Source of the DNA: Clostridiaceae bacterium M8S5
Lineage (GTDB): Bacteria; Bacillota; Clostridia; Tissierellales; MCWD3
DNA: 64,000 nucleotides
Direction of reading: 5' to 3'
Assembly: GCA_029227815.1 (NCBI GenBank)
Contig: CP118523.1
Span: 992,001-1,056,000 of the forward strand
Both the position numbers and the translations under genes were made by a program. Shown here piece after piece: positions 1 to 64,000 of this stretch. Positions within the stretch are counted from its first letter, which is position 1; each line of letters begins with the position of its first letter. The notes below the pieces were generated by a model. The model was given only the letters and a program-made list of their open reading frames with translations. It did not search any database and was not told the origin of the DNA.

Positions 1-720
1 AAAATATATCCATTCTCATATCCGACAAATAGAAGATTAAGTCTAGTCAAAAACGAGATAGATAACTTCACCAAACTATTTGGGGAAAATTCAAAAAAGA
101 TAGAAGAAATACGTAAAGAACTAGGCGAAATAAGAGATTTAGCAATTGATATAGATAAACTAACATATATAGATAATAAAGCAACAGGCTTTGAAAATCA
201 TTTGTATCAAATCAGCTTAAGTGATTTTAATGGTGATATCTTAGAATTTAAAAAAGATATCATAAAGAAAAGAGAAGAAATAGAAAATAGAAAACCTCTA
301 AAGCAAAATTTGAGATTAGCATATATAGGGGTACCACCAATGACAGCGGATATATATGATTTTTTAGAAACATTAGACGCAAGAGTAGTTTATAATGAGG
401 TGCAAAGAGAGTTTGCTTTTCCAAGGCACCACAAAGCTAAAAATATATATGAACAATATTATGATTATACCTATCCTTATGATGTGATGTTTAGGTTAGA
501 AGAGATCAAAAAGCAAATTACACATAGAAAAATAGATGCAGTCATACATTATACCCAAAGCTTTTGTCATAAGGCAATAGAGCATATAGTTATAAACAAA
601 GAGTTAGATGTACCAGTTTTAAATATAGAAGGTGACAAACTCAACGAGTTAGATGCTAGAACAAAACTCAGATTAGAGGCGTTTACAGACATGCTCCTAG
701 ATAGAAAAGGGGTGTATTGA
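1..720 (+). CDS. 2-hydroxyacyl-CoA dehydratase-family protein, C-terminal part (5' end outside window)
   Basis: The frame is open from base 1, so the N-terminus lies outside the window; 239 codons plus the stop are visible. The C-terminal part resembles the HgdB/FldBC/YjiM family of iron-sulfur proteins that perform ATP-driven low-potential reductions with a partner activase. Supporting features are a charged helix around residues 15-60, a Rossmann-like segment beginning LRLAYIGVPP, a Cys in SFCHKAIE, and a C-terminal RTKLRLEAFTDML, which matches the family's final helix. The next gene is the matching activase and overlaps by one base, so the two are certainly co-transcribed. Both sit directly upstream of queuosine genes, which suggests a reductive role there; that role is inference. 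The substrate is unknown, and a double-cubane-cluster protein of unknown function is equally possible. Confidence 0.75.
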   Translation, partial: KIYPFSYPTNRRLSLVKNEIDNFTKLFGENSKKIEEIRKELGEIRDLAIDIDKLTYIDNKATGFENHLYQISLSDFNGDILEFKKDIIKKREEIENRKPLKQNLRLAYIGVPPMTADIYDFLETLDARVVYNEVQREFAFPRHHKAKNIYEQYYDYTYPYDVMFRLEEIKKQITHRKIDAVIHYTQSFCHKAIEHIVINKELDVPVLNIEGDKLNELDARTKLRLEAFTDMLLDRKGVY

Positions 721-1490
721 TGAAGTGTTTAGGAATAGATTTAGGCAGTAGAGAAGTAAAGATAGTTGCGATGAAAGACTTAGAGATTGTTTCCAAAGAG
801 AAAATAAGCACTGTTTCGTTTTACAAGAACTATTGTGGTTATAGAGACGGTAAAATAGTAGTTGATTTAAATAAACTTGGATGCTTGGATGTAGACAAAG
901 CTGTATCAACAGGCTATGGAAGAAACAATACTAATTTAAAAGAATTTAAAGCAATCAATGAAGTTAAAGCCCATGTGTATGGAGCTTTGTATCAAACGAG
1001 TATCAAAGATTTTACGTTGCTTGATGTAGGTGGACAGGATGTAAAGGCTGTAAAGGTTGAAAAAGGGATAATAACCGACTTACAATTAAATGACAAATGT
1101 GCAGCTTCATGTGGTAGATATCTAGAGAATATGGCAAATGTGTTAGAGATAGAGTTAGATGATATGGGAGAGTATTATAAAGATCCAGTAAATCTTAACT
1201 CAACTTGTGCAGTTTTTTCAGAGTCAGAATTGATTGGGAAGATAGCAGAAGGCATTGGTATGGACAGATTATGTGCAGGAGTAAATTACTCGCTGTATAA
1301 GAGAATATTGCCCATGCTTTCAAATTTAAACAACTCTATTTTAATAATGGCGGGTGGAGCTTCAAAGAATAAAGCTCTTGTAGAGTATTTAAAAAAAGAT
1401 TTCAAAGAAGTTGTAGTTTTAAAAGAAAATCAGTTTAATGGAGCAATAGGATGTTGTTATTATGCTCATAAATTTCTAAGGGAGAGATAG
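720..1490 (+). CDS. 2-hydroxyacyl-CoA dehydratase activase (HgdC/BadF-type ATPase)
   Basis: This is a 256-residue member of the ASKHA-fold activase family (HgdC, FldI, YjiL). These homodimers hold one bridging [4Fe-4S] cluster and use ATP to push electrons into the dehydratase partner. Visible motifs are the phosphate-1 loop GIDLGSREVK at residues 5-14, LLDVGGQDVKAV near residue 100, the first cluster Cys in NDKCAASCGRYLE, the second in STCAVFSESE, and the adenosine loop MAGGASKN. Its length fits the family. The start is the ATG whose A is the last base of the upstream TGA; a TTG one codon earlier is less likely. queD starts two bases after the stop, so the activase is translationally linked to preQ0 synthesis genes. 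Confidence 0.88.
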   Translation: MKCLGIDLGSREVKIVAMKDLEIVSKEKISTVSFYKNYCGYRDGKIVVDLNKLGCLDVDKAVSTGYGRNNTNLKEFKAINEVKAHVYGALYQTSIKDFTLLDVGGQDVKAVKVEKGIITDLQLNDKCAASCGRYLENMANVLEIELDDMGEYYKDPVNLNSTCAVFSESELIGKIAEGIGMDRLCAGVNYSLYKRILPMLSNLNNSILIMAGGASKNKALVEYLKKDFKEVVVLKENQFNGAIGCCYYAHKFLRER

Positions 1491-1492
1491 AT

Positions 1493-1912
1493 ATGTATGG
1501 ATTAAAAATTCAGCACAGCTTTGATAGTGCACATTTTTTAAAAGATTATTATGGGAAGTGTGCAAATATTCATGGTCATAGATGGAACGTAGAAGTGTTT
1601 ATAAAAAGTGAAACACTTAATAGAGATGGAGAAAAAAGAGGTATGATTGTAGACTTTGGTGATCTAAAAAGAGATGTTAAAGAAGTATTAGATTTCTATG
1701 ATCATAGTTTAATAATAGAAAAAGACAGCCTAAAGCCAAAAACAAAAGAGTGTTTACTTGATGAAGGTTTTAGAATTTTAGAAGTAGATTTTAGACCAAC
1801 AGCAGAGTGTTTTAGCGAATTTTTCTACAAAGCTGTTGAAAGTCGTGGTTATGATGTAGAAAAGGTGATTGTGTATGAAACTCCAAATAACTGTGCATTA
1901 TATTATGAATAG
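1493..1912 (+). CDS. queD: 6-carboxytetrahydropterin synthase QueD
   Basis: This 139-residue T-fold protein converts 7,8-dihydroneopterin triphosphate to 6-carboxy-5,6,7,8-tetrahydropterin, the second step to preQ0. The zinc ligands are visible as SAHF near residue 14 and NIHGHRW near residues 26-32. The catalytic Cys lies in YYGKCANIHGH, and the C-terminal YETPNNCALYYE fits the family's Glu-containing substrate site. GGGAGAG precedes the ATG. It lies two bases after the activase and 11 bases before the chosen queE start, inside one operon. Confidence 0.93.
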   Translation: MYGLKIQHSFDSAHFLKDYYGKCANIHGHRWNVEVFIKSETLNRDGEKRGMIVDFGDLKRDVKEVLDFYDHSLIIEKDSLKPKTKECLLDEGFRILEVDFRPTAECFSEFFYKAVESRGYDVEKVIVYETPNNCALYYE

Positions 1913-1923
1913 AGGTGCAAATT

Positions 1924-2589
1924 GTGTATAAAATAGCTGAAAAATTTACTAGCATAAATGGAGAAGGAAGATTGTGTGGACAGCTAGCCGTATTTATAAG
2001 ATTTGCAGGGTGTAATCTTAACTGTTCATATTGTGATACGGCATGGGCTAAGGATGAAAACTCCTACACTGACCAATTAAGCAAAGAACAAATTTACGAG
2101 TATATAAAACAGACAGGAGTTAGAAATATTACAATAACAGGAGGAGAACCTCTAGTACAAGCAAACATAAAAGAACTTTTAGAGTTGTTATCTGAGGATG
2201 AGAGTTTGCACATAGAAATAGAGACAAACGGAAGTGTATTACTAGCTGATTTTAAAAGTATCAAAAGAAAGAATATATCATACACTATGGACTATAAATT
2301 AGAAAGTAGTGGTATGGAGCAAGCTATGAATATTGACAACTTAAAGTACTTGACTAAAAACGATGTTATAAAATTTGTAATTGGTGATAAAAAAGATTTG
2401 AGTAAAGTGCTTGAATTACTAAATAAATACGATTTGCAAAGTAAGACGAATGTTTACTTTAGTACAGTATTTAATAGCGTAGAACTAAAGGAAATAGTGC
2501 AGTTTATGATAGATAATAAGCTTAATAATACTAATTTACAATTACAGCTACACAAAATCATATGGTCACCAGATGAAAGAGGTGTGTAA
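1924..2589 (+). CDS. queE: 7-carboxy-7-deazaguanine synthase QueE (radical SAM)
   Basis: QueE contracts 6-carboxytetrahydropterin to 7-carboxy-7-deazaguanine. The 221-residue protein has the N-terminal SINGEG signature, the radical-SAM cluster motif CNLNCSYC near residues 31-38, and the SAM-binding TGGEPL near residue 72. I chose GTG at 1924 because GAGGTG lies six bases upstream and the family's YKI(A/V)E start then falls at the N-terminus. A GTG at 1915 sits inside that ribosome site. The product feeds QueC, three genes downstream in this cluster. Confidence 0.92.
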
Positions 2590-2591
2590 TA

Positions 2592-3182
2592 ATGGCAATA
2601 GATAAAAAAAAGATAGAAATGCACATAAGAGGAATAATAGAAGCAATAGGTGAAAATCCTGATAGGCAAGGACTAATAGATACACCTAAAAGAGTTGCAA
2701 AAATGTATGAAGAGGTCTTTGAAGGTATCAATTATACAAATGATGAAATAGCTGATATTTTTAATAAAACTTTTGACGAAGAAGATTTTATAAATAACTA
2801 TGAAAATGATATGGTGGTAGTTAAAGATATAGATACATTCAGTTATTGTGAACACCATTTGACACTTATATACAATATGAAGATTTCCATAGCATATATA
2901 CCAAAAGATAAAGTAATAGGTCTTAGTAAGATATGTCGTATAGCAGATATGGTATCAAAGAGATTACAACTGCAAGAGAGGATAGGCTCTGATATAGCAT
3001 ATATTCTTAAAAAGATTGTAGGTACAGAAGATGTAGCAGTAATAATAAGAGCAGAACATGGTTGTATGACAGCTAGGGGAATAAAAAAGCCAGGAGCAAA
3101 AACGGTCTCAACCACGTTTAGAGGAAAGTTCAAGCATGACAATAGCTATGCTGATAGATTTTTCGAATTAACTAAAAATTAA
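2592..3182 (+). CDS. folE: GTP cyclohydrolase I FolE
   Basis: FolE opens GTP to 7,8-dihydroneopterin triphosphate, the entry compound for both folate and preQ0. The 196-residue protein has the zinc-site CEHHL motif near residue 90, [12 protein letters not shown] in the middle, and the second zinc Cys in [14 protein letters not shown] near residue 157. Its length is typical. It lies between queE and queC, so this copy probably serves queuosine synthesis; a separate folate copy elsewhere cannot be excluded. AGAGGTG precedes the ATG. Confidence 0.95.
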
Positions 3183-3197
3183 AATAGAGGTGAGCAT

Positions 3198-3851
3198 ATG
3201 AAAAAATGCGTAGTAATATTCAGTGGTGGACAAGATAGTACAACGTGTCTATTTTGGGCAAAGAAAGAATTTGACGTAGTAGAAGCTATATCTTTTGATT
3301 ATAAACAAAGACACAGTTTAGAGCTTGAGTGTGCAAAGAAAATCTGTCAAAAGAATGGAGTAAAGCACACCATATTAGATATGGAACTGTTAAACCAATT
3401 AGCGCCAAATTCATTGACAAGAAGTGATATAGAAGTTGATGAAAAATCGAGTGAAGGAGTACCGAATTCATTTGTAGAAGGTAGAAACCTATTGTTTCTA
3501 ACATTTGGTGCGATTTATGCTAAAGTAAATAAAATAAATCACATTATAACAGGAGTATCTCAAAGTGATTATAGTGGATATCCAGACTGTAGAGATATAT
3601 TTATCAAGTCTACGAATGTTACGCTCAATTTAGCAATGGATTATGATTTTGTTATCCATACACCTTTGATGTGGATAGACAAAAAAGAAACATGGAAACT
3701 AGCTGACGATTTAGGAGTATTGGATATAGTAAAAAACGAAACATTGACATGCTATAATGGAATTATAGGAGATGGGTGTGGTAAATGTCCTGCCTGTGAG
3801 TTAAGAAGAAGAGGATATGACGAATATATGAAAACTAAAGGGGCATGTTAA
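3198..3851 (+). CDS. queC: 7-cyano-7-deazaguanine (preQ0) synthase QueC
   Basis: QueC uses two ATP and ammonia to turn 7-carboxy-7-deazaguanine into preQ0. The 217-residue protein starts with the PP-loop SGGQDSTT at residues 9-16. It has EGRNLLFL and the [10 protein letters not shown] substrate segment in the middle, and it ends with the zinc-binding cluster [14 protein letters not shown]. It is the last recognised gene of the operon. queF is not next to it. The 3' end of this gene is copied, in decayed form, twice downstream (4278-4373 and 4677-4774). Confidence 0.95.
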
Positions 3852-3939
3852 AATTGAGTAGCAGAGATTACTTAAAAGGTAAGTGAGCAACAGAAATTTT
3901 AACAATAACTCAGAAATTGGGCTTTTGTATACAGCCTGA

Positions 3940-3966
3940 AACTGCTTGAGATAAGCAGTTTTTTAT
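3940..3966 (+). terminator. Rho-independent terminator after queC
   Basis: AACTGCTT and AAGCAGTT form an 8-bp perfect stem with a 5-base loop, followed directly by a T-rich run. It lies about 90 bases after the queC stop and ends the queuosine operon. Confidence 0.8.
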
Positions 3967-4037
3967 ATATACATTTGGAACAAAAAGGAAAATTTGATAA
4001 TCATATGAATGTAAGATAAAATAAAAGGGGTGTTAGT

Positions 4038-4190
4038 ATGAAAAAACTAATCAAAAAAGTTCAAATATCAACACTAACCAAAAATGGAGTATTACCAATT
4101 TGTCATATTCCACATTGTTTATGTCATGTAGACTTAGATGATGCTGAGAGCAACAGAAGAAATGAATATCCATATGATTATGTTTATTAG
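4038..4190 (+). CDS. Small Cys-containing peptide, copy 1 of 3
   Basis: This predicted 50-residue peptide has a GGGGTG ribosome site eight bases before the ATG. It has a basic N-terminal part (MKKLIKKVQIS, then LTKNGV), a compact core CHIPHCLC, and an acidic then Tyr-rich end YPYDYVY. The same plan recurs in two tandem copies: Lys-rich leader, xLTKNGV, CxxPxCxC, and a YP...VY end. Conservation across copies supports translation. The leader-plus-Cys-core layout suggests a ribosomally made, modified peptide or a metal-binding peptide. I recall Cys-rich tandem peptide families in clostridia but cannot confirm membership. No radical SAM maturase or transporter lies beside it apart from queE upstream. 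Confidence 0.6.
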   Translation: MKKLIKKVQISTLTKNGVLPICHIPHCLCHVDLDDAESNRRNEYPYDYVY

Positions 4191-4205
4191 AAATTGATGA
4201 AAAAG

Positions 4206-4241
4206 CTACTTAGTCAAGATAATTGACTGGGTAGTTTTTTT
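4206..4241 (+). terminator. Terminator after peptide copy 1
   Basis: CTACTTAGTCAA (4206-4217) pairs with TTGACTGGGTAG (4223-4234), 12 bp with two G-U pairs, followed by a T-run. Equivalent stems follow copies 2 and 3. Confidence 0.85.
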
Positions 4242-4277
4242 ATTAAATAAAAATATAACACTATAAAGATTGGGTAT

Positions 4278-4373
4278 CATAAAAGAAACATGATTGTTGG
4301 AGGGGATGTGGTAAGGTAAGTGCCTTGCATGTGTTAAGAGGAATAGGATATAAAAGATATAAGATATGGAACA
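4278..4373 (+). pseudogene. Decayed duplicate of the queC 3' end, remnant 1
   Basis: The stretch can be aligned by eye to the last ~100 bases of queC. Landmarks in the same order are GATGTGGTAA (queC: GGTGTGGTAA), then TGCCTTGCATGTGTTAAGAGG (queC: TGTCCTGCCTGTGAGTTAAGAAG), then an AGGATAT/ATATGG end. Frameshifts and stops make it non-coding. It belongs to a ~395-bp tandem unit with the following peptide gene. Confidence 0.65.
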
Positions 4374-4432
4374 ATAAGCATTATTCAATAATCTTATTAG
4401 TGTAATATAAAATAATACAAGGGGGGATTTAT

Positions 4433-4585
4433 ATTAAAAGACTAATTAGAAAAGTTCAGATATCAACAATAACTAAAAATGGAGTATTATCTAATTGTGG
4501 TATTCCACTTTGTTCATGTAATGTAGACTTAAATGATAGATTAATCAACATAAAAGAGCAATATCCACATGATTTTGTTTATTAG
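4433..4585 (+). CDS. Small Cys-containing peptide, copy 2 of 3 (ATT start or dying copy)
   Basis: The 50-codon frame is the same length as copy 1 and stays open throughout. It encodes IKRLIRKVQIS, TKNGV, CGIPLCSC and YPHDFVY at matching positions. A GGGGGG ribosome site is present, but the codon at the start position is ATT instead of ATG. Either translation starts at AUU, as known for infC, or the copy has lost its start and is a young pseudogene. The intact reading frame favours recent or continuing function. Its terminator follows at 4601. Confidence 0.5.
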   Translation: MKRLIRKVQISTITKNGVLSNCGIPLCSCNVDLNDRLINIKEQYPHDFVY

Positions 4586-4600
4586 AAATTGATGAAAAGT

Positions 4601-4637
4601 TACCTAGTTAAGATAATTGAACTGGGTAGTTTTTTTA
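4601..4637 (+). terminator. Terminator after peptide copy 2
   Basis: TACCTAGTT (4601-4609) pairs with AACTGGGTA (4620-4628), with one G-U pair, then a run of seven T. Confidence 0.85.
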
Positions 4638-4676
4638 TTCAATAAATAATATAACAATATAATAAATTAGATAATA

Positions 4677-4774
4677 CAAAAGACATATAATTGTTGGAGA
4701 TGATGTGGTAAGATAAGTTTCTTACTTCTGAATTAAGAAGAAGAGAATATGGGCGAGTACAAAATATGGAACAA
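4677..4774 (+). pseudogene. Decayed duplicate of the queC 3' end, remnant 2
   Basis: It contains TGATGTGGTAAGATAAG, a middle segment like that of remnant 1, and GAATTAAGAAGAAGAGAATATG. The last of these is nearly identical to queC GAGTTAAGAAGAAGAGGATATG. Frameshifts and stops prevent coding. It shares with remnant 1 the ATTGTTGGAG and ATATGGAACAA segments, so the two remnants descend from one duplicated unit. Confidence 0.65.
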
Positions 4775-4831
4775 AGATAATGATTCAATAATCTTATTAG
4801 TGTAATATAAAATTTATAAGAGGGGGATAAC

Positions 4832-4996
4832 ATGAAAAAACTAATTAAAAATGTTAAAATATCAATGCTTACCAAAAACGGAGTGATGTGTACGCCAGTA
4901 TGTCATGGGCCGATGTGTATGTGTGGTCCTAATCACGAAGGTGATTCTGTTGGTGAAACAAGACAAAAGTATCCATTATACAACGTATATATGTAA
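4832..4996 (+). CDS. Small Cys-containing peptide, copy 3 of 3
   Basis: This is a 54-residue peptide with an AGGGGG ribosome site before the ATG. It keeps the MKKLIKNVKIS leader, LTKNGV, the core CHGPMCMC and the end YPLYNVYM. It adds one Cys before the core (VMCTPVC) and a Gly-rich segment after it. It is more diverged than copies 1 and 2, mostly in the core, as expected if the N-terminal part is a conserved recognition leader. A terminator follows at 5044. Confidence 0.6.
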   Translation: MKKLIKNVKISMLTKNGVMCTPVCHGPMCMCGPNHEGDSVGETRQKYPLYNVYM

Positions 4997-5043
4997 GATA
5001 GGAATAGATGATGACAAGAGCTACATAAACGATAAATATCTAT

Positions 5044-5080
5044 AAAAGCTACCTAGTTAATTTCTGGGTAGCTTTTATAG
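5044..5080 (+). terminator. Terminator after peptide copy 3
   Basis: AAAAGCTACCTAG (5044-5056) pairs with CTGGGTAGCTTTT (5064-5076), 13 bp with one G-U pair; the T-run forms the 3' side. Confidence 0.85.
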
Positions 5081-5206
5081 TTTAGGCTAATCTACTATAT
5101 GAAGATAATCGCAAGGTGTTTTATAAGATCAAAAGAACCTAAGAGATATAGTTGTTATTTAAGAGCAATATTGACCTGATATACAAAATTCACCACAAAA
5201 CATAAA

Positions 5207-5233
5207 ACAGTACCTTGCATAAAAAGGTACTGT
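5207..5233. promoter_or_regulatory. Perfect inverted repeat upstream of padR
   Basis: ACAGTACCTT (5207-5216) and AAGGTACTGT (5224-5233) are a perfect 10-bp inverted repeat with a 7-base spacer. It ends 46 bases before the PadR start. No T-run follows, so an autoregulatory operator is more likely than a terminator. Confidence 0.45.
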
Positions 5234-5279
5234 GTGTTATCATATATCTAACACATATAATTGATTAGAGGTGTATATT

Positions 5280-5603
5280 TTGAACATACAATTTAAAAAA
5301 GGAGTTTTGGAGCTGTGCGTATTGTCCATACTCAGTAAAAAAGAGTGTTATGGCTATGAGCTAGTTGATGTGATATCAAACAACATAACCATATCCGAGG
5401 GAACAATATATCCACTGCTTAGAAGACTCAAAAAAGATGGATATGTGACTACTTATTTAAAAGAGTCGACTGAAGGTCCTCCTCGAAAGTACTATAGACT
5501 AACTGATACAGGAGAGGAGATGAAAAATGAGCTAACAAAGGAGTGGCAGTTATTTGTTAGCAATGTTAATGGTATATTAGAAGGTGGTGTTATAAATGAA
5601 TAA
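5280..5603 (+). CDS. PadR-family transcriptional regulator
   Basis: A 107-residue winged-helix regulator. The family pattern is clear: [44 protein letters not shown] (recognition helix and wing) and [13 protein letters not shown] chose TTG at 5280 because AGAGGTG lies seven bases before it and the NIQFKKG start matches the family. The GTG at 5271 is part of that ribosome site. It overlaps the next gene by eight bases. PadR-DUF1700-DUF4097 neighbours usually form an envelope-stress-type module, and all parts are present here by 9.6 kb. An inverted repeat upstream may be its operator. Confidence 0.9.
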
Positions 5604-6168
5604 GAGAGAATTTTTAAATTCGCTAAAATACAATCTAAAGGGACTTTCCAGCGAAGAAGTTAAAGATATACTATTTGATTATGAGGAGTATTTTGAGGTA
5701 GGAGCTAATAAAGGACGTAGCGAAGTTGAGATAGCGAACTCTCTAGGAAATCCAAAGCAATTAGCAAAGCAATTAAAAGCAACATACATGATACAGAATG
5801 CGCAAGAGAAATCTACAACACGTAATTTATTCAAAGCTGTGATGGCGTGTATAGGTCTTGGATTTTTTAATATTATATTCATTATGCCTTTTTTAGGAAT
5901 AGTTATTGCAGTATTTGGAGTATTACTATGTGGAGTAGCAATAGTGATAATTAGTATATTAGTATTGATAATAAGTGTGTTTATGCCACAATATTATAGT
6001 GATTTGTATATTCAAAATACACCTGCAATTAATATATTTTTATGTATAGGGCTTGCATGCTTAGGGTATCTGATATCAGTAGGTTCATATTCATTAATAA
6101 AATTATTCTATAGAGTATCATTAAAGTATTTAAAACTAAATTTAAAGATAATCACAGGAAATGAATGA
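5596..6168 (+). CDS. DUF1700 (HAAS-domain) membrane protein
   Basis: A 190-residue protein. Its first ~70 residues are the helical DUF1700/HAAS domain ([35 protein letters not shown]). Three to four hydrophobic helices follow between residues ~85 and 175. Such proteins are normally co-transcribed with a PadR regulator and act with DUF4097 proteins at the membrane; the exact function is unknown. It overlaps padR by eight bases. Confidence 0.85.
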
Positions 6169-6514
6169 TTAAGAGTATAAAATTATAAGGAAAATTAATT
6201 ATAAATACTTAATGTAACTATAAGTTTTTATGTTATAAAAGAAATTGAGCTAACCTATAAATTAAATGCAAAGCATTGTACTTTTAATTGGAAATATAAG
6301 TAGATATGACCATAATTTTTAGGTAGAGCTTAATTATAGATTTTTGCTATAATATAAAAGTGCTTTGTATATCAAAGTATAAGTGAAGGTTTGTTGTAAA
6401 GAAGGTTTATAAAAACTATTAGTTTAAATCATTAAGTATAGTTCGAAGTTTTCAAGATATTATTTAATATCATTGAGTTCTATAACTAAATGAATAACAC
6501 TAAGGGGGAACATC
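6169..6514 (+). promoter_or_regulatory. Gene-free leader with an extended -10 promoter
   Basis: No ORF of note. TTTTTGCTATAAT places an extended -10 (TGCTATAAT, TATAAT at 6348-6353) about 155 bases before the phosphotransferase start. The leader carries CTTTGTATATCAAAG, a short hairpin. I see no recognisable riboswitch. Confidence 0.4.
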
Positions 6515-7528
6515 ATGAACGAAGGTAAATATAATGTACAGTTTGACACATTGTGTGCTGTATTAGAACTAGGTGAGATTATAGAAAGTCCTAAAGCTAT
6601 AACAGGTGGACTGTTGCATAGAATGTATGAAGTAAATACAACAAGAGGAAGATATGCTATAAAGGCATTAAATCCTCAGATTATGTTAAGACCAACAGCT
6701 AAAAGACATACATTAAATGCCGAGAGAATATCTGCTATAGCATTAAAGAATGGATTATTGACTATAACAGCTAAAAGATTCAATAATGATATTATTCAAA
6801 ACGTAGAAAACCAACATTATTTAATATTTGATTTAATAGATGGAAGAAGTTTGAAAGTTGATGAAATCAATACAGAGCATTGCCGTAAAATTGGAGACAT
6901 ATTAGCCAAACTACATAGCATAGATTTTTCAGAGCTAAATATAAAAAATGATATATTACAAAATGAACCTTTAATCGATTGGGAATACTATTTGAACAAG
7001 GGCAAAAAAGCAATGTGGATTGATGAATATAGAGAAATAATGAACAGACTTTATGAATGGGACAAACAAGCTAAAGCATCAGTAAAATTGCTTTCTAAGC
7101 AAATGATAATAAGTCATAGAGATTTAGATCCTAAAAATGTAATGTGGAATAATGATAATCCAATAATCATCGACTGGGAGTCATCGAACTACATAAATCC
7201 TATGCATGAACTGATAGAAACGGCTATTTATTGGGCTGAAGATGAGAATAAAATTGTTGATGAAAGCAAGTTTTTATCCTGCATAAAAGCATATAAAAAG
7301 AGAATAGATATACCTAAGATGGATTGGAAGACAGTATTAACAGCCTGTTTCTCTGGAAAATTGGGTTGGTTAGAGTACAGTCTTAAGAGATCTTTGGGCA
7401 TAGAGTCTACAGATGAAAAAGAACAAATACTGGGAACAGAGCAAGTAATAAATACAATTAAATTAATAAAATTATATAGTACTTCCATAATAAAAATAGA
7501 GAAGTGGCTTAATGCAAAAGGAGAGTAA
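6515..7528 (+). CDS. Aminoglycoside phosphotransferase (APH)-family kinase
   Basis: A 337-residue kinase-like protein. The APH catalytic loop HRDLDPKNVMWN lies near residues 205-216 and the metal-binding DWESSN near 225. GGLLHRMYEV near residue 32 is the ATP-binding strand and YAIKAL holds the nucleotide Lys. Homologs phosphorylate aminoglycosides, choline, homoserine or other small alcohols, and the substrate cannot be read here. AAGGGGG precedes the ATG. It is only three bases from the DUF4097 gene that follows, so the two are co-transcribed, which ties it to the envelope module rather than to a resistance island. Confidence 0.85.
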   Translation: MNEGKYNVQFDTLCAVLELGEIIESPKAITGGLLHRMYEVNTTRGRYAIKALNPQIMLRPTAKRHTLNAERISAIALKNGLLTITAKRFNNDIIQNVENQHYLIFDLIDGRSLKVDEINTEHCRKIGDILAKLHSIDFSELNIKNDILQNEPLIDWEYYLNKGKKAMWIDEYREIMNRLYEWDKQAKASVKLLSKQMIISHRDLDPKNVMWNNDNPIIIDWESSNYINPMHELIETAIYWAEDENKIVDESKFLSCIKAYKKRIDIPKMDWKTVLTACFSGKLGWLEYSLKRSLGIESTDEKEQILGTEQVINTIKLIKLYSTSIIKIEKWLNAKGE

Positions 7529-7531
7529 ATT

Positions 7532-8458
7532 ATGAATTTTAAGAACAAAAAATTTAATATAAAAATAGTTATAGTAGTTATGATTTGTGCGTTTACAATA
7601 GCAGGAGTATTGATGGTTAAAGAAGGAGGACTAGATTACTTCAAAAAAGGCTTTAGCATTGGATTTATGAATAAGAAAGATGAAGTCAAAAAAGAAGAAA
7701 GTAAAAAGGTTCCACAAACTATTAATATAGATACATTAGAGAAGATTAAGGATTTAAAAGATATCAATAATATTGATATAGATACAGTATCCTCAAATAT
7801 AAATATTTTATCTTCAACATCAGATAGTATATCAATCCACTTTAAAGGAACTGCTAAGGGATATGTTAAAGGAGAAGAACCTAAGCTTATAATAAATAAA
7901 AATGATAATGATATAAGAATTGAGATTAAACATAAAAATTCAAATATTTCTGGTAGTAGATATTTCAATGCTTCATTAGAAATTCGAGTACCTACAAAGC
8001 ATTTTAAACTATTTTCAGTAAATAGTGTGTCAGGAAATATTAAAGCCAAAAACATAACATCAGATATTTTTAGAGCAGAGACAGTATCTGGGGATCAAGA
8101 TATCAAAGAGTGTACCAATAAGGATGTGCAGACAAATTGTGTAAGTGGAAATGTGAAGTTGGCTAATATAACTGGTAGCTTGAATATTGATAATACTTCA
8201 GGAAATTTAAATGTTGAGTTTGATAAGATAACAGATAGCATAAAGATGGAAACTGTCTCAGGTAATATTGCTATGATAATACCTAATGGTTCAAACTTAG
8301 ATTTAAAGATGGACACAACATCTGGAGAACTATCAGTATATAGCCCATTGAGTATTCCTAAAAAACAAAAATCGGCTAATATTACAATTGGAGATGGAGG
8401 AAATGATGTAAGTTTGAGTAGTGTCTCAGGTAATATTTATGTAAACAACAAAAAATAG
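7532..8458 (+). CDS. DUF4097 beta-repeat envelope protein, copy 1
   Basis: A 308-residue protein with one N-terminal membrane segment (residues ~11-28), a Lys/Glu-rich linker, and an extracellular part. That part repeats short strands of the form VSGNI, TVSGD or TSGNL, typical of DUF4097 putative adhesin or beta-helix domains. It shares IDTVSSNINI, GTAKGYVKGEEPKLI and the ending pattern with the next gene (8682), so the two are paralogs. Family members accompany PadR/DUF1700 pairs and are thought to take part in envelope sensing; function here is inferred from neighbours. Confidence 0.85.
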   Translation: MNFKNKKFNIKIVIVVMICAFTIAGVLMVKEGGLDYFKKGFSIGFMNKKDEVKKEESKKVPQTINIDTLEKIKDLKDINNIDIDTVSSNINILSSTSDSISIHFKGTAKGYVKGEEPKLIINKNDNDIRIEIKHKNSNISGSRYFNASLEIRVPTKHFKLFSVNSVSGNIKAKNITSDIFRAETVSGDQDIKECTNKDVQTNCVSGNVKLANITGSLNIDNTSGNLNVEFDKITDSIKMETVSGNIAMIIPNGSNLDLKMDTTSGELSVYSPLSIPKKQKSANITIGDGGNDVSLSSVSGNIYVNNKK

Positions 8459-8681
8459 AAACAGGAGTATTATTGAAAAAAAGTAGCATGAAAAATCATC
8501 TTTAGTTGAATTATGACAGGCAAGAGCAAACTCAGTGCTACTATATTGATTAATAAATTTGTAAATGATAGTATTAAACTAACACTTTAATACAACAAAC
8601 TTAATCCTTTTTCACCTTAATAATAATAATTAAATAAACTTAAAATTGAAACAATAACTAAAATAAAAGGGGAGTGTCTAC

Positions 8682-9641
8682 ATGCGTAAAACAAATAAAA
8701 AGAATATATTAATAACAGCTATATTAGTAATGGTAATTTCAATAACTACTGCAAGTACGTTTGCTTGTGCAAAGGGTGGATTTTTTTCATCAGTATGGGA
8801 TTATATAAAAAGTAAACTTCAATTCAACTATGTTGTAGGAGATGGCAATGTTGTTGTATCAGGAGAAGATAAGGATCTAGATGATGGAGAAAACACAGGA
8901 AAAGAAATCAAAATAGATGATAAAAAAATAATAGATGATGTTGAAGGTGTAACTGACATATCTATAGAATCAGTTGCTTCAAATATAACAATAATACCAT
9001 CAAAAAGTAATAAATTTCAGGCGCACTTGTATGGTACTGCTAAGGGATATAAAGAAGGAAAAGAACCAAAACTTATATGTAAAAGAGAAGATGATAAGAT
9101 AGTATTAGAAATAGATCACAAGGGGTCAAAGACATTTGGAAAATTCGTATCAAGAAGTTTTAAATGTAAGTTAGATATAGAAGTTCCTAAAAGTGTTTAT
9201 AAAAATATAAAAGTTAATAGCACATCAGGAGACATAAAGATAAATGATATTTCTACAAATGATTTTAGTATTAAGGCAGTGTCAGGTGATATAGAAGTCA
9301 AGGATTGTAAAGTAGACGATATCAGCTGTAAAAATACAAGCGGAGACATAATAATAGACAAGATATCAGCAAAAGTCACTGCATCAACAGTTTCAGGTGA
9401 TGTAGAGCTAAATATGATAAAAATGAATGGTGATATTAAAGCAAATTCAATATCTGGAGATATTGAAGTGTCAGTACCAGAAAAGTCCGACATGGATTTA
9501 TACATGAAAACTACATCTGGAACTTTAGAAGCTGATGTTTCAGGAAAAAATAGTAGTAAAAATACCATATCAGCAACTATAGGAAATGGTACAAATAAAG
9601 TAAACTTAACTACAATATCAGGTGATGTTAGTATTAAATAG
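8682..9641 (+). CDS. DUF4097 beta-repeat envelope protein, copy 2
   Basis: A 319-residue paralog of the preceding protein. A signal or anchor segment lies at residues ~8-29 (ILITAILVMV), followed by an acidic linker and then DUF4097 repeats with at least eight SGD(I/V) turns. It has its own AGGGGAG ribosome site. A 223-bp gap separates it from copy 1, so it may have its own promoter, though none is clear. A strong terminator follows at 9688. Confidence 0.85.
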   Translation: MRKTNKKNILITAILVMVISITTASTFACAKGGFFSSVWDYIKSKLQFNYVVGDGNVVVSGEDKDLDDGENTGKEIKIDDKKIIDDVEGVTDISIESVASNITIIPSKSNKFQAHLYGTAKGYKEGKEPKLICKREDDKIVLEIDHKGSKTFGKFVSRSFKCKLDIEVPKSVYKNIKVNSTSGDIKINDISTNDFSIKAVSGDIEVKDCKVDDISCKNTSGDIIIDKISAKVTASTVSGDVELNMIKMNGDIKANSISGDIEVSVPEKSDMDLYMKTTSGTLEADVSGKNSSKNTISATIGNGTNKVNLTTISGDVSIK

Positions 9642-9687
9642 ATGGAAAAGATAACATACTGGCTTTGTAGCTGAAAATTTTATATAG

Positions 9688-9724
9688 CCTTAAGGCCAGA
9701 TAATCACTGGTTTTAAGGTTTTTT
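9688..9724 (+). terminator. Terminator after DUF4097 copy 2
   Basis: CCTTAAGGCCAG (9688-9699) pairs with CTGGTTTTAAGG (9707-9718), 12 bp including two G-U pairs, followed by seven T. The following ~195 bp to the next gene show no feature. Confidence 0.85.
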
Positions 9725-9920
9725 TGTTAAGAAACTTGCTAAAATTTTTAGATTTAAAATATATGTAATAACAAAGAATATAAGAAAACTATGCAATAAA
9801 ATAGATAATAGTATCACCAAACCAATACAATAATTGTAACAAATATCAATTTTGATGATTCATAAAACTTTAATTTATTACAAATAATAAATTAAGTTCA
9901 TTGAATGGAGATGAAAACTT

Positions 9921-12900
9921 ATGAATAAAAAAACTACGTTAGTAACAGTAATTGCGATAATATTATTTGCTAGTATATTAATGTGGAGCAGAGTTGATTA
10001 TGCTGATGATAAATTCGATGCAGAGCTTATTTATGACGATTCGAGCGTTATTATTGATGCAATAATGCATGAAAAAGGGAATCTGAGGTATGATGCAATA
10101 AAAAATTATATTAAGACTAATGAGTCAATAGACGTAACTGATGATCAAATAAATGAAGCATTCACAGAGCTTGCTAATAGAAAAGACACTACTAGTATCA
10201 CCAAAACTTCTTTTCTATTGACACTAGGTATGCTTGATAAACATTTTAACGATATGTTATGGCCTGCTACACATAACTCATTTTCTAATGACCCTGATGG
10301 TGATGCCGACATTTCAAATTATTTAAGTAAAGAAGAAGTGGATGATTTAGGACTTGGTATAGTAGAAGCAGGAAGTACAATTAATACCGAAAACCATAAA
10401 TTAAGCATTAGAGACCAGTTAGGACGAGGTATTAGGATGATAGATGTAGATTTAGGTCCTCGTATGATCACTACTAAGACTATAACTGGAGGAATAGGGT
10501 CTTTGATAAAAAATGCATTTGAAAAAGCATGGGAAGGCTTCAAATCGATATTTACAGGTGGGAAGAAACCTAAATGGGATTGGAAAGATATATTAGGAGA
10601 TATCAAAGTCGATTGGAATATAGTAGAGAGTTATCACAGAATAGGCTTTTTTGGTCGAACATCTATCAATACTATAAATAACAGCATAAAAGATTTCCTA
10701 GACAATAATCCAAATGAAATAGCAGTTATAAGAGTTAGTGATTTATATGATGGAGTGTTTGGCACTTTAAATACAGATGATGATAGGTTCTATTATCTAA
10801 TTGATAAGTATATTGACAACCTAAAATCAAATGGATTATTATCTCAAGTAATAAACTACTATGGAGATGATAATGTTGCTTGGGATAAAAGGCATGAGTA
10901 CATGTTTTACCCAGGAGATAACTTTCATGATAAGACAATGAAAGAATGGCCAGCATTAAAAGAGATGGTTTTACAGAATAAAAGATTAGTGTTAATACTG
11001 CCAACATACAATAAGATAAAAGGGGATCCGTCAACTAGTGTAAAAAACACAGACAATACATCATTTAGCAATCCATCTGGCGGAAGTGATAAACCTTATA
11101 AAGCTTCAATAGCACATCTTATTTTTGATGATAAGAAAGCAGAGGAATATAAAAATGCTCCATATAGAGTCTTAAAAATTGATCCTATAAATGATGACAA
11201 TATTCCTGCTGGATCATATGAGGCAGCAAAACAAAATAACAACGGCAGAAGGATATATGATTTAGTTAAGGAATTCAATAAAAGAATGAAGGACGCAGGA
11301 GTTAATAGAGTAGTTAACTTTGTGGGACTAGATTACTTTATGGGTGACAAATCTAAAGGTGGTATTAGAGATGTCGATGTGGTAGATGCAGCTAATAGAA
11401 TTAATTTTGAAAATATAGGACTTTCTTGGGAAACTATGAAAACTCTAAATAAAAATCTATATTGGAACTATTTTAATAGAGATGAAATATATATTAACCA
11501 AGACATAAAAAGTGCAGAGACAAATATTGATGGACACAAAGGTATAGAGTTTATAGATAAAAATGTTTGGACGGGTACAGAAAGCCAGAATATAAAAGAT
11601 AAATATCTCAAGGTCGAGTTTAATAATAATGTTATAATAAGCAAAGTTTACTTGAACTTCTTCTCATACACTGATACAGTACCATTTGAAGTAAAGATAA
11701 AAAAGGATGATGGTACAGAGTACGATATAGGAAGATTTGAATTCAAACAGAACAGATTGAGTGATTGGTATGAGATACCAGTTGAGGGCGATTATGAAGC
11801 ATCAGAAGTGATAATCTATTTTAGAGGTACAGCCGGACTACATTTTAAAGAAGTAGCTTTTAAAGGTGGACGTCCAAGTAATAAATGGGGTGAGTATAAG
11901 ACAGAGAATATAGTACCAGTAGCTGATTCATATGTCCTTTGGGGCGATCATATCGGTAAAAATTACCATTACGATGATTATAGACGTAATAACTTAGAAA
12001 TGTACAAATCTAGTATTAACGCTAGACATGTATTCATGAAATTTGATATGTCACCATTGAGAACACCTACTAAGGACATTTTTAAAGCATATTTAGTATT
12101 TGATGTCACAGATGTTGGGAGCAATGTAGACATAGTTGTTAAAGAGGATAGAGATGCTATAGATTGGCAGGAAGACACTCTCACAGGGAATATTGCAAAA
12201 CATTGGGATGATAACAAGGATGTCAAATCATTTAGAATACAAAGTAATGGATATGTAAAAGTAGATATTACAGATGGTATAAAAAATTATTTGGCTAGTA
12301 CAGACCAAGATAATCTTATGACATTTAGAATCTATACAAATTCTGGTGATTGGTTTGTAATTAAATCAAGACATACTAGTGATAAGCCTAAATTAGAAAT
12401 ATTATATAAAGACGTAAAAGTTGAAGAGAAGACATTAGAGTTAAAACCAGAACAAGATTCTTACGTAAAATGGGGAGATTATAGTAAATATAATTATGGA
12501 ACAGAGTCAATCCTACAAATTTATAACTCTAAAGCAGATTCGAAAAACTCTAAAACTACTTTTATGAAGTTTGGTATGGAGCAATTAATAGGCAAAAAAA
12601 TTATAAGTGCCAAACTACAATATACAATAAAAGTAGGAGATCCAACAGTTATAGCAATCAGAGAAGATATAGATGCAAGCAATTGGGCAGAGAGTAGAGT
12701 AAATGGTAATGAAGCTAAGCATTGGGATGAGTACAATATGATTGCAAGTAGTATAGAATATGACAAGACAACTACGGATACAATAGATGTTACCAATGTA
12801 GTAGCAAATTTTGTTAAAAGAAATGATGTAGATAACAAAATAACATTTAGATTCTATCAACCGTGGCATTCAGCGTGGACATATATATATGATAGGAACT

Positions 12901-12941
12901 CTAGTACTCCGCCTAAATTAATTGTTAAATACTCAGATTAA
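9921..12941 (+). CDS. Secreted PI-PLC X-like phosphodiesterase with two DNRLRE domains
   Basis: A 1006-residue protein with an N-terminal signal segment (residues ~5-22). Residues ~105-500 look like the catalytic X domain of phosphatidylinositol-specific phospholipase C. WPATHNSF carries the first catalytic His (118), RDQLGRGIRMIDVDLG is the following strand, and YHRIGFFG has the second His (~239) followed by DFLDNNPNEIAVIRVSD. Residues ~540-655 look like a jelly-roll carbohydrate-binding module. Two DNRLRE-type surface modules then follow (~665-835 and ~840-1006), each with a DSYV(L/K)WGD start and a REDxDAxxW...AKHWD middle. Substrate could be PI, GPI-like or other lipids. It stands alone with terminators on both sides. 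Confidence 0.75.
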   Translation: MNKKTTLVTVIAIILFASILMWSRVDYADDKFDAELIYDDSSVIIDAIMHEKGNLRYDAIKNYIKTNESIDVTDDQINEAFTELANRKDTTSITKTSFLLTLGMLDKHFNDMLWPATHNSFSNDPDGDADISNYLSKEEVDDLGLGIVEAGSTINTENHKLSIRDQLGRGIRMIDVDLGPRMITTKTITGGIGSLIKNAFEKAWEGFKSIFTGGKKPKWDWKDILGDIKVDWNIVESYHRIGFFGRTSINTINNSIKDFLDNNPNEIAVIRVSDLYDGVFGTLNTDDDRFYYLIDKYIDNLKSNGLLSQVINYYGDDNVAWDKRHEYMFYPGDNFHDKTMKEWPALKEMVLQNKRLVLILPTYNKIKGDPSTSVKNTDNTSFSNPSGGSDKPYKASIAHLIFDDKKAEEYKNAPYRVLKIDPINDDNIPAGSYEAAKQNNNGRRIYDLVKEFNKRMKDAGVNRVVNFVGLDYFMGDKSKGGIRDVDVVDAANRINFENIGLSWETMKTLNKNLYWNYFNRDEIYINQDIKSAETNIDGHKGIEFIDKNVWTGTESQNIKDKYLKVEFNNNVIISKVYLNFFSYTDTVPFEVKIKKDDGTEYDIGRFEFKQNRLSDWYEIPVEGDYEASEVIIYFRGTAGLHFKEVAFKGGRPSNKWGEYKTENIVPVADSYVLWGDHIGKNYHYDDYRRNNLEMYKSSINARHVFMKFDMSPLRTPTKDIFKAYLVFDVTDVGSNVDIVVKEDRDAIDWQEDTLTGNIAKHWDDNKDVKSFRIQSNGYVKVDITDGIKNYLASTDQDNLMTFRIYTNSGDWFVIKSRHTSDKPKLEILYKDVKVEEKTLELKPEQDSYVKWGDYSKYNYGTESILQIYNSKADSKNSKTTFMKFGMEQLIGKKIISAKLQYTIKVGDPTVIAIREDIDASNWAESRVNGNEAKHWDEYNMIASSIEYDKTTTDTIDVTNVVANFVKRNDVDNKITFRFYQPWHSAWTYIYDRNSSTPPKLIVKYSD

Positions 12942-12961
12942 TTACAGAACATAGAATAGAT

Positions 12962-12994
12962 AAAAGAGAGCATATCATGATTTTGCTCTCTTTT
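12962..12994 (+). terminator. Terminator after the PI-PLC-like gene
   Basis: AAAAGAGAGCA and TGCTCTCTTTT form an 11-bp perfect stem with an 11-base loop; the 3' arm supplies the T-run. Confidence 0.85.
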
Positions 12995-13168
12995 GATGTA
13001 TATTTCATATTACAAACAGGAATAAATATATTTGAGAACGAGATAAAACAGAATGACATAAATTATACCAAATAGAAAATGGCAGGCAACATAATAAAGA
13101 ACAAAGATTTCAAATATAAATATTTCTTAGGAAATGTTCAATAAAAAATAAAAAAGGAGTGTTTTGTT

Positions 13169-14593
13169 ATGAAAAAATCAATAAGGCATATATGCTTATT
13201 AATAATCATTATTTTAATTTGTTCACAAACTTATTCAGCAGATACAGTTAATAATAATACTTCTGATGTTTTTGATTTTCGTTACCAAGATAGAGAGTTT
13301 AATCTACACAATGCGTACCTTTTAGCTAAGGTGTGTGAACTATTTGATAAAGGCGAAGATGTTATATCATCGCAAATGAGAAAATGGAACTTAGAATACG
13401 ATATAATTTTTGAACAAGATGATGATGACTCGAATAATAGATACCTTTCGTGCATAGTAATTTCAAGTGACAATTACATCATAGTTGCATTTAGAGGTGC
13501 ATCATTAAGTGAGTACGTGAACACAAGAAGAGAATTGAGTAGATTTGATAATCATACTGATGCTGTTGTTGATCGTACAATATTTGATTCCTTAAATAAT
13601 ATTAGACAAGATCTTAGTGATGTAATCAATAGGGTAAAAACTGATGGAAAATCTATGTGGATTACTGGATATGGGCTAGGAGGAGCAACTGGGTTATTAT
13701 CTGGTTTGAATATGGGAAATCTTGATAATTTTACAGGATTATATACTTTTGGCCAACCACGTATAGGAAATCAAAGTTTTAAAAACTATGCAGATATAAT
13801 AGGAAGAAGATATTATAGATTTGTATATAACAATGATCCAGCAACTCTTTATCCAAGATTTGAAACAGGTGTCAGCACAGCTAGGAAATATTTTCACGTG
13901 GGAAGATATTACTATAAAATTAAAGAAATGGGAATATTAAGAAAATTAATAACAGATGATTCTAGTGATGAACCAAATCCGCCTATTGATAATATATTTA
14001 ATCACGATGATCATAATATAAAAAAATACATCGATAAAATAAAAAAGAGTTTACCTCCAGGCCCAAATCCGAATCCTAACCCTAACCCTAACCCTAACCC
14101 AAATCCAACACCTAGTCCAAATCCAACACCTAGCCCAGCACCAAGTCTTGGCTCAGAAAATAAACCAAAAGCTAGAAATAATGATGTAGTTGCTTCTTGT
14201 GAATACAAAGGCAAATTATATGTATTTCATGATGAAAAAGATGGTAAAAACATATGGTATCAGCATTTTGATGCCAATAAATGGTCAAAGAATACTAAAT
14301 TAAATAAAGTGATGACAGGCGGAGCATTAAATGCAGTGACTTATGATGACAACATTTACTTAATTTATAATGGTAAAGATGGAAGCAATATATACTATAA
14401 ATACTACGATGGTAGTAAATGGTCAAATCAAATTCTAGTAGATAAAAGTACAAAAATTAATTATATCACTACAGTAATTCATAATGATAGATTATATATT
14501 TTCTATAATAGAAAAAATGAAACAGGTATATGGCATAAATATTACGATAAGCAAAAGGAAGCTTGGAGCAAAAGCTTTAAAAATGATTTATAA
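13169..14593 (+). CDS. Secreted class-3 lipase-like protein lacking the nucleophile Ser, with Pro-rich linker and repeat domain
   Basis: A 474-residue protein with a signal peptide (residues 1-24). Residues ~30-285 follow the lipase class 3 fold: IVAFRGA, then the nucleophile elbow, FGQPRIGN, YNNDPATLYPR (Asp) and HDDH...Y (His). The elbow reads GYGLGG where the family has GHSLGG, so residue 169, the nucleophile, is Gly. As written the protein cannot act by the usual mechanism. A linker of alternating Pro-Asn and Pro-Ser (~295-325) leads to three ~48-residue repeats of the type YxxxLYxFxxxKDGxNIWYxxxDxxKWS, like a partial lectin/propeller domain. The last repeat stops early, so the C-terminus may be shortened. 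Confidence 0.72.
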   Translation: MKKSIRHICLLIIIILICSQTYSADTVNNNTSDVFDFRYQDREFNLHNAYLLAKVCELFDKGEDVISSQMRKWNLEYDIIFEQDDDDSNNRYLSCIVISSDNYIIVAFRGASLSEYVNTRRELSRFDNHTDAVVDRTIFDSLNNIRQDLSDVINRVKTDGKSMWITGYGLGGATGLLSGLNMGNLDNFTGLYTFGQPRIGNQSFKNYADIIGRRYYRFVYNNDPATLYPRFETGVSTARKYFHVGRYYYKIKEMGILRKLITDDSSDEPNPPIDNIFNHDDHNIKKYIDKIKKSLPPGPNPNPNPNPNPNPNPTPSPNPTPSPAPSLGSENKPKARNNDVVASCEYKGKLYVFHDEKDGKNIWYQHFDANKWSKNTKLNKVMTGGALNAVTYDDNIYLIYNGKDGSNIYYKYYDGSKWSNQILVDKSTKINYITTVIHNDRLYIFYNRKNETGIWHKYYDKQKEAWSKSFKNDL

Positions 14594-14657
14594 GAAATGA
14601 GATTCAAGTAGTTTGTCAAAAGTAAAAAAACTATTTGAGTTATGTGTTTAATCTTAA

Positions 14658-14777
14658 TTTGGAATTAAATTAAGCGAAGGAAAGTCATACCCTTGTGGTG
14701 AAATAGACGTAATACAATATGATGGAAACCATAATAGCGAAAGTGGAAGTATGTTTTATTGTATAAATACGAAATAA
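14658..14777 (+). pseudogene. Remnant resembling a GH16-like catalytic segment
   Basis: A 39-codon open stretch with no start codon, preceded by stops, reads FGIKLSEGKSYPCGEIDVIQ and then YDGNHNSESGSMFY before ending in a stop. CGEIDVIQY recalls the family-16 glycosidase GEIDIxE motif with the last Glu changed to Gln. The match is short and uncertain. Confidence 0.3.
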
Positions 14778-14830
14778 TATACTTATCAATTATATAAAAC
14801 ATATATTGTAAAAGTAAAATTAAAACTAGT

Positions 14831-14871
14831 AAAAATAGGGCTAGCTCAAAATAATGAGTATCCCTATTTTT
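14831..14871. terminator. Terminator, probably bidirectional
   Basis: AAAAATAGGG (14831-14840) pairs with CCCTATTTTT (14862-14871), with part of the loop also pairing (CTC/GAG). T-runs occur on both strands. Confidence 0.75.
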
Positions 14872-14922
14872 ATATTACAGTTTTTTTAAAGATTTTAGAA
14901 CATTATTGATATAAAATTTAAA

Positions 14923-14942
14923 ATAGTGTAAAATTACACTAT
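14923..14942. promoter_or_regulatory. Palindromic operator candidate before the XRE gene
   Basis: ATAGTGTAA-AA-TTACACTAT is a perfect 9-bp inverted repeat centred ~36 bases before the XRE start, the place expected for an autoregulatory repressor site. Confidence 0.5.
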
Positions 14943-14968
14943 GACAATATACTAACAGAGGTTTAAAT

Positions 14969-15238
14969 ATGCAAAAAGAAGAATTAATTGATTTATTATC
15001 AAAAAATATTAAGCTTATAAGATTAGAAAACGATTTTACACAGGATGAGATGAGTGAAATTATAGGACTATCCAAGAAATCTTTAATAGAGATTGAGAAA
15101 GGGCGTAAAAAACTAAACTGGTCAGTTGCAGTAGCAATATGTGCTATATTTAACAAAAGTAAAGTGATGAATTTAGTATTAGATGAAAAACCAGTTGATT
15201 TAGTCAGCTTAATAGCATTAAGAGAACGTGAAAAATAA
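14969..15238 (+). CDS. XRE-family HTH transcriptional regulator
   Basis: An 89-residue Cro/CI-type DNA-binding protein. The helix-turn-helix spans residues ~16-66: IKLIRLENDFTQDEMSEIIG, then SKKSLIEIEKGRKK as the recognition helix and turn. A short C-terminal tail (VSLIALREREK) follows. AGAGG lies before the ATG. It precedes the ABC export operon by 64 bases and may regulate it or itself; the palindrome at 14923 is the likely site. Confidence 0.85.
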   Translation: MQKEELIDLLSKNIKLIRLENDFTQDEMSEIIGLSKKSLIEIEKGRKKLNWSVAVAICAIFNKSKVMNLVLDEKPVDLVSLIALREREK

Positions 15239-15302
15239 AAGCTATTAATCTTCTTAAGAAAAAATACAGTGCATTATAGTAAACAAGAAATGAGGTGTAT
15301 AA

Positions 15303-17468
15303 ATGAAAAAGATAAACTTAAAAGGACTAATATTGTTTATATTAATATTAATATTTTTATTTAAGACGAGCATATTAGCAACAACGTCAGTGAAGATGGA
15401 TGTAAATATAGGCTTTGATGGCTTATACAGAGCAGAAGAAACAACACCTATACGGATAGATGTAAATGCATATAGTGGACTAAAAGGTACAGTAAAGATT
15501 AGCTATAACAAAGAGCTTGTGAAGATGTATGCAGAAGATGATACATATACAGAGACATTCAATAAAGATATTAAGTTATTGAGTGATGAAGAAACAGTGT
15601 ATATAAATGTCACAATTCCAAAGGGTTGTGAAAGAATACATATATCACTTATAGATGAAGAAGGAAAAGAACTAGCGTATGAAACTAAAAGCTTAAAAAC
15701 ATCAGCAATAAATAACCAAAAAATTGTAGCAGTATACACAGATGATATCAATAAATATGAATACATAGACGATATTATGGTAGATGATTTAGCTGATTCA
15801 TATTTCAAAGTTTTGAATATTAAAGATGTCAAGTTAGATGATAAAAGAATTCTAGATAACTTTGATTATATAATTGTAAATAACAACCTAATAAACAATA
15901 TAGATATAAAAAAAGAAGAAACACTTGTAAAATGGATCAAAAAGGGCGGAGTAGCATTAATTGAAGAAAATACAAAAAGTAAGCTTATAGATACAGTCAA
16001 ACTAAAAGAAGGTAGAAAGGTATATGATTTATCTATGGGTAAAATAGTATTCATAGATAAAGATATAAAAGATTTGAAAAATCAAGCATATATGAGCTAT
16101 ATTTTGAGAATGAACATGAATTACGCTAGAATGGATAGCAAAATCCATACAAATAATATGAATACATTATTAAGACATATACCAAGGAGAAAGCTACCAT
16201 CTATAAAGAAAATTATGCTTATACTCTTGATATATATTATAATTGTAGGACCAGTTAATTATTTTACTCTAAAGCTATACGATAAAAGAGAAAAAATATG
16301 GTTTACAAGTCCATTGATAGCCTTATTTATTACGGTATCTATATTTTTAACTAGTAGAGGAAGTGTATTTGATAAAGCTATATTTAACAGTGTTACTATA
16401 GCAGATTTAACAATAGATAAAACACAGGCTTATGTTCAAAATGAAGTTGGTATAACAGGTATAAAAGGTGAAAATGTAAAGATTGGCGTAGAAAATAATG
16501 TGGATTTTAGACTTAGAAATAGGATAAAACTTAGTGAGTTCTTTGAAAATAAAGAGAAGGGTGGTATAGACTATTTTCTAGATGAAGAGAAAAATATCAC
16601 ACTTGCAAATAGTAATATATGGGATTTTAACTATATTGGAACAGAAGAAACTAGAAAAATAGATAATCTAATAAAAGCAGATATAATGTTTAACAGTAAA
16701 GGGGTTAATGGACTAATCAAAAATGTTTCAGATATGATGCTCTATGATTGTGACTTAGTTATAGGAGATTTTCATCTGGATATAGGAAACTTAGAGCCAG
16801 GGAAGTCTATTAGTTTAAATAAAAGATTTGATAAGCTTTATAAAGGCAATAGATATCATTCATCAAATACTGATATGTTAGGAGAAGATGTGAAAGGACT
16901 AATACTAAATCAGTATAAAAATACACTAATGCATAAACCGTATGACAATATAAAAGTAATAGCATGGAACACTGATAAAATTGCTGGAGATTTAAAAATT
17001 GATGATAAAAAGGAAAGAATAGACAGGAATCTTTTGATATTACCAGTAAATTTGGGTATCAAAAAAGATGAAATAATAGATTTTCCTAAAGGAATGATTA
17101 AGCCCAAAATTATAGAATCACCATCATTAGTTTTTAATAGTAATATAAATACTTATAGTAATACTTATAGTAATATAAATACTTATGGTAAAGGCGTATG
17201 CATATTCGAATTAAGAGGTATAAAAGGGCTAGAAGTCGAAGAAGTTAGTATGGATTTACACACTACAAAGGATAACAATAAAGTTAATTACTATATATAT
17301 AATTATGAAGATAACATATGGGATAAGCTTTCAGAAGAAACTTTGACGATTAAAGAGAATATCAATAAATACTATAACGAAATATATGGACTAAGGCTAA
17401 AATTACATTCAAAAGTTGAAACAAACTTTTATATCCCTGAATTTGGTATAAAAGGAGTTGGTAAATAA
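15303..17468 (+). CDS. Membrane-anchored extracytoplasmic protein of an ABC export operon
   Basis: A 721-residue protein with a signal peptide (residues ~7-26), a large outer part (to ~295) and two hydrophobic segments near residues ~303-322 and ~333-350 (IMLILLIYIIIVGPVNYFTL, then SPLIALFITVSIFL). A second soluble domain extends to the end. The IVGPVNYF element and the placement next to an ATPase and an ABC-2 permease are typical of large accessory proteins in these export operons; the cargo is unknown. A small in-frame duplication (AGTAATATAAATACTTAT at 17139 and 17169) gives the repeat SNINTYSNTYSNINTYGKG. The stop overlaps the next ATG by one base. Confidence 0.65.
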   Translation: MKKINLKGLILFILILIFLFKTSILATTSVKMDVNIGFDGLYRAEETTPIRIDVNAYSGLKGTVKISYNKELVKMYAEDDTYTETFNKDIKLLSDEETVYINVTIPKGCERIHISLIDEEGKELAYETKSLKTSAINNQKIVAVYTDDINKYEYIDDIMVDDLADSYFKVLNIKDVKLDDKRILDNFDYIIVNNNLINNIDIKKEETLVKWIKKGGVALIEENTKSKLIDTVKLKEGRKVYDLSMGKIVFIDKDIKDLKNQAYMSYILRMNMNYARMDSKIHTNNMNTLLRHIPRRKLPSIKKIMLILLIYIIIVGPVNYFTLKLYDKREKIWFTSPLIALFITVSIFLTSRGSVFDKAIFNSVTIADLTIDKTQAYVQNEVGITGIKGENVKIGVENNVDFRLRNRIKLSEFFENKEKGGIDYFLDEEKNITLANSNIWDFNYIGTEETRKIDNLIKADIMFNSKGVNGLIKNVSDMMLYDCDLVIGDFHLDIGNLEPGKSISLNKRFDKLYKGNRYHSSNTDMLGEDVKGLILNQYKNTLMHKPYDNIKVIAWNTDKIAGDLKIDDKKERIDRNLLILPVNLGIKKDEIIDFPKGMIKPKIIESPSLVFNSNINTYSNTYSNINTYGKGVCIFELRGIKGLEVEEVSMDLHTTKDNNKVNYYIYNYEDNIWDKLSEETLTIKENINKYYNEIYGLRLKLHSKVETNFYIPEFGIKGVGK

Positions 17469-18397
17469 TGCTTAGATTAGAAAATGTCACGAAATTTTAT
17501 GGAGATTTCAAAGCAGTAGATGGTTTGTCTATTGAACTAAAAAAGGGTAATATATATGGTTTTGTAGGGCCTAATGGCGCAGGGAAAACTACAATATTTA
17601 AAATGATAGCAACACTTTTAAAACCTTCTGGAGGGAAAATATTTCTTAATAATCAAAATATCATTAAAAAATACAAGTATGCAAGAGGTCAAATAGGTTA
17701 TATGCCAGATTTCTTTGGAGTTTATAACGATATGAAGACCTATGAATATATGGAGTTTTATCTAGATATAAACTATATTTCACAAAAAGATAAAAAGAAA
17801 AAGATAGATGAATTGTTAGAGCTAGTAAATATGAAGGATAAAAAAAACAAATATGTAGATTCACTTTCAAGAGGAATGAAACAAAAACTGTGTTTGGCAA
17901 GATGCTTGCTGAAAGACCCTAGTGTAATTATATTAGATGAACCAGCTTCAGGAATGGATCCAAAGTCTAGGATTGAGATGAAGAAAATATTGAAAAATCT
18001 AAAACACAAAGATAAAGTAATATTGATAAGCTCACATATACTTCACGAACTATCAGAGCTTTGTGATGAAATAATAATATTAGATTCTGGCAAAGTTGAT
18101 TATAAAGGCAGTTTAGATGATATAGTCAACGAAGTATGTCAAACAAACATACTAGAAATAAAGCTTCTAGATAAAACACAGGAAATGATAAAAGTACTCA
18201 AAAATTATAATGGAGTAGTAGATGTTGTAAATGATATAGATAGTATAAAAGTTAACTTTACTGGTGATCAATTGCAAATTTCTAATCTACTAAGACATCT
18301 TATTAGTAGTGATTTTAAAATAGTATCGTTTTCTAAAATGAAGAATGACTTAGAAGATGTATTCATAAAGCTTACAGGAGGTGATAACAATGATTAA
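17468..18397 (+). CDS. ABC transporter ATP-binding protein
   Basis: A 309-residue ABC-2-type ATPase. It has Walker A GPNGAGKTT near residue 36, the signature LSRGMKQKLCLAR near 137, Walker B VIILDEPASGMDP near 155 and the switch His in SSHILHE near 189. The C-terminal ~80 residues are the usual extension of drug, peptide or gliding-type exporters. It overlaps both neighbours, so operon membership is firm. Substrate unknown. Confidence 0.95.
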   Translation: MLRLENVTKFYGDFKAVDGLSIELKKGNIYGFVGPNGAGKTTIFKMIATLLKPSGGKIFLNNQNIIKKYKYARGQIGYMPDFFGVYNDMKTYEYMEFYLDINYISQKDKKKKIDELLELVNMKDKKNKYVDSLSRGMKQKLCLARCLLKDPSVIILDEPASGMDPKSRIEMKKILKNLKHKDKVILISSHILHELSELCDEIIILDSGKVDYKGSLDDIVNEVCQTNILEIKLLDKTQEMIKVLKNYNGVVDVVNDIDSIKVNFTGDQLQISNLLRHLISSDFKIVSFSKMKNDLEDVFIKLTGGDNND

Positions 18398-19232
18398 TCC
18401 AGTACTAAAGAGGGAATTAAAGACAAAAGGTAGGAGTGTTAGAACAACTTTGATGTTAATATTCTATATATTTGTAATATCTAGTGTATTAGTAGTTGTG
18501 TTGTACTCCTCTTATTCAAGATATGATTCATATGGATTTGATCCTGAATATATAAAAGATATATACTTTGGGATTTCAGTGTTGATGATGGCATTAATAT
18601 GCTTAATAGTACCTGCAACAACCTCAGGGAGCATATGTGGAGAAAAACAAAGAAAGACATTTGATTTGATGACATGTACAAGGATGTCAAGTTGGGCTAT
18701 AGTATTAGGAAAGCTTTCAGCTTCATTACTTCAAACAGTAATGCTATTAGTACTTACTATACCAATAATAAGCGTATTGTTTTTCTATGGTGGATTATCA
18801 ATTTGGAATATAGCGTTGTTATTTTTATTTTTTTTAGTAGTAGCGGTATTATTGGGTAGTATAGGATTGTTTACCTCAGCTTATTTTAAAAAGACAGTTA
18901 CTGCAACTGTTGCTAGCTACTTTGTGATGTTAGCTTTAACGCTAGGAACAATATATGTTGTGGCAGTTGTAGGGGTTTTTTATAAAGAATTTTCTCAGGA
19001 GACTATTAGGCTGATAGCAAGACTGTTGTACTCGAACCCATTTACTGGATTGGCAGGCATATTATCCCAGCAGTTAGGTACAAATATATTTTTAGTTAAT
19101 TTAGTACACTTGACAACTGTAAAAAGGATAATAATTTATAATTTATCATTTAACATAATAGCATCATTTATATTATTGTATTTGACAACTATTAAAATAG
19201 ATCCAATGAAAGAAATTAAAATATTCAAATAG
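18390..19232 (+). CDS. ABC-2-type transporter permease
   Basis: A 280-residue integral membrane protein with about six hydrophobic segments. It starts INPVLKRELKTKGRSVRT, the usual cytoplasmic lead-in of ABC-2 permeases with the (L)KRELK pattern, and has CGEKQRKTFDLMTCTRMS after helix 2. I start it at ATG 18390, behind AGGAGGTG; the GTG at 18381 lies inside the ribosome site. It overlaps the ATPase gene by eight bases and forms the membrane pore of that exporter. Confidence 0.9.
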   Translation: MINPVLKRELKTKGRSVRTTLMLIFYIFVISSVLVVVLYSSYSRYDSYGFDPEYIKDIYFGISVLMMALICLIVPATTSGSICGEKQRKTFDLMTCTRMSSWAIVLGKLSASLLQTVMLLVLTIPIISVLFFYGGLSIWNIALLFLFFLVVAVLLGSIGLFTSAYFKKTVTATVASYFVMLALTLGTIYVVAVVGVFYKEFSQETIRLIARLLYSNPFTGLAGILSQQLGTNIFLVNLVHLTTVKRIIIYNLSFNIIASFILLYLTTIKIDPMKEIKIFK

Positions 19233-19243
19233 GAGATGATTAT

Positions 19244-19462
19244 ATGGGAGCATGGGTAAAGACACAAGATGGTAATAAAATAGTAAATTTAAAAATCTTT
19301 GAATTGGCAAAAAAAGCAATAAAAGGAAGAGTAGATCCACAGGATTTTGGATTTACATTAGGTAAATATGATAGCCCAGAAAGAGCAGAAATAATATTTA
19401 ATGAACTGTGCGAGTTTATAGAAAACAAAGATACCAATATATTCATAATGCCAATAAAGTAA
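19244..19462 (+). CDS. Conserved small hypothetical protein
   Basis: A 72-residue protein of unknown function starting GAWVKTQDGNKIV and carrying LGKYDSPERAEIIFNEL. I have the impression this W(I/V)xTQDGxxL...LGxYxSxERA pattern is common in small clostridial proteins, but I cannot name a function. AGGAGATG precedes the ATG, and it is 11 bases after the permease stop, so it is probably transcribed with the exporter. Confidence 0.75.
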   Translation: MGAWVKTQDGNKIVNLKIFELAKKAIKGRVDPQDFGFTLGKYDSPERAEIIFNELCEFIENKDTNIFIMPIK

Positions 19463-19473
19463 GGAGAAGGATT

Positions 19474-19881
19474 ATGCTAAAAGAATTGATAAAAAGTGGA
19501 TATGGAATAGATGAAGGTTACAGCTGTGCTCAAAAAATATTGTATGGTGCTAACGAGGTGTATAATCTAGGATTAGACGATAAATCACTAGCGCTATCAG
19601 CAGGTTTTGGTGGAGGCATGGCAAGAGAAAGTGTATGTGGCGCATTGACAGCAGCAATAATGGTAATCAGCTCCTTATACAAAGATAAATATGAAAAAAA
19701 GGAATTTAGAATGATAGTGTCAGGATACCTTAATAGATACGAAAAAGAAATGAGTAGTATAGAGTGTAAAGACTTAAAAGAGAGCATATATTACAATGAA
19801 ACAGATAAATGTAACTATATAATATATAAAGCCGCATTGATGTTAGATGAAATAGTAACAATTGAGGAAAACAAACACTAA
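19474..19881 (+). CDS. C_GCAxxG_C_C-family putative redox protein
   Basis: A 135-residue protein with the conserved Cys pattern of the family: GYSCAQ near residue 16, FGGGMARESVCGALTAA near residues 43-59, IECKDL near 95, and KCNYII near 111. Members are small anaerobe proteins suggested to bind a metal or cluster; no reaction is established. I chose ATG 19474 behind AAGGAGAAGG rather than the upstream in-frame ATG, which overlaps the previous gene. Confidence 0.85.
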   Translation: MLKELIKSGYGIDEGYSCAQKILYGANEVYNLGLDDKSLALSAGFGGGMARESVCGALTAAIMVISSLYKDKYEKKEFRMIVSGYLNRYEKEMSSIECKDLKESIYYNETDKCNYIIYKAALMLDEIVTIEENKH

Positions 19882-19897
19882 AAAATTGTAACCAAAT

Positions 19898-19981
19898 ACC
19901 TCCTTTGAAAATATAATATATAGAATAGAACAATTGTACATTTGTCGATACCTATATATTTATATATTTTTGAAAGGAGGT
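19898..19981 (+). promoter_or_regulatory. Hairpin that would hide the ribosome site of the next gene
   Basis: ACCTCCTTT (19898-19906) is exactly complementary to AAAGGAGGT (19973-19981), the ribosome site of the next gene. The inner AAAATATA/TATATTTT extends the stem. The 3' arm is followed by a short T-run, so the structure could also be the terminator of the upstream operon. Confidence 0.5.
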
Positions 19982-19988
19982 TTTTAAA

Positions 19989-20693
19989 ATTATTGAAGCA
20001 GCTCTATTTTTTTTATTAACCTATTTAACGTATAACAATGACCAAGAAGAGAGTAAACCGGAAGAAGAAAAATCAAACTTTTTATCTTATGTATCAGATA
20101 TGGCAAGTAAAGCAGAGAATCTTAAAAAAGAATTAGATAGAAGATTAGAAAATGAAGAAAATAATGAAACATATGAGGATACACAAGATGATGTACAAGT
20201 AGATATACAAGAAGACATTCAAGAGATAGAGATAAAAGACGAAGAAGAAATATACCATGTACCTATACACGAGGAACAAGAAAATGAAGAAAATATGATA
20301 GTTGACCCTACTGAAACAATAGAAATATCTCAGCCTTTAGAAGAAGCAAAAATAATAGAGGCAGAATATAAAGAAGAGCCTTCTAATTTCCAACTCAAAG
20401 AAAGTATAGAAGACATAAAAGGAACATTGGAAATAATAGGGGAGAAAATTGAGAAGCATAATCAAGATGTCATAGAGGATATACAAGAAGAATTAGTTGA
20501 GATTAAAGAAAAAATAGAAATAAAGGATGATTTTGAAGAAGTAAAGGATGATTTTGAAGAAATAAAAGATGAGATAAAAAAAGCAGAAGTTGAGGAAATA
20601 AAGCCTTCGATTAAAAATAAAGTAATACCAGTAGATTATGACGATATTAATATGAGTATATTAGGCAAATTACATTCAAATACCTTTAATTAG
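19989..20693 (+). CDS. Acidic coiled-coil protein with hydrophobic N-terminus; probable ATT start
   Basis: The first ATG in frame is at 20100, but the frame is open upstream to a strong AAAGGAGG site. It there encodes IEAALFFLLTYLTYNNDQEE, a plausible membrane anchor. No ATG, GTG or TTG lies in frame in that part. ATT at 19989 sits eight bases after AGGAGG, ideal spacing, giving 234 residues. The rest is extremely Glu/Lys/Asp-rich with predicted coiled coil (IEDIKGTLEIIGEKIEKH, repeated EVKDDFEEIKD). murE follows 16 bases later. Function unknown; a membrane-tethered scaffold near cell-wall synthesis is inference. Confidence 0.6.
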   Translation: MIEAALFFLLTYLTYNNDQEESKPEEEKSNFLSYVSDMASKAENLKKELDRRLENEENNETYEDTQDDVQVDIQEDIQEIEIKDEEEIYHVPIHEEQENEENMIVDPTETIEISQPLEEAKIIEAEYKEEPSNFQLKESIEDIKGTLEIIGEKIEKHNQDVIEDIQEELVEIKEKIEIKDDFEEVKDDFEEIKDEIKKAEVEEIKPSIKNKVIPVDYDDINMSILGKLHSNTFN

Positions 20694-20709
20694 AAAGAAG
20701 GTATTATAT

Positions 20710-22176
20710 ATGAAGCTTAGGAGTATTCTCAATAATATAGATTATAAAATTATCAATGATAAAGATATAGACATCAAATCGATAGCTTATGATTCTAGAA
20801 GGGTTAAAAAAGGAACTTTATTTATATGTATCAAAGGATACAAATATGATGGTCATGACTATATTGAAAATGCTATAAATAACGGAGCAGTAGCTATAAT
20901 GGTTCAAAAGAACGAATACAAACCATTAGGTAGCTCTAAAGTAGTATTTATAGAAGTAAAGGATACACGAAGGGCAATGTCAAAGATATCAAGTATATTC
21001 TATGCCGAGCCGGCAAAGAATCTAAAAATGATAGGTATAACAGGAACAAATGGAAAGACATCAGTATCGTATTATATATCAGAACTACTAAAATATCACG
21101 GTAAAAAAACAGGGATAATAGGTACAATAAATAATATATGTGATGATGAAGTTTTAGACATAATAAGAACTACTCATACAACTCCTGAAGCACTAGAAAT
21201 ACACAACATGTTAGATTTAATGCTTAAAGCAAATGTAGAATTTGTGTGTATTGAGGCTACCTCTATGGGACTAAAACTGGGGCGTGTAGATGATTGTGAT
21301 TTTGACATAGCAGTATTTACGAACCTTACACAGGATCATTTAGATGACCATAAAACAATGGAGGATTACAAAAATTGTAAAAAGAAATTGTTTAAAATGA
21401 GTAAATTTCTGGTCATAAATATAGATGAAGAGGTAGCACAAGAGATAATAAATGAAACTGATAGGAATTATATTACATACGGATTAAGTAAAGAAGCACA
21501 AATATATGGTTATGATATACAAATAAATAATGATGGTACAACATTTAAAATAGAATATAATAATGAGATAAAAAATGCCCAAATATATACACCTGGCAGA
21601 TTTAGTGTATATAATGCGTTAGCAGCAACAGGGGCATGTATAGGACTAGGAATGAAGTTAGATGATATAATCAAGGGGTTAGCATCAATAAAGAAGGTCA
21701 GAGGTAGATTTGAGACTATAAAAGCTCAAAATGGAAGTAATATAATAGTGGATTATGCACATACACCAGATGCACTAGAAAATGTACTAAAAACAGCTAG
21801 AGAGTTTAGTAAGGAAAAAATAATAGTAGTATTTGGATGTGGTGGGAATAGAGATAAAACTAAAAGGCCAATAATGGGTAAAATAGCATCTGAATTAGCA
21901 GATTTATGTATAGTTACTTCTGATAATCCAAGATATGAAAAACCACTAGATATAATACGGGATATTACAAAAGGTATCGACAATATTAATTCTGGGTGTA
22001 TAATAATACAAGATAGAGAAAAAGCAATAAAATTTGCACTATCAGAGGCAAAAGCAAACGATGTAATAATAATTGCTGGAAAAGGGCATGAAACATATCA
22101 AGAAATAGAAGGTAAAACGATTCATTTTGATGACTGTGAGATAGTTAAAAAATATTTAAAACAAGTCAATAAATAG
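20710..22176 (+). CDS. murE: UDP-MurNAc-tripeptide synthetase MurE (meso-DAP type)
   Basis: A 488-residue Mur ligase that adds the third stem-peptide residue to UDP-MurNAc-L-Ala-D-Glu with ATP. It has the N-terminal YDSRRVKKGTLF substrate motif, the ATP loop GITGTNGKTS near residue 113, the TTPEALEIH segment, VDYAHTPDALENVL, and GCGGNRDKTKRP. DNPR near residue 405 is the signature for meso-diaminopimelate rather than lysine. Length and order fit the family. A terminator follows at 22190. It is not in a full mur/div cluster. Confidence 0.95.
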   Translation: MKLRSILNNIDYKIINDKDIDIKSIAYDSRRVKKGTLFICIKGYKYDGHDYIENAINNGAVAIMVQKNEYKPLGSSKVVFIEVKDTRRAMSKISSIFYAEPAKNLKMIGITGTNGKTSVSYYISELLKYHGKKTGIIGTINNICDDEVLDIIRTTHTTPEALEIHNMLDLMLKANVEFVCIEATSMGLKLGRVDDCDFDIAVFTNLTQDHLDDHKTMEDYKNCKKKLFKMSKFLVINIDEEVAQEIINETDRNYITYGLSKEAQIYGYDIQINNDGTTFKIEYNNEIKNAQIYTPGRFSVYNALAATGACIGLGMKLDDIIKGLASIKKVRGRFETIKAQNGSNIIVDYAHTPDALENVLKTAREFSKEKIIVVFGCGGNRDKTKRPIMGKIASELADLCIVTSDNPRYEKPLDIIRDITKGIDNINSGCIIIQDREKAIKFALSEAKANDVIIIAGKGHETYQEIEGKTIHFDDCEIVKKYLKQVNK

Positions 22177-22189
22177 AGTAAGTTAAGAA

Positions 22190-22219
22190 TGAATAGCATT
22201 AAGGTGCTATTTATTTTTT
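22190..22219 (+). terminator. Terminator after murE
   Basis: AATAGCA (22192-22198) and TGCTATT (22205-22211) form a 7-bp stem followed by a T-rich run. Confidence 0.75.
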
Positions 22220-22253
22220 GCATCGCAAATAAAGGAAAATAAACTAATAACAT

Positions 22254-22267
22254 CGAATATATGTTCT
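22254..22267. promoter_or_regulatory. Probable LexA (SOS) box before yhaO-yhaN
   Basis: CGAATATATGTTCT resembles the Gram-positive LexA site CGAACRNRYGTTCG, with one change in each half. It ends 28 bases before the yhaO start. The yhaONM operon belongs to the B. subtilis LexA regulon, as I recall, which supports the reading. Confidence 0.5.
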
Positions 22268-22295
22268 ATAAAGCATTATACATAGGAGTGGTCTA

Positions 22296-23396
22296 ATGGT
22301 AAAAATAATACATACAGGTGATGTTCATATAGGGAAACAGTTCAAAAACTTTTCGGACTGTGAATATGGTAAAAATAGACGTATAGACATATTGTCTACA
22401 TTTATAAATATAGTAAAAATGGCTAAAGAAAGTGAAGTAGATATATTGCTAGTAGCAGGAGATTTATTTGATGAAGATACATGCGAATTGTCAGATATCG
22501 AGCTGATTAATAGTGAGTTTAAAAAGCTTACAAAGACAAATGTATTAATATGTGCAGGTAATCATGATCCTATAGACGAAGATTCATACTATAGACTTGT
22601 AAATTGGTCAAAAAATGTTTATATATTCGATAATTGTAATGGCATAGAGCATAAAGATTTTCCTGATATCAATTTAGCAGTTTATTCAGTAAGTTGGAAT
22701 ACAAAAGAAAGAAAAGATGATATATTAAAAAGTATCAATATAGACAATTATGATAGAATAAATATTTTGATGTTGCATGGAGATTTGGAAAATAAAGAAT
22801 CAAAATATTTGCCTCTAGATAAAAATGAATTACAAAGTTATGGATTTGAGTACATAGCACTAGGTCACATACATAAACCTACTATGTATAGTGATAAAAT
22901 GTGTTACTCAGGTAGTCCTGAGCCTTTAGATTTCGGAGAAACATCAGAGCATGGAGTTATTAAAACAGAAGTATCAAAGCAAATGACAACAACTAAATTT
23001 GCATCAATAAGTAAAAGAAGATATCATATAATAGAGATTGAGATAGATGAAAATATGAATAAATTAGATATAGTAGAGTTAATAAAAAATGAGATATCTG
23101 ATTTAGGAAAAGAAGACATATACAGAGTGAAGCTAACAGGCATAAAAAATAGCCTCTTGAAATTTAATTTATCATCTTTTAAAGATGAATTTATAGATTA
23201 TGCTCAGTTCATACAGTTTATAGATGAGACAAAAAATAACTATGACTTAGTCAAGTTGCGTGAAAACAATAAACATAATATGGTGGGATTATTTATAGAA
23301 GAAATGATGAGAAAAGATTTAAATAATCCAATTGTTAAAGATGCACTAAATATTGGACTAGAGCTATTACTTGATGAAAAGGTGAAAATAAAATGA
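22296..23396 (+). CDS. yhaO: YhaO-like DNA repair exonuclease (SbcD/Mre11 family)
   Basis: A 366-residue metallophosphoesterase of the SbcD/Mre11 type. Metal-binding motifs occur in order: HTGDVHIG near residue 6, VAGDLFDED near 53, CAGNHDP near 88, MLHGDLE near 159 and GHIHKP near 190. A C-terminal domain of ~150 residues follows. It pairs by a four-base overlap with a YhaN-like ATPase, the standard nuclease-ATPase arrangement for DNA end processing. A probable LexA box lies upstream. Confidence 0.88.
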   Translation: MVKIIHTGDVHIGKQFKNFSDCEYGKNRRIDILSTFINIVKMAKESEVDILLVAGDLFDEDTCELSDIELINSEFKKLTKTNVLICAGNHDPIDEDSYYRLVNWSKNVYIFDNCNGIEHKDFPDINLAVYSVSWNTKERKDDILKSINIDNYDRINILMLHGDLENKESKYLPLDKNELQSYGFEYIALGHIHKPTMYSDKMCYSGSPEPLDFGETSEHGVIKTEVSKQMTTTKFASISKRRYHIIEIEIDENMNKLDIVELIKNEISDLGKEDIYRVKLTGIKNSLLKFNLSSFKDEFIDYAQFIQFIDETKNNYDLVKLRENNKHNMVGLFIEEMMRKDLNNPIVKDALNIGLELLLDEKVKIK

Positions 23397-25600
23397 TAAT
23401 CAGTCAACTCAACCTAGTATCCTTTGGTAAATTTAAAAATAAAAAAATAAATTTAGACAAAGGAGTAAACATAATATATGGGGTTAATGAATCAGGTAAA
23501 ACTACAATACATAGCTTTATAGAAGGTATGTTTTATGGTTTTTTTAATCCAAATACTAGAACAAAGCGTTATACATTAAAGTATGATAAATACTTGCCTT
23601 GGGACAATAACGCTTATGCTGGTGTACTTAGGTATATAGTAAATGATAGAGTATATAGAGTAGAGAGAAATTTTTTAAAAGGTAATGATGAGGTTAAAAT
23701 ATACAATGATTTAGGGGAAGATATCAGCTATCAGTTTACATATAACAAAGTAACAAGAGTGTATGAGCCAAGTTCAATGCATCTAGGAATAAACAACATA
23801 GTTTACAATAATACAATAAGTATTAATCAATCTAAAAGTGTAGTGTCAAATGACCTCTCAAAGCATATAAAAGAAAAGCTCATAAATGTAGGGCAGTCCT
23901 TGGATGAAGATATATCAGTAGTAAATGTAGTAAAGAAGCTGGAAGATAGGTTAAAAGATATAGGTAGTGTAAATAAATCTAAATCACAAATTGGGAGACT
24001 TGCAAAAGAGATAAAACACCTAGAAGATTTAGAACATGATTTATGCAAGAGAGAAAAAGACATAAAGGAGTATCAAAAACAGCTTATTGAAATCAATAGC
24101 TTATTAGAGCAAGAAACAACAGAAAAACAACAATTAGTAAACGTATTAGAAGACTTAAAAAATATAGATAATAAAAGAATGCAACTAGAAGCATTAACAC
24201 TAATTAAAAGCATAGAAGATAAAGAAAAGGATATAGATAAACTACAAAAATTTAGTAGTATTTCATTAGAAGATAAAGATGTTTTAATAAGATTAGATGA
24301 CAATGTGCAATATATTAAAGAAAATTTAAGCGAAGCCAGAAAAAAATATAATAAAAGCTTAGACAAGCTTAATGAACTGAATAATGGCATAAGCAAAGTT
24401 TTAAAGAATAACAAAATAAGCAAACCCAAAAAAGGACAAAAAGGGAGTAAAATTAGCTATGCAATGATTATATCAGCATTATTGGCTATTTTATCTATAT
24501 ATTTAGCATATGCAAAAGATATAGTATATTGTTGGATAAGTGCGTCAGCCTTATTTATGGTTACAGCGGTCTTATTTATAATCACTGCTATACTAGATTT
24601 TAAGAGAAGTAAATTATCAAATAGTAGCAACGAAGATGATTATAGCGATGCAGTAAAAGTAGAGATAACAAAAATACTCAAAGAGCAAATTGACGTAGAG
24701 TATTCTAGAGTGTCATCTCTAAAAGAAAAGATTTTAAAAGAATACGAAAATATAGAGTTTGTACTAAATAGAAATAATACTAACAATATTGATGAATACT
24801 GTAAAGCATATGAAGCCAAAAACAGACTTATAAAGCTTGAAGAAGAGGTATCAAATCAAAAGATATTATTAAAACAACTGATTGGAGATAAGGCAATAGA
24901 TGATATAAAAGAAGTAGAAATTAATATAGAAGAAATTGAGCAATTTATAGATAAATATAACAGAGAAGAAATTGAAGATGAAATAAGTAAAAAAGATGAT
25001 ATAATAAATAATCTAAGAAGTAGTCAAATAATAATAAATGATAAAATCAAACACAAAGAGGATAACAATCAATTTATTGATATAAGAGAGAAGTTAACAC
25101 TAAAGAGAAGAAAAATGAACAAATTATGTCATGATATCAATGCAATAAAATTGACTAAAAACTCAATAGAAAACATATCAAAAAATATACACAATGAATT
25201 TATGCCGTCGCTAAATAAAATGACAAGTGACATGATTAGCAACATAACTGACGGGAAATACAAAGAGGTTAAGGTTACAGAAAACTTAGAAGTTAAAGTA
25301 GTCGATGAACATAGCAGTAAGATAGTTGACATAGAGGATTTGAGTGGAGGAACAATTGATCAGTTCTATATTGCGGTAAGATTAGGAATGATAGATTTAT
25401 TAAGTGAAAAAAAAGATACTCCAGTTTTCCTAGATGATAGTTTTGTTCAGTATGATGACGAAAGACTTTACAATATTTTAGACATCATTCACAAAATAAG
25501 CCATAGAAAACAGATAATATTGTTTACATGCCATAATAGAGAAAAAGCATATTTTGATAAAATGGGGTTAAAGTATAATTATATTAATGTTGAACATTAG
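23393..25600 (+). CDS. yhaN: YhaN-like AAA ATPase (SbcC/Rad50-related)
   Basis: A 735-residue ATPase partner of the preceding nuclease. N-terminal Walker A is GVNESGKTTIHSF near residue 32. Long coiled coils (about 190-350 and 430-600) flank a hydrophobic stretch of two helices (residues ~352-405), as in the YhaN branch, which unlike SbcC is membrane-associated. The C-terminal half-site is complete: signature DLSGGTIDQFYIAVRLGM, Walker B PVFLDDSF, and H-loop FTCHNREK. It is shorter than B. subtilis YhaN, mainly in the coiled coil. Its ATG overlaps the yhaO stop. Confidence 0.88.
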   Translation: MIISQLNLVSFGKFKNKKINLDKGVNIIYGVNESGKTTIHSFIEGMFYGFFNPNTRTKRYTLKYDKYLPWDNNAYAGVLRYIVNDRVYRVERNFLKGNDEVKIYNDLGEDISYQFTYNKVTRVYEPSSMHLGINNIVYNNTISINQSKSVVSNDLSKHIKEKLINVGQSLDEDISVVNVVKKLEDRLKDIGSVNKSKSQIGRLAKEIKHLEDLEHDLCKREKDIKEYQKQLIEINSLLEQETTEKQQLVNVLEDLKNIDNKRMQLEALTLIKSIEDKEKDIDKLQKFSSISLEDKDVLIRLDDNVQYIKENLSEARKKYNKSLDKLNELNNGISKVLKNNKISKPKKGQKGSKISYAMIISALLAILSIYLAYAKDIVYCWISASALFMVTAVLFIITAILDFKRSKLSNSSNEDDYSDAVKVEITKILKEQIDVEYSRVSSLKEKILKEYENIEFVLNRNNTNNIDEYCKAYEAKNRLIKLEEEVSNQKILLKQLIGDKAIDDIKEVEINIEEIEQFIDKYNREEIEDEISKKDDIINNLRSSQIIINDKIKHKEDNNQFIDIREKLTLKRRKMNKLCHDINAIKLTKNSIENISKNIHNEFMPSLNKMTSDMISNITDGKYKEVKVTENLEVKVVDEHSSKIVDIEDLSGGTIDQFYIAVRLGMIDLLSEKKDTPVFLDDSFVQYDDERLYNILDIIHKISHRKQIILFTCHNREKAYFDKMGLKYNYINVEH

Positions 25601-25637
25601 GTTTTATAAAACTGAGAAAATACACAATTTTAGGTTA

Positions 25638-25660
25638 AAGTTAAAGTTAAACTTTAACTT
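25638..25660. promoter_or_regulatory. 23-bp palindrome between yhaN and the phosphoesterase gene
   Basis: AAGTTAAAGTT and AACTTTAACTT are perfect inverted copies around one A, 31 bases before the next start. No T-run follows, so an operator or mRNA hairpin is more likely than a terminator. Confidence 0.4.
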
Positions 25661-25691
25661 AGCAAGAGGAATAAGGATTAGGAGAGATACT

Positions 25692-26381
25692 ATGTCAATA
25701 TATGCTATAGGTGATACACATTTTGATTTTACAAACAAAAAGCCAATGAGTATATTCGGAGAAAATTGGAAAGATCACGATAAAAAAATAATAAGCTATT
25801 GGCAGGAGATAGTTACAGAAGAAGATTTGGTTTTAATACCAGGAGATATATCATGGGCGTTAAAGCTTAAAGAGGCGTATAATGACTTAGAAGTAATAGA
25901 TAAGCTTCCGGGAAAAAAAGCAGTCATAAAAGGTAATCATGATTATTGGTGGGAAACTAGAAACAAACTAAAAGGATTAAATCTAAAATCTGTCAGCTTT
26001 ATCCATAACAATAGCTATATATATAAAGATGTTGCTATAGTTGGAACTAGAGGATGGCTTAGCAAAGATAGCGATGAATTCAAGCAAAAGGATATAAAGA
26101 TATACAATAGAGAACTTCATAGACTAAGAATGTCTTTAGAATCTATAGGAGATAACGAGGTAAAAGCAAAAATAGCGATGATACATTATCCACCATTCAA
26201 TACCGATGGTTCAGTTAATGAGTTTGTTGAAATAATGAAGGAATATAATGTTGATATATGCTTATATGGTCATTTGCACTCAGAGGGACACAAATATGTA
26301 ATAGAAGGACTAATAGAGGGAATAGAGTTTAAATGCGTTTCAAGTGATTATATAGACTTTAAGATGAAAAAGATATTATAG
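25692..26381 (+). CDS. Metallophosphoesterase (COG1768-type)
   Basis: A 229-residue calcineurin-like phosphoesterase. Metal motifs are AIGDTHFDF near residue 5, IPGDISWA near 56, KGNHDYWW near 87, MIHYPP near 161 and YGHLHSEGH near 198. GDISWALKL with GNHDYWW is characteristic of the COG1768 group, whose substrate is not known to me. The start is ATG 25692 behind AGGAGAG; upstream in-frame codons run into yhaN and the palindrome. It is followed closely by a CYTH protein, another phosphate-ester enzyme. Confidence 0.85.
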   Translation: MSIYAIGDTHFDFTNKKPMSIFGENWKDHDKKIISYWQEIVTEEDLVLIPGDISWALKLKEAYNDLEVIDKLPGKKAVIKGNHDYWWETRNKLKGLNLKSVSFIHNNSYIYKDVAIVGTRGWLSKDSDEFKQKDIKIYNRELHRLRMSLESIGDNEVKAKIAMIHYPPFNTDGSVNEFVEIMKEYNVDICLYGHLHSEGHKYVIEGLIEGIEFKCVSSDYIDFKMKKIL

Positions 26382-26401
26382 CATACAAAGGAGGAACTAC
26401 A

Positions 26402-26953
26402 GTGCATAATGAGTTAGAAGTTAAAGTATTAAATATAGACAAACAAGATATAATGGACAAACTTGAAAAAATAGGGGCTAAACAAGTAAAACACGAGTTT
26501 CAAGAAAATACAGTATTTGATACTAAAGATAGATACATCAAAAACAGCCTTAACGGTTATCTCAGGATTAGAGAAAAGACAAATTTAAATACAAATGAAA
26601 CTGAGTGTATATTAACACTCAAGAGAAATGTATCAAATGATGAGCTGAGAGTTAATACAGAACTAGAAACGAAATTTGACGACAAAGAATCATTAAAAGA
26701 GATACTTAACTTAATAAATGTAAACCAAGTACATTGTGGGACAAAAGAGAGAATCTCTTATGAAAAAGATGGGATACTTTTTGAGATAGATACATGGGAT
26801 AAAGAGACATATCCAGAGACATATTTAGAGTTAGAAGTTAAAGATAAAAAAGATTTAAATAGGGCTATAGAGATGCTAGATTTAAATGAAGAAGATGTCA
26901 CGTCAAAGTCATTTGATGAGTTGAGACGAGAACGAGGGCTAGGAGGATTATAA
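26402..26953 (+). CDS. CYTH-domain protein (triphosphatase / CyaB-like)
   Basis: A 183-residue protein with the defining N-terminal ELEVK (ExExK) motif at residues ~4-8. It has alternating strands with basic residues (YLRIREK, LTLKRN) and acidic pairs (ELETKF, FEIDTW, LELEVKD) that line the tunnel of triphosphate-tunnel enzymes. Members hydrolyse thiamine triphosphate or inorganic triphosphate, or act as class IV adenylate cyclases; polyphosphatase activity is more likely here. GTG start behind AAAGGAGG. Confidence 0.85.
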   Translation: MHNELEVKVLNIDKQDIMDKLEKIGAKQVKHEFQENTVFDTKDRYIKNSLNGYLRIREKTNLNTNETECILTLKRNVSNDELRVNTELETKFDDKESLKEILNLINVNQVHCGTKERISYEKDGILFEIDTWDKETYPETYLELEVKDKKDLNRAIEMLDLNEEDVTSKSFDELRRERGLGGL

Positions 26954-26979
26954 GCCTTCTTTTTATCTGTTAACAATTA

Positions 26980-27009
26980 TTGTAGAGTATTAAACTTCTA
27001 TGGTATAAT
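26980..27009 (+). promoter_or_regulatory. Promoter of the GNAT gene
   Basis: TTGTAG (26980-26985), an 18-base spacer and TATAAT (27004-27009) preceded by TGG form a sigma-A-type promoter 36 bases before the start. Confidence 0.6.
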
Positions 27010-27045
27010 TAATTACTTAAATTACCTAAAGTGGAGGTGCTTACA

Positions 27046-27645
27046 ATGAAATATACTATACCTATATTAACTGGACAGAAAGTTAGGTTAAGACCTATAG
27101 ACTTAACAGAAGATTATAAAGCATGGTATGAAGTCTCGCAAGATGAAAAAATGCACTTATGGGTAGGTAACAATGTCCCAACAGATTATGAAGAGATAAA
27201 AGAGTTGTTGAATCTCTATACCAAATATTTTATTCTATGGATGATAGAAGATATAAAGACAAATCAGGTTATAGGAATGATGAGAATAAGTTATCCAGAA
27301 AAAACAGAAGAAGGACAAGTTGCAGGAGATTCACAAAGACTACATTCAAACTATTGGCGAAAAGGTTACATGAAAGAAGCACGCAAACTGATATATAATT
27401 ATGTATTCAATGAATTAAAAGTGGATGTATTATATGCAGATGTGTGGGAAGGAAATATAAACTCTAGCAAATCATTAGAATCTGTAGGTTATAGGCACTT
27501 TGATACTAAAGAAGAATATTTCAAGAAATATAATCGTATGCAAAATAAACTGTACTATAAATTAAAAGCAAATTGGTGGGAGGAAATTTTTGTTACTAGT
27601 AGTTCTAGCGCTAACATAAACAGACATCCTAATTGTGGACATTAA
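27046..27645 (+). CDS. GNAT-family N-acetyltransferase
   Basis: A 199-residue acetyltransferase of the RimJ/RimL type. It starts with VRLRPIDLTEDYKAWYEVSQDE and carries NYWRKGYMKEARKLIYNYVF (the acetyl-CoA loop and helix, near residues ~105-125), then VWEGNINSSKSLESVGYRHF, the typical motif B. The last ~15 residues (SSSSANINRHPNCGH) extend past the fold and are Ser-rich. The substrate is unknown. ATG 27046 follows GGAGGTG; the in-frame GTG at 27031 is part of the leader. Confidence 0.85.
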   Translation: MKYTIPILTGQKVRLRPIDLTEDYKAWYEVSQDEKMHLWVGNNVPTDYEEIKELLNLYTKYFILWMIEDIKTNQVIGMMRISYPEKTEEGQVAGDSQRLHSNYWRKGYMKEARKLIYNYVFNELKVDVLYADVWEGNINSSKSLESVGYRHFDTKEEYFKKYNRMQNKLYYKLKANWWEEIFVTSSSSANINRHPNCGH

Positions 27646-27668
27646 GAGAAAAATAGATGATTCTAGAA

Positions 27669-27692
27669 GAGGGGAGAATTTAATCCCCCCTC
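27669..27692. terminator. Hairpin between convergent genes
   Basis: GAGGGG and CCCCTC form a 6-bp G-C-rich stem between the ends of the converging GNAT and SLH genes. The T-run is poor. Confidence 0.4.
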
Positions 27693-27767
27693 ATATTTAA
27701 ATTTGATAGTTTACACCAATTACTTGACAAAGCTACCGATTCTCTTGTAAATTTATTTATGTGTTTC

Positions 27768-28907
27768 CTAATTCTCTAATACTAATATTTTAGAATAATC
27801 TAATACAGTATATCTTAGATTATTATCTTCTTTCGTAAAAAATCCATCATTGTCATTCCTTATAACAGTTACTATGATATTTTTGTTACTGTTGTGATTA
27901 ATAGTTATAACATCAAAATCAAAAGTTTCTTTTTCACCATTTAATAATTTAGTATGATAAACGCTGTCAATGGCTGGACTAGGTAATCCGAAAGGTTTAA
28001 ATAATAATCCTTCAAACATGACAGAATTATATTCTCCTATAAGTAGACTTAATTCAGGACATGTCCTTATTGTCATCATACCTTCAGAATAATCATTATC
28101 ATACCCAGTGTTCAATAGACTTATGGTGTTATCTTTAATAGATATACCATGCATTAATTGATCCATTGTAATTGTTAAATAACCTTTTATATTTATTTTA
28201 GAAAATAAATTTTTTTTAGCCATTCTATACACTACTATTATAGCCTGTTCTCTAGTTAAATTTCCTTTAGGATTAAATATTCCCTTTTCTATAACATTAT
28301 TGTCATCGTCTAAAACTGGAGATTTTGTACCACTAAAGAATGAAGAACCCAATGCTAATTCCACGCCTAACTGCGCCCAGTCACTTACTGTGTTTAAATC
28401 TTTAAAAGAATTTTGTGCATACTTTCTAGATGGATTAGCTTCTAGTTGTCCATAATTCATAAACATTACAGCAGCCTGTTCTCTCGTAATTAAATCATTA
28501 GGTGAAAATATATTGTCACTAATACCATTTATAATTCCTAAAGCATTAGCCATTCTAACATACTTACTATTAGTATCAGAGAATTGTTTGTCTATTAATA
28601 CATTTTGTAAAAAATTATCCACTGTTAATTCTTCGAATTTCCATTTAGATTTGATAAAATTTTCTTTCTTAGAATTTTGTTCATTTACTTCTGCTAATAT
28701 AGCTGTAATAACTAATTCAGTGAATTCTTCTCTAGTTATGGGATCTTGGTATTTTGATTGTAAGTGTTCAGGTACATATCCAGCACTAATACTATTTTCA
28801 ACGTATTTCTTAGCCCATGGACTTGGTTCTTTCCCATCTGCAAATGCAGTTAGAAAAGATAATAACATAATCATTGCTAATAACATTAATTTACTAAATT
28901 TTCTCAT
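27768..28907 (-). CDS. S-layer homology (SLH) domain protein
   Basis: A 379-residue secreted protein with a signal peptide (FSKLMLLAMIMLLSFLTAFA, residues 4-23). Three SLH-like modules follow. The first begins WAKKYVENSISAGYVP with ITREEFTELV, the second has ALGIINGISDNIFSPNDLIT then REQAAVMFM, and the third has WAQLGVELALGSSFF...FNPKGNLTREQAIIVV. SLH domains bind pyruvylated secondary cell-wall polymers. The C-terminal ~150 residues show no family I recognise and may be the functional part. It is monocistronic and opposite to its neighbours. Confidence 0.88.
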   Translation of the reverse strand: MRKFSKLMLLAMIMLLSFLTAFADGKEPSPWAKKYVENSISAGYVPEHLQSKYQDPITREEFTELVITAILAEVNEQNSKKENFIKSKWKFEELTVDNFLQNVLIDKQFSDTNSKYVRMANALGIINGISDNIFSPNDLITREQAAVMFMNYGQLEANPSRKYAQNSFKDLNTVSDWAQLGVELALGSSFFSGTKSPVLDDDNNVIEKGIFNPKGNLTREQAIIVVYRMAKKNLFSKINIKGYLTITMDQLMHGISIKDNTISLLNTGYDNDYSEGMMTIRTCPELSLLIGEYNSVMFEGLLFKPFGLPSPAIDSVYHTKLLNGEKETFDFDVITINHNSNKNIIVTVIRNDNDGFFTKEDNNLRYTVLDYSKILVLEN

Positions 28908-29062
28908 ATTAAGCCCTCCTTAAAAACTTTTTTACATATTAAAAACTGATTGTGTCAATTTTTATTTTTCATTACAAAAAATATGATTAGCATTATTATA
29001 ATACCATAAATTTACATATAATTCAATGTTTGTAAAAAAGTTAGGATAGTATGCAAAATAAG

Positions 29063-29198
29063 GATGTAGAAATCTTAATAGGAGATGAACTAAAAATACC
29101 TCATGTATTTGTTAGTATAAGTATCATCACACATATCAAATAAGCTAGTGCAATACATAAAAGGATATAGCTTCTCAAGGAAACTAATAGGAATGTAA
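29063..29198 (+). pseudogene. IS200/IS605 transposase (TnpA) relic
   Basis: Two frames together read DVEILIGDELKIPHVFVSIS and, after a frameshift near 29138, NKLVQYIKGYSFSRKLIGM then stop. This is the IS200-type pattern of VEVL...MPDHVHLLVSIPP followed by a (V/I)xxLKGxSSRKL. Only ~45 codons remain and both ends of the gene are gone. The following ~80 bases resemble part of the gap at 37.5 kb. Confidence 0.55.
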
Positions 29199-29324
29199 AG
29201 TGATAAGATTCTATACAAAAAACAACGAGCCACACTCTTACAATGCATGACCCGATTTCAATTCATTATAGTTATTCTAAATTGTATTCGTAAACTAAAA
29301 AATATCAGATATCCAACAAAACTG

Positions 29325-30443
29325 CTAAAAGTTTATCTGTTTTTTCCTCATGGTTATAGATAGAACAAGTCCAATACAAATCATATTAGAAAGAAGGAAT
29401 GTACCTCCAGAGCTTATAAATGGAAGAGGTATACCAGTAACAGGGGTTAGTCCCATAGTCATTCCTATGTTCTCTATAATGTGAAACAAGAATAGTGATG
29501 TAATGCCTATAATAGTCAAAGATGCGAACATATCCTTGGCCTCTCGTGCATTCTTAATCAACCTGTATATTAAAATAAAGAACAACAGAAGTATTACACA
29601 TCCACCAACAAATCCAAAGGCTTCACCAGCAACAGAATATATAAAATCTGTTTGTTTTGCTGGTAGATAGCCACTTTTTACAAAACTAGCTTCATTGGTA
29701 ATAAATCTACCAAACATTTGACCAGAGCCTAGAGCTATCTTAGAGTGATAAACTTGATATCCAGCACCATTAGGGTAAAGCTCAGGATATAAAAACACAT
29801 ATACTCTGTCTTTTTGATATGGCTTCAACTTAAAAAACCATATTAAAGGTAAACTTATTAATCCCAATATAAAGGAGTATATAAAGTATTTGAAATTTAC
29901 ACCAACAATAAATAACATTATAATGGTATAAAAAATAAAAACAATCGCAGTACCAGCATCAGGTTGTTGTAAAACTAGGAAGATAGGCAATCCTGCAAAT
30001 GCTATCACTTTAAATAAAACCTTGAAATCATTTATGTTTTCTTTATTTCTATCTATAAACTCTGCAAGAGATATTATAATACCTACCTTAGCAATCTCAG
30101 ATGGTTGGAATCTTACAGGTCCTATAATTAGCCAGCTTCTAGCACCCCAAGTTTTATCACCAACACCAAATATAATAACAGCTAAGAGTAAAATATTACA
30201 AATAACATATATAGGCATGTATAGCTTTCTAAACAGTTCATAATTTAGCATACACAAAAACACAATACCTGCAATACCAAGCAAAAAAGCCATACCTTGC
30301 GGTTTTAGATACGTCATGTACCCAGAGCTTGATTCCAAAGTTGCAAGATAGATTACAAAAAAACCACATACATTTAGCAATATAACATCTAGAAACAGTA
30401 TAAAATCAAAATTCTTTAATAATTTTTTTTCAAATCCTAACAT
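29325..30443 (-). CDS. rodA: SEDS-family peptidoglycan polymerase RodA
   Basis: A 372-residue integral membrane glycosyltransferase of the SEDS family that polymerises lipid II during cell elongation. About ten hydrophobic helices are visible. Conserved features are the GARSWLIIGPVRFQPSEIAKVG segment, LQQPDAGTA, PNGAGYQVYHSKIALGSGQM, and PLPFISSGGTFLLSNM near the C-terminus. RodA is favoured over FtsW by the GARSW/GSGQMFG pattern. Start ATG 30443 follows GAAAGGG; an upstream in-frame ATG overlaps this ribosome site. It stands alone, apart from mreBCD. Confidence 0.9.
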   Translation of the reverse strand: MLGFEKKLLKNFDFILFLDVILLNVCGFFVIYLATLESSSGYMTYLKPQGMAFLLGIAGIVFLCMLNYELFRKLYMPIYVICNILLLAVIIFGVGDKTWGARSWLIIGPVRFQPSEIAKVGIIISLAEFIDRNKENINDFKVLFKVIAFAGLPIFLVLQQPDAGTAIVFIFYTIIMLFIVGVNFKYFIYSFILGLISLPLIWFFKLKPYQKDRVYVFLYPELYPNGAGYQVYHSKIALGSGQMFGRFITNEASFVKSGYLPAKQTDFIYSVAGEAFGFVGGCVILLLFFILIYRLIKNAREAKDMFASLTIIGITSLFLFHIIENIGMTMGLTPVTGIPLPFISSGGTFLLSNMICIGLVLSITMRKKQINF

Positions 30444-30616
30444 AATAATCCCTTTCATTTTTGTTTATATACTTTTTTCATTATAACATATTTAGTAAGC
30501 AAAAGCTGTATAGTAGAGTATTTTTTTTAATAGAGGATTAAATAAATTGGTTTTCATTGTATTACAACGTTCTATGTATATTTTAAGTATAATGTAATCT
30601 TAAAGGTTTTATGTGG

Positions 30617-30622
30617 TATAAT
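30617..30622 (+). promoter_or_regulatory. -10 element of the nfo-queG promoter
   Basis: TGGTATAAT supplies a good -10 hexamer 33 bases before the nfo start; no convincing -35 is visible, as is usual for an extended -10. Confidence 0.5.
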
Positions 30623-30655
30623 AATAACAACTATAAATATAGAAAGGATGATTAC

Positions 30656-31489
30656 ATGCTTACAATAGGTTGTCACCTATCCATATCAAAAGGATATTAT
30701 AAAGCTGGTCTTCAAGCCGTAGAAATAAATGCAAACTCCTTTCAGTTTTTTACTAGAAATCCAAGAGGAGGAAAAGCAAAAGCACTTAATTTTGAAGATA
30801 TAGATAAGATAAAACAATTAGTAAAAGAATACAATTTTGGGGTACTATTTGCCCACGCACCTTACACAATGAACTTGAGCTCAGATAAAGAGGATATCAG
30901 ACAATTTGCTAAAAATGTACTAAAAGATGATTTGGTGAGAATTAGTCATCTACCTGAGTCTTACTATATATTCCATCCAGGAAGCCATTTAAAACAAGGA
31001 CCTACAAAGGGGATAGAATTCATAGTTGATGCACTTAATGATGTTATAACAAGTGATAATAATATTACAATATTACTAGAAGGAATGTCGGGTAAAGGAA
31101 CAGAAATAGGTAGAAGTTTTGAAGAGTTAAAGCAGATTATAGATGGAGTAAAATATAACAAAAACTTAGGTGTATGTATTGACACTTGTCATATGTATTC
31201 TAGTGGTTATGATATAGTAAATGATTTAGATGGTGTGTTAAATAAAATAGATAGCATCATAGGGTTAGATAGAGTAAAAGCTGTTCACTTGAACGATAGT
31301 AAAACAGAATTTGCTTCTTTTAAAGACAGACATGAACTTATAGGTGAAGGAACAATAGGATTAGAAACTATAACAAATATCATAAATCATCCAAAGCTTA
31401 GACATCTACCATTTAATTTGGAAACACCAACTGATGAAGAAGGACACAAAAAAGAAATTGAGCTACTAAAATCAGTATATAAGGATTGA
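30656..31489 (+). CDS. nfo: Endonuclease IV Nfo
   Basis: A 277-residue TIM-barrel AP endonuclease that cuts DNA 5' to abasic sites using three zinc ions. Family motifs in order are GCHLSISKGYYKA, FQFFTRNPRG, LFAHAPYTMNLSS, FHPGSH, LLEGMSGKGTEIG, GVCIDTCHMYSSGYD, VKAVHLNDSKTEFASFKDRH and GEGTIG. Start ATG 30656 follows GAAAGGATG. queG begins seven bases after the stop, so the two are co-transcribed. Confidence 0.95.
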   Translation: MLTIGCHLSISKGYYKAGLQAVEINANSFQFFTRNPRGGKAKALNFEDIDKIKQLVKEYNFGVLFAHAPYTMNLSSDKEDIRQFAKNVLKDDLVRISHLPESYYIFHPGSHLKQGPTKGIEFIVDALNDVITSDNNITILLEGMSGKGTEIGRSFEELKQIIDGVKYNKNLGVCIDTCHMYSSGYDIVNDLDGVLNKIDSIIGLDRVKAVHLNDSKTEFASFKDRHELIGEGTIGLETITNIINHPKLRHLPFNLETPTDEEGHKKEIELLKSVYKD

Positions 31490-31495
31490 TAAGAT

Positions 31496-32596
31496 TTGAA
31501 TATTAAAGACTATATAACTAATATAGCACAAGAACTAAATATTGATATAATAGGCTTTGGGAGTACAAAGCCTTTTGATGATGTAAAAGAAGTATTAAAG
31601 CATAGAAGAGATAAAAATTATTCATGTGATTTAGAATCATTGGATATAGAAAAGAGATGTAATCCTAAAATGCATTTAGATAACGCTAAGTCATTTATAA
31701 CTATAGGGATATCTTATAATGTAAAGAGTAAGCCAAAACCCCTAGAGCTTAGTGGAAAACTATCAAAAACATCATGGGGGATTGACTATCACAATGTACT
31801 AAAAGCCAAGTTAAAACAACTTGCAAGTAAACTAAAAGAGCTAGTAGATTATAATTATAAGATTGTAGTTGATACATCAGAGTTGATTGATAGAGAGGTA
31901 GCAGTAAGATCGGATATAGGATGGTACGGCAAAAACTGTTCTGTTATCAATGATAAATATGGATCATTTATTTTCATAGGATATTTGATAACAGACATAG
32001 ACCTAGGAGTAAAAGATATAACTAACCATAGTAAATGTGGAGAATGTAACAAATGCGTGTTAGCCTGCCCTACAGGAGCGTTAAACGAAGGATATGAATT
32101 TGATGCAAATAAGTGTATTTCCTATTTGACTCAAACTAAAAAAGATATACCTTACGAATTAAGGGATAAAATGGGCATAAGCATATATGGCTGTGACATT
32201 TGTCAGGAAGCTTGCCCGTATAATTTGCATGCAGTTATATCAGAGCATGATGAATTCATACCAAAGAAGACGTTGGGGTTCATAGATTTAAAAGAAATAA
32301 TAAATATGAGTAAACAAGAGTTTAACCAAAAATACAGTGAAATGTCAGGTTCTTGGAGAGGCAGAAATGTACTAAGAAGAAATAGTGTAATTGCGTTAGG
32401 AAACATTGGGAGTAAGAAGAGTTTAGACATATTAAAAGAAACGCTAAATGACCCAAGTCCGACGATAAGAAAGTATACAGCATATTCAATACTAAAAACA
32501 GATGATTTACAAGGAAGAGAGCTATTGAGAGAACATTTAAGATTTGAAAATGATGAATCTGTTAGAGAAGAAATTCTAAAACTTTTACTTAGGTGA
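31496..32596 (+). CDS. queG: Epoxyqueuosine reductase QueG
   Basis: QueG reduces epoxyqueuosine in tRNA to queuosine using cobalamin and two [4Fe-4S] clusters. The 366-residue protein has the N-terminal GFGSTKPF start, DTSELIDREVAVRSDIGWYGKN (catalytic Asp and cobalamin region), the cluster Cys sets CGECNKCVLACPTGAL and YGCDICQEACPYN, and a C-terminal HEAT-like pair (ALGNIGSKKSLDILKETLND). The TTG start follows AAGGATTGATAAG. It completes the queuosine pathway begun by queDEC-folE at 1.5-3.9 kb. Confidence 0.93.
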   Translation: MNIKDYITNIAQELNIDIIGFGSTKPFDDVKEVLKHRRDKNYSCDLESLDIEKRCNPKMHLDNAKSFITIGISYNVKSKPKPLELSGKLSKTSWGIDYHNVLKAKLKQLASKLKELVDYNYKIVVDTSELIDREVAVRSDIGWYGKNCSVINDKYGSFIFIGYLITDIDLGVKDITNHSKCGECNKCVLACPTGALNEGYEFDANKCISYLTQTKKDIPYELRDKMGISIYGCDICQEACPYNLHAVISEHDEFIPKKTLGFIDLKEIINMSKQEFNQKYSEMSGSWRGRNVLRRNSVIALGNIGSKKSLDILKETLNDPSPTIRKYTAYSILKTDDLQGRELLREHLRFENDESVREEILKLLLR

Positions 32597-32729
32597 TATA
32601 TCACAATAATTTATAGTCAAATATCAGGTTAAATTTTGTTAATAATTCTATTATTACTTTACTATTTAAATACAAAGAGATATTATATATATAGGCAAAT
32701 ATACAATAAAGTATGAGGGGGATTTAATT

Positions 32730-33917
32730 ATGTCAAATGTACATGAATTAAATTTTTTAAAAGAAGAAATCAACACGCTAAAAGACCAAGGAGTATACAG
32801 AAAGCTTCCAGTACTAGAAGGTGCTAATGAAGCTGAAATCATATTAAATGGAAAGAAAGTAATCAATCTTTCTTCAAATAACTACTTAGGGTTTGCAAAT
32901 CATCCTAGACTAAAGAAAGCAGCTATAGAGGCTGTCGAGAAATACGGAGTTGGTGCTGGTGCAGTAAGAACAATTGTTGGTAATATGGATATACACGAAC
33001 AACTAGAAGAAATATTAGCTAAGTTTAAAAGAGAAGAAGCTGTAATGGTATTCCAATCAGGATTTAATTGTAATGCAGGAACAATACAAGCAATTACAAA
33101 AAAAGGTGATTTAATAATATCGGATGAATTAAACCATGCAAGTATAATAGATGGAGTAAGATTGAGTAAAGCAGACAGAGCTGTATTCAAGCACTCTGAC
33201 ATGGAAGACCTAGAGAGAGTATTAAAAGAAAAAAGAAGCAATTATAACAATGTTTTAATTATTACTGACGGTGTTTTCAGTATGGACGGAGATATTGCCA
33301 AGCTACCTGAAATAGTTGAATTAGCTGAAAAATATGACGCATTAACATATGTTGATGATGCACATGGTTCAGGAGTATTGGGAGAGTCTGGTAGAGGGAC
33401 AGTAGACCACTTTGGATTACACGGAAGAGTTGACTTTAGTATAGGAACATTATCAAAAGCAATAGGAGTAATCGGTGGTTATGTTGCGTGTAGTAAAGTT
33501 GGTCAAGAGTGGTTAAATCATAGAGGAAGACCAATATTATTTAGTACAGCTTTACCACCAGCAGCAGTTGGAGCTATAATCCAGGCAGTAACTATGCTTA
33601 TGGAAACTACTGAGTTTACAGATAGATTATGGGACAATGCAAAATACTTCAAAGAGAAGCTAGGTAAGTTAGGGTTTAATACAGGAAAGAGTGAAACTCC
33701 AATAACACCAGTAATAATAGGAGACGAAGCTCAAACTATGGAGTTTAGTAAGAAATTATTGGATAAAGGTGTATTCGTATCAGGTATAGTATTCCCAACA
33801 GTTCCAAAAGGAACAGGAAGAGTAAGATGTATGGTAACAGCTGGTCATACAAAAGAGCAATTAGATAGAGCTGTTGCAGTATTTGAAGAAATAGGTAAGG
33901 AAATGAACTTAATTTAA
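32730..33917 (+). CDS. kbl: Glycine C-acetyltransferase (2-amino-3-ketobutyrate CoA ligase)
   Basis: A 395-residue PLP enzyme of the alpha-oxoamine synthase family that splits 2-amino-3-ketobutyrate with CoA into glycine and acetyl-CoA. Motifs are [74 protein letters not shown] and the PLP Lys in [12 protein letters not shown]. No threonine dehydrogenase gene is adjacent. GAGGGGG precedes the ATG. 8-amino-7-oxononanoate synthase is the main alternative, but SGFNCNAG and the [16 protein letters not shown] pattern favour Kbl. Confidence 0.88.
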
Positions 33918-33924
33918 TGATTTA

Positions 33925-33964
33925 AAGACTGTTTGAGTTTAGACTTAAGCAGTCTTCTTTTTTT
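33925..33964 (+). terminator. Terminator after kbl
   Basis: AAGACTGTTTGAG and CTTAAGCAGTCTT form a 13-bp stem with two G-U pairs, then CTTTTTTTATT. Confidence 0.85.
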
Positions 33965-34065
33965 ATTAGCAAGTTCAAAAATTAACAATACAATGAAAGT
34001 TATATACGCCATATATTGCCATGACATAAAAATAAAAATGAGATGAAGTCATGATAAAAAACTGG

Positions 34066-34071
34066 TATAAT
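34066..34071 (+). promoter_or_regulatory. -10 element before the 5'-nucleotidase gene
   Basis: ACTGGTATAAT gives an extended -10, 46 bases before the start of the secreted nucleotidase; no strong -35 is visible. Confidence 0.45.
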
Positions 34072-34117
34072 ATTTAATAGTTATTTAATAAGTAAATTTC
34101 AAAGGAGGATTTAAAAA

Positions 34118-35869
34118 TTGAAGAAAATAACAGGTATCTTAGTAAGTATTATGTTAGTTTTTTTACTATGTTTTCAAGTAGCAGGAGTAGAAGTAAATGC
34201 AACAACATCAGACAAAGAAATAGTTATTTTCCATACTAATGATACTCACGCAAGAGTAGAAGAAGGTAAATATGCTGGTATGGGATTTGCTAAAGTAGCA
34301 ACTTACATTAAGGAACAAAGAGCAAAAGATCCTAATATGTTAGTACTAGATGCGGGAGATACTTTCCACGGACAAACTATAGCTACATTAGTTAAAGGTG
34401 AGAGTATTGCAAAAATAATGAACATGATTAAGTACGATGCAATGGCAGCAGGTAACCATGATTTTGATTATGGACAAGAGAGATTAGTAGAGTTAGACAA
34501 AATAACAAACTTTCCAATATTAGCGGCTAACGTAAAAAAAGAAGATGATAGTTTATTACTTAAGCCATATACTATCAAAGAGGTTAATGGAGTGAAATTT
34601 GGAATATTTGGTTTAGCAACGCCAGAGACTGCATATATGACTCATCCAAAAAATGTTAAAGGCTTAAAGTTTGTAGATCCGGTAAAAGAGTCTAAAAACA
34701 TGGTGGAAAAGTTGAAGAAAGAAAATGTAGATGTAATAATTGCATTAGCTCATATAGGGCTAGATGAAAGTAGTAAAGTAACAAGTGAAAAAATAGCTAA
34801 AGAAGTAGATGGAATAGATATAATAATTGATGGACATAGCCATACAACATTAGAAGAAGGAAAAACAGTTAAAAACACACTAATAGTAAGTACAGGAGAG
34901 TATGACAAAAACTTAGGTAAAGTAATTCTTAAGTTTGATGGTAAAAAGCTATTATCAAAAAAAGCAGAATTAATATCAAAAGATGCTGCAAAAGAAACAA
35001 AACAAGACGAAGAAATAGTTAAGCTTGTGGAAGAAATTAAAAACGGACAAAAAAATGTATTAAATGAAATAGTTGGAGAGACAAAAGTTGTTTTAGATGG
35101 AGAAAGAGCACAAGTAAGAACAGGTGAGACTAACTTAGGAAATCTTATCACAGATGCTATGTTAGATGCGACAGGTGCACAAATAGCTATCACAAACGGT
35201 GGTGGAATAAGAGCATCAATCAATGTTGGTAAGATTACTAAAGAAGAAGTTATCACGGTTTTACCATTTGGGAACTTTATAGTTACAAAGAACTTAACAG
35301 GAAAGCAAATATTAGCAGCTCTTGAACATGGTACAGATTCAGCGCCAGAACCAAAGGGAGCATTTACACATGTATCAGGTATAACTTACAAGATAGATAC
35401 AAACAACCCAGCAGGAAGCAGAGTAACAGATGTAATGGTTAACGCAAAAGCATTAGAATTAGAACAGACATACCTAGTTGCAACAAATGATTTTATGGCA
35501 GCAGGTGGAGATGGGTTCTCAATGTTTGGGGATGAACCAGTAGTAGCTGAGTACAATGCTTTAGATGAAGCATTAATAGAATATATGCAAAAAATAAAAG
35601 AAGTAGCACCAAAGGTAGAAGGTAGAATAACAATCATACCTAAAGAAGAGGTAAAAGAGGAAGTTAAAGAAGAAGTTAAAGAAACTCCTCCAGCACCAGT
35701 AGTACAGTTACCAAAAACAGTGAACTACACTGTTGTAAAAGGAGATGTTCTTTGGAGAATAGCAAAGAAACATAATACTACTTGGGAAAACTTAGCTAAA
35801 ATGAATGAGTTAAAGAATCCTCACCTTATAATAATAGGACAAGTATTACACGTTCCAGTAGTGAAGTAG
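34118..35869 (+). CDS. Secreted 5'-nucleotidase/UshA-family protein with C-terminal LysM
   Basis: A 583-residue exported enzyme starting at TTG behind AAAGGAGG. It has a signal peptide (residues ~1-28). The metallophosphoesterase domain (~35-270) has FHTNDTHA, LDAGDTFHG, AAGNHDFDYG, ALAHIGLDE and DGHSHT. The 5'-nucleotidase C-terminal domain (~300-505) has GETNLGNLITDAML, NGGGIRASI and the substrate-binding FMAAGGDGF. An EEVKEEVKEEVKETP linker leads to one LysM (540-582), which anchors the protein to peptidoglycan. It probably dephosphorylates extracellular nucleotides for scavenging. Confidence 0.92.
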   Translation: MKKITGILVSIMLVFLLCFQVAGVEVNATTSDKEIVIFHTNDTHARVEEGKYAGMGFAKVATYIKEQRAKDPNMLVLDAGDTFHGQTIATLVKGESIAKIMNMIKYDAMAAGNHDFDYGQERLVELDKITNFPILAANVKKEDDSLLLKPYTIKEVNGVKFGIFGLATPETAYMTHPKNVKGLKFVDPVKESKNMVEKLKKENVDVIIALAHIGLDESSKVTSEKIAKEVDGIDIIIDGHSHTTLEEGKTVKNTLIVSTGEYDKNLGKVILKFDGKKLLSKKAELISKDAAKETKQDEEIVKLVEEIKNGQKNVLNEIVGETKVVLDGERAQVRTGETNLGNLITDAMLDATGAQIAITNGGGIRASINVGKITKEEVITVLPFGNFIVTKNLTGKQILAALEHGTDSAPEPKGAFTHVSGITYKIDTNNPAGSRVTDVMVNAKALELEQTYLVATNDFMAAGGDGFSMFGDEPVVAEYNALDEALIEYMQKIKEVAPKVEGRITIIPKEEVKEEVKEEVKETPPAPVVQLPKTVNYTVVKGDVLWRIAKKHNTTWENLAKMNELKNPHLIIIGQVLHVPVVK

Positions 35870-35885
35870 AATATATTATAATTCC

Positions 35886-35925
35886 AAGAATCATCATAGC
35901 ATTTGACTATGATGATTCTTTTTTG
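35886..35925 (+). terminator. Terminator after the 5'-nucleotidase gene
   Basis: AAGAATCATCATAG and CTATGATGATTCTT form a 14-bp perfect stem with a 7-base loop and a T-run. Confidence 0.92.
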
Positions 35926-36055
35926 TATATAAACATTGTAAAAGATTTCAAGATTGAATGAATTTATATAATGTGTTATCATAAAATATATTATAGGACA
36001 TTATCTCTTGATATTACCAATAATATTTAGAGATAGATTTGACGAGGTGATGAGT

Positions 36056-36337
36056 GTGATAATAGGTTCTTGTTCAGTCGAATTAATGGTATTTGAATCA
36101 AACTCATTAAAGGAAAAAAGACACGTAATAAAAAGCATCCTAGGAAGGATACAGTCAAAGTTTAATGTATCAATAGCAGAAGTAGGATTTAACGATCTTT
36201 GGAATAAATCAGAAATTGGTTTTGCATGTGTTACAAATGATAGCACTCATGCAAACAGCATGATATCAAAAATACTAAACTATATTGAGAGAGACAATAG
36301 AGTAGAGGTACTGAATGTGTGCATAGAAATACTCTAA
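36056..36337 (+). CDS. DUF503 family protein (YlxP-like)
   Basis: A 93-residue ferredoxin-like-fold protein. It has the family's signature I(I/V)GSCxxEL...SLKEKRHVIKSILGRIQSKFNVSIAEVG. YlxP-type proteins lie near rbfA in many Firmicutes and are linked to ribosome assembly; this copy is instead next to nth. I chose GTG 36056 because GAGGTG is six bases upstream and the family starts there. The stop touches the nth leader. Confidence 0.82.
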   Translation: MIIGSCSVELMVFESNSLKEKRHVIKSILGRIQSKFNVSIAEVGFNDLWNKSEIGFACVTNDSTHANSMISKILNYIERDNRVEVLNVCIEIL

Positions 36338-36349
36338 ATGGAGGATGAA

Positions 36350-36979
36350 ATGGACAAAAAGAGAGCAAAAGAAGTTATGGATATCTTAGAGCAGACATAC
36401 CCAGATGCAGAATGTGAGCTTAAATATAGTAATCCTTTTGAACTTTTAATAGCTACTATATTATCAGCTCAAAGCACAGATAAACGTGTGAATGAAGTTA
36501 CTAAAGATATGTTTAAGAAATATAGTGTGCCTGAAGATTATATTAATATATCGAAAGGAGAGCTAGAAGATATAATAAGAAGTATTGGTTTTTACAGAAA
36601 TAAGAGTAAAAACATTATTAATACATGCAAGACTTTAGTAGAGGAATACGAATCTAAGATACCTGATAATATGGAGGACTTAATAAAATTACCTGGTGTT
36701 GGTAGAAAAACAGCTAATGTAGTATTATCCAATGCATTTGATGTGCCAGCTATAGCAGTAGATACGCATGTATTTAGAGTATCAAATAGATTGGGGCTTA
36801 GTAAAAGTGACAATGTAAACGATACAGAACAGCAGTTAATGAAACTGATACCAAAACAAAGATGGTCAAGAAGTCATCACTTATTGATATTTCACGGTAG
36901 GAGGGTATGTAAGGCAAGAAAACCTAACTGTGAGGAATGTACAGTTAAGAATTATTGTAAATATTTAAATGGAAAGTAA
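36350..36979 (+). CDS. nth: Endonuclease III (Nth)
   Basis: A 209-residue HhH-GPD DNA glycosylase/AP lyase for oxidised pyrimidines. It has the helix-hairpin-helix LPGVGRKTANVVL with catalytic Lys near residue 121, the catalytic Asp in AVDTHVFRVSNRLG near 139, and the C-terminal [4Fe-4S] ligands C-x6-C-x2-C-x5-C in CKARKPNCEECTVKNYCK. The start is ATG 36350 behind GGAGG; an ATG at 36338 lies before that ribosome site. This is the last host-type gene before the tail island. Confidence 0.93.
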   Translation: MDKKRAKEVMDILEQTYPDAECELKYSNPFELLIATILSAQSTDKRVNEVTKDMFKKYSVPEDYINISKGELEDIIRSIGFYRNKSKNIINTCKTLVEEYESKIPDNMEDLIKLPGVGRKTANVVLSNAFDVPAIAVDTHVFRVSNRLGLSKSDNVNDTEQQLMKLIPKQRWSRSHHLLIFHGRRVCKARKPNCEECTVKNYCKYLNGK

Positions 36980-36996
36980 ATATAAAATAGTAAAAG

Positions 36997-37044
36997 AAGC
37001 CTATCGAATCTCTATGAACAAATAGAGAATACGATAGGCTTTTA
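36997..37044 (+). terminator. Terminator after nth
   Basis: AAGCCTATCG (36997-37006) pairs with CGATAGGCTT (37032-37041), and the inner ATCTCTAT/ATAGAGAAT also pairs, then TTT. Confidence 0.85.
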
Positions 37045-37593
37045 GATTATTTAATGTTTTTAACAAAAAGTATCGAGTCAAACTGCAAAGCATGACCCTA
37101 GTTCTGGCTTAATTACTTTGTTGGTATTTTTTGTAGTAATATTTTAAGGTCTTTTGACCCAAGTTGATTACCCTATTATGTTTCAACCAATAAAGTAACT
37201 AGGAAATCAAAAGATGTTTCTTATCGGCGAATTTGAGAGGGCATTTATTCAACGCTTTTATATAAATTTTTTTAAATGCCCTCTTGTTTGAGCCAGTAAG
37301 ATTATCTTTGATTTCCCATCACCAGTAAACTATTTTTTACAATGTGTATTTCTCAACGCACTACAACGCCTACCCTAAAGAGTGAGTAACCAATAAACTA
37401 TTAGAAGCTAAATGATATTTGATGTAAACGACATTGGAAGTAGTATTTCTACATCTCTAATACAGTTAAGAAACACTACTCTCGCAGGGTTAAGTAAATG
37501 TTATTTAACGCTTCTATACATAAAGCAACGATCCACACTCACAAAGCATAACTAGATATTACTCCAACGCTTTACCCAGAATAAATAAAAAAA
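37045..37593. other. Gene-free junction between nth and the tail island
   Basis: About 550 bp with no usable ORF. It holds a 115-bp hairpin (37202-37316), a segment at 37514-37557 similar to 29211-29245, and several short CAACG(C) repeats. If the tail island integrated as a unit, its left boundary should lie here; I cannot identify an att core by eye. Confidence 0.5.
37202..37316. repeat. 115-bp imperfect palindrome
   Basis: The left arm starts GGAAATCAAAAGAT and ends GAGAGGGCATTTA. The right arm is its inverse, TAAATGCCCTCT ... ATCTTTGATTTCC. The arms are ~44 bp around a ~24-base AT-rich loop. It is not obviously the same family as the repeats at 49.4 and 54.9-55.6 kb. Confidence 0.75.
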
Positions 37594-37959
37594 CTACTTA
37601 TTATCCTCAGGAAGCAAAGTATAAGCAATCTGCACAATCATATCCAAAGCCTCAGGCTCGATATCAATTTCAAATTCATCAAGTAGTCTCTTAGAGACTT
37701 GTTTAATAGCTTCGTCAATTTCTTCAGTAACACTAGCTAACGATTGCAGATTACTTACTACTTCATACGTCAAATCAGCAATTTTTTTTATTTGATTATC
37801 CTTAAATGTATAACCAAATATAAGTAAACCTAGTTTGATCTCTCTATACAGGTCAAGATCCTTTTTCTTTAAATACTTAGATATATATTTGGTAAATATA
37901 ACTACCATAAATACAGTCGCTATAGCAATTACAATATTCCAATTTATAGCTTCAACCAT
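37594..37959 (-). CDS. LLH-type phage holin-like protein
   Basis: A 121-residue protein with one N-terminal membrane helix (residues ~8-25) and a basic helix (YISKYLKKKD). A helical cytoplasmic domain with ITxEIDEAIKQVSKRLLDEF follows, and the C-terminus is ALDMIVQIAYTLLPE. This matches small LLH-family holin-like proteins at the end of phage tail modules. GAGGTG precedes the ATG. It is the last gene of the leftward tail cluster; no endolysin follows. Confidence 0.65.
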   Translation of the reverse strand: MVEAINWNIVIAIATVFMVVIFTKYISKYLKKKDLDLYREIKLGLLIFGYTFKDNQIKKIADLTYEVVSNLQSLASVTEEIDEAIKQVSKRLLDEFEIDIEPEALDMIVQIAYTLLPEDNK

Positions 37960-37972
37960 TTTTACACCTCAT

Positions 37973-38494
37973 TTAATCATCTTTATTATTATCGCTTACA
38001 ATATTATCTTGTTTGTGCTTTAGAAACTTTAGTATAGGTTTTAGATTTGTAAAACCTGAATCAATACAATTCTCTAATATACTAGTTAGCTCAACTAAAA
38101 CTAAGACAGTATACAGAATATTTGATATGGTTTTACCATAGACAACCTCAAATAGTATAGAGCATTTGTGAGCAGTGTATAGTACAGGAAGATATAGAAA
38201 TACCTTTACGCATATACCGTTTTTTAAAGCCCTACTAGTCAAGTGCTTGTCCTTCCAACCCTTATAAAAGAGTGATATTGTAAATTTACCGTAGTTCTTT
38301 ATGATAATTGAATACTGCTTGCTGAGTAAATCAATAACTATGAGAGTTACAATAAAGATTAAAACCTCTTTGGGATATCCTATCTCAGATAATATAATCC
38401 CCAATATACTCCCTAGTATCCAGATGCTTTTACTAAAGCAGAGTTTAAATATATTACTCCCACAGTCAATTATTTCAAGCATCATTTCTTTCAT
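37973..38494 (-). CDS. Phage holin of the TcdE type
   Basis: A 173-residue membrane protein with four or so hydrophobic segments. It has the characteristic middle SLFYKGWKDKHLTSRALKNGICVKVFLY, comparable to the KG(L)xxKxLTSRKGIxGLxKK loop of the toxin-secretion/phage-lysis holin family. The C-terminal ELTSILENC matches the usual helix SI(L/I)EN. Such holins release tailocins, phages or toxins. AGGTGG lies nine bases before the ATG. It sits 13 bases upstream of the second holin-like gene. Confidence 0.8.
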   Translation of the reverse strand: MKEMMLEIIDCGSNIFKLCFSKSIWILGSILGIILSEIGYPKEVLIFIVTLIVIDLLSKQYSIIIKNYGKFTISLFYKGWKDKHLTSRALKNGICVKVFLYLPVLYTAHKCSILFEVVYGKTISNILYTVLVLVELTSILENCIDSGFTNLKPILKFLKHKQDNIVSDNNKDD

Positions 38495-38523
38495 TAAATA
38501 TTACCACCTTTAGTTTAACCTAT

Positions 38524-38799
38524 TTAAATAACATGCCTTTTGTATGGAACAAAGAGGTTGTTTGGGTTTTTGTTGACAAAGTGAACCCATATATGGTCAT
38601 TAACAGCGAATTTTACATCAGGGTTAGCTGGTACAGAGGGAGTTATAGTTGTGCTAGCATCTATATACACATCAAGAGTGCCGTCACTGTTTACGCAGGC
38701 AACCTTTCCCAAATGAAACTCATGAACATAAAAACCTCTTTTATCAAGGAAATTAGATATGATATCTTGTATTTTGTTTATAAATTCGTTTTGTTTCAT
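38524..38799 (-). CDS. DUF2577-like phage tail protein (XkdR type)
   Basis: A 91-residue protein with GKVACVNSDGTLDVYIDAST, PNPDVKF-like PANPDVKFAVNDHIWVHFV and the end NNLFVPYKR. This is the OB-like fold of DUF2577/gpV-type proteins that follow the hub gene in PBSX-like tails. It overlaps the upstream hub gene by four bases. In contractile tails XkdS, a J-like baseplate gene and XkdU would follow; here holins come next. Confidence 0.7.
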   Translation of the reverse strand: MKQNEFINKIQDIISNFLDKRGFYVHEFHLGKVACVNSDGTLDVYIDASTTITPSVPANPDVKFAVNDHIWVHFVNKNPNNLFVPYKRHVI

Positions 38800-39968
38800 A
38801 TCACCAAGCCCTTTCTTATTTTATTTGCAGTAGCCGACACTATCTTAGGTTTTAGAGGGATAGAAAACCTAGTAAGCTGATAACTGCCTTGACAGCCATT
38901 ATTATCATCTATAATCTCAACTACATCATTTACTTGATGTAGGTAATTTGGTGCTATGTTCAAAGTCACCTTTTCACAAAACTGTAGTTTCTTTTTAAGC
39001 TCGAACTTAGCTCTTGCATCACATTGTGACTGAGTATCAATCATACTATCAGGGTTTGCATTATTCCATGCACAGAATCTATCACCGATTTTTTGTATAG
39101 AGTAAGGATGGTCTTTCCACTTAGTCACAGTTTCATCAATAACTAATTCAGTCTTAAACTCAGCGGTTCGTGAAGATCCTCCTAAAACTAAAATATGATT
39201 AAATAGGTGAGTATCATCAAGTTTTCTTATGCTCCCAGCATATAGAGTGCTTTCATCAATTTTATAAGTCCAGCAAGGAGCCTGTAGTAGTGGGTCTTTG
39301 TGCTTAGTGAATCTCAAGTATCCATTTACATCAAAATACACATCATAAAAATACTCTCCATCTGCAAATGCTTTACTAGCTAAGTCTTTTATAGCTTTTC
39401 CTCTGTTTTGACCGATCTGAAATGTCAAGTCATAGGGAACAGTTATATCTGTATTATCAAGAATCATTTTTTTAATACCTGCATTTTCAGCAACAATCTT
39501 TATGGCTTCTTTTATGTTTGTACCTTTTTTTATAGTGGTCTCGTGAGTAAAGCGTCCGAAGTTACCAGTGAGTAGATACCATTTGTCTTGTCCATTGATA
39601 GTTACAGAGTTTGCGCTAGGTTTATGAGTTGCTTGAGGCTGTGTTATAACAAAAACTCCCTGTGGTATGTATTCGATACCGAGGGGAGTTTTTAATCCAA
39701 CATATAGTTTTATTTTCTTGTTATCTATCCAGATTAGGCCATTTTCATTCCAAGTAAATCTACCATCCTTATTATCAAGAGTGAGAGTGAACATTCGGCG
39801 GATATCTCTACTGCTATCAACAGATATATCACCTATAGAATCACTACTAACTTCCTCAGTAAATATATCAATTACATTTTCAGCATTATCTAGAAGTTCA
39901 AGTTTGACAAAAACCTCAGATATGGGTTTTAGCAGAGCTTTCTTAAAGCTTTCACTAGCATTAATCAT
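38796..39968 (-). CDS. Phage tail hub-like protein (XkdQ/Tal type)
   Basis: A 390-residue structural protein. The N-terminal part carries RDIRRMFTLTLDNKDGRF, YVGLKTPLGIEYIPQGVFVI and NGQDKWYLLTG, a pattern I associate with tail hub or tip proteins of Gram-positive phages. The middle GQNRGKAIKDLASKAFADGE...YFDVNGYLRF and the C-terminal LHQVNDVVEIID resemble the T4 gp27/XkdQ-like fold. The likely start is ATG 39968; GTG 39977 sits too close to its ribosome site. It overlaps the preceding gene, and DUF2577 follows as in PBSX. Confidence 0.65.
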   Translation of the reverse strand: MINASESFKKALLKPISEVFVKLELLDNAENVIDIFTEEVSSDSIGDISVDSSRDIRRMFTLTLDNKDGRFTWNENGLIWIDNKKIKLYVGLKTPLGIEYIPQGVFVITQPQATHKPSANSVTINGQDKWYLLTGNFGRFTHETTIKKGTNIKEAIKIVAENAGIKKMILDNTDITVPYDLTFQIGQNRGKAIKDLASKAFADGEYFYDVYFDVNGYLRFTKHKDPLLQAPCWTYKIDESTLYAGSIRKLDDTHLFNHILVLGGSSRTAEFKTELVIDETVTKWKDHPYSIQKIGDRFCAWNNANPDSMIDTQSQCDARAKFELKKKLQFCEKVTLNIAPNYLHQVNDVVEIIDDNNGCQGSYQLTRFSIPLKPKIVSATANKIRKGLVI

Positions 39969-40791
39969 GATATTCACGTACCTCCACCCAGTTAATACTT
40001 ATAGAAGATATGTCGTTAGGTCTTTGCATAGCTACCATGCTAGGAGCAGATACATCAACATAAAAACACCTTCCCATACTGTCTTTTAGAAGTAATGGCT
40101 TATGTTTATTAATCATATCTTCGAGCTTTCTTAGCTGAGTGACTACATTGCCATCATCAGGCAGTAGTAACCCAGATAAACTACCATGTTTGGCATACTT
40201 TTGCCCATAATAAACTTTTGGATATTTTGAAAATGTATTTAACACAGTTCTATCTTGATGCGTTGATATATTTACATCTTTTAAGTTATAGTAAAAATGA
40301 AAATGATTTTTGTCAGGATCATCACAGTCTATTAGCCACCAACCATCAAACATAGGTTTAGTAGGAGTAATATTTATGATGCCCTCAATACCAGAAGTAC
40401 TAACAGGTACAACAGCATAATCATAGTCAGTATTACTACTAGCAAAATAATCTAGATACGTCATCATGCTATTAGGAACATAATTGACAGTAGCTAGATC
40501 AACATAGGTATTAGATTCACTTTTCTTCCTTTTAACTTTAAGCCCAGAGATATCATGCTCATCAAGAGAGATATTCCCAGCCTCAAGGTTGTCCTTTAAT
40601 TTTGCGATAAACACAGTATGAGAGCTCCATTTGCTTCTCTCATTAGCACTGTCACCACTACCATCAAACAATCCAACCTCATCAAAAACAGCGTTCTTTA
40701 TTTTTATATCGTTTATATTACAAATAGGGGCAGTAGCAGGGTCAAAGACACTGCCATCACCGTATGAGTTTAGTCCTATTAGTGTGGTCAT
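39961..40791 (-). CDS. Tail-tip or distal tail protein of unknown family
   Basis: A 276-residue protein with no motif I can name. It is rich in beta-type sequence, starts LIGLNSYGDGSVFDPATAPI, and has an aromatic patch GWWLIDCDDPDKNHFHFYYNL. Its end SISINWVEVREYHD resembles the terminal strand of distal tail (Dit) proteins. It overlaps the hub gene by eight bases, which fits a Dit-hub pair. I place the start at ATG 40791, nine bases after AGGAG. Confidence 0.45.
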   Translation of the reverse strand: MTTLIGLNSYGDGSVFDPATAPICNINDIKIKNAVFDEVGLFDGSGDSANERSKWSSHTVFIAKLKDNLEAGNISLDEHDISGLKVKRKKSESNTYVDLATVNYVPNSMMTYLDYFASSNTDYDYAVVPVSTSGIEGIINITPTKPMFDGWWLIDCDDPDKNHFHFYYNLKDVNISTHQDRTVLNTFSKYPKVYYGQKYAKHGSLSGLLLPDDGNVVTQLRKLEDMINKHKPLLLKDSMGRCFYVDVSAPSMVAMQRPNDISSISINWVEVREYHD

Positions 40792-40829
40792 GGTTATCAT
40801 CTCCTAATCATACCTTTGTTTAAGATAAT

Positions 40830-42191
40830 TTATTTTGAAAAATAGATTTCCTTTAAATAAAGAATACCATCAAAATTAGTTGCATTACTAGGATCGTAAA
40901 TAATAAATTTCAAGTAATGTTTGCCTGTTAAGGAACTTACATTTATAGAGATTTGTCTTTCGGTTATTGGACTAGTATAGCGTTCATATGCTTTGAAATT
41001 AAAAGATTCATCTAATTTGTCTTGAATACCTATATATACGTAAGCTGTACCTGAGTTGTAGCAAGTTAATTTAACTGTATTGACATTTGTTAAATCATAC
41101 ATTTCATTACTGTAGTAAATTGCTGCGTGTGAACGGTCGTAACTGTCAGAACCTATTTGCTCTAACACATAAAAATCATCGTGCTGACGTTGACGATAAC
41201 CAGTACCTTTTTCAATAAATGGTGTTTTTATTAACATATTTCTGTTATACATCAGTGGAAAATTATTTTTATCAGCGTCTAGCAATATACTGTTTATATA
41301 GTTTTCATCTATATATATATAATCAGCTAACAATTTGAAAGTTAATGGATTAGTAAGTGCATCACTAGTTATGCGGATATCTTGTAGACTATTGTAATTA
41401 CTAGGGTCATGATTCAAAATACCTGCCCACCATTTAGCGATGTTTTTTTCACTTTGAAGTATGGTCTTTAATCCAATTTTGCTGTAGAAAAAGTTCATAA
41501 CATCTCTGTTTTTACAAATATTATCAAATGTGCTAGAGCAAGCAAGAATACTATCTAACGTATCTTTTGAAGATAAATAATCTGCATTATTGCCTAATAT
41601 GTTATTAAATCCTTTACCAACACCATATTTACTTTTAATAAATATATTTGATAAAGAAAGGTCAATCAGTAAACCTTTAATTATATGCTTGACTTGTGTA
41701 GGAGAGTTACTGTATATTTGAATAGAGTCGTTAGGTTGAATTACATAAAATAAATTTGTTTTAATTGTATCAAAACCATTTATATTAGTTTTCTTAATTA
41801 TATGTTTAGGGTCATTGTTATTATAGCAATTTAGCCCATAAATCGGATTGTCTTGAGAAGTATTTTTTACTATATGCTCTGTAATGATTAATAATTTATT
41901 TCTAGGAACACTATAACAATTATTATAAATATTCGTTGTATTTGGTTCAATTATAATTTCTTCTTTGTCTACCAAATCAGCTCTACCATTGAAAATTAGT
42001 TGCATTGCAGTTTCATTGGATGCTAATTCATTAGCGGTTTTAGGAAACTGCATAATATTTGCAAGTCTTTTTTTGCCAACTTCTACATCGCTTAATAACA
42101 AATCATACCAATACTTCTGCTTACCAATTTCACTCTTTTCCATCTTTTCATAATAACTTTGATTAATAGCTGGTATTGTAACAGATTTCAT
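40830..42191 (-). CDS. Tail fibre / receptor-binding candidate A
   Basis: A 453-residue protein with no recognised family. The N-terminal ~90 residues are helical with ANIMQFPKTANELASNETAM, followed by a beta-rich domain. The C-terminal ~120 residues end in alternating strands (YVYIGIQDKL, YLKFIIYDPSNATNFDG) typical of a jelly-roll carbohydrate-binding module. The FPKTANELASNETAMQLI helix may form a trimer stalk. GGGAGGT precedes the ATG, and the A of its ATG overlaps the stop of the upstream gene. Confidence 0.5.
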   Translation of the reverse strand: MKSVTIPAINQSYYEKMEKSEIGKQKYWYDLLLSDVEVGKKRLANIMQFPKTANELASNETAMQLIFNGRADLVDKEEIIIEPNTTNIYNNCYSVPRNKLLIITEHIVKNTSQDNPIYGLNCYNNNDPKHIIKKTNINGFDTIKTNLFYVIQPNDSIQIYSNSPTQVKHIIKGLLIDLSLSNIFIKSKYGVGKGFNNILGNNADYLSSKDTLDSILACSSTFDNICKNRDVMNFFYSKIGLKTILQSEKNIAKWWAGILNHDPSNYNSLQDIRITSDALTNPLTFKLLADYIYIDENYINSILLDADKNNFPLMYNRNMLIKTPFIEKGTGYRQRQHDDFYVLEQIGSDSYDRSHAAIYYSNEMYDLTNVNTVKLTCYNSGTAYVYIGIQDKLDESFNFKAYERYTSPITERQISINVSSLTGKHYLKFIIYDPSNATNFDGILYLKEIYFSK

Positions 42192-43243
42192 TATATCGAC
42201 CTCCCATATCCTATAATATCTACTCCAGTTATACCAAAATGTTTTTCATCGTATTTTGTAAGTTCACCATATTTAAAGTTTACTGTGTTGTTATGTGTGC
42301 CTGTATTAGTAAAGTGTCGTAATATTCCTACTCCGCTATGTGGTTTATTTTTAACTATATAGACAAGCTTATCAAGATGTTCATTGCTTTTTAATAGTGA
42401 TATCACATCATTAGCTGTTGTAGTCACTGTTGCATCAATACCATCATTTAGCTTAGTTTTAGCCATAGCTCTAACAAAGCCTGTACCATCATTGTTTTCA
42501 GCAAGTGATACGTCTACTAGTTTTTGTCCTCCATTTATCAAATCTTTCAAAGCACTAGCAGTAGTTATGATATTACCGTTTGCATCTGTTCCTAGAGTTA
42601 CTGTCAAAGCCCAATCAATTTTTGATAGGCTAAGGGTAGTGTTAGGAGCTGATGAGTTAATTAACTCTACTGAGATATTGTTGCTATCAGTACCACATAT
42701 CTTAGAGGTAAAAGTCAAATCATTATTAGGGTCTAAAAAATTAGTTGTAAGCTTTGCTTTAGTTGGAGTAGTTGTATTATTTGTAGCTAGTGATATAGTT
42801 ATAGCTTTATTATCTACACTACATGATAAAGTACTATTTATCACTTGTGGATTTTTTATTTCTAGAGTTATGTTATTTCCAGAGTTTCCACTTTCCTTAG
42901 ACACGAATATTAAATCATTGTTTTCTCCTTCAAACTCTGTATCATGATGTGCATGTATAGTTCCATTTGTATAAGCATAGAGTTTTTCGTTTGGCTCTAT
43001 TACCAAATTTCCTATGATTATAGTTTGTTTAGGTTGTATTTCTACATCTTCTAGTAGCGTTCTCTTTACGCTATCAAATTCGCCTTGATATTCTGTCTTT
43101 AGTGTTACGTATTTTTCAATATCTGAGGAATTAGATATCCATAAATCAGATATTATCCACTTTTTATCCTGTGAATTGGTTATCAAGTTTTCAGTTATTT
43201 TTAACGAGCTGTCGAATAGCCTTTTTGGTTCAGTTATTTTCAA
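42191..43243 (-). CDS. Tail fibre / receptor-binding candidate B with repeated beta domain
   Basis: A 350-residue protein starting at TTG behind GGGGGTG. It contains two copies of a phage-tail module of the form NDL(I/T)F(V/T)SK..G..(G/S)NNI...(E/I).(K/N).....TLS, near residues 108 and 173. The second continues into VTLGTDANGNIITTASALKD and DGTGFVRAMA...LNDGID, a pattern I have seen in tail proteins of siphoviruses. The first ~100 residues look like a surface-attachment domain with WIISDLWISNSS. Likely part of the adhesive tip. Confidence 0.55.
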   Translation of the reverse strand: MKITEPKRLFDSSLKITENLITNSQDKKWIISDLWISNSSDIEKYVTLKTEYQGEFDSVKRTLLEDVEIQPKQTIIIGNLVIEPNEKLYAYTNGTIHAHHDTEFEGENNDLIFVSKESGNSGNNITLEIKNPQVINSTLSCSVDNKAITISLATNNTTTPTKAKLTTNFLDPNNDLTFTSKICGTDSNNISVELINSSAPNTTLSLSKIDWALTVTLGTDANGNIITTASALKDLINGGQKLVDVSLAENNDGTGFVRAMAKTKLNDGIDATVTTTANDVISLLKSNEHLDKLVYIVKNKPHSGVGILRHFTNTGTHNNTVNFKYGELTKYDEKHFGITGVDIIGYGRSI

Positions 43244-43246
43244 TGT

Positions 43247-43927
43247 TTACACCCCCATGATATTTGTAATTTGCATATTGTAATATTGCTCTTTAGTTAT
43301 TCCACCATACATGTACAAATCCCAATAACTACTTTCTGGTGGAGCTATATTAGTAGAAGTTTTTATAGCATAATAGAAGCTATCATCATGTCTTACCAAG
43401 TCATCTTTATAGTAAGTGTTAGTAGAATCAAATATACCTCTAAAGGTTAAGCCTATACCTGATTCACCTTTATCTCCTTTAGTAGATATCATTATCCAGT
43501 GATTTGTATCAGTTGGTAAGACATCTCTACAATTAGCTAAACACATGTATAGACAGCCACTGTATTTAACCATATTATTTATTTTATAGTCAGTGGTAGC
43601 CTTATAAATACCTATAACACGAAATTTATTGATAGTGTTTTGAAACTCTTGTTGCTTACCCTGTATATACCCCTCAACCTCATCTTTAATAAACACTTGC
43701 ATATTTACAAGAGCCTCTTGAAACTTGTTCCAATCTTCAGATGTTATTATTTTATTTCTTAGAAGAGTGGTCAAGTTTTCAAGCTCTGTTCTTTCAGAAT
43801 CAGTTAGACTAGTTTTTAGCTTTAATTCTTGATACTTTTTCACTTTAGGTACATCATCAGCAGTTATATCAAAGTGCTCTATGAATGTATCTATAGCGTT
43901 TGGGAAACTTGATAGTTTTCTTGTCAT
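43247..43927 (-). CDS. Short tail fibre with carbohydrate-binding modules
   Basis: A 226-residue protein. A helical, Lys/Glu-rich region (residues ~25-100) probably forms a coiled-coil stalk. Two CBM5/12-like modules follow, each with the (V/L)V(K/R)xxxxxYxxxxx(T/N)xxPxxxxxW pattern: YKINNMVKYSGCLYMCLANC, and STNTYYKDDLVRHDDSFYYA. Between them is a short collagen-like KGDKGESGIG. This arrangement is typical of phage tail fibres. ATG follows AGGTGATAAA and overlaps the previous stop by four bases. Confidence 0.65.
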   Translation of the reverse strand: MTRKLSSFPNAIDTFIEHFDITADDVPKVKKYQELKLKTSLTDSERTELENLTTLLRNKIITSEDWNKFQEALVNMQVFIKDEVEGYIQGKQQEFQNTINKFRVIGIYKATTDYKINNMVKYSGCLYMCLANCRDVLPTDTNHWIMISTKGDKGESGIGLTFRGIFDSTNTYYKDDLVRHDDSFYYAIKTSTNIAPPESSYWDLYMYGGITKEQYYNMQITNIMGV

Positions 43928-44946
43928 TTTATCACCTCACGATAAATGTTTAGTCTATTGTTAATTTGTTTTATGCAGATATACATTTTAGTATCAGTAG
44001 TAATGGTTTCGTCTATCAAATCAGAAGCAGTATGATAGGTGAGAGAGCTGAAATCTTTATATACATGTATACTATTATCTCTAAAAGTTATTTCCATATT
44101 TCCATTGGAGCCACATATTTTAATGATATCTATATCATTTTTCAGATTTTCTACCCAAAGCTTGAGAGTGAAATCTTCATCCACTGTAAAATTCGAGTCA
44201 AAACTGACTGTAGAACCATTAGTGAGATTAGCTTTTTCACCATCTATATATTCAAACTCCTTATCAGCATTACCTATTATTCTAGTAATAGACCATTGTA
44301 GTTTTACATAGGGCTTGTCTACAAAAGTCTCTGCATGTAAGTTAGAGTAGCTCTGCATAGAGTTATAATCAGCTACTAACGAAACCATGCTAAAGCTAGT
44401 AACATCTTTTTGACTAACTACAATACACTTCACTTTGTAGGTAGCTCCATCTACTAAAGGGTGCTTAAATGAGTATGTTAATGCACTAGATATAATACTG
44501 CTAGACTCTTCTATTAACTTGTTAGATACATCATACAATATGAATTTATATGATTTTATAGGTACATTAGATGAGTGAGTATAGTTTGCATTTACAGTCA
44601 AATATTGATTTCTCACATATCCATCATTAGGTATAGTAACCACTGGTCTAGCACTAGTCTTAAAAACTACTGCATCTGAAGTTACACTACCTCCTACAGC
44701 ATTATATACCGTTAGCTTATAGTAATATTCCTTTTCATTTGTAAGTGTATTAGCAGGAATAATGTGTTTAGTAGTCTTAGAGGTTACTTTACCTGATGAA
44801 TACACTTTTGTAGAAGTAGAGTTGTCTATTACTTCAAGACTATAAGCGGTCATTATATCTCCATTGTTCTTCCAAGATATAGTTATATCTTCATCTTTAC
44901 AAAAAGTGCTATTGTTAGGAGTAAGTTCAGTTGGTTTTAGTATCAC
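43924..44946 (-). CDS. Tail-tip protein with fibronectin-III-like repeats
   Basis: A 340-residue protein made of Ig/FN3-like modules: residues ~5-100 (ISWKNNGDIMTAYSLEVIDN, YYYKLTVYNAVGG), ~105-200 (YKFILYDVSNKL, YKVKCIVVSQKD), and a lectin-like C-terminal part with FTVDEDFTLKLWVEN and MEITFRDNSIHVYKD. I chose GTG 44946, five bases after GAAGGTG. The longer upstream frame runs through a conserved 40-bp leader motif and a terminator. It follows the tape measure, where siphophages carry their tip genes, and may begin a separately promoted fibre operon. Confidence 0.6.
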   Translation of the reverse strand: MILKPTELTPNNSTFCKDEDITISWKNNGDIMTAYSLEVIDNSTSTKVYSSGKVTSKTTKHIIPANTLTNEKEYYYKLTVYNAVGGSVTSDAVVFKTSARPVVTIPNDGYVRNQYLTVNANYTHSSNVPIKSYKFILYDVSNKLIEESSSIISSALTYSFKHPLVDGATYKVKCIVVSQKDVTSFSMVSLVADYNSMQSYSNLHAETFVDKPYVKLQWSITRIIGNADKEFEYIDGEKANLTNGSTVSFDSNFTVDEDFTLKLWVENLKNDIDIIKICGSNGNMEITFRDNSIHVYKDFSSLTYHTASDLIDETITTDTKMYICIKQINNRLNIYREVIK

Positions 44947-44958
44947 GAAATCACCTTC

Positions 44959-44998
44959 TTTCATATATATATGTCGATGGGAGCATAAAAAAACAACC
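44959..44998 (-). promoter_or_regulatory. 40-bp conserved leader, copy A
   Basis: Read leftward, GGTTGTTTTTTTATG, then ATCGACATATATATATGAAA matches the leader at 51555-51594 almost base for base outside an ~8-base centre. TTGTTT and CATATA are 17 bases apart in both copies, so a promoter for the island's own sigma factor is possible. Confidence 0.5.
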
Positions 44999-45001
44999 TC
45001 A

Positions 45002-45097
45002 ATATTGAGATTTTTTAAAAATACAGCCATTTCTAGATTGATGATGAAGCTTTCTAAATCAGATTGTAGAAATTGGTCTTTTGTCTACAATCTGATA
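45002..45097 (-). terminator. Two hairpins after the tape-measure gene
   Basis: Read leftward, ATCAGATTGTAG pairs with CTACAATCTGAT just after the tape-measure stop. Further on, CTCAATATTGAG is followed by GTTGTTTTTTT. Together they probably stop or attenuate transcription before the fibre genes. Confidence 0.6.
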
Positions 45098-48000
45098 TTA
45101 TTTGTATGATGTAATATAAGGATCTATAGATTGCATAAATTCATCAAAATTGTTTGGCGTTAGTTTATCTATCTGTATTGTAATAGGTCTAATATCACTA
45201 TTAGAAGATGTACTAGGACTCCCATGATTATATGATTGATAAGTCATATGAGGAAGATCTAAGGTTAGTTTATCAAGGGTATCTATAGGTAGAACATATT
45301 CACCTTTTAGTAATTTTGCTACCATCTCATGCTTAGAGTTAAGTGAATGACCTACAAATCCACCACTGTGAAAACTTTTCAAATCATCATAACTGAAATG
45401 ATCACCATCAATTTTATATTTCCTGCGAATATCATCATTGTCATTTTTTAAATCTTGAATTTCAGGATGATTCCAAGTGCCATGTATGTTTCTTAATATT
45501 TTAGCTTTTCTTTTGTTTTCCTTATAGGTAGCAAAAACATCATGAGGCATACCAGTAACTAATTTTTCTTTATCAGAACGTGTATCTTTTGGTCCTGAAG
45601 TAGAGTTAATTGTTAATCCAGTCTCAATACTAGAGCTATCTACATCTAGATTTGTGATAGTGCGCAGTTTAGCTTTATATGCATTAATAAAGCTATCCAA
45701 ATCATCAAACAATCCTGTAGCAAGTGATGACGTGATATCTTTACCAGCTTCTAATGCTACAGATGCATTTTTATCATATTCTGATTCCATGTCATTAAAA
45801 AAAGTTTTAGCTAGTTTAAGGGCATCACCATGACCCAACTCTTTAATTAAATATAGGGCTTCTTGATGTATATTTTCAGCATCAAGTTTCTCTTGCCAAT
45901 ATACATTGAAGTTATCCATTTCAGTTCTATGGCGTTCCTCAGCTTTTCTAATATCTTCATTGTAGTTTTCGTTTTCTCTATCCTTTTCTTCTTGAAGATT
46001 AGTTAGTTCTTGTTGTAGATTCTCTCTAATTCTATCATTTTGCATTTCTTGCTCTTTTTGACTCATCTGCTCTTCAAGTTCTTTGACTTTATGTCTATCG
46101 TAGGTATATATTTCTTTACCTGTAGCTTCGTCTATATATGCAAAACGTGTATCATTTTTGACTTTTTTGATTTCTTCTCTTATTTTAGCTAAGTCATTTA
46201 GTTTTTGTTGCTTATTTATTTGCTTATCAAGCATATCAATCTCTAACTGCTTGTTCTTGATAGAGTATTCCATAGCAGTATTGTAATCTTTTTGTTCTTC
46301 AGTCAAATCGTCTATTTCAGTTTTATGTTTATCAGTAAGCTTTTCATTAGCTAGCTTTTTACTTATAGAGTAGCTTTTCTTTAGTAGAGATTCTATTTGG
46401 TTTTCCATAGAGTCCTTAATTTTAGCAATGGCATATTCATTGTCTTTCATACTCAGAGTGTTTTTATCTATTTCATTAGTTAATTTTTTCTGAGTGTTTT
46501 GTAGACTTTTTAGAGTATTTTCGTAGTCGTAAGATTTAGGATCAAGTTCATCTATCATCTTACTTACTTCACCAAGTGATTTTTTATATTTTTCATTTAA
46601 TATTTTTAATTCTTCAATAGTTTTTTGACGGTTTTTTATTTTATTGTTGTATACAGGCAAAAGAGCAGTTTTATCATTTTCATTTGCTAGATTTAGCATT
46701 CTTTCTTCTTTATCGAGCAATTTCAAGCTATGGTTAAGTGTGTTTAGATTTTTTTTGAATTCATTAAAATCTACTTTATACGATGGCTTTTTATAGGTTA
46801 AATTTGCTATCTTTTCTTCAAGACGCCATCTTTTGTCCTTTTCCATTTTGTTCCCGTAGTTTTTTAGAACACTGACTAATTTTTCTATATAAGTCTGCTT
46901 ATTAATTGTTTTCATTCTATATTCGTGTTCTATTTCGTCTAAAAGTTTTTCATAGAATTTTTTTTCTGGCAAGCCACTATTTTTTCTACTTCTTAAATTA
47001 TGGACTTTTTCTTTTAAACTCCGCTGCTCTTCGATACTCAAATTTTTTCTATTATCTTTTAATTGCTTCTCAAGCTTATTAGCATACTCTTTATCATTAA
47101 TTACATCCATAGCATAATCGTGATTAATTTGTTCCATTTCCAATTTATAAGCAGTTCTATTAAATAACGGTTCATTTGGTACTATATCATGAGCATTTTC
47201 TTCTGCAAAAGCATGAGAAGAATATTTAGTGCCAGTTGGACTAGTGTGAATACTTACTTTACCTATACCTAGTTGTTTTTTTAATCTCTTATTTTGACGT
47301 AATACGATATCATAAGGCTCAATTATATCTTTGATTAGCTTTTCAATTTCTTTATCTATTTCTTTTATACTCACTGGGAGATTATCAAGTTGTTTAAGAA
47401 GTTTATCCATATCTGTTCCATCAATGTTTATACAGCCAGGTGATTCAAAGGCTTTTTCCAGTATAGGTTCTATTACATCATTATTTTCATTTTGTAGATT
47501 AGAGCCAGTTTTTTTAGCTTCTAGTTTTTTTATTTTTTCCATGCCTTCTTCGTACTTTTCTTTATTGGCTTCTAGATATTTCTCGTTTTTCTCTTGCAGT
47601 TTCATTTTTTCAGCTCTGCGTGCTAACTCTATTGCTTTAGCTAAATCTTTATATGCTATAGTTTGTCCATCAATATATTCAATAATTGATGGGCATAATT
47701 CTATAAACTTTTCTTCAAGTTCTATTAATTCTTCTTTTTCTTCAAAAGACAAGTTGCCAAATTCTAATTTTTGTATTAATTCGTTATATCTGCCTATTAT
47801 ATCGTCCATATTTTTTAATTTTTGTTTATCTTGTTCAATGCTTTCTAATAGTTCTTCGTTAAGATTTTCCTGAGCAGAAGACCAAGAAGAAATAAGCGTT
47901 ATTATCACTGGAATTAATACAAGTCCCGCTGTTAATGCGGATGTCATAGCAGTAGTAGAAGCTGTAGCAGCTTTAGTGACTGTTGTTTGTGTTTGAAGCA

Positions 48001-49393
48001 TCGCAATTCTAGCCTGACCCTGCATAGTACTTACTGTTTCTTGAGCACTAAGAGCACTTAAAGTACCTGATTGTAGTGTATTTGCGCTAGCTATGCTATT
48101 CACGCTTCCAAGAAGTAGTCTGTTAGTCTGAGTTACTTCCATCATACCTGGGTTTTTCGATATAATACTTCCAAGCCATGAAACAAGCTTAGAGCGTTCA
48201 AGTAATGCAGTTGCAACATTAATGCGTCCGAGTGCAGTGAACAATTCAGCAGAAGTGCTTTTAGCTTCTCTCATCTTAGGACTTAAATTGCTAAAAGCAT
48301 TCATTGCTTCTGTAGTACCGCTTATTAGGTCATAGATATTGCTTAACCCTTCCTCACCAAAACTCATAGCAAGTTCCATCATAGCTACCTTTAGAGATTC
48401 TATTTGCATGTTGAAATCTTGCATTACCATTGAATTTTGCTCCATAGCTACACCTACAGATTCCATGGACATAGTCATCAAATCAGAGAGATTGCTCCAG
48501 CCATCAATTAAGGTGGTCATTACTTCGGTGTCAACTGAGCTATCAATATTAAGACTTATATCACTGCTACTTAGATTGTTCATCTTGGAACTAAGTTCAT
48601 CCATGATATCAGTGAAATTCCTGAGCAGGGTTTCACCATTGGTCGATAACTCAGTTATATTGACTCCTAGAACTTCTAAACCTCTTAGATTACTCATATC
48701 CATGCTATCAAATAGAGATTTTAGAGCATAAGATATACGTATGCTACCAGTCTCTAACTGGTTAAATACCATAGATGTAATAGCATTGAGAGTATGAAAA
48801 TCAATCCCTAGGTTTCTTGCAGATTCACCCGCTATAGATATTACTTCAGCTAGAGTTCTCATAGACACACCTGTGTTATTAGAGATGTTACACCAACTAT
48901 CTAGTATCATACTTGCACTTGAAACATCACCATTAGCCATATTTCTAATAGCATCATTTAAGAAACCAACAGCCTCACCAGCATCTCTAAAGTTTCCAGC
49001 ATTGAGACTGAGACTTGTAATTTTAACAAGCTCTTTTAATTTTTCTATATTGTTGATACCTGCTTTTACCCATAAGCCCTGAATAGCTTGAAGTTCTTTT
49101 ATAGATCTACCAGTAGCTATACCAACCTGTATAGTCATTTTAGCTAACTCTTTCATTTCCTTATTAGTGGCTTTAAGGCTATGTTGTAATTTTGTTTGTT
49201 CCTTTTCAAAATCCTTATAGACCGCTATAACACTTTTTATAGCCTTTAGATTTTTAGAGGTATCATTTAAGCCACTATTTATATTATCTAGAGATTTAGT
49301 AAAGCTTTCCCCAAGCTTACTAATATCTTTTTGTGCTTCGCTTAACGAAGATTTTAGAGTTTTTAAATCATCAGTAGTTGCTTTAATATCCAA
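45098..49393 (-). CDS. Phage tail tape-measure protein (TP901 type)
   Basis: At 1431 residues this sets the tail length; at the usual ~1.5 angstrom per helical residue it would give a tail near 200 nm. Residues ~70-330 match the TP901 core domain with TGRSIKELQAIQGLWVKAGI, NTGVSMRTLAEVISIAGESA and GIDFHTLNAITSMV. A hydrophobic helix lies near residues 482-505. The middle ~550-1200 is charged coiled coil, and the C-terminal FHSGGFVGHS with EYVLPIDTLDKL is typical of tape measures. Start TTG 49393 follows AAAGGAGG. A 285-bp untranslated gap holding a palindromic repeat separates it from the chaperone genes. Confidence 0.93.
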   Translation of the reverse strand: MDIKATTDDLKTLKSSLSEAQKDISKLGESFTKSLDNINSGLNDTSKNLKAIKSVIAVYKDFEKEQTKLQHSLKATNKEMKELAKMTIQVGIATGRSIKELQAIQGLWVKAGINNIEKLKELVKITSLSLNAGNFRDAGEAVGFLNDAIRNMANGDVSSASMILDSWCNISNNTGVSMRTLAEVISIAGESARNLGIDFHTLNAITSMVFNQLETGSIRISYALKSLFDSMDMSNLRGLEVLGVNITELSTNGETLLRNFTDIMDELSSKMNNLSSSDISLNIDSSVDTEVMTTLIDGWSNLSDLMTMSMESVGVAMEQNSMVMQDFNMQIESLKVAMMELAMSFGEEGLSNIYDLISGTTEAMNAFSNLSPKMREAKSTSAELFTALGRINVATALLERSKLVSWLGSIISKNPGMMEVTQTNRLLLGSVNSIASANTLQSGTLSALSAQETVSTMQGQARIAMLQTQTTVTKAATASTTAMTSALTAGLVLIPVIITLISSWSSAQENLNEELLESIEQDKQKLKNMDDIIGRYNELIQKLEFGNLSFEEKEELIELEEKFIELCPSIIEYIDGQTIAYKDLAKAIELARRAEKMKLQEKNEKYLEANKEKYEEGMEKIKKLEAKKTGSNLQNENNDVIEPILEKAFESPGCINIDGTDMDKLLKQLDNLPVSIKEIDKEIEKLIKDIIEPYDIVLRQNKRLKKQLGIGKVSIHTSPTGTKYSSHAFAEENAHDIVPNEPLFNRTAYKLEMEQINHDYAMDVINDKEYANKLEKQLKDNRKNLSIEEQRSLKEKVHNLRSRKNSGLPEKKFYEKLLDEIEHEYRMKTINKQTYIEKLVSVLKNYGNKMEKDKRWRLEEKIANLTYKKPSYKVDFNEFKKNLNTLNHSLKLLDKEERMLNLANENDKTALLPVYNNKIKNRQKTIEELKILNEKYKKSLGEVSKMIDELDPKSYDYENTLKSLQNTQKKLTNEIDKNTLSMKDNEYAIAKIKDSMENQIESLLKKSYSISKKLANEKLTDKHKTEIDDLTEEQKDYNTAMEYSIKNKQLEIDMLDKQINKQQKLNDLAKIREEIKKVKNDTRFAYIDEATGKEIYTYDRHKVKELEEQMSQKEQEMQNDRIRENLQQELTNLQEEKDRENENYNEDIRKAEERHRTEMDNFNVYWQEKLDAENIHQEALYLIKELGHGDALKLAKTFFNDMESEYDKNASVALEAGKDITSSLATGLFDDLDSFINAYKAKLRTITNLDVDSSSIETGLTINSTSGPKDTRSDKEKLVTGMPHDVFATYKENKRKAKILRNIHGTWNHPEIQDLKNDNDDIRRKYKIDGDHFSYDDLKSFHSGGFVGHSLNSKHEMVAKLLKGEYVLPIDTLDKLTLDLPHMTYQSYNHGSPSTSSNSDIRPITIQIDKLTPNNFDEFMQSIDPYITSYK

Positions 49394-49420
49394 ATGATTA
49401 GACCTCCTTTATTTAAATTT

Positions 49421-49616
49421 AAAAAGCTGTCTCACAATGGCAAATTACTGCGTTATTGAAATATTACACGACTAATCATGAGTAGAGAACAGAAATCTTG
49501 ATTTCCAGTGAATCACTTACTACTAGGAGTAAAGACGAGTAGTGAGCCACATTTTAAATTACTCATATCCGTGTAAATTTCAATGCCTTGTAATTTACTT
49601 ATTCTGAAACAGCTTT
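49421..49616. repeat. 196-bp palindromic repeat inside the tail operon
   Basis: AAAAGCTGTCTCACAATGGC starts the left arm and GCTTTT ends the right arm; the arms are inverted copies over ~47 bp (CAAATTACTGCGTTATTGAAAT against ATTTCAATGCCTTGTAATTTAC). The interior (ACTAATCATGAGTAGAGAAC ... GAGTAGTGAGCCACATTTTAA) recurs nearly unchanged in repeats at 55.1 and 55.3 kb. Between it and the chaperone gene lie two small perfect palindromes (49621-49636 and 49648-49662). Confidence 0.8.
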
Positions 49617-49677
49617 TGGGGGACTGTTGACAGTCCTTGATATTGAAGATGACAAAGTCATCTATGCAGTTTTGAAT

Positions 49678-50303
49678 TTAACCATTAGCCATATTCTTTA
49701 AAGCCATAGCATCAGATAGTTTGAATACCTTATCTTCTATTTCCTGCGAGAATAGAGGGCTAAGTTCATTGTTAAATTCTCCAGTAACACTCAAAGTGTT
49801 AAGTTGTATATCCCAGCTAAGTCTCTTGTTGATAGCACTTAGTATTTCTCTGTACTGGATATAGGTCAAATCCTTAACCTGATTCATGTCTAGAGATGTA
49901 TAAGTGAGTATTGCTGTGATACCAGTTTTAAAGCTTATTCCTTTTTTTTTGCGTCATCTTCACTGTCATTATTAGTATTCAGCATTATACCATTGACACT
50001 TAGTATTTTCTTGATTATGATAGGGAAGTTGTCGGCATTGATTATATCCATTAGTACATCTTCTTCTTCATCAATAGACATTTTTAGAACCTCAATAACA
50101 GCTTTAGCAGATTCATCCTGAATAAAATTAGTCCACATTTTTTCAGCATTTATAATAGCAACATTACTCATGAAATCGCTGAAATTTCTTAGAGTGATAG
50201 GCTTTATATTGCGTGCTTTACCATCAGTAAATACATCTATCAAGCTAGAGTTACCTAGCATTTCGTCAAGATCTTGGTATAATACTTTAGCTTCATCTTT
50301 CAT
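49678..50303 (-). CDS. Tail assembly chaperone GT, made by -1 frameshift
   Basis: The G frame ends in GAC GCA AAA AAA AAG GAA TAA, nine consecutive A's (complement of 49942-49950) containing the efficient slippery heptamer A AAA AAG. In the -1 frame the sequence stays open from the slip site through GISFKTGITAILTYTSLDMN to a stop at 49678. That second part (KDLTYIQYREILSAINKRL and onward) is the T domain. The fusion would be ~208 residues. G/GT pairs before the tape measure are a hallmark of long-tailed phages. A separate start at ATG 49887 exists but lacks a good ribosome site. Confidence 0.72.
49935..50303 (-). CDS. Tail assembly chaperone G
   Basis: A 122-residue, mostly helical acidic protein. 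It has ITLRNFSDFMSNVAIINAEK, a middle with VIEVLKMSIDEEEDVLMDII, and an Asp/Lys-rich tail ending KKKE. Position between tail tube and tape measure and the poly-A frameshift site identify it as the G component. The G product binds the tape measure during tail tube assembly and is absent from the final particle. Confidence 0.78.
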   Translation of the reverse strand: MKDEAKVLYQDLDEMLGNSSLIDVFTDGKARNIKPITLRNFSDFMSNVAIINAEKMWTNFIQDESAKAVIEVLKMSIDEEEDVLMDIINADNFPIIIKKILSVNGIMLNTNNDSEDDAKKKE

Positions 50304-50318
50304 ATATATACCTCTTTA

Positions 50319-51062
50319 CTATACAGTTTCTATAGTGAAATCCCAAAGCTTCTTGTCAGCTCTTTTTGGATCTAAAGCTTTTAACTCTATCTTTGGAGCA
50401 TAAGCCGTTTGTGGCTGTAAGTTGTATTCAAAAGCACCACTAGCTTTACACTTGTATACAGTTAATTGACCTTGTCCAATAATTTGTGAATTGTCATTAT
50501 AGATTGGTATTCTATGAACGAAAGTAAATGGTTTAGCTAAAGTATCTTTTAAGATACTGATAGTTTCTGCTGTAGCTGCAGATTCTCTTTCGTAAATACC
50601 ATTAACACTTTTGCCAGAAGCACTGGAGTGGAACTTGATTTGCTTTTTAGTAGTATCTACGAAATACTTACCTTCTGCTAAGCTAGCTTCATCATTTGCT
50701 GCCTCAAATCCTTCAAGTACAGTAGTTTCAGCTATAGGACTATTTTCTAATGTAATTGTAAGTTCAGCAGGAACATCAGCTTCAATGAACTCAGTCATAC
50801 GAATAGCACCTGTAGTAACAGTAGCACCTTGAGTAACGTTTAAAAGCTTTAAGTCAAATAATGCATTAGTAGCAGATAAAGTTATTGACTTGTCCTTAGC
50901 AAAATAAGTTATAGGATATGGGCTATCACCACCTGTAACAGCTTCTTCTTCACTTGCAAAATTAATAGCTACATCCTTTAACTTAGATAATGCAACAATT
51001 TGTTTAGGATCTACAAAATCCTTTAACACACATTTTCCTACACCGTATAAAATTTGTTTCAT
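50319..51062 (-). CDS. Tail tube (major tail) protein
   Basis: A 247-residue protein starting behind AGGAGG. N-terminal GVGKCVLKDFVDPKQIVALS and the C-terminal half with IPIYNDNSQIIGQGQLTVYK, GAFEYNLQPQTAYAP and KKLWDFTIE are typical of the tube fold, in which a central beta-sheet forms the ring. Position between the completion protein and chaperones is the standard order. There is no sheath gene beside it, so the tail is of the non-contractile kind. Confidence 0.8.
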   Translation of the reverse strand: MKQILYGVGKCVLKDFVDPKQIVALSKLKDVAINFASEEEAVTGGDSPYPITYFAKDKSITLSATNALFDLKLLNVTQGATVTTGAIRMTEFIEADVPAELTITLENSPIAETTVLEGFEAANDEASLAEGKYFVDTTKKQIKFHSSASGKSVNGIYERESAATAETISILKDTLAKPFTFVHRIPIYNDNSQIIGQGQLTVYKCKASGAFEYNLQPQTAYAPKIELKALDPKRADKKLWDFTIETV

Positions 51063-51124
51063 AATAAATACCTCCTAAATTTTGTTTAATTATTTTTATT
51101 TTTGATAGTATAAACAGACTGAAG

Positions 51125-51541
51125 TTAAACTAAATCTGTTTTAAAAACTATCCCATATTTAATCCAATCATTATTTTCGATTGGCAAATTTGGCAATCTT
51201 GTTGAGTATTGAAGGCGATAACCTTCAATATCTAAACTATCTAATAAACAGTAAAGTCTGTTGAGTATAGATATTAGCTTTGTATTTCTTTCATCAATAG
51301 ACTTATGAATATAGATATCTATCTGTAGATTTACTATCTCTATAGTGTCTTTTGTTATTGGTTGATTTTCATAAACTAACAACTTCGTAGTATTATTATC
51401 TTTAAGATTAGATGGGTATTTATCCAGTAATATTTGATTGTTTGAATTATTACTATCACTAGATAAACCAATAAGAGTTAATAACTCGCTATCAGCTTGT
51501 AATTTTGCATAAACTGCTCCAGTTATATTTTTAAATTTCAT
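51125..51541 (-). CDS. Tail completion/terminator-like protein
   Basis: A 138-residue protein with ITGAVYAKLQADSELLTLIG at the start and TIEIVNLQIDIYIHKSIDER, RLYCLLDSLDIEGYRLQYST and WIKYGIVFKTD later. This alternates helix and strand like tail terminator (DUF3168/gp17-type) proteins that cap the tube at the head end. No head genes exist here, so it would close the top of a headless tail. ATG follows GAAAGGATTGATATTGA. Confidence 0.6.
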   Translation of the reverse strand: MKFKNITGAVYAKLQADSELLTLIGLSSDSNNSNNQILLDKYPSNLKDNNTTKLLVYENQPITKDTIEIVNLQIDIYIHKSIDERNTKLISILNRLYCLLDSLDIEGYRLQYSTRLPNLPIENNDWIKYGIVFKTDLV

Positions 51542-51554
51542 TCAATATCAATCC

Positions 51555-51594
51555 TTTCATAAATATATGTCGATAACTCGAATAAAAAACAACC
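51555..51594 (-). promoter_or_regulatory. 40-bp conserved leader, copy B
   Basis: Read leftward, GGTTGTTTTTTATTCGAG then TTATCGACATATATTTATGA AAG precedes the tail-completion gene by ~15-50 bases. It matches copy A at 44959-44998, including the 17-base distance between TTGTTT and CATATA. Confidence 0.5.
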
Positions 51595-51598
51595 ACGA

Positions 51599-51907
51599 TT
51601 AAGAAATTTTTTTTATATTTTCAAATTGATGCTTCGAGAGACTGCTAAAAGCTAATTCTTGATAAGGTCTTCTTTTTTCTTTGTATCTACTTAAAACAGT
51701 TTTTCTAATATCTTTCATAGAGTTTAAAATGTAAGTTCCAAGAATATCAAGCCGAGTTGAAACATTGTTATCAGATTTTAGATCACCAGTTAATTTAAAG
51801 CACTCTGGGTTTTCATTCATTATGTCCTCAGTAAATTTAAGCCTCTCATCTAAATCAAACTCATTTGGTAATGTTAATTTTTTAGAACCAGCTAATTTCA
51901 AAATCAC
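51599..51907 (-). CDS. Small hypothetical protein of the tail island
   Basis: A 102-residue protein, starting ILKLAGSKKLTLPNEFDLDE and ending KEKRRPYQELAFSSLSKHQF with a basic tail. No family recognised. It lies between the sigma-like activator and the tail genes, so a regulatory or assembly role is plausible. The GTG at 51907 is ten bases after AAAGGA; another GTG at 51916 is too close to it. Confidence 0.6.
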   Translation of the reverse strand: MILKLAGSKKLTLPNEFDLDERLKFTEDIMNENPECFKLTGDLKSDNNVSTRLDILGTYILNSMKDIRKTVLSRYKEKRRPYQELAFSSLSKHQFENIKKIS

Positions 51908-51930
51908 AAAAAACACATCCTTTCAAAATC

Positions 51931-52269
51931 TTAATTATTGTTTAGATACATAGAAATCTTACAGCATACACTATTAATACATTTGTGAATACCTTGTTGA
52001 GTGATATTAAGCTTTTTACCTATTTGTTTTTCTGTAAAACCTTCTTGATAAAGCTTAATAATTAATTTCTGTTTTGATGTAAGTTCACTATTTTCAATAG
52101 AATCCTTAATATCTATAAGAATAGATACCAACTCAAAATTTGTATTATATATAGTAGAAGTTTCAAGTCCATAATAAAATCTTATAAGACCTTTAATGCA
52201 TTCTTTATTTAAATAGTTAATATTCTTAAATTTAATATCTCTAGATTGAATTTGACTACCTAAGCCCAT
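51931..52269 (-). CDS. Sigma-70 region-4-like regulator
   Basis: A 112-residue protein starting behind AGGAGGTG. The C-terminal half is a sigma region 4/LuxR-like helix-turn-helix: LTSKQKLIIKLYQEGFTEKQ, then IGKKLNITQQGIHKCINSV as recognition helix. The N-terminal half (YLNKECIKGLIRFYYGLE) lacks a full region 2. PBSX-type phages carry a similar small positive control factor (Xpf-like) for late genes. It is first in the leftward cluster, divergent from the recombinase gene. Confidence 0.7.
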   Translation of the reverse strand: MGLGSQIQSRDIKFKNINYLNKECIKGLIRFYYGLETSTIYNTNFELVSILIDIKDSIENSELTSKQKLIIKLYQEGFTEKQIGKKLNITQQGIHKCINSVCCKISMYLNNN

Positions 52270-52555
52270 ATAAACACCTCCTAATTACACTAAATTTAAC
52301 CAAACGATATAATTGGCTTCACATTTATACAAAAATATGTTATGTTTAATATGAAGACTATACTTTATTAATCGTTAGAGATAATAAAATGTAGACATAA
52401 AAAATTAATTAATTTTTTTGTTGCTTACTTCGAAATAATATAATGAGGGTAGTGTAGTTTAAATTAATATAAATTAAAAATATACTCGATATTATATAGT
52501 AGAAATATTGAGTTATAAATTGAGTAAGTTTTTGCAAGAAAGGAGGTGTTTTGTA
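52270..52555. promoter_or_regulatory. Divergent control region of the tail island
   Basis: About 286 AT-rich bases between the leftward tail cluster and the rightward recombinase. AATAATATAATGAGG near 52430-52447 gives a TATAAT for the recombinase; a -35 is unclear. I see no LexA-like palindrome here, which supports indirect SOS control through the sigma factor at 54.2 kb. Confidence 0.4.
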
Positions 52556-53656
52556 ATGAGTATAGGAGAATTAGATCAAAGAACGCTTAGGATATTACTA
52601 CAAAAAGGATTAATAAAAAGACATGATATAGAAAAACTAAATAAAAAAATATTAGATGACAGTAATGTTTATGCTAAGAATTCATTCAATAAATTTGTAT
52701 CTTATCTCGATAAAGATTACACTTCCAATACAAAAAGTGGATACAAGACAAATACCGAAAAATTCCTTAAATTTATACTTTCTGTAGACAACATAAAAGA
52801 TATAAAGGATGATACAAAATTACCTCAGCTAACTAAAAACGATGTAGAGAGATTTTTCACATATTTGATTATAAATGAGTATTCACCAGCTTCAATAAGA
52901 AGATTTAAAAATAGTCTTATAAAGTATTTTAACTTTTTATCCCAATGTGAATATAAATCACCAGATATTAGACAACTGCCAATACCAAAGAAAGTAGTTA
53001 GTGAAATCAATGCCATAAGAGACGACGAAATAAGGGAAATAGCATATACTTCTGATAATATGAGAAATAGATTATTGATATTGTTTATGTATGAAACAGG
53101 TATGAGAAGACAGGAATTAATAGACTGCAAGAAAAAGTATATAGATTTCGAGAATAATATTGTAAAGATACACAAGGATGGTATATTTGATAGAGTAGGA
53201 TATTTTTCAGATGAAGTAAAAAATATGTTACTAGAGCACATTGATGAATGGAAAAATACAGTAAAAGAGATCAACAATAATAGAATAAAACGGGTTAAAT
53301 CTAAAGGCGGAACATATTTTGAACTAAAAATATCTGAGTATTTATTTCAAACATCAAGAAGTCAACAAATTAGTTATTCAACAATTTTCAAAGCAATAAA
53401 GGATACTGCATTTGAGTACTATGTAAATAATCTTATAAAGCAAAAAACAAAAGAAGAAGTAGCCAAAAACATTGCACAGGAAAAAATAGCTAATATTAAT
53501 ACTGAGACATTGAGACATTCTAAAAGAGCATATTTATTTTCTGTAGGGAAAACTATAGAAGAAGTTCAAATATTAATGGGGGATGAAAATAGATGGGTAG
53601 TCAAAAGATACCTTAAAATGGCACAGAAACTATATCCAGAGAATTTTAGAGATTAA
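52556..53656 (+). CDS. Diverged tyrosine recombinase
   Basis: A 366-residue protein with an N-terminal SAM-like core-binding domain (residues ~35-150: STNTKSGYKTNTEKFLKFIL has the usual pattern) and a C-terminal catalytic domain. Arg I lies in YETGMRRQELIDC (~183), Arg II in ETLRHSKR (320), and the Tyr nucleophile in KRYLKMAQ (352). The His of the HxLRH box is Glu317 and the second His (LGH) is Asp343, so the catalytic set is partly replaced. It could be a working integrase with altered residues or a decayed one. ATG 52556 follows AAAGGAGGTG. Confidence 0.78.
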   Translation: MSIGELDQRTLRILLQKGLIKRHDIEKLNKKILDDSNVYAKNSFNKFVSYLDKDYTSNTKSGYKTNTEKFLKFILSVDNIKDIKDDTKLPQLTKNDVERFFTYLIINEYSPASIRRFKNSLIKYFNFLSQCEYKSPDIRQLPIPKKVVSEINAIRDDEIREIAYTSDNMRNRLLILFMYETGMRRQELIDCKKKYIDFENNIVKIHKDGIFDRVGYFSDEVKNMLLEHIDEWKNTVKEINNNRIKRVKSKGGTYFELKISEYLFQTSRSQQISYSTIFKAIKDTAFEYYVNNLIKQKTKEEVAKNIAQEKIANINTETLRHSKRAYLFSVGKTIEEVQILMGDENRWVVKRYLKMAQKLYPENFRD

Positions 53657-53659
53657 TAC

Positions 53660-53688
53660 TAGACAATAAGTATAAAAAGTAGTATAAT
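53660..53688 (+). promoter_or_regulatory. Strong sigma-A promoter of the sigma-factor operon
   Basis: TAGACA (53660-53665), a 17-base spacer and TATAAT (53683-53688). The LexA box begins six bases downstream of the -10, covering the start point. Confidence 0.75.
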
Positions 53689-53693
53689 AAATA

Positions 53694-53707
53694 CGAACAC
53701 ATGTTCG
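53694..53707. promoter_or_regulatory. Perfect LexA (SOS) box
   Basis: CGAACACATGTTCG fits the Gram-positive LexA consensus CGAACRNRYGTTCG at every position and overlaps the expected transcription start. Expression of the downstream small protein and sigma factor should rise on DNA damage. Confidence 0.85.
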
Positions 53708-53891
53708 ATAAATTATACTACTGTCTCACTCTATTTTAATCTTTGGGTTGTTATGAAATAGGTTTATAGAGATGCTTTAATTATTCAATTAGGTGAAATA
53801 TTCAGGTTAAAGCTTTTTTAGCAACCCATTGATTATGTTAGTATTAAGTTTAAAACTGTTAATGTATTTAAAACAAAGGGGAGAAATGGCA

Positions 53892-54119
53892 ATGAAAAGA
53901 ACAGTAAAATCAATATCTTTTGATAAAGAGAGATTGGTATGCTTTTTAGAGAAGCTATATGAAAGTGTATCTAATGGAAAACTAAGTATTGACGAGGCAA
54001 ATAACTTAATATTAGAGTTGGTAAATTCAGATAATGAAGCAGCTAAAAATGAGGCAGAAGAGATTATTTTTAATTGGATTGATAATATGAATGTATTATA
54101 CATAGATGAACAAAAATAG
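53892..54119 (+). CDS. Small protein of the SOS-controlled operon
   Basis: A 75-residue acidic, helical protein starting MKRTVKSISFDKERLVCFLE and containing GKLSIDEANNLILELVNSDN. No family recognised. GGGGAG lies before an ATGGCAATG pair; I choose the second ATG (53892) for spacing, while 53886 is possible. It sits between the LexA box and the sigma factor, so it is induced with it and could be an anti-sigma or accessory factor. Confidence 0.6.
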   Translation: MKRTVKSISFDKERLVCFLEKLYESVSNGKLSIDEANNLILELVNSDNEAAKNEAEEIIFNWIDNMNVLYIDEQK

Positions 54120-54237
54120 GAGAGTTTATAAGGTTCTCAAATTTACCCGACAAATAAACATAACATATAATAGTAACATCACAAAAGAAACGCTCCTAAA
54201 ATACAACATAACATACATTCATAATATAGGAGGAATT

Positions 54238-54720
54238 ATGATCGAGACAATAAAACTAAATCAAAAAATTATCTATAAAGTTATAAAAAATTTAAACTAT
54301 ATACCAAACAATATTGAGTTTGAAGAGTTAGAGCAGGTAGGAAAGATTGCATTATGGAAAGCTATTAAAAGTTATAAAGAAAATAAAAACTATTCATTAA
54401 GCACGCATTGTTATAGGATAATCTACAGTGATATTATAGATTATCTTAGAAAAGAGAATAAAAAGATAGATTATACCTTAATATCTTTAAAAAATGAAGA
54501 TAGTAAATATTTAGTTGATGAAATAGTAAATGGAGATATGTTGATATTAGAAATGAGTAAGTACATTTCAAAACAAAATGTAGATATCTTAGTAGATAAA
54601 TATATATATAAATTAACTTATGAAGAGATAGCTACAAAGAATAATGTATGTAAAAAAACTATATACAGGAGAATTAAAAAATCCAAGAAAATATTAAAAG
54701 AAAAGCTAAAATGGCACTAA
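54238..54720 (+). CDS. Alternative sigma-70-family factor (TcdR/UviA-like size)
   Basis: A 160-residue sigma factor. Region 2 is FEELEQVGKIALWKAIKSYK, then SLSTHCYRIIYSDIIDYLRK (residues ~25-80). Region 4 is LTYEEIATKNNVCKKTIYRR at ~125-150. The short spacer and overall size match the clostridial TcdR/BotR/UviA group, which control toxins and, for UviA, a UV-inducible bacteriocin; this assignment is by eye. ATG 54238 follows AGGAGG exactly. It is the second gene behind a perfect LexA box and the most likely activator of the tail genes. Confidence 0.78.
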   Translation: MIETIKLNQKIIYKVIKNLNYIPNNIEFEELEQVGKIALWKAIKSYKENKNYSLSTHCYRIIYSDIIDYLRKENKKIDYTLISLKNEDSKYLVDEIVNGDMLILEMSKYISKQNVDILVDKYIYKLTYEEIATKNNVCKKTIYRRIKKSKKILKEKLKWH

Positions 54721-54751
54721 TTACACCAAAAGAAAGAATAAAAAAAATAAA

Positions 54752-54780
54752 TTGACAAACAATAAAACATATGGTAATAT
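54752..54780 (+). promoter_or_regulatory. Consensus promoter for a short transcript
   Basis: TTGACA (54752-54757), a 17-base spacer and TAATAT (54775-54780), 31 bases after the sigma-factor stop. Confidence 0.7.
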
Positions 54781-54785
54781 AGGAA

Positions 54786-54853
54786 ATGACGATTGATGAA
54801 ATAAATATCACCTATCGTTTAACCTACCGTTGGGGTCCGAAAGGACTCTTTTT
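54786..54853 (+). ncRNA. Candidate small RNA with own promoter and terminator
   Basis: The predicted ~70-base transcript begins near 54786. It has an ACGAT/ATCGT stem and ends in GGGTCC-GAAA-GGACTC followed by seven T, a compact terminator with a GAAA tetraloop. An ORF starting ATGACGATTGATGAAATAAA could be read from it into the repeats, but its ribosome site is too close to the ATG. Confidence 0.45.
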
Positions 54854-54861
54854 TTATGGGT

Positions 54862-54967
54862 TTAAAATTGTAAACTACTGCGTTATTAAAATGATATTGA
54901 CGATTCACGTACTTAAGTACGCTTCATCTCCACTATCATTTTAATGCCTTGTATTTTAGCAATTTTA
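54862..54967. repeat. Palindromic repeat, short variant
   Basis: The first ~35 bases, TTAAAATTGTAAACTACTGC and on to ATGATA, are the near-exact inverse of the last ~35 bases (TATCATTTTAATGCCTTG ... CAATTTTAA). The centre holds CGTACTTAAGTACG, itself a palindrome. Confidence 0.8.
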
Positions 54968-55073
54968 ACCTCCATAAACCATTAAAAATTCTAACCCGTG
55001 CTTTAGTACGCTCATATCCGCCACAATTTTAATGCCTTGTAATTTACTCATTTTAGCCACCATAAATTTTGTG
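54968..55073. repeat. Partial palindromic repeat (right arm only)
   Basis: It carries GTGCTTTAGTACGCTCATAT and then CACAATTTTAATGCCTTGTA and onward to TTTAGCC, the right part of the neighbouring repeat, without a matching left arm. Confidence 0.65.
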
Positions 55074-55253
55074 GGCTTAAAATTGTAAACTACTGTGTTA
55101 TTGGAATAATATCGACTAATCATGAGTAGAGAACAGAAATCTTTGATTTTTTGTGAATCACTTACTCCTAGGAGCAAAGCGAGTAGTGAGCTACATTTAA
55201 AAATCGCTCATATCCGTCACAATTTTAATGCCTTGTAATTTACTCATTTTAGC
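55074..55253. repeat. Palindromic repeat, full-length copy
   Basis: Left arm GGCTTAAAATTGTAAACTAC, interior GACTAATCATGAGTAGAGAA and CTTACTCCTAGGAGC, and right arm ATTTTAATGCCTTGTAATTT then ACTCATTTTAGCC. The interior matches the copy at 49.4 kb. Confidence 0.8.
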
Positions 55254-55270
55254 CACCATAAATTTTAGTG

Positions 55271-55456
55271 GGCTTAAAATGGCAAATTACGGCGTTATAG
55301 AAATTCTGACGACTAATCATGAGTAGAGAACAGAAATCTATGATTTCTTGAGAATCACTTACTCCTAGGAGCGTAAGCGAGTAGTGAGCCACATTTTAAA
55401 AAACTGCTTCATCTATAATATCATTTTAATGCGTTGTAAATTACACAGTTCAAGCG
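55271..55456. repeat. Palindromic repeat, full-length copy
   Basis: Left arm GGCTTAAAATGGCAAATTAC, the shared interior with CTTACTCCTAGGAGCGTAAG, and right arm ATTTTAATGCGTTGTAAATT then ACACAGTTCAAGC. Confidence 0.8.
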
Positions 55457-55469
55457 ACACAAAACATAA

Positions 55470-55600
55470 ATGGCAAATTATGATGTTATTTAAATTGTGA
55501 CGACTAATCGTGATTAGAGAACAAAAATCTACATTTTTATTTAATAATAATATGTGGTGAAATTTCCTTGCCTTTGTAATTCACTCCTTTTTAACCCTCA
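55470..55600. repeat. Palindromic repeat, diverged copy
   Basis: ATGGCAAATTATGATGTTAT and GACTAATCGTGATTAGAGAAC match the left half; CTTGCCTTTGTAATTCACTC followed by TTTTTAACC matches the right arm. The interior is shortened. Confidence 0.65.
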
Positions 55601-55750
55601 TAATAGTGGATTGTTTATATGTACAAATAAAAAGAACACCTATATTTTTTTATATAATAAAGGAAATTAGTTAATAAAAGTAGAATTATTGTCATTATAT
55701 GTAGACAACTATTAAAGCTTGTGTGATTTTTTTACGAAGGAGTGGTTGAT

Positions 55751-57766
55751 TTGGAAAATCAAAATTCGTACTCTAATATAGATAATGAAAATGAGATAAT
55801 ATTTTCTTTAGATATAGGAACTAGAAGTGTAATAGGTATAGTAGGAGATTACCATGATGGCAAATTTAGAATAATAGAATCCTACCAAAAAGAACACGAT
55901 AAGAGAAATATGTATGATGGGCAGATTCATGACATAAGTGGAGTTGTAAGAGTCTGCAAAGAAGTAAAAGAACAGCTTGAAAGGAAACTAGGGATTAAAC
56001 TTACCAAAGCTGCTATAGCAGCTGCAGGTAGAGCTTTGAAGACTAAAAAAGTAAAACTAAATAGAGAAATAGATATGACTATGGAGATTGACAGTAGAGC
56101 AATAGAAAGCTTAGAGATGGAAGCTATACAGATGGCGCAAGCGCAGATAGATGAAAAGAAAGATAGTAATATTAAATACTACTGTGTTGGGTATTCGGTA
56201 GCTAATTATTATCTAGATGACAGTTTTTTAGACAACTTAGAGGGACATAGAGGAAGTAAAATAGGCATAGATATACTTGCTACATTTCTACCACATACAG
56301 TAGTTGATAGCCTTTATACAGTTATGAGTAGATTGGGATTAGAGGTTACTAATATGACATTAGAGCCTATAGCGGCTATAAACGTAGCTATTAAAAAGAA
56401 TCTGAGACTATTAAATCTAGCAATGATAGATATTGGAGCAGGAACTTCAGATATAGCTATTACAAAAGAAGGTGCAATTGTTGCTTATGCTATGGCTTCT
56501 ATAGCAGGTGATGAAATAACTGAAGAAATAGCTAGAAAATACTTGCTTGATTTTGATACAGCCGAAGAATTAAAAATTATGCTTAACCAAAAGCAAATGC
56601 AAAAATTCACAGATGCAGTAGGTATAGAATATGAACTAACTTCAAACGAAATATTAGATACAATAAACGATTCTATACTAAAGCTTGCAAAAGAAATAAG
56701 TGAAAAAATAATAGAATATAATCAAAAGCCACCAAGCGCTATATTCTTAATTGGTGGAGGAAGTCAGATACCAAGGCTTACAGATATGATTGCTAAAGAG
56801 TTAGATTTACCGCCTCAGAGAGTAGTAGTAAAGAGTTCAGATATTATTGATGGATTAGAAGGATTAAGTAGCGAATTAATAGGACCGAGTTTTATAACAC
56901 CTATAGGAATAGCTGTAACAGCGAGTATATCTCGTAATAAAGACTTTTTAGAAGTAAAAGTTAATGATGAAAATATAAAACTATTTAATTCCAAAAAAAT
57001 AAAGGTTTCGGATGCACTTATACTAATAGGGTTTAACCCTAGAAAGCTTATACCTAAAAGAGGAGAAGAACTTAGATACTACATTGATGGCAAGTTACAT
57101 ATGAAAAAAGGTGGCTTTGGAGAGCCAGCAAAAGTTTACGTAAATGGTAAGATATCAAGTTTAGATTATAGTTTGAAAACTGGTGATCAAGTAAGTATTA
57201 TAGATGCAACACAGGGAAGCGACGGCAGAGCTTATTTATATGATTCTATAGATATGAGCAAAAGTGTTAAAGTAGATGGTAATGAAATAAGTATAGTAAA
57301 GTTAATAAGAGTCAATGGTAATGTTGTAGAGGAAAACATACCATTAAAACAAGAAGACCACATAACAATAGAACTAATAGCTACAAAGAGAGAATTGTTA
57401 GAATCTGTAGAATTAGATGAAGATACAGAGTTATTTTACCAAAGTGGTGAAAAATTTGATAATACTATAAAAGAAAATGATGTCCTTGTAACAAATAATT
57501 ATACATCAAAAACAAATCAAGAAATACAAGAAGAAAAAAAGGTATTTTCAAATAATAAAAAGCTTCATGTAACAGTAAATGATGAAGATATGGTACTAGA
57601 ATATACAAAAGATCAACTGATTTTTGTTGATATTTTTGATTATATAGATATTGATTTAACAAAACCAAAAGGGAAGTTGGTCCTTACAGTCAACGGGGAA
57701 AAAGCTGATTATTATCAAACACTATTAGAAGGTGATAAAATAAAAGCGTATTGGGAAAATAACTAA
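55751..57766 (+). CDS. FtsA-like cell-division ATPase with long C-terminal extension
   Basis: A 671-residue actin-fold protein. ATPase motifs are FSLDIGTRSVIGIVG (phosphate 1) near residue 17, AAIAAAGRALKT, LAMIDIGAGTSDIAI (phosphate 2) near 223, and IFLIGGGSQIPRL (adenosine) near 330. These span the first ~395 residues and include FtsA-like LEPIAAINVAIKK. The remaining ~275 residues repeat strands ending in (V/I)NGK...(L/S)LxxGDx(I/V), perhaps three or four small beta domains. Ordinary FtsA is ~420 residues. Clostridia carry such long forms, as I recall, but their partner is not clear. I start at TTG 55751, eight bases after AAGGAG; the GTG at 55742 lies in that site. Confidence 0.82.
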   Translation: MENQNSYSNIDNENEIIFSLDIGTRSVIGIVGDYHDGKFRIIESYQKEHDKRNMYDGQIHDISGVVRVCKEVKEQLERKLGIKLTKAAIAAAGRALKTKKVKLNREIDMTMEIDSRAIESLEMEAIQMAQAQIDEKKDSNIKYYCVGYSVANYYLDDSFLDNLEGHRGSKIGIDILATFLPHTVVDSLYTVMSRLGLEVTNMTLEPIAAINVAIKKNLRLLNLAMIDIGAGTSDIAITKEGAIVAYAMASIAGDEITEEIARKYLLDFDTAEELKIMLNQKQMQKFTDAVGIEYELTSNEILDTINDSILKLAKEISEKIIEYNQKPPSAIFLIGGGSQIPRLTDMIAKELDLPPQRVVVKSSDIIDGLEGLSSELIGPSFITPIGIAVTASISRNKDFLEVKVNDENIKLFNSKKIKVSDALILIGFNPRKLIPKRGEELRYYIDGKLHMKKGGFGEPAKVYVNGKISSLDYSLKTGDQVSIIDATQGSDGRAYLYDSIDMSKSVKVDGNEISIVKLIRVNGNVVEENIPLKQEDHITIELIATKRELLESVELDEDTELFYQSGEKFDNTIKENDVLVTNNYTSKTNQEIQEEKKVFSNNKKLHVTVNDEDMVLEYTKDQLIFVDIFDYIDIDLTKPKGKLVLTVNGEKADYYQTLLEGDKIKAYWENN

Positions 57767-57852
57767 AAAATACATAACTGTTAGCATTACATAATAATAA
57801 TAACTATGGGTAATTCTAAAATTATATTTATATCTAAATAAGGAGATATAAC

Positions 57853-59184
57853 ATGAAGAAATACAAATTGTTATTATTGGGTTTACTAGTAGTTATAATA
57901 TGTGGAGCTATTTTATCAAGATTGTATATAAAATTAAACAATGATAAAATATGCCAAGGTATATATGTTAATAATATAAGCTTAGGAGGATTAAATAAAA
58001 AAGAAGCAACAGCATTGTTAGAGCAAGAAGTAAATAGATTATTAGCCACAAATAAAATAAAATTAAAATATAATGATAAGGTATATGAGTATACTTATAA
58101 ACAGTTAGGATATACCTGTGATTACATAGAAGTGGTAGATGAGGTCTATAAATTGGGAAGAGAAGGTAATTATCTTGATAGACTTTTATCTATGAGAACG
58201 CTCAAAAAAACTAATCACAAACATACATTAAAACTCATTGATAATATAGAGGTGATAAAAACTCATATAGTAAATGTATCAAAAAATATAGACAGAAACC
58301 CAGTTAATGCATCAATACGTTACAGTAATAGGAAGTTTGTGATCAACCCAGAAATAAATGGAATAAAAGTAGACAAAGAGAAGTTAGAACAATTAATTAA
58401 AAGTTCGGTAACCAAAAATAAAAACATAGAAATACCTGTGATAGTAATAAAGCCTAAGAAAACAAAGGAATTATTATCACATATAAACTATAAAATATCA
58501 GGTTTTTCTACGTCATATAGCACAAAGAAAATAAACAGAACTTATAATATTAAAAGAGCTAGTATATCAATAAATGGTAGATTATTGATGCCAGGAGAGA
58601 TAATTTCTTTTAATAATACCGTAGGTTCTCGAAATAGTAGAAATGGATATAGACAAGCCAAAATATTAAAAAATGGTGAATATGTTTTGGGTATGGGTGG
58701 TGGAGTATGTCAAGTATCTACTACACTTTACAATGCTGCATTGTTAGCTGACCTAGAGATAATACAAAGGAAGAATCATTCACTACCATCTTCTTATGTG
58801 GCAAAAGGAAGAGATGCTACAGTAGTTTTTAATGTATATGATTTGAAATTTAGGAATAACAAAAAATATCCTATATATGTTATGATGTATAATAGTGGGA
58901 ATAGAGTGTATGCTTCAATATATGGAGATAAAAATGATAAATATTACGATATAAAAATAACATCAAAAGTTCTTAGCAAGACACAAAAACCAGATTATAA
59001 AACTAAAATTGACAACAATCTTAAATCAGGAGAAAGGATTGTTGATCAAACATCTAGACCAGGATATAAAGTAGTATCATATAAGAACTATTATAAGAAT
59101 GGTAAGTTTATAAAAAGCGTTAAGCTACATACAGATGTATACAAGCCGATGATAGGAATAATTAGAAAAGGACCTGATAATTAA
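57853..59184 (+). CDS. VanW-family cell-surface protein
   Basis: A 443-residue protein with a membrane anchor (residues ~4-22) facing outward. A putative peptidoglycan-binding YhfP/PG_binding_4-like domain (~35-215) is followed by the VanW domain: LLMPGEIISFNNTVGSRNSR, GMGGGVCQVSTTLYNAALLA, and the strand LKFRNNKKYPIYVMMYNSGN. A G5-like tail has DYKTKIDNNLKSGERIVDQT. The family is widespread in clostridia beyond vancomycin resistance; a role in cell-wall handling is inferred. AAGGAG precedes the ATG. Confidence 0.88.
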   Translation: MKKYKLLLLGLLVVIICGAILSRLYIKLNNDKICQGIYVNNISLGGLNKKEATALLEQEVNRLLATNKIKLKYNDKVYEYTYKQLGYTCDYIEVVDEVYKLGREGNYLDRLLSMRTLKKTNHKHTLKLIDNIEVIKTHIVNVSKNIDRNPVNASIRYSNRKFVINPEINGIKVDKEKLEQLIKSSVTKNKNIEIPVIVIKPKKTKELLSHINYKISGFSTSYSTKKINRTYNIKRASISINGRLLMPGEIISFNNTVGSRNSRNGYRQAKILKNGEYVLGMGGGVCQVSTTLYNAALLADLEIIQRKNHSLPSSYVAKGRDATVVFNVYDLKFRNNKKYPIYVMMYNSGNRVYASIYGDKNDKYYDIKITSKVLSKTQKPDYKTKIDNNLKSGERIVDQTSRPGYKVVSYKNYYKNGKFIKSVKLHTDVYKPMIGIIRKGPDN

Positions 59185-59210
59185 AAAAGACATAAAAGGG
59201 GGATATAGCA

Positions 59211-59909
59211 GTGAACATAGAGTTATATAAGAAAAGTATAAAATGTCCAGTATGCCAAAATGAATTTAAAACAACAAAAGTAAAGGCATCAAGAACACGC
59301 GTATTAAAATCAGATACGGATTTTATGATTTATTATAAATCAGAAAACCCTTTATTATATGATGTAATAGTTTGCCAAAAATGTGGATATGCAGCGTTAG
59401 AGAGTAAATATAATTATTTTCCTAAAGCAAAGAAAAATATAATGCAAGATTTTATTACATCAAAGTGGAACAAAAGAGATTATACAGGTGAAAGAACAGT
59501 CGATGAAGCATTACTATGTTATAAACTAGCACTATATTGTGGACAAACATTAAAATTTAAGAAATTCGAGCTAGGAGGATTGTGTATGAGAATAGCTTGG
59601 ATACATAGACTAAAAGAACAAAGAGACGAAGAAATCAGATTTATTAAACTAGCACGAGATTTATACGAAGATGCGTACTCAAATGAAAATATACCATATG
59701 ATAAAATGGATGAAAATACACTTACATATCTAATGGGAGAGCTAAACAAAAGACTTGGTGACTATAGGGAGTCCATAAATTGGTTTAGTAAAACAATAGG
59801 TGGTACTACAAAACCTTCTCCTAGAATAGAAAAGCTAACAAGAGAACAATGGATGCAGGCTAAAGAATTGTATAAAGAAAGTGGAGGAGAAAATGCTGAG
59901 GTTATATGA
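59211..59909 (+). CDS. DUF2225 family protein
   Basis: A 232-residue protein with an N-terminal zinc-ribbon-like CPVCQNEF and CQKCGYAALESKYN, the DUF2225 signature. A TPR-like helical region follows (LYCGQTLKFKKFELGGLCMR, YLMGELNKRLGDYRESINWF). Function is unknown; members may be scaffold proteins. GTG start behind GGGGGA. The MGMT gene begins inside its 3' end. Confidence 0.85.
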   Translation: MNIELYKKSIKCPVCQNEFKTTKVKASRTRVLKSDTDFMIYYKSENPLLYDVIVCQKCGYAALESKYNYFPKAKKNIMQDFITSKWNKRDYTGERTVDEALLCYKLALYCGQTLKFKKFELGGLCMRIAWIHRLKEQRDEEIRFIKLARDLYEDAYSNENIPYDKMDENTLTYLMGELNKRLGDYRESINWFSKTIGGTTKPSPRIEKLTREQWMQAKELYKESGGENAEVI

Positions 59910-60426
59910 GCTTAATACAGATTTTTGCCCGATGTGGGCGGCTTTTTCAGATGAAGGGTTAATTAGACTATGTATAAGCAATGAAGAATCTATATATGAT
60001 TACAGTAAAAAATATCAAGGTAAAATAATAGAGAAATCCAAAGAAAAAGATAATTTGTTAAATAATTTAAATAGTTACTTTAGTGGAGAGTTAACACAAA
60101 TAAATATACCATTAAAAATAGAGGGTACAGATTTTCAAAAGAGTGTTTGGAATGAACTTATAAAAATACCATATGGTAAAGTTGCTTCGTATAAAGATAT
60201 AGCTGAAAGAATTGGCAATCCTAAAGGGTGTAGAGCAGTTGGCATGGCAAACAACAAAAACAAGATACCAATAATAATACCTTGTCATAGAATAATTGGT
60301 CATAGCAAAGAACTAGTTGGTTTTGCAGGAGGACTTGAGCAAAAAGCTAGTCTCTTAAGAATAGAAGGTCACAAAATAATAATCAAAGAAACGAGTAAAG
60401 GTAAAAAATACTATTTACATTCATAG
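59893..60426 (+). CDS. ogt: Methylated-DNA-protein cysteine methyltransferase (Ogt/MGMT)
   Basis: A 177-residue suicide repair protein that transfers alkyl groups from O6-alkylguanine to its own Cys. The C-terminal domain carries FQKSVWNELIKIPYGKVASY (HTH), the Asn hinge region RAVGMANNKNKIPI, and the active site IIPCHRIIG near residue 135, ending LVGFAGGLEQKASLLRIEG. ATG 59893 follows GGAGG and overlaps DUF2225 by 17 bases, so the two are translationally coupled. Confidence 0.93.
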   Translation: MLRLYELNTDFCPMWAAFSDEGLIRLCISNEESIYDYSKKYQGKIIEKSKEKDNLLNNLNSYFSGELTQINIPLKIEGTDFQKSVWNELIKIPYGKVASYKDIAERIGNPKGCRAVGMANNKNKIPIIIPCHRIIGHSKELVGFAGGLEQKASLLRIEGHKIIIKETSKGKKYYLHS

Positions 60427-60645
60427 TTAAATCTGAATTATTCATAGAACGTGGATGAATATGCTGTAGTTTTCTAAATTACAATATTTCAACGAATTTT
60501 GAAGGCGTGCTGAGTAGTACGGGAAAGAATTGATGGAAGCATTGTAATTAGAAGGATATTGTATAATTATTGATTTTCTATGGATAATTTAGCTTCAATA
60601 GTGTCATAGTAGTAAAACTTCTCATAAAATAATATATAGAAGGTT
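60427..60645. repeat. Gap with an 82-bp palindrome
   Basis: Within the gap, 60472-60553 begins TTCTAAATTACAATATTTCA and ends GGAAGCATTGTAATTAGAA, inverted copies over ~29 bp. TTGTAATT(T)A is shared with the right arms of the 49.4 and 55-kb repeats, so it may be a distant member. No ORF. Confidence 0.55.
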
Positions 60646-61956
60646 ATGGGAAGTGATATTGTGCATAGAAGACGAAGAATTAGGAATATGACATCCCAAA
60701 ACCCAGTGATTTTCATCCCTGGGATTTTTGGTTCTATAGGGCATAAAATCATACCGGGTACGGGTAAAATGAGATTTGGTCCATCAAAATATGTTTATGA
60801 ACCAGTTATGGTAAACTTTGAAGAGATGGGTTATGTAAGAGGGAAGACAGTATTTGTTTGTTTCTATAATTGGAGAAATTCCAATGAAGTTAGTGCTAGA
60901 GAATACTTAATACCCACATTAGAAAATGTAAAAAAAATAACAGGAGCAAAAAAAGTTGATATAGTGGCTCATAGTATGGGTGGCTTAGTGGCTAGATCGT
61001 ATATACAAAGTGAAGATTATAAATACGATATAAATAAATTGATATTAGCTGGTACACCGAATGCAGGAGCATCAAGTTCATATTATTTTTGTGCTGGAGG
61101 TAAACTTCCTTATGATGAAGTAAATAATAATTTTTTCCTTAAGGCTTTATGGGAAGGATTTGTATGGTATATGAAGAAATCTAGTAAAGGCGGTGGAATG
61201 AGAAAATTAAAAAATTTTTTCCCGAGTGCTACGGAGCTTTTACCATGTAAACACTTTGGAGATTATATATTCAAAGATGATGATAATAAAGATTTAAAAT
61301 TCATACCAATAAATGATATGGCAGTCCAAAATGAATTCCTCAATGAGCTAAACGATAATAAAAAAATACTAAACAGAAAAAAAATAAAGATATATCAAAT
61401 GATTGGATATGGATTTGAAACAGATGAGTATATATGCATAGAAGAAACTGATGGAAAAATATGGAAAGATGGAAAGCCGATCTATAGCGTAAAAACAGTA
61501 TATGGTGATGGTAGAGTGACATGTGATAGCTGTAAAACAATAACAGGAAAATATGTACTAGTGACCAGTAGCCATACAGATTTGTTAAAAGATAATAAAA
61601 ATGTTTTGGCTGGCATGTTGAACAGACAGATAGTACAGAAAAAATCAAAAGTTGATAAAGATAATAAGATATGCAATCTGCTAATCAACAATGCAAAACG
61701 GACTCGTATAAGAATTAATGGGCAAGAGATAGTAGTAGATAAACGATATAGGAATGATTTAGATAGCATAAACGTAGAAAAAATTGGATATAACAATTAT
61801 TGGGTTATAATTTGTGTAAATAATAAAGATGATTTGAAAATAAAGGTGGATCCATTGACTAGAAAGTGTAATATAAGCGTACTCAGCAATAATACCGCTA
61901 GCAAACTTGATATACAGGATGTGAATATTGCACAGTATAAGTGGTTAACAATATAA
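60646..61956 (+). CDS. Alpha/beta hydrolase, LCAT/PGAP1-like lipase or acyltransferase
   Basis: A 436-residue protein. The core (residues ~20-190) begins NPVIFIPGIFGS (oxyanion loop) and has the nucleophile elbow VAHSMGGLVARSYI with Ser near residue 110. LAGTPNAGASS then follows, as in PGAP1, LCAT and clostridial esterases. The middle FFPSATELLPCKHFGDYIF fits the lid/cap. The C-terminal ~110 residues are beta-rich with no family seen. There is no signal peptide, so it is probably cytoplasmic or exported by another route. ATG 60646 has only a weak ribosome site; GTG 60661 behind GGGAAGTG is a good alternative. Confidence 0.78.
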   Translation: MGSDIVHRRRRIRNMTSQNPVIFIPGIFGSIGHKIIPGTGKMRFGPSKYVYEPVMVNFEEMGYVRGKTVFVCFYNWRNSNEVSAREYLIPTLENVKKITGAKKVDIVAHSMGGLVARSYIQSEDYKYDINKLILAGTPNAGASSSYYFCAGGKLPYDEVNNNFFLKALWEGFVWYMKKSSKGGGMRKLKNFFPSATELLPCKHFGDYIFKDDDNKDLKFIPINDMAVQNEFLNELNDNKKILNRKKIKIYQMIGYGFETDEYICIEETDGKIWKDGKPIYSVKTVYGDGRVTCDSCKTITGKYVLVTSSHTDLLKDNKNVLAGMLNRQIVQKKSKVDKDNKICNLLINNAKRTRIRINGQEIVVDKRYRNDLDSINVEKIGYNNYWVIICVNNKDDLKIKVDPLTRKCNISVLSNNTASKLDIQDVNIAQYKWLTI

Positions 61957-61985
61957 GCAATAAAAACGAATAAATATTATGCCTA

Positions 61986-62013
61986 ATAGGGCTGTCGTAT
62001 GAGACAGCCCTAT
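61986..62013. terminator. Bidirectional terminator
   Basis: ATAGGGCTGTC and GACAGCCCTAT form an 11-bp perfect stem between the ends of two converging genes. Confidence 0.88.
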
Positions 62014-62015
62014 AA

Positions 62016-62330
62016 TTATATTAGTTCCTGGAGAGAATTTACAATGTCCTTTAACTCTCCAATTTGGGCAAGTAAAGTAGCATTGCCTTTCTTAGTAATA
62101 TGGTAGTGCTTCATAGGCATATTTATTTTTTGATTTATTAACCAAGTGTTATCAACTAAATTTATAGCTTCAAGTTGATACAAATGTGAATAAATAACAC
62201 TCTGATTTAAATTAAGATAGGGTACTTTTTCTTGCATTATATTATATAAATCATTAGCTACAAGCTTTTTCTTAGATAATGAATATAGTATAAATACATT
62301 TAAAATTGATTGTTCTAAAATATCAGTCAT
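62016..62330 (-). CDS. PadR-family transcriptional regulator, second
   Basis: A 104-residue winged-helix protein. It has DILEQSILNVFILYSLSKKK, then LNLNQSVIYSHLYQLEAINL (recognition helix and wing) and MKHYHITKKGNATLLAQI. It differs from the PadR at 5.3 kb and is probably the branch with a long C-terminal helix. ATG 62330 has only a modest GGTG site; an in-frame ATG at 62354 is possible. It is divergent from moxR and may control it. Confidence 0.75.
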   Translation of the reverse strand: MTDILEQSILNVFILYSLSKKKLVANDLYNIMQEKVPYLNLNQSVIYSHLYQLEAINLVDNTWLINQKINMPMKHYHITKKGNATLLAQIGELKDIVNSLQELI

Positions 62331-62532
62331 AAAATTCACCAAAAACCACCTCATTACATCAGAAAATTTCAGAAAATTAAGAATCTTATTAATTATTAGT
62401 AATATTCTGATAAATTACAGGATTCATAAATATTTAGCAGAATATAAACATAAAGAGTATATTATACAATATTACAATGAAGGGAAAAGTATTAAAAGTT
62501 TTTGATTAAAAAACAAGCATAGGAGGGGTATA

Positions 62533-63477
62533 ATGAACTGTCACAAAGGCAAATTACTTATGGAGAATATGGAGAAAATAATAACAGGTAAAAAAGAGGT
62601 AATAAAGTATGTAGTAATAAGCTTATTAAGTCGAGGTCATGTGTTGATAGAAGATGTTCCAGGAGTAGGAAAGACAACATTAGTAAAAGCATTGGCGAGA
62701 TCAATAGAATCTGATTTTAAAAGGATTCAATTCACACCAGATTTATTACCATCAGATATAATAGGTATTTCAATTTATGATAAAAACACACAAGAATTCA
62801 GATTTGTAAAAGGGCCGATATTTGGTAGTGTTATATTAGCAGATGAAATCAACAGAACATCACCAAAAACTCAATCAAGTCTTTTAGAATGTATGGGAGA
62901 GAAAAAAATAACAGTAGATGGAGATATATTTGAGATGAAAGAGCCGTTCATAATATTAGCAACACAAAATCCGATAGAATATGAAGGAACATTTCCTCTT
63001 CCAGAAGCTCAATTAGACAGATTTTTAATGAAGATAACTATTGGATATCCAGATAAATTTAGTGAGGTTACAATATTAGAAAAGTTTCATAATAGTGATC
63101 CATTATTAGATTTACAATCGGTGGTAAGTAGCCAAGATATTGTAGAAATGCAAAATGAAGTAGATGATGTACATGTAGATGATAAAATATATGACTATAT
63201 AGTTAATATAATAAATGAAACTAGAAATGATACAAATATAAGATTAGGGGTAAGTCCAAGAGGAGGAATAGCGTTGTTAAAGGCTTCTAAAGCTATTGCT
63301 TATTTAAATGACAGAGATTATGTATTGCCTGATGACGTCAAAGAACTTGCAGTACCAGTGCTAAATCATAGAATCATGTTAACACACGAAGCTAGAGTAA
63401 TGAACCTTACTAAAGAAGATTGTATAAAAGATATAATCTTTAAAGTGAAAATTCCTGTGGTGAGCAACAATGACTAA
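62533..63477 (+). CDS. MoxR-family AAA+ ATPase
   Basis: A 314-residue AAA+ protein. It has Walker A DVPGVGKTTLVKAL near residue 42, Walker B ILADEINRTSPKTQSSLLEC near 105, sensor 1 ILATQNPIEYEGTFPLPEAQ near 145, and the C-terminal GVSPRGGIALLKASKAIAYL. MoxR proteins act as chaperones for proteins with VWA domains and normally precede a DUF58 gene, which is the case here. AGGAGGGG precedes the ATG, and the next gene overlaps by eight bases. Confidence 0.94.
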   Translation: MNCHKGKLLMENMEKIITGKKEVIKYVVISLLSRGHVLIEDVPGVGKTTLVKALARSIESDFKRIQFTPDLLPSDIIGISIYDKNTQEFRFVKGPIFGSVILADEINRTSPKTQSSLLECMGEKKITVDGDIFEMKEPFIILATQNPIEYEGTFPLPEAQLDRFLMKITIGYPDKFSEVTILEKFHNSDPLLDLQSVVSSQDIVEMQNEVDDVHVDDKIYDYIVNIINETRNDTNIRLGVSPRGGIALLKASKAIAYLNDRDYVLPDDVKELAVPVLNHRIMLTHEARVMNLTKEDCIKDIIFKVKIPVVSNND

Positions 63478-64000
63478 AAAAGTATTGTATATATGTATTG
63501 CAATAATAAATTTGTTATTAGCACTACTAGTAGGGGGAAGATTTTCATACTTTATGTTTTTGTTAACAATTTCTATATATTTGTATGCAAAGATATCAAC
63601 ATACTTTATCAGAAAAAATTTGATAGTAAATTTTTGGATAGACAATACTTGTATTAACAAGGAAGATACAGTAGTAATAGATTACAATGTATATAACTCA
63701 TCTATATTTCCAATCCCATTTATGATAGTATCAGACGAAATACCTAAAAGATTATCAAGGATAGCAAGTAAAAACGAAATATACCAAGCAAACCCTTTTG
63801 AGACAACAATAATTAGCAGAGAAATAGTATCAGAGCATAGAGGGCAATATGACTTAAGTGAATTAAAACTGAAAATAGGGGATGTATTTGGTTTAGTAAA
63901 ACGAGAAGTTATATTGAGAGATCCAATAAAATTGAAGGTTTATCCTAAAATATACCCATTAGAAGAATACAAAATAGACATGGTAAAGTCTTTCGGCAAA
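63470..64000 (+). CDS. DUF58 membrane protein, N-terminal part (runs off window)
   Basis: The frame is open to base 64000, with 177 codons visible. Two hydrophobic helices (residues ~5-50) precede an extracytoplasmic beta domain with NSSIFPIPFMIVSDEIP and IISREIVSEHRGQYDLSELK, then IGDVFGLVKRE and VYPKIYPL. This is the regular DUF58 N-terminal layout; the VWA-like part would follow beyond the window. ATG overlaps the moxR stop. It is probably followed by a transglutaminase gene as in other genomes, which cannot be seen. Confidence 0.88.
   Translation, partial: MTKKVLYICIAIINLLLALLVGGRFSYFMFLLTISIYLYAKISTYFIRKNLIVNFWIDNTCINKEDTVVIDYNVYNSSIFPIPFMIVSDEIPKRLSRIASKNEIYQANPFETTIISREIVSEHRGQYDLSELKLKIGDVFGLVKREVILRDPIKLKVYPKIYPLEEYKIDMVKSFGK

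Follow-up and report, generated by a model that had tools for sequence, protein, structure and literature searches.

The locus considered here lies in a window of 64,000 nucleotides (the whole stretch of DNA that was analysed) from the chromosome of Clostridiaceae bacterium M8S5, and consists of three small peptide genes that stand in a row behind queC, the last gene of a queD/queE/folE/queC operon. Positions without a unit are those of the window, and every feature of the locus described below lies on the + strand. Directly upstream of the queuosine operon, positions 1-1490 encode a double-cubane-cluster reductase-like protein and a CoA-dehydratase activase-like ATPase. Positions 5271-9641 hold, in a row, genes for a PadR-like regulator, a HAAS-domain protein, an APH-like kinase and DUF4097-type proteins. 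Two large proteins of the window, of 721 amino acids (15303-17465, + strand) and 1431 amino acids (45098-49393, - strand), have no Pfam match at E 1e-5.

Organization of the peptide genes

The first-pass annotation had placed three related frames of 50-54 amino acids behind queC, and these are indeed found at 4038-4190 (copy 1, MKKLIKKVQISTLTKNGVLPICHIPHCLCHVDLDDAESNRRNEYPYDYVY, 50 amino acids), 4433-4585 (copy 2, 50 amino acids) and 4832-4996 (copy 3, MKKLIKNVKISMLTKNGVMCTPVCHGPMCMCGPNHEGDSVGETRQKYPLYNVYM, 54 amino acids), as defined by reading frame and alignment and, for copy 1, by the family profile described below. Copies 2 and 3 are respectively 60% and 54% identical to copy 1, and the alignment bears out the conserved basic leader (MKKLIKKVQISTLTKNGV), the CxxPxCxC core and the YP..VY tail that had been described for all three. 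It contains 20 invariant positions, which comprise K2, L4, I5, V8, I10, S11, T14, K15, N16, G17 and V18 in the leader part, C22, P25, C27 and C29 in the core, D35, and Y44, P45, V49 and Y50 in the tail; the cores themselves read CHIPHCLC, CGIPLCSC and CHGPMCMC in copies 1, 2 and 3.

Each gene is provided with its own strong ribosome site, namely AGGGG at 4026-4030, AGGGGGG at 4420-4426 and GAGGGGG at 4820-4826, and also, as had been proposed, with its own terminator, since RNAfold predicts a hairpin with a T run immediately 3' of each frame (4200-4241, -26.5 kcal/mol, with a T7 tail; 4595-4636, -16.3 kcal/mol; 5043-5076, for which the segment 4997-5090 folds at -25.8 kcal/mol). A terminator scan also places a hairpin for the queC transcript at 3938-3964. 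With a strong ribosome site and a terminator apiece, the three frames are far beyond chance expectation, and the arrangement is best explained if each peptide gene is a monocistronic unit. Promoter-like blocks precede the genes at 3994-4022 (TTGATA-17-TAAAAT, 10/12 matches, although the number of sites of that kind is not above chance) and, as one and the same block of 31 nt, at 4383-4413 and 4783-4813 ahead of copies 2 and 3. No relevant NCBIfam or Pfam precursor entry matches the three peptides, and a search of the window with Rfam gave nothing at the gathering threshold and a single chance match (E 0.97).

One correction concerns the start codons: copies 1 and 3 begin with ATG, but copy 2 has ATT in its place, so that it either relies on a rare start codon or is a decaying or incipient pseudogene. 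Taken together with a dN/dS of about 1.1 between copies 1 and 2, a value based on 50 codons that indicates unconstrained divergence (0.37 in the leader, 1.9 in the core), the missing ATG would suit an array that multiplied with a peptide system and is now a decaying relic, out of use here. Copies 1 and 3, however, retain the frame, the ribosome site and the terminator, and their dN/dS over the same number of codons is 0.37, which makes a relic distinctly improbable.

Duplication behind queC

The queC gene (3198-3851) encodes a canonical 7-cyano-7-deazaguanine synthase (TIGR00364, 271.8 bits against a cut-off of 150.3; PF06508, 279 bits) in which the motifs of the canonical enzyme, as set out in PMC13329287, are present, and it is the single QueC match in the genome. 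Its last codons and stop are supplied by a truncated copy (positions 52-148) of a dispersed 148-nt foldback repeat, which lies between queC and copy 1 at 3842-3939 and is 90.8% identical to the consensus. Two further remnants of the gene, which had escaped the first-pass annotation, precede the later peptide genes: a decayed queC 3' end at 4301-4360 before copy 2 (local score 44, against a maximum of 31 in 1000 shuffles) and another at 4689-4751 before copy 3 (47 against 32, likewise in 1000 shuffles). Decayed queC ends stand ahead of copies 2 and 3, and the array therefore arose when a unit of roughly 400 nt, made up of the queC tail and a peptide gene, was duplicated in tandem; the period is 395-399 nt.

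This history bears on the suggestion, made when the array was first noticed, that the peptides are linked to the preQ0 pathway and might be substrates of deazaguanine conjugation by the adjacent QueC. The array is positioned behind queC, and Cap9 and probably QatC, which belong to the QueC family, modify protein N-termini (PMC13279940); as in the type IV CBASS Cap9 and the QatC protein-ligase systems, a QueC-family protein here stands beside a gene for a small protein. Unlike those systems, however, the linkage is not conserved: the sister species has the same queC operon, with a QueC that is 87% identical, and no such peptide behind it, while the relatives of the peptides are located elsewhere. 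The sole QueC is canonical and sits within a full preQ0 operon. Neither of the two features of an NDG (deazaguanylated) substrate system is present, there being no dedicated QueC paralogue and no glycine exposed after removal of the initial Met. QueC-family protein ligases require an N-terminal glycine and use an MG.. N-terminus on their substrates (PMC13279940), but the N-termini here read MKK or IKR. Since the duplication carried the queC 3' end along, queC is a positional neighbour only, and the position of the array is explained without conjugation. The link was accordingly dropped: the neighbouring queuosine genes are very probably unrelated to the peptides, and conjugation by QueC is hardly credible.

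A genus-wide peptide repertoire

A first survey with a profile of three rows, the window peptides alone, gave mostly chance-level matches within the order, and the same profile confirmed no relative among viral contigs and genome contigs; two weak matches in the sister genome were useful. These led to arrays of peptides of 40-52 amino acids with the pattern MKKLxKK...(C)xCxC, some of which directly adjoin a CcpM radical-SAM gene. A 30-peptide profile built without the window peptides recovers copy 1 (E 0.001) and copy 2 (E 0.57) in their own genome together with dozens more, and comparison of the window's three peptides with this independent set, profile against profile, gives a probability of 97.1% (E 7.6e-11) with leader and core aligned. 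Scored singly, copy 1 reaches 23.2 bits with the family profile, compared to a maximum of 9.9 for shuffled sequences, while copies 2 and 3 score weakly at 15.5 and 13.4 bits.

With all peptides in the profile, the census at E up to 0.05 comprises 47 places here and 29 in the sister species. Each of the remaining 148 genomes of the order has at most one or two chance-level matches (best 0.001), and in the class (391 genomes) only one genome, G504, is convincing among the matches listed, with two paired peptides that lie 2.5 kb away from the one CcpM it has; the class counts are lower bounds because at most the best 20 candidates were scored per genome. The peptide collection was built from profile matches, pattern matching and neighbours, a choice on which the later counts still partly depend; the most independent tests are the search of the same genome with the window-free profile, the class-wide search, and the comparison of the window peptides with the independent set. 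The related peptides that the earlier proposal called a new family are real, but they form one local offshoot of a far larger repertoire that spans the genus. Within it the window trio is unusual, with a core spacing of CxxPxCxC rather than the CxCxC of most relatives and with a conserved YP..VY tail.

The 47 peptide frames of this genome are genes. A Shine-Dalgarno sequence precedes 45 of them, where the rate in the same DNA is 7% for the remaining short ATG frames and 72% for long ones, and the figure of 7% is if anything high because a few family members remained among the short controls. Over 75 peptides, hardly any variation is seen at M1, K2, L4 and K6, whereas the residues that separate the cysteines differ freely from one peptide to the next. 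This pattern is the reverse of what would be produced by a metal site whose N-terminus plays no part, and it therefore tells against the metal-binding peptides proposed in the first-pass annotation and, more broadly, against cysteine peptides that act on metals or in redox reactions in their unmodified form. Their small size, their cysteine-rich CxxPxCxC core and a neighbourhood without a maturase all suit that reading, but the conserved leader and the location of relatives in CcpM clusters are left unexplained by it, and it is considered quite unlikely.

Islands, turnover and the foldback repeat

The 47 genes are grouped in 24 islands, each of 1-4 genes, that extend over the whole chromosome; the other 23 islands cannot adjoin another queC because the genome contains a single QueC match. 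One of them, a four-gene island with CxxCxC or CxCxC cores, is found 1.1-1.8 kb ahead of the start of the window (locus L036:3164-3890, 990.2-990.9 kb). Only 8 of the 47 genes are found within 7 kb of a CcpM, whereas in 23 other CcpM genomes, searched with a profile made for their own precursors, this is the case for 41 of 46 precursors, which number 1-5 per genome where any were found; dispersal and number are thus a special feature of the set in this genome. Between the two species no pair of peptides is more than 49% identical, compared to 87% for QueC: the repertoire turns over fast between them. Islands also lie behind the same trxB-like gene in both species (L133, at 925 kb, and L064 on sister contig C37), and their peptides and gene numbers are quite different.

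A mobile flank common to the islands was looked for and rejected, as only the dispersed 148-nt repeat lies near some of them, and not near all. This repeat (consensus from L223-L251, RNAfold about -63 kcal/mol) has at least 43 copies in the genome among the matches listed. In a survey that yielded 154 first-look candidates, of which the best 40 were scored, the full copies are found at terminators with the same 20-25 nt hairpin on both sides, the hairpin differing from site to site: for 31 copies the median score of a copy's own flanks is 23, against 6 for mispaired flanks, and the right-flank hairpin is present in 29 of the 31. The repeat thus resembles a small mobile element that has terminator hairpins as its targets and duplicates them. 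Tandem runs of two or three units about 177 nt apart, with the local terminator hairpin between them, occur at L144:5623-6126, L036:3978-4460, L245 and L059:16564-16888. Six of the 40 repeat loci lie at most 3 kb from a peptide island, a zone that covers 3.5% of the chromosome (p 0.0025), and this proximity may only reflect shared intergenic sites.

CcpM maturases and proposed modification in trans

Systems of the CcpM type make cysteine-rich RiPPs with a TIGR04068 maturase, a TIGR04065/CLI_3235 precursor and a TIGR04066 partner. CcpM proteins above the curated TIGR04068 cut-off number three in this genome, at 730.8, 3422.5 and 4137.1 kb, and two in the sister, and peptide arrays adjoin several of the CcpM genes in both. 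The cluster at 730 kb, whose CcpM scores 615 bits, also encodes TIGR04066 and a QhpE-like subtilase. The likeness to CcpM-type systems thus extends from the MKKL[G/x]KK leader and the cysteine-rich core to the enzymes present in the genome. The window peptides, with an MKKLxKK-type leader followed by a cysteine-rich core, have the form of CcpM-type precursors in the wide sense, but they differ from the curated ones in their CxxPxCxC core and in falling under the TIGR04065 cut-off (26 bits): a genome search with that model passes one peptide, at 3420849, and does not have the window's three among its matches at E up to 1. Also counting against a CcpM reading, the array is not adjacent to a maturase, the nearest CcpM (730.8 kb) being more than 260 kb from the array at 996.0 kb in a window that starts at 992.0 kb.

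The leader nevertheless ties the set to CcpM precursors elsewhere. Compared profile against profile with CcpM-adjacent precursors of other genera, the genus set matches at 95.9% (E 6e-9) over 18 columns of the leader only, and the window's three alone at 43.8% (E 2.4e-4). When scored with a profile of the precursors from the other genera, 45 of the 74 peptides of the genus exceed the 99th percentile of shuffled sequences, copy 1 among them but not copies 2 and 3. On the side of the enzyme, a structural model of the CcpM from the 730 kb cluster (pLDDT 86.5) aligns with CteB (5why) over residues 5-461, the small N-terminal domain included (Z 25.5, rmsd 4.2, 391 residues), and CteB (5wgg) matches by sequence as well over 6-430. 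By this alignment, and from background on CteB, the N-terminal domain (about residues 1-88) is a putative RRE and is called RRE-like here.

The reading preferred here, with a probability of about 0.72, is that the window genes encode orphan precursors in a RiPP system of the radical-SAM kind and that a CcpM encoded elsewhere modifies these in trans. The first-pass suggestion of modified-peptide precursors gains support from the large leader/core set that also flanks CcpM in this genome and its sister. MKKLxKK, together with some 10 residues, would be the N-terminal recognition leader before the cysteine core of a peptide of 50-54 amino acids; a CcpM-type radical SAM/SPASM maturase from a distant locus would bind this leader through its RRE-like N-terminal domain and form thioether links from the core cysteines, after which the subtilisin-like protease of the CcpM clusters would cut the leader off. 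The array would be one of the 24 islands of a genus-wide, fast-turning-over library with one leader and hypervariable cores. The genes and their family, the leader/core pattern, the coexistence with CcpM and its local adjacency to relatives, and the duplication are observed features of the sequence; the modification in trans, the thioether chemistry, the protease step and a biological role, antimicrobial or signalling, are inferred from them.

The precursors might instead be served by another radical-SAM enzyme of the genome, in which the CcpM model gives weaker matches at another 18 places, several of them clustered at 3687-3692 kb. A pattern search found no relative beside the 3687 kb enzymes, however, although the profile matches weakly at 3681.4 kb (E 0.017), and the leader is common to the peptides that flank CcpM in the two genomes and to CcpM precursors of other genera; a different maturase is therefore unlikely.

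Relation to known systems and implications

A reported product of a CcpM cluster, SacP23 of Paenibacillus polymyxa, is antibacterial (PMC10731318). For the prochlorosins and synechococsins, the enzymes ProcM and SyncM have 29 and 79 precursors that are scattered over the genome (PMC10783134). The present set resembles these in that numerous precursors combine a single conserved leader with hypervariable cores, in its scattered islands and in its few candidate modifying enzymes, but there the enzyme is a LanM, the leader is Nif11-like and the bacteria are others, while here the proposed enzyme is a radical SAM protein, so that the resemblance is one of working and not of kinship. The best solved relative of CcpM is CteB, the thioether-forming maturase of the SCIFF ranthipeptide system. 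SCIFF is a single conserved precursor, unlike the many hypervariable peptides found here. The system as a whole is probably, though with less assurance than the orphan-precursor reading, a natural combinatorial library in which some 47 hypervariable peptides at 24 sites, almost all of them orphans, carry one leader code for three promiscuous radical-SAM maturases that act in trans. A literature search, for which most subscription journals were out of reach, found no paper on such a CcpM repertoire.

If this is correct, the genus would possess a repertoire of the prochlorosin kind that is based on radical-SAM chemistry and whose peptides have been almost wholly replaced between sister species. 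The mining of genomes for precursors beside the maturase would then overlook more than 80% of the precursors of this system. The claim can be put to the test directly by way of the leader code MKKLxKK. In CcpM, nature would have tried a promiscuous radical-SAM tool, directed by the leader, on dozens of cores. The rapid turnover and the single-gene islands raise the question of how these genes move and what selects them.
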